Shown: positions 1 to 6,531 of the stretch, in pieces
How the letters are laid out: each line of letters opens with the position of its first letter
Numbering within the stretch: the first letter of the stretch is position 1
NCBI GenBank assembly: GCA_937873665.1
Contig: CALMYW010000409.1
Span: 1 to 6,531, forward strand
Length of the DNA stretch: 6,531 nucleotides
Source: an uncultured Sphingorhabdus sp.
GTDB taxonomy: Bacteria; Pseudomonadota; Alphaproteobacteria; Sphingomonadales; Sphingomonadaceae
Reading direction: 5' to 3'
Program-made: the position numbers and the translations under genes
The notes under the pieces: generated by a model
Told to the model about the DNA's origin: nothing
The model's input: only the letters and a program-made list of their open reading frames with translations
Databases searched by the model: none

Positions 1-8
1 ACGCAGGG

Positions 9-65
9 GGTCATCAGGCCGGATGAAGCGCTATCCATAAGCTGGCGTAGTCCGGCCTGATGGCC
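9..65. repeat. Long inverted repeat at the left end, upstream of the recombinase operon
   Basis: A perfect 12-bp inverted repeat, CATCAGGCCGGA at 12-23 and TCCGGCCTGATG at 51-62, is separated by a 27-base spacer (24-50) that is less GC-rich than its surroundings. Allowing one T.G mismatch, the arms extend to 15 positions (9-23 and 51-65). No T-run follows, so it does not look like an intrinsic terminator. Its place just outside a recombinase operon fits a recombinase-binding or attachment-site arm, or an operator for the operon. The spacer is longer than the 6-8 bases between core sites of classical tyrosine recombinases. The repeat is certain; the role is inference. Confidence 0.7.
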
Positions 66-103
66 ACCGTCCCGCAGGCGCGCAACGGGTGCGTTCTGGA
101 TTC

Positions 104-124
104 GGGAGGGGGTCCGGGGGAGGG
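104..124 (+). promoter_or_regulatory. G-quadruplex-forming motif over the ribosome binding site of the first recombinase gene
   Basis: Four guanine runs on the + strand read G3-A-G5-TCC-G5-A-G3, with loops of 1, 3 and 1 bases. This meets the usual G3+N1-7 rule for an intramolecular quadruplex. The last two runs supply the only Shine-Dalgarno-like sequence (GGAGGG, 119-124) of the gene starting at 136. If it folds in mRNA it would hide the ribosome binding site. The motif is seen directly; folding and regulatory effect are inferred. Confidence 0.5.
119..124 (+). promoter_or_regulatory. Ribosome binding site for the first recombinase gene
   Basis: GGAGGG lies 11 bases before the GTG at 136. 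It decides the start: the frame has a TGA at 58-60 and no ATG, GTG or TTG between that stop and 136. The next candidate, TTG at 154, has an AGGGG only 2 bases away, which is too close. Confidence 0.55.
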
Positions 125-135
125 ACTGGCAAGCT

Positions 136-1527
136 GTGGATATTTCAGGGGCCTTGATCGTTATCCAGGAACGCCGCGCAGCGGATGGCCTGGACGCCTA
201 CATTCCGGTGATCCTGCGCGAGGAGGCGATCTATGATCCGGACCTCGATCGCTTCTTCCTGGACCTGCCGCTGAACGGCGCGCGTTCGCGCCACTCGCTG
301 CGCGCGCATGGCTACGATATTCTGGTCTGGGTTCGTTTCCTGGGCTCGGTCCGTGGCAAGACTGTCTGGCAAGCCGATGCCGATGATGTCGGTGCTTATT
401 ATCGCGCGCGCCGGCGCAGCGATGCGGAGTTCCGGATTTCCGCATCGACGTGGAACCGGGCGATTGCCTCGCTGGACAAGCTATACCGCTGGGCCGCAGT
501 CGAAGGCTTGGTCGAACGCACCCCATTTACCCACCGGCAGGTGTGGCGAAGATCATACGGGGGCCGTCGCGCTGCCATTGCCGGTCGCAACGAAGCCTAC
601 GAGCGCGCTGCCCGCCGGTCCGATGTCCGCTTTGTCGATCTGGCCGACTACCAGGCCTTTCGGGACGTCGGACTGCGTGGCCTGACCGTCGAGGGAGCCG
701 AGCGCCCCGGAGCACGCGACCGCAATGGTGCGCGCAACGCGCTTTTCGCGGACCTGCTGGTCACGACCGGATTGCGGCTCGAAGAAGCTTCCTTCCTGCT
801 CGCCGCCGAGATTCCCGTTGGGGATGCGCGCGCAGAGCGCCAACGCCGGGTCGAGCTTCCAGCGGCGCTGACCAAGGGTGATCGCGGCCGTACCATCCTG
901 CTGCCACGCCGACTGCTGTCGGCATTCGATGCCTACATGGCGGTTGAGCGCGCTTCGGCCGTCTCCAAGTTCACGGCGCGCAGAGGCTGGGATGCCATCG
1001 AACGCCCGATCTTCATACATCGCCCACCACTGCTGCCGACCGTGATGCATCTGGTTGGCGGCGGCACTATGGATATGGAAGTCGTCACCCCCGACGAGCG
1101 GGCAAGGTTTGTCATCTGCGCCGACGATGGCACGCCATGTGAAGCTGCCGTCCTGTGGCTTACCGAGGTCGGGCATCCTGTGCTCCCCAACTCATGGGAA
1201 GCGATCTTCGCCCGGGCGAGCCGCCGCTGCGCGGATGCGGGCATTCCCGTTCGCGTCAGCCCCCATCAACTCAGGCATTCCTTCGCTGTTCACATGCTGG
1301 CGATGCTGATCCAGCGCCGCCTCGCCGAAGCAGCCGCACCGGCAGGCGCCATGGAAGGCTATCGCCAGTTGCTCGGCGACCCGCTTCAGCAGGTGCAACG
1401 CCTGCTCGGCCATTCCAGTCTTTCCACCACGTCGATCTATCTCGATCATCTTGCTACCCGCGCCGATACCGTCGATGCGGCGGTCGAAGAGTTGCTTGCG
1501 CGCGTGCCGGGATACCTCCCGGCATGA
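136..1527 (+). CDS. Tyrosine-type site-specific recombinase/integrase, first of three (GinA-like)
   Basis: This 463-aa protein is predicted to cut and rejoin DNA through a 3'-phosphotyrosine intermediate, moving the element into and out of its site. The N-terminal core-binding (SAM-like) region spans roughly residues 45-130 and the catalytic domain roughly 195-455. All catalytic positions are visible: Arg214 in TGLRLEEA, Lys247 in LTKGDRGR, His377 and Arg380 in HQLRHS, His426 in LLGHSS and the nucleophile Tyr435 in SIYLDH. An insert of about 60 residues (285-345) separates the Lys strand from the HxxR box, making it longer than XerC/D (about 300 aa). The start is GTG; no in-frame ATG occurs before residue 268. 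It overlaps the next gene by ATGA. Family membership is secure. The GinA likeness rests on size, order and coupling. It is the best candidate for the strand-cleaving subunit. Confidence 0.93.
   Translation: MDISGALIVIQERRAADGLDAYIPVILREEAIYDPDLDRFFLDLPLNGARSRHSLRAHGYDILVWVRFLGSVRGKTVWQADADDVGAYYRARRRSDAEFRISASTWNRAIASLDKLYRWAAVEGLVERTPFTHRQVWRRSYGGRRAAIAGRNEAYERAARRSDVRFVDLADYQAFRDVGLRGLTVEGAERPGARDRNGARNALFADLLVTTGLRLEEASFLLAAEIPVGDARAERQRRVELPAALTKGDRGRTILLPRRLLSAFDAYMAVERASAVSKFTARRGWDAIERPIFIHRPPLLPTVMHLVGGGTMDMEVVTPDERARFVICADDGTPCEAAVLWLTEVGHPVLPNSWEAIFARASRRCADAGIPVRVSPHQLRHSFAVHMLAMLIQRRLAEAAAPAGAMEGYRQLLGDPLQQVQRLLGHSSLSTTSIYLDHLATRADTVDAAVEELLARVPGYLPA
1503..1526 (+). promoter_or_regulatory. 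Hairpin that sequesters the start codon of the second recombinase gene
   Basis: GCCGGGA (1506-1512) and TCCCGGC (1517-1523) form a perfect 7-bp stem with a TACC loop. The stem extends through T1505-A1524, G1504.U1525 and C1503-G1526, so all three bases of the AUG at 1524-1526 are paired. No Shine-Dalgarno sequence precedes this start. The arrangement predicts that the second gene is translated mainly when ribosomes finishing the first gene melt the stem and reinitiate at the ATGA. The base pairing is seen; the coupling mechanism is inferred from known termination-reinitiation systems. Confidence 0.6.
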
Positions 1528-3311
1528 CCGGCTCACCCAGGAAGGGGCGCAAGGTCAGCTTTGAGCAAGACGGTGCAACGCAGGGTGCCGATCCCTGGGA
1601 TCAGGTCAGTGCGCTGCGCTTCACTATCGATCCCCCATACGGCGGCGGGGTGCTGGTCGATTTCACCACCCTGCGCCCGCGTGGCCTCGCGCTCGCCTTT
1701 GCCCGCGGCCTGTTCTCGTTGGTTGCGCCGCGCGGGCCGATCATCGTGCGGACGACCGTCAAGGCCTATACCAACACACTGCCGCGCTTCTTCGCCTACC
1801 TCGCGACGACAACGGACCGGATCGATGGCCCTGCGGACCTGCGCGCCCGTCATATCGACGGCTTCGAGGCCTGGCTCGAAGCTGCGGGCAAGTCGCGGGT
1901 GCATCTTCCCACCGTGGTCGCCAAGATCGTTGCCGTCCTTCGCCGGATCGCTACCGATACGGCGGGTGCCATCCACCCCGAGCTTCGCGAGCGGCTGCGC
2001 TACGTCAGTTCGCACCCCCATGTGAGGCCGCGGCCGCGCGATGCTTACAGCCCGTTAGTCGCCCGCCAGCTCCGCGACGCGGCACGCGCCGACCTTGCCG
2101 CCATCGATGCGCGGTTGCGTGCTGGCCCCCGGTTCGACGAAGTTCCTGAGATCGAGGCTGCGACCCGAAGAGCCCATACGGCCATCGAAGCACGCGGGGT
2201 GCTGTACTATCGCGATGCCGAGTGGCAGGCGCTCCACCGGCGATTCCGGAGCCGCAACATGCCGGCTCCGGACATGAACATCAGCCTTCACGCAGCCCAT
2301 CACCTCACGGCTGCCGATATCGTGCCGCTGCTCGTTCTGCTCTCGCTGGAGACCGGGCTTGAACTCGAGTGCTGCAAGACGCTCACCATCGATTGCCTGC
2401 GCAATGCCTCGGGCGGAACCGTGGACATCGCCTATATCAAGCTTCGCGCGCACGGCGCTGAACACAAGACTATCCGGGTGCGCGACGGCGGCTCGACCAC
2501 GCCGGGCGGCCTGATCCGGCGCATCATTGCACACTCGGCCAAGGCGCGGGCGCATAATCCTTCCGATTGCCTGTGGGTCTATTATCAGCACGGCGAGATC
2601 GCCGACGGCATTCGCCATCCCCGCTCGACCATCGACGCCTGGACTGCTCGGCACGGTATCGTCGATGATGCAGGCACGCCGCTCTATCTGCGCCTCTCCC
2701 AGCTGCGCAAGACGCACAAGGCCCTTTGGTACCTCAAGACCGAAGGACACATGACCCGCTTTGCTGTCGGGCATACGGTCGAGATTGCCGCGCGGCATTA
2801 CGCCGATGTCCCGTCGCTGCGGCCATTGCACGAGCAGACCGTCGTAGATGCTCTTGAGGAAGCTGTTGCAGGTCCGCGGCTACTGCCACCGCTTGAGGAA
2901 GCGCAGCTACGCGATTCCGTTACAGACCCCGATTTCCGCGGCACTGACGATACCATTGCGCTGCTCGACGGCGAGCAGGACGTCTGGCTCGCGAGCTGCG
3001 CCGGTTTCTATACCAGTCCGTTTAGCACCGCCGGATCGCCATGCCCGACACCGTTCTGGGGCTGCCTCGATTGCCGCAACGCCGTCATTACCGCGCGCAA
3101 GCTGCCCGCCATCCTCGCGTTCCTGGCCTTCATCGACGAGCAACGCACCGCGATGGGCCAGGCCGAGTGGGCCGCCAAGTTCGGCCATGCCCATGCACGC
3201 ATCGCCCGTCAGATCCTGCCCGCTTTCGGCGATGACGTTGTGGCGCAGGCCCGCACGCAGATCGCAACTCATCCTCCCGCGCTCTACCTTCCGCCTGAGG
3301 CACGGGCATGA
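1524..3311 (+). CDS. Tyrosine recombinase-like protein, second of three, with altered catalytic set (GinB-like)
   Basis: This 595-aa protein has a core-binding region at about residues 74-160, a basic helical linker, and a catalytic-like domain at about 262-445. The end of the catalytic domain is clear: Arg395 in LSQLRK, His417 in VGH and Tyr426 in ARHYAD, with the same H-x8-Y spacing as its neighbours. Two positions differ from the canonical set. The first Arg is Glu280 in ETGLELE, and the His of HxxR is Ser392. Lys306 or Lys315 may serve as the beta-hairpin Lys. The tail carries four cysteines (492, 507, 514, 517; C-x14-C-x6-C-x2-C), a plausible zinc site. The ATG at 1524 is chosen because it overlaps the previous stop as ATGA; the frame stays open upstream to 1155, but that stretch lies inside the first gene. 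It probably assists in recombination, perhaps in DNA binding or assembly. Confidence 0.88.
   Translation: MTGSPRKGRKVSFEQDGATQGADPWDQVSALRFTIDPPYGGGVLVDFTTLRPRGLALAFARGLFSLVAPRGPIIVRTTVKAYTNTLPRFFAYLATTTDRIDGPADLRARHIDGFEAWLEAAGKSRVHLPTVVAKIVAVLRRIATDTAGAIHPELRERLRYVSSHPHVRPRPRDAYSPLVARQLRDAARADLAAIDARLRAGPRFDEVPEIEAATRRAHTAIEARGVLYYRDAEWQALHRRFRSRNMPAPDMNISLHAAHHLTAADIVPLLVLLSLETGLELECCKTLTIDCLRNASGGTVDIAYIKLRAHGAEHKTIRVRDGGSTTPGGLIRRIIAHSAKARAHNPSDCLWVYYQHGEIADGIRHPRSTIDAWTARHGIVDDAGTPLYLRLSQLRKTHKALWYLKTEGHMTRFAVGHTVEIAARHYADVPSLRPLHEQTVVDALEEAVAGPRLLPPLEEAQLRDSVTDPDFRGTDDTIALLDGEQDVWLASCAGFYTSPFSTAGSPCPTPFWGCLDCRNAVITARKLPAILAFLAFIDEQRTAMGQAEWAAKFGHAHARIARQILPAFGDDVVAQARTQIATHPPALYLPPEARA
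3297..3300 (+). promoter_or_regulatory. Ribosome binding site for the third recombinase gene
   Basis: GAGG sits 7 bases before the ATG at 3308, inside the end of the second recombinase gene. The third gene therefore has its own Shine-Dalgarno site as well as the ATGA overlap, unlike the second gene. Confidence 0.5.
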
Positions 3312-5515
3312 CTGCCATCGCGTCACAGACCACAGCGACCGATGATCGTGATGCCTTGCCGGTGCTTATTTCCGGGGCCCTGCGCCCCGGCTTCGATCGT
3401 GCGGACCTCTCGTGCTACGGCGATCCGAGCTGGGACCTCTCGCCCGGCGTGTTTCGCGACAATGCAAGGCGCTGCCACGTCACCGTGCATTTCGGCGGCA
3501 TCGAAGATCCCGCCATTGCCGATGCGCTGCGCCAGTTCCTCCATGCACGGCTCAACACCGACCTGCCAGGGCATCGCCGCAAGCTTGAGCCGGCGGCGGT
3601 GCGGGGCGAGGCGAACCGGGCCCTGCGCTTTTTCAACTTCGTGAAGGCGGAGCTTGGCCGTTTCGATCTTTCACCGGTCGATCAGCCACTCGTCGACCGC
3701 TTTGCGCGCTCGTTGCGCACCGCCGGGCTGCGTCCGGTGGCAGCTGCAGATTTGCTGCGCGTGATCTTCGACCTCCACGAACTGCGTCGGCACCTGCCGA
3801 CTGCGCGCCTTTCCTTTGAGCCATGGCCGGAACGCAACACGTACTCTGTGGCAGGTGCCAGGCACATCGCCGGCGAGAACCGGACGCCGCGCATTCCCGA
3901 AGAGATCATCACGCCGCTTCTGGCCTGGTCGCTGCGCTACGTGACCCACTTTTCTGGCGATATCCTTGCCGCGCGCGGGGAGCTTGATCGCCTCGAAGCG
4001 AGGCGCAACCGGTTGCTCGCACAGGAGGCCGGACTCGATCCCATCATCCGGCGAGCGCGGCAGCGCCGGCGCCTCAACGCATACATAGCAACCTTGCGGC
4101 GACAAGGCCGCGGTATTCCCATCTGGACCAACTCCCACAATGGTACGACGCGGACCGATCAGCGGACCGGCGAGGTCACGCCGCCGATCAACTACCATCT
4201 GATGCACCTGCACGCCGGCATCGATGCACAGTCCGAGCCGGCCATGCATCTTGGACTGACCACCGGTGCGCCGGACCTGATTGCGGCTGCCATCGACGAG
4301 CTGGGCACGGAAGATGGCGGCATGGATACGCCGATATCGCTCGACCCGACGAGCAGCTTGCCATGGCGGCCTCGCTTCGATGCGAAGGCGCTCGCGCTGG
4401 AGGAAGCCATGCTTCAGGCTGCGGCCTATGTCGTTTGCGCCTACCTCTCGGGCATGCGCGACAGCGAGTTGCAGGCCATGCAGCGCGGTTGCCTGCAAGT
4501 GGTCAGGGCCGAAGACGGCGCCATCCTTCGCCACCGCATCCGGTCGATCGCCTACAAGGGCAAGCTCGGTCGCGGCGAGGAGGCCGAGTGGGTGACGATT
4601 GCACCGGTCGCCGAAGCGGTGGCCGTGCTCGAGCAGCTGTCCGCGCGGGCCGGACGCGCACGCGGGACCACGACGCTGTGGCCGGTCCTCGCGCTCAGGG
4701 TCAACACCAAGACCCATGTGTCCTCGGAGATTGTCCGGCAACTGAACCGCTTCCGCGACCATCTCAACGATCGGTTCGGTTCAGATATTGCCCCGGTCAT
4801 TCCCCTAGGCCCTGCCGGGGTGCCATGGCGGATCACCACCCGGCAGTTTCGCCGCACCATCGCCTGGCATATCGCCAACCGCCCCTTCGGCACGATTGCC
4901 GGCATGATCCAGTACAAGCACGCCAGTGTCGCCGCGTTCGAAGGCTATGCCGGGAGCAGCCGGTCGGGTTTTCGCGGCGAAGTCGAGGCGCAGCGGGCAC
5001 TCGGCCAGATCGACGATATCCTTGTCTATTTCGACGAGCGGCAAGGTGGCGCGCGCCTTGGCGGCCCTGCTGCATACCGCGTGGGAGCAGCGCTGGATGA
5101 CGCCGCCGATCTGTCACCGCTTCCAGCCATGATTGCCGACCGGGCGCGTCTGCGCACGATGCTCGCAAGTCTCGCGCGGACCTTGCACGTCGGGCCGCTG
5201 GCTGACTGCTTCTTCGACCCCGCTACCGCGCTCTGCCTCAACCGGATCACCGAACCGGGCCCGCCCGCGCCGATGATCGCCATGTGTGAGCCGGTCCGCT
5301 GTCCCAACGCCTGCATCGCTGAGCGGCATCGTCCGGCTTGGCAGCGCGGGGCCGACGAGGCGCGCGCACTGCTTTGCGAGAAGCGTCTTCCTGAGCCGCA
5401 GCGCGTCACGCTGCAAGCAGAGGTGGCACGGATCGAAGCTGTCCTCGCCCAGATCGCGCCAGGTGCCGCCACACCGGCTTGCGGTGTGGCGGGAGAGGAG
5501 AGGGGCCGATTTTAG
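3308..5515 (+). CDS. Tyrosine recombinase-like protein, third of three, large (GinC-like)
   Basis: This 735-aa protein is about twice the size of an ordinary integrase. A core-binding region lies at about residues 65-165. A long insert (about 180-350) contains a very Arg-rich, probably helical stretch near 220-268. The catalytic domain spans about 360-575, with Arg384 in SGMRDSE, Lys417 in AYKGKL, Arg515 in RQFRRT, His538 in YKHAS and nucleophile Tyr547 in EGYAG. The His of the HxxR box is replaced by Arg512. The tail has cysteines at 634, 643, 660, 665 and 669 plus His674, a candidate zinc site, followed by an amphipathic helix (about 676-716). The ATG overlaps the preceding stop as ATGA and has a GAGG site. 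Recombinase family membership is secure. The GinC label follows from size and position, and the exact role in the trio is unknown. Confidence 0.9.
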   Translation: MTAIASQTTATDDRDALPVLISGALRPGFDRADLSCYGDPSWDLSPGVFRDNARRCHVTVHFGGIEDPAIADALRQFLHARLNTDLPGHRRKLEPAAVRGEANRALRFFNFVKAELGRFDLSPVDQPLVDRFARSLRTAGLRPVAAADLLRVIFDLHELRRHLPTARLSFEPWPERNTYSVAGARHIAGENRTPRIPEEIITPLLAWSLRYVTHFSGDILAARGELDRLEARRNRLLAQEAGLDPIIRRARQRRRLNAYIATLRRQGRGIPIWTNSHNGTTRTDQRTGEVTPPINYHLMHLHAGIDAQSEPAMHLGLTTGAPDLIAAAIDELGTEDGGMDTPISLDPTSSLPWRPRFDAKALALEEAMLQAAAYVVCAYLSGMRDSELQAMQRGCLQVVRAEDGAILRHRIRSIAYKGKLGRGEEAEWVTIAPVAEAVAVLEQLSARAGRARGTTTLWPVLALRVNTKTHVSSEIVRQLNRFRDHLNDRFGSDIAPVIPLGPAGVPWRITTRQFRRTIAWHIANRPFGTIAGMIQYKHASVAAFEGYAGSSRSGFRGEVEAQRALGQIDDILVYFDERQGGARLGGPAAYRVGAALDDAADLSPLPAMIADRARLRTMLASLARTLHVGPLADCFFDPATALCLNRITEPGPPAPMIAMCEPVRCPNACIAERHRPAWQRGADEARALLCEKRLPEPQRVTLQAEVARIEAVLAQIAPGAATPACGVAGEERGRF
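5466..5492 (+). other. Strong 11-bp hairpin at the 3' end of the third recombinase gene
   Basis: CCGCCACACCG (5466-5476) and CGGTGTGGCGG (5482-5492) pair perfectly around a 5-base GCTTG loop. It lies within the last 20 codons of the recombinase gene. It is followed by purine-rich DNA and, 17 bases later, a short T4 run (5510-5513), so it is at best a non-canonical terminator or attenuator between the recombinase genes and ardC. It could also block 3' exonucleases or bind a protein. Structure is certain at the sequence level; the role is unknown. Confidence 0.5.
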
Positions 5516-5516
5516 G

Positions 5517-5561
5517 GTGACGGATTGAAGGAGCGGGAAAGAGATTCCCTCCGGCCGTCGC
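5517..5561 (+). promoter_or_regulatory. Structured leader of ardC
   Basis: The whole spacer before ardC can fold as one imperfect hairpin. GUGACGG (5517-5523) pairs with CCGUCGC (5555-5561) with one G.U pair. An asymmetric internal loop comes next, then GGA (5530-5532) with UCC (5550-5552), a 2-base bulge (5533-5534), and GGGAA (5535-5539) with UUCCC (5545-5549) around an AGAGA loop. The stem ends directly against the GGAG ribosome binding site at 5562. It could be a cis-acting translational control element or a protein-binding site. I do not recognise it as a named RNA family. Confidence 0.45.
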
Positions 5562-5565
5562 GGAG
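5562..5565 (+). promoter_or_regulatory. Ribosome binding site of ardC
   Basis: GGAG lies 7 bases before the ATG at 5573 and starts directly after the leader stem. It supports 5573 over the in-frame TTG at 5525, which lies inside the leader and would add 16 charged residues not expected in the family. Confidence 0.65.
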
Positions 5566-5572
5566 ATATCCC

Positions 5573-6475
5573 ATGACCCGGACCCATCCGACAGCCGAGC
5601 GCGCCGACGTCTATTCCCGCATCACCACCCAGATCGTTGCCGCCATAGAAGCCGGTGCCGGCGACTGGCGTATGCCCTGGCATCACGACGGTGCGGCCAC
5701 CACGCGGCCCCAGAACGTGACCTCGCGCAAGCGCTACCGGGGAGTAAATGTGCTGGCATTGTGGATCGCTGCTGAGGCCAGCGCATATTCCAGCGGGCTG
5801 TGGGGCACCTACCGTCAGTGGGCCTCGCTCGGGGCCCAGGTCTGCAAGGGTGAGCACGGCACCACCGTCGTGTTCTGGAAGCAGGCTGCATCGCGCGCCG
5901 AGGATGATCGTGATGACGCAGAGGCAGGTCCTGGCCGCATGTTCGCCCGCGCGTTCACGGTATTCAACCTTGCCCAGGTCGAAGGATACGAGCCCGAGCC
6001 GGTGGCACAACTGCCCGAGAGCGAGCGCTTCGGACACGCTGATGCATTCGTCGAGGCACTGAAGATTCCGATTACGGAAGGCGCCTATGATGCCCACTAC
6101 CGGATCGACCTTGATCGCATCTTTATGCCAGGCTTCGCCAGTTTTCGCGATGCATCGGCGCACATGGGCACCCTGCTGCACGAGGCGGCCCACGCCACAG
6201 GGGCCAAGCACCGGCTCGACCGCAACTTCGCGGAGCGGTTCAAGCGTGACAGTCTTGCGATCGAGGAGATTTGCGCCGAGCTGACCGCCTCGTTTGTCCT
6301 CGCTGACCTCGGCATCGCGCACCATCCGCGCCCCGACCATGCCGCTTACGTCGCCTCCTGGCTCCGGGCGCTCAAGGATGATCCGCGCGCAATCTTCACT
6401 GCCGCCAGCAAGGCTCAGGCCGCCGCTGACTGGATGCACGCTCAGCAGCCTCAGTCCGAGGAGATCGCAGCATGA
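5573..6475 (+). CDS. ardC: ArdC-family antirestriction protein with zincin-like metallopeptidase domain
   Basis: This 300-aa cytoplasmic protein has the two-part ArdC architecture. The N-terminal ArdC_N domain (about residues 10-135) shows the typical string of motifs: YSRITTQIVAAIEAG, W-x-MPW at 32-36, P-x-N at 46-48 and YRGVNVLAL at 55-63. This domain in ArdC and in RP4 TraC1 binds single-stranded DNA. The C-terminal zincin-like domain (about 155-290) carries HEAAH at 203-207, with Glu204 as catalytic base, and the helix EEICAEL at 231-237, whose Glu231 or Glu236 probably provides the third metal ligand. ArdC of IncW plasmids helps transferred DNA evade host restriction in the recipient. 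Length is normal for the family and no key residue is missing. It lies 57 bases after the recombinase trio and overlaps the following reading frame by ATGA. Whether the peptidase is active, and on what, is not known. Confidence 0.93.
   Translation: MTRTHPTAERADVYSRITTQIVAAIEAGAGDWRMPWHHDGAATTRPQNVTSRKRYRGVNVLALWIAAEASAYSSGLWGTYRQWASLGAQVCKGEHGTTVVFWKQAASRAEDDRDDAEAGPGRMFARAFTVFNLAQVEGYEPEPVAQLPESERFGHADAFVEALKIPITEGAYDAHYRIDLDRIFMPGFASFRDASAHMGTLLHEAAHATGAKHRLDRNFAERFKRDSLAIEEICAELTASFVLADLGIAHHPRPDHAAYVASWLRALKDDPRAIFTAASKAQAAADWMHAQQPQSEEIAA
6460..6463 (+). promoter_or_regulatory. Ribosome binding site of the gene after ardC
   Basis: GGAG within GAGGAGAT lies 8 bases before the ATG at 6472 and inside the end of ardC. 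This good spacing is the main reason for calling a gene there. Confidence 0.45.
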
Positions 6476-6531
6476 AACCGGGTCGGGAAAATGCTGCTGG
6501 AATTCACATTGGGGCTGGACTGTCAGGATAT
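6472..6531 (+). CDS. Partial unknown gene, cut by the right edge, ATGA-coupled to ardC
   Basis: The frame opens with an ATG overlapping the ardC stop as ATGA and stays open for 20 codons to the window edge. It has a well-placed GGAG site and repeats the coupling style seen between the recombinase genes. The visible N-terminus is Gly- and Ala-rich (begins MKPGRENAAG) and matches no family I know. Third-position GC is low and the 60 bases are 50% GC, unlike the genes before it. That could mark a gene of different origin, or mean that the true start is the ATG at 6491 in another frame (begins MLLEFTLGL). Moderate to low confidence. Confidence 0.4.
   Translation, partial: MKPGRENAAGIHIGAGLSGY

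Follow-up and report, generated by a model that had tools for sequence, protein, structure and literature searches.

Analysis of the 6,531-bp window, the whole stretch of DNA studied here, identified three tyrosine recombinase-type genes (A, B and C) followed by an ardC gene, all on the forward strand. The window corresponded to bases 59-6589 of one 6,589-bp element, assembled as a contig of that length (C36). Its features were:

1..6531, + strand: the element (its bases 59-6589), delimited by contig overlaps
136..1527, + strand: gene A, 463 aa, GTG start; Pfam PF02899 and PF00589, full R-K-HxxR-H-Y set
1524..3311, + strand: gene B, 595 aa, a recombinase-fold protein; motifs, invariant columns in 15 relatives, and Foldseek
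3308..5515, + strand: gene C, 735 aa, a large recombinase; catalytic motifs and alignment
5573..6475, + strand: ardC carried by the element, 300 aa when read from its ATG; Pfam PF08401 and PF18818, and phmmer
6179..6193, + strand: HExxH metal-binding motif (HEAAH) of the carried ArdC; translation
6263..6283, + strand: EEICAEL in the element's ArdC, at the position homologous to the insertion site; sequence comparison
6511..6531, + strand: right terminal repeat GGGGCTGGACTGTCAGGATAT, which repeats the left end imperfectly and in inverted orientation (13/20 positions)

The ORF coordinates agreed with an earlier note on this DNA, which had described three dissimilar recombinases (463, 595 and 735 aa) in one operon coupled by ATGA, the overlap found at both the A/B and B/C junctions. 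That note had also correctly placed ardC 57 bases past the third recombinase (stop at 5515, ardC ATG at 5573) with no small gene after the latter; there was no small ORF behind C. Among the three recombinase-type proteins, only A was identified as a tyrosine recombinase by Pfam. Proteins B and C had no Pfam match at E 0.001, and a PDB sequence search with their profiles gave 0 matches at E 1. In B, Glu replaces the first catalytic Arg and the box II His is absent; the Arg, His and Tyr are retained. The 35 best Foldseek matches to the predicted model of B (pLDDT 69) were all tyrosine recombinases, with a probability of 1.00 at the top, but with TM-scores of only about 0.2-0.35. In C, whose structure prediction had a pLDDT of 60, R384, K417, R515, H538 and Y547 were kept in 17/17 aligned relatives, and box II has an Arg in place of the His. 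In profile comparisons, A gave E 0.0098 against C, at a probability of 4%, and E 0.063 against B; neither was significant. The reading frames of A, B and C were open and conserved across relatives.

The element had been assembled as a collapsed repeat whose flanks, three left and two right, sit in other contigs: three contigs shared the left 90-95 bp of C36 and two shared its right 90-95 bp. The termini of the element were TTATCTGGACAGTC...GACTGTCAGGATAT, with the left end, TTATCTGGACAGTCTGCACC, starting 58 bp upstream of the first base of the window in the same contig. A paralogue with identical gene order was found on another contig (63, 53 and 64% identity), and the gene C protein matched 279 plasmid records, with 80% or more of its length covered in 132; together, the paralogue and the plasmid matches indicated that the trio arrangement is not mere chance. 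Phage records yielded one partial match among 50,697. The exact right-end pattern was found, across 385 genomes of the class, in the source genome only. An Rfam search gave 0 matches, and a promoter scan found 0 versus 0.9 expected.

All three left and both right flanks of C36 were ardC halves. Comparably, the relatives of the element split ardC at the two codons past EE-[L/I], beside a metal ligand. Left halves matched intact ArdCs in 69/70 cases and 69/69 ended at the same Ala; right halves matched in 73/76 cases and 73/73 began at the same residue. The exceptions were L063, which had a different target gene, and L088 (left) and L060 (right), in which no ardC was seen. The element's own ardC has the same orientation as the split target ardC. 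Among the matches listed in a search of the titles and abstract beginnings of open-licence literature, ardC was not described as an insertion target. The left and right flanks in G000 were not pairable.

The ardC gene is a plasmid anti-restriction gene that helps plasmids into new hosts. The carried ArdC has ArdcN and MPTase-PolyVal domains (Pfam) and matched the R388 ArdC (6i89/6sna) with a phmmer E of 2e-51; a longer frame of 316 aa begins at a TTG at 5525. Its core codons, TGCGCC (6272-6277), encode Cys-Ala, whereas those of targets mostly encode Ile/Val-Ala. The earlier note had read ardC as a neighbour of the element, but the gene is internal to it and a homologue of the target gene. In 97/110 loci an ArdC match followed C, ahead of the right end or the contig end, and most relatives bring their own ardC, usually differing at the insertion-site codons. 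Only two full-length ArdC matches were found in the window genome, both element-borne.

Comparison of the left and right 6-bp cores showed that they were unequal in 52/67 loci, and plain target-site duplication was therefore rejected as the rule. Equal cores, at 15/67 loci, were more frequent than permutation predicts (6.8; P 0.0014), so that some insertions look like duplication or like the product of a same-core donor. In 13/25 cases the right core was the left core of another copy in the same genome, compared with a permuted mean of 3.0 and with 0/5,000 permutations as high. Cores other than Ile/Val-Ala were found on the right in 11/78 cases versus 3/76 on the left (one-sided P 0.029), the loci behind all of these core statistics not being independent of one another. 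The donor matches (13/25 versus 3.0) and the side bias (11 versus 3) may reflect a 6-bp footprint and fingerprint of the SE type with strand bias, but the excess of equal cores (15/67) speaks against it. As a pattern in sequence, the donor-core matches are consistent with the "att-brought-in" signature that Tn554-like elements and SEs leave. The donor-core rule was demonstrated experimentally for SEs (PMC9345347) and for Tn552-II (PMC12486829). For the reciprocal pairs L043/L066 and L155/L157, recombination between copies could also explain the cores. Five right cores were equal to element-type cores, TGCGCC (four) and ACCGCC (one), suggesting past insertion into element-borne ardC genes; these cores weakened the idea of absolute self-immunity of the carried ardC.

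Sequence-identical copies occupied different places within nine strains, and in 9/10 multi-copy strains the first 5,400 bp of the copies were free of mismatches. No viral contig matched the circular junction pattern, and a search for empty sites in plasmids with the C24 flank gave no match. That the element is inactive, an option raised by the earlier note, is disfavoured by the identical copies at several places per strain and by the donor footprints. A more specific form of this option is a degenerate GInt minus ginD, an immobile relic carried by its plasmids: ginD is missing here, and all four gin genes are described as required in the Pseudomonas GInts (PMC5385486). We consider such a relic highly improbable because of the identical copies in nine strains and the footprints, and A, B and C are open and conserved among relatives.

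The small fourth gene that the earlier note had expected and found absent was present in distant relatives, where it has an HTH-like part and a coiled coil. A homologue was identified beside a Pseudomonas putida trio (profile E 1.7e-12), and a Bosea relative had both a ginD-like gene and ardC. The small-gene profile was negative next to C in the closer loci. Over the source genome, the best match to the ginD-like profile (E 0.036) lay inside a 350-aa frame and was not accepted as ginD; the proposal that ginD lies elsewhere was not supported. Fusion of ginD to A, B or C was likewise rejected, as their lengths were like those in relatives that bear the small gene and they had no D-like segment. 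The function may nevertheless be built into another protein, as the earlier note suggested, although A, B and C showed no such segment. In a tree of 29 C proteins, the 21 without the small gene formed one clade (support 99/97), and one loss would suffice to explain its absence in a clade that stayed mobile.

If ArdC stood in for GinD, its ssDNA-binding domain serving as the fourth recombination factor, this would explain why ardC is found behind C. The ArdC matches in that position (97/110 loci) and the report that ArdC binds ssDNA (PMC7213743) fit this idea, but seven clade members have no ArdC, including L126, which carries the three recombinases and no other gene, and the Bosea relative has a ginD-like gene plus ardC; we therefore regard it as improbable. 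A host or plasmid ArdC could still act in trans. Somewhat more credible, while still doubtful, is that a different small or host-encoded protein fills the GinD role in trans, since related elements require or benefit from TnpC, Srap or GinD; against this, the source genome had no ginD homologue beyond the rejected match (E 0.036, 350-aa frame). The element could also be a true GInt sub-family, with the ginABCD machinery and lineage minus ginD. It has the three-gene core, its sister lineages have small-gene homologues, including that of the P. putida trio (E 1.7e-12; a trio of unassigned class with a weak match to the element's proteins), and Alphaproteobacteria are listed among GInt hosts (PMC5385486). 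We think this unlikely, as the first Arg is missing from the second protein and not the third, GInts being known here by description, and as a later survey (PMC10214605) reported no ginC-ginD blocks in Alphaproteobacteria.

The element is best placed in a new family of the SE/Tn554/GInt superfamily that lacks ginD and targets ardC, set apart by published descriptions; of the options in the earlier note, a distinct three-integrase family fits best. Like GInts, it has an operon of three adjacent recombinase-type genes at one end with cargo behind, inserts site-specifically, and has distant relatives with a ginD-like gene. Unlike GInts, in which ginD follows ginC and the targets are ssb or an ABC transporter gene (PMC5385486), it has no ginD and targets ardC. 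In addition, GinA and GinB are reported to have RHRHY and GinC, the third protein, to lack the first Arg (PMC5385486), whereas here B lacks it and C has it. The label "GInt type" was therefore not upheld: in the order of its genes and in its catalytic pattern, the element agrees with SEs, as judged from their published descriptions. SEs are described with an ordinary recombinase, a degenerate middle protein and a large recombinase in that order (PMC10214605), with imperfect terminal inverted repeats and a 6-bp core with donor bases on the right (PMC9345347, PMC10214605), and SE-6283, inserted in bcp, brings a bcp of its own (PMC9345347, PMC10214605). SEs are also described as leaving no empty site behind and as having a circular double-stranded form. 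The element differs from SEs in having no small gene and no ginD-like match, where SEs have srap as the fourth core gene; in its ardC target, and from the Gammaproteobacteria reported as SE hosts; and in that B keeps the Arg, His and Tyr, whereas the SE Tfp is said to lack catalytic residues. Tn554-like elements have the donor att at the right end (PMC12486829), with which the core comparisons here are consistent, and the target-gene-like cargo of Tn552-II (tgl) was proposed as a rescue (PMC12486829). However, Tn554 has two recombinases (tnpA, tnpB) and TnpC, compared with three and no tnpC-like gene here, and the Tn552-II core is 7 bp (PMC12486829) rather than 6 bp.

Based on these data, the window very probably holds nearly the whole of a single 6,589-bp site-specific transposon that consists of A, B, C and ardC, inserts into ardC, and has no GinD-, TnpC- or Srap-like protein. 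Its ends, target, orientation, core differences, donor matches, copy number and lack of a small gene were read from sequence comparisons. In the mechanism we propose, the recombinases would join the ends of the element into a circle, which would take along the 6 bp lying to the left of the element at its former site. This circle would recombine with a 6-bp core, the two codons, usually Ile/Val-Ala, directly after EE-[L/I], the metal-binding motif of ardC. A and C would perform strand exchange, with a presumed strand bias in core placement, and the degenerate B may be a DNA-binding or structural partner. The target ardC would be cut in two and the element's own ardC may substitute for it, although seven clade members carry none.

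We tentatively speculate that the element acts by "disrupt and rescue", with the carried ardC recoded at the 6-bp core so that it tends to escape its own recombinases, and with the trio sufficing without GinD, TnpC or Srap, although we rate this somewhat below an even chance. The basis for this is that 88/90 readable element-borne cores were without Ile/Val-Ala, compared with 21/23 intact ArdCs of other types that had it. Element-borne ArdCs are largely one clade, and this ancestry may account for the core difference; it counts against the speculation, as do the right cores of element type. The split codon pair lies beside a metal ligand and, on this reading, would be hardly changeable in targets. 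After SE-6283/bcp and Tn552-II/tgl, this is the third element found to carry a homologue of its target gene, suggesting that the superfamily may use this strategy generally. A clade without the small gene that was apparently recently mobile, with a trio-only member, bears on what the fourth protein (GinD, TnpC, Srap) contributes to multi-recombinase elements and allows the sufficiency of the trio to be tested directly. The large number of natural insertions at a single codon pair also provides comparative evidence for the donor-core rule of SEs and Tn552-II. As the target is an anti-restriction gene, the element should influence which ArdC a plasmid makes.

Three overlapping recombinase genes are also characteristic of RIT elements (ritABC). 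RIT-type proteins are smaller, however (about 310-360 aa in L043/L066), and the RIT-type trios were located at the upstream HExxH codons of ardC. B and C had no match to RIT-type trios, and A had a short weak match (E 0.009 in L066; E 1.6e-4 in L034 and L035). RIT-type trios occupied some of the same ardC genes as the relatives of the element (L043, L066).

The window corresponded to the minus strand of contig C36 of the uncultured Sphingorhabdus genome (contig bases 1-6531; C36 is 6,589 bp) and held a head-to-tail array of three recombinase-type genes, referred to here as the trio, and an anti-restriction gene:

136-1527, + strand: gene A, a tyrosine recombinase per Pfam
1524-3311, + strand: gene B, with Glu in place of the first catalytic Arg
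3308-5515, + strand: gene C, with recombinase-type residues kept
5573-6475, + strand: ardC, with both ArdC domains per Pfam

The positions of the open reading frames bore out the earlier note's description of ATGA overlaps at the A-B and B-C junctions and of an ardC ATG 57 bp past C. Among the three trio proteins, Pfam recognized a tyrosine recombinase in A only. Protein C kept Arg384, Lys417, Arg515, His538 and Tyr547 across 17 aligned sequences, with Arg instead of the box II His, and protein B, which also had Ser for the box II His, kept the second Arg, His and Tyr. The best 35 Foldseek matches to the predicted structure of B (pLDDT 69, pTM 0.46) were all tyrosine recombinases, including Cre, the Tn1549 integrase and archaeal Xer; the top match had E 2.6e-4 and probability 1.00, and TM-scores were low. 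Contig C15 of the same genome carried a paralogous A-B-C-ardC block (63, 53, 64 and 60% identity, respectively).

The left end of the element, TTATCTGGACAGTC, lay 58 bp ahead of window base 1 and the right end, GACTGTCAGGATAT, at window 6531, the two forming an imperfect inverted repeat (13/20 identical, chance about 4e-4). The left 90-95 bp of C36 recurred at the ends of contigs C29, C24 and C38 and the right 90-95 bp in contigs C19 and C34. Because these contigs overlap its ends, C36 was interpreted as a collapsed repeat that has three or more left flanks; on the right, no third flank turned up among the contigs of this genome. The left flanks were 5' parts, and the right flanks 3' parts, of ardC-type genes.

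Plasmid records supplied 30 related regions, and of 218 relatives in GTDB genomes the best 80 were used. Locus counts refer to 110 loci (the window element, the C15 block, 28 plasmid regions and 80 genome loci), which are not independent, as several strains contributed two or three copies; L154 and L160 were comparators only, outside the 110. A match to C was present in 14 of 98 sampled near genomes.

In a first count of 69 left flanks (minimum length 30 bp), which included three contigs of the window's genome and preceded the addition of the last eight plasmid regions, 57 contained a frame with HExxH...EExxA that ended exactly at the element. Six others ended in EE-x-xA with another insertion at HExxH (L043, L066, L079, L085, L099 and L123), three were too short yet ended in the motif (L068, L121 and L146), and the remaining three were L063 (another gene, EELKA), L088 (without ardC) and L145 (masked). 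A stricter test compared left halves with an open frame of at least 40 aa (n = 70) and right halves of at least 35 aa (n = 76) with 23 intact ArdCs. Matches were obtained for 69/70 left halves, all 69 ending at the Ala of EE-x-[xA], and for 73/76 right halves, all 73 starting one residue before that Ala. The unmatched halves were those of L145 (both sides) and of L060 and L063 (right); on the left, L063 and L088 fell below the length rule and count as exceptions. The element ArdC was alignable to R388 ArdC, whose reported metal ligands are H201, H205 and E229 (PMC7213743), and by this alignment the six-base core beside the insertion is the second and third codons after the metal ligand.

Several other insertions were observed in ardC genes. 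The ardC genes split by the element also had RIT-type trios of smaller recombinases at their HExxH codons; these are annotated in L043 (2477-5398) and L066 (1535-4457) and were assigned through a common end sequence in L079, L085, L099 and L123, so that two active-site motifs of one gene are targeted by two three-recombinase families. Upstream of the element, reverse-transcriptase genes of the group II intron type also split these ardC genes (L038 9378-11279, around ArdC residues 134-150; L042 4478-6307; L156 and L157, both 280-2331). The ArdC 3' part was cut after about '...HWMK/LWRGEH' in the right flank on C34 (L057) and in L078, L114, L139, L141 and L142; the shared sequence, GGCGAGGTGAGCATAACTTGG in C34, probably belongs to yet another element that uses a constant position in ardC. 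In L063, an Agrobacterium Ti plasmid, a relative (left end 4605, right end 13047) lay inside another gene with a codon motif resembling the usual site (EELKA before the element, RAELRN after). At least seven ardC halves in a genome of the same genus (contigs C8, C57, C66, C100, C101, C102 and C152) stopped at PF18818 position 82, which suggests many insertions at that position.

The codons xA were present on both sides of the insertion, and the two copies usually differed. Left and right cores were equal in 15 of the 67 loci with both readable, an excess over permutation (6.8, P 0.0014). Among the ten multi-copy strains and the window's genome, the right core equaled the left core of another copy in the same genome in 13/25 cases, although the flanks of the window's genome cannot be paired left to right and its two matches could therefore lie within one copy; after permutation of the left cores, donor matches averaged 3.0 and never reached 13 in 5,000 trials. 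For example, CGGGCC was the left core on Tardibacter pHSL3 and the right core on pHSL4, and GTGGCG the left core on Sagittula unnamed2 and the right core on unnamed3. Cores other than Ile/Val-Ala were found at 11/78 right and 3/76 left sides (one-sided P 0.029; L060, L063, L088 and L145 omitted). This pattern fits a donor 6 bp usually ending up at the right end, a placement reported as demonstrated for SEs (PMC9345347) and Tn552-II (PMC12486829). Most likely, by analogy with both, the trio would form a circle bearing the left core, which would insert at the conserved ardC core. Alternatively, reciprocal core pairs could arise from exchange between copies by recombination. In L066 and L158 the outcome was opposite to the right-end placement. 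The opening 5,400 bp of the copies showed 0 mismatches in nine of the ten multi-copy strains; in seven of these the copies sat on separate plasmids, and in two they shared a contig. The pair in the tenth strain represented two lineages.

In 97/110 loci an ArdC match followed C, ahead of the right end or the end of the contig. It was absent from seven members of the clade without the small gene described below (L058, L063, L091, L092, L094, L106 and L126), with other cargo or none, from four distant loci (L060, L061, L062 and L067), and from L089 and L090, which were cut by contig ends. ArdC is thus a common but replaceable cargo, co-oriented with the split ardC because the site is asymmetric. 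A PF18818 search of the window's genome gave 11 matches, with the whole model covered in two, both element-borne. The 90 readable element-borne cores were TA (32), CA (30), CV (23), VA (2), SV (1), LV (1) and TV (1), whereas 21/23 intact ArdCs of other types from order relatives, of unsorted genomic context and counted after removal of six element-type copies in the retrieved loci, had Ile/Val-Ala. On a 197-row ArdC tree two changes separated element-borne from other ArdCs, and shared ancestry may therefore explain the core difference; the Ile/Val state changed at least 12 times across the whole tree. Ile/Val-Ala occurred in 20 of the 117 readable sequences among the nearest 120 protein homologues, of unsorted contexts.

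Relatives 30-45% identical in C had a gene of 122-146 aa overlapping C (Bosea, Sinorhizobium pSinA, Mycolicibacterium, Sphingobium YG1 and Streptomyces). In Bosea this gene and ardC were both carried, and the insertion was likewise in ardC. Pfam gave weak hits only for the small proteins, including HTH families and DUF6262 (2/6 members, best 2.3e-5). A profile built from six of them detected a homologue in the Pseudomonas putida trio, which was not in the build (E 1.7e-12), and a weak match in the Vibrio trio (9.4e-4). Across the closer loci, the profile otherwise matched only an IS3-type transposase in L034, far from the element, and the best match in the window's genome had an E of only 0.036. 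When 29 C proteins were placed on a tree, those lacking the small gene (21) grouped as one clade (bootstrap 99, SH-aLRT 97), and a single change suffices for the absence, with several outgroup branches very long. The 5,719-bp Paracoccus element L126 had A, B and C open and no further gene of at least 90 aa between the trio and the right end. On pLA1 (L039 6236-11400, minus strand) a second trio, distantly related and with a ginD-like gene of 147 aa, adjoined the first element and ardC genes.

Window A and C matched A and C of seven other trios (E at most 3.6e-6), and window B matched B of six, with no match to B of the Vibrio trio. In all eight trios compared the middle protein lacked Arg in the aligned first-Arg column (in P. 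putida an Arg lay one residue ahead), and A and C had it. This order is as in SEs, whereas in GInt the third protein is the one reported without the first Arg (PMC5385486). Reported precedents are SE-6283, with bcp as target and cargo (PMC9345347, PMC10214605), and Tn552-II, whose cargo includes a target-gene-like gene (PMC12486829); target-gene cargo and core exchange are thus already known. In titles and abstract starts of the open-licence papers listed we found no description of a trio that targets ardC and lacks the small gene. RIT-type trios also lay inside 'strawberry notch' helicase-type genes on two Sagittula plasmids (L034 24858-28440 and L035 25727-29309).
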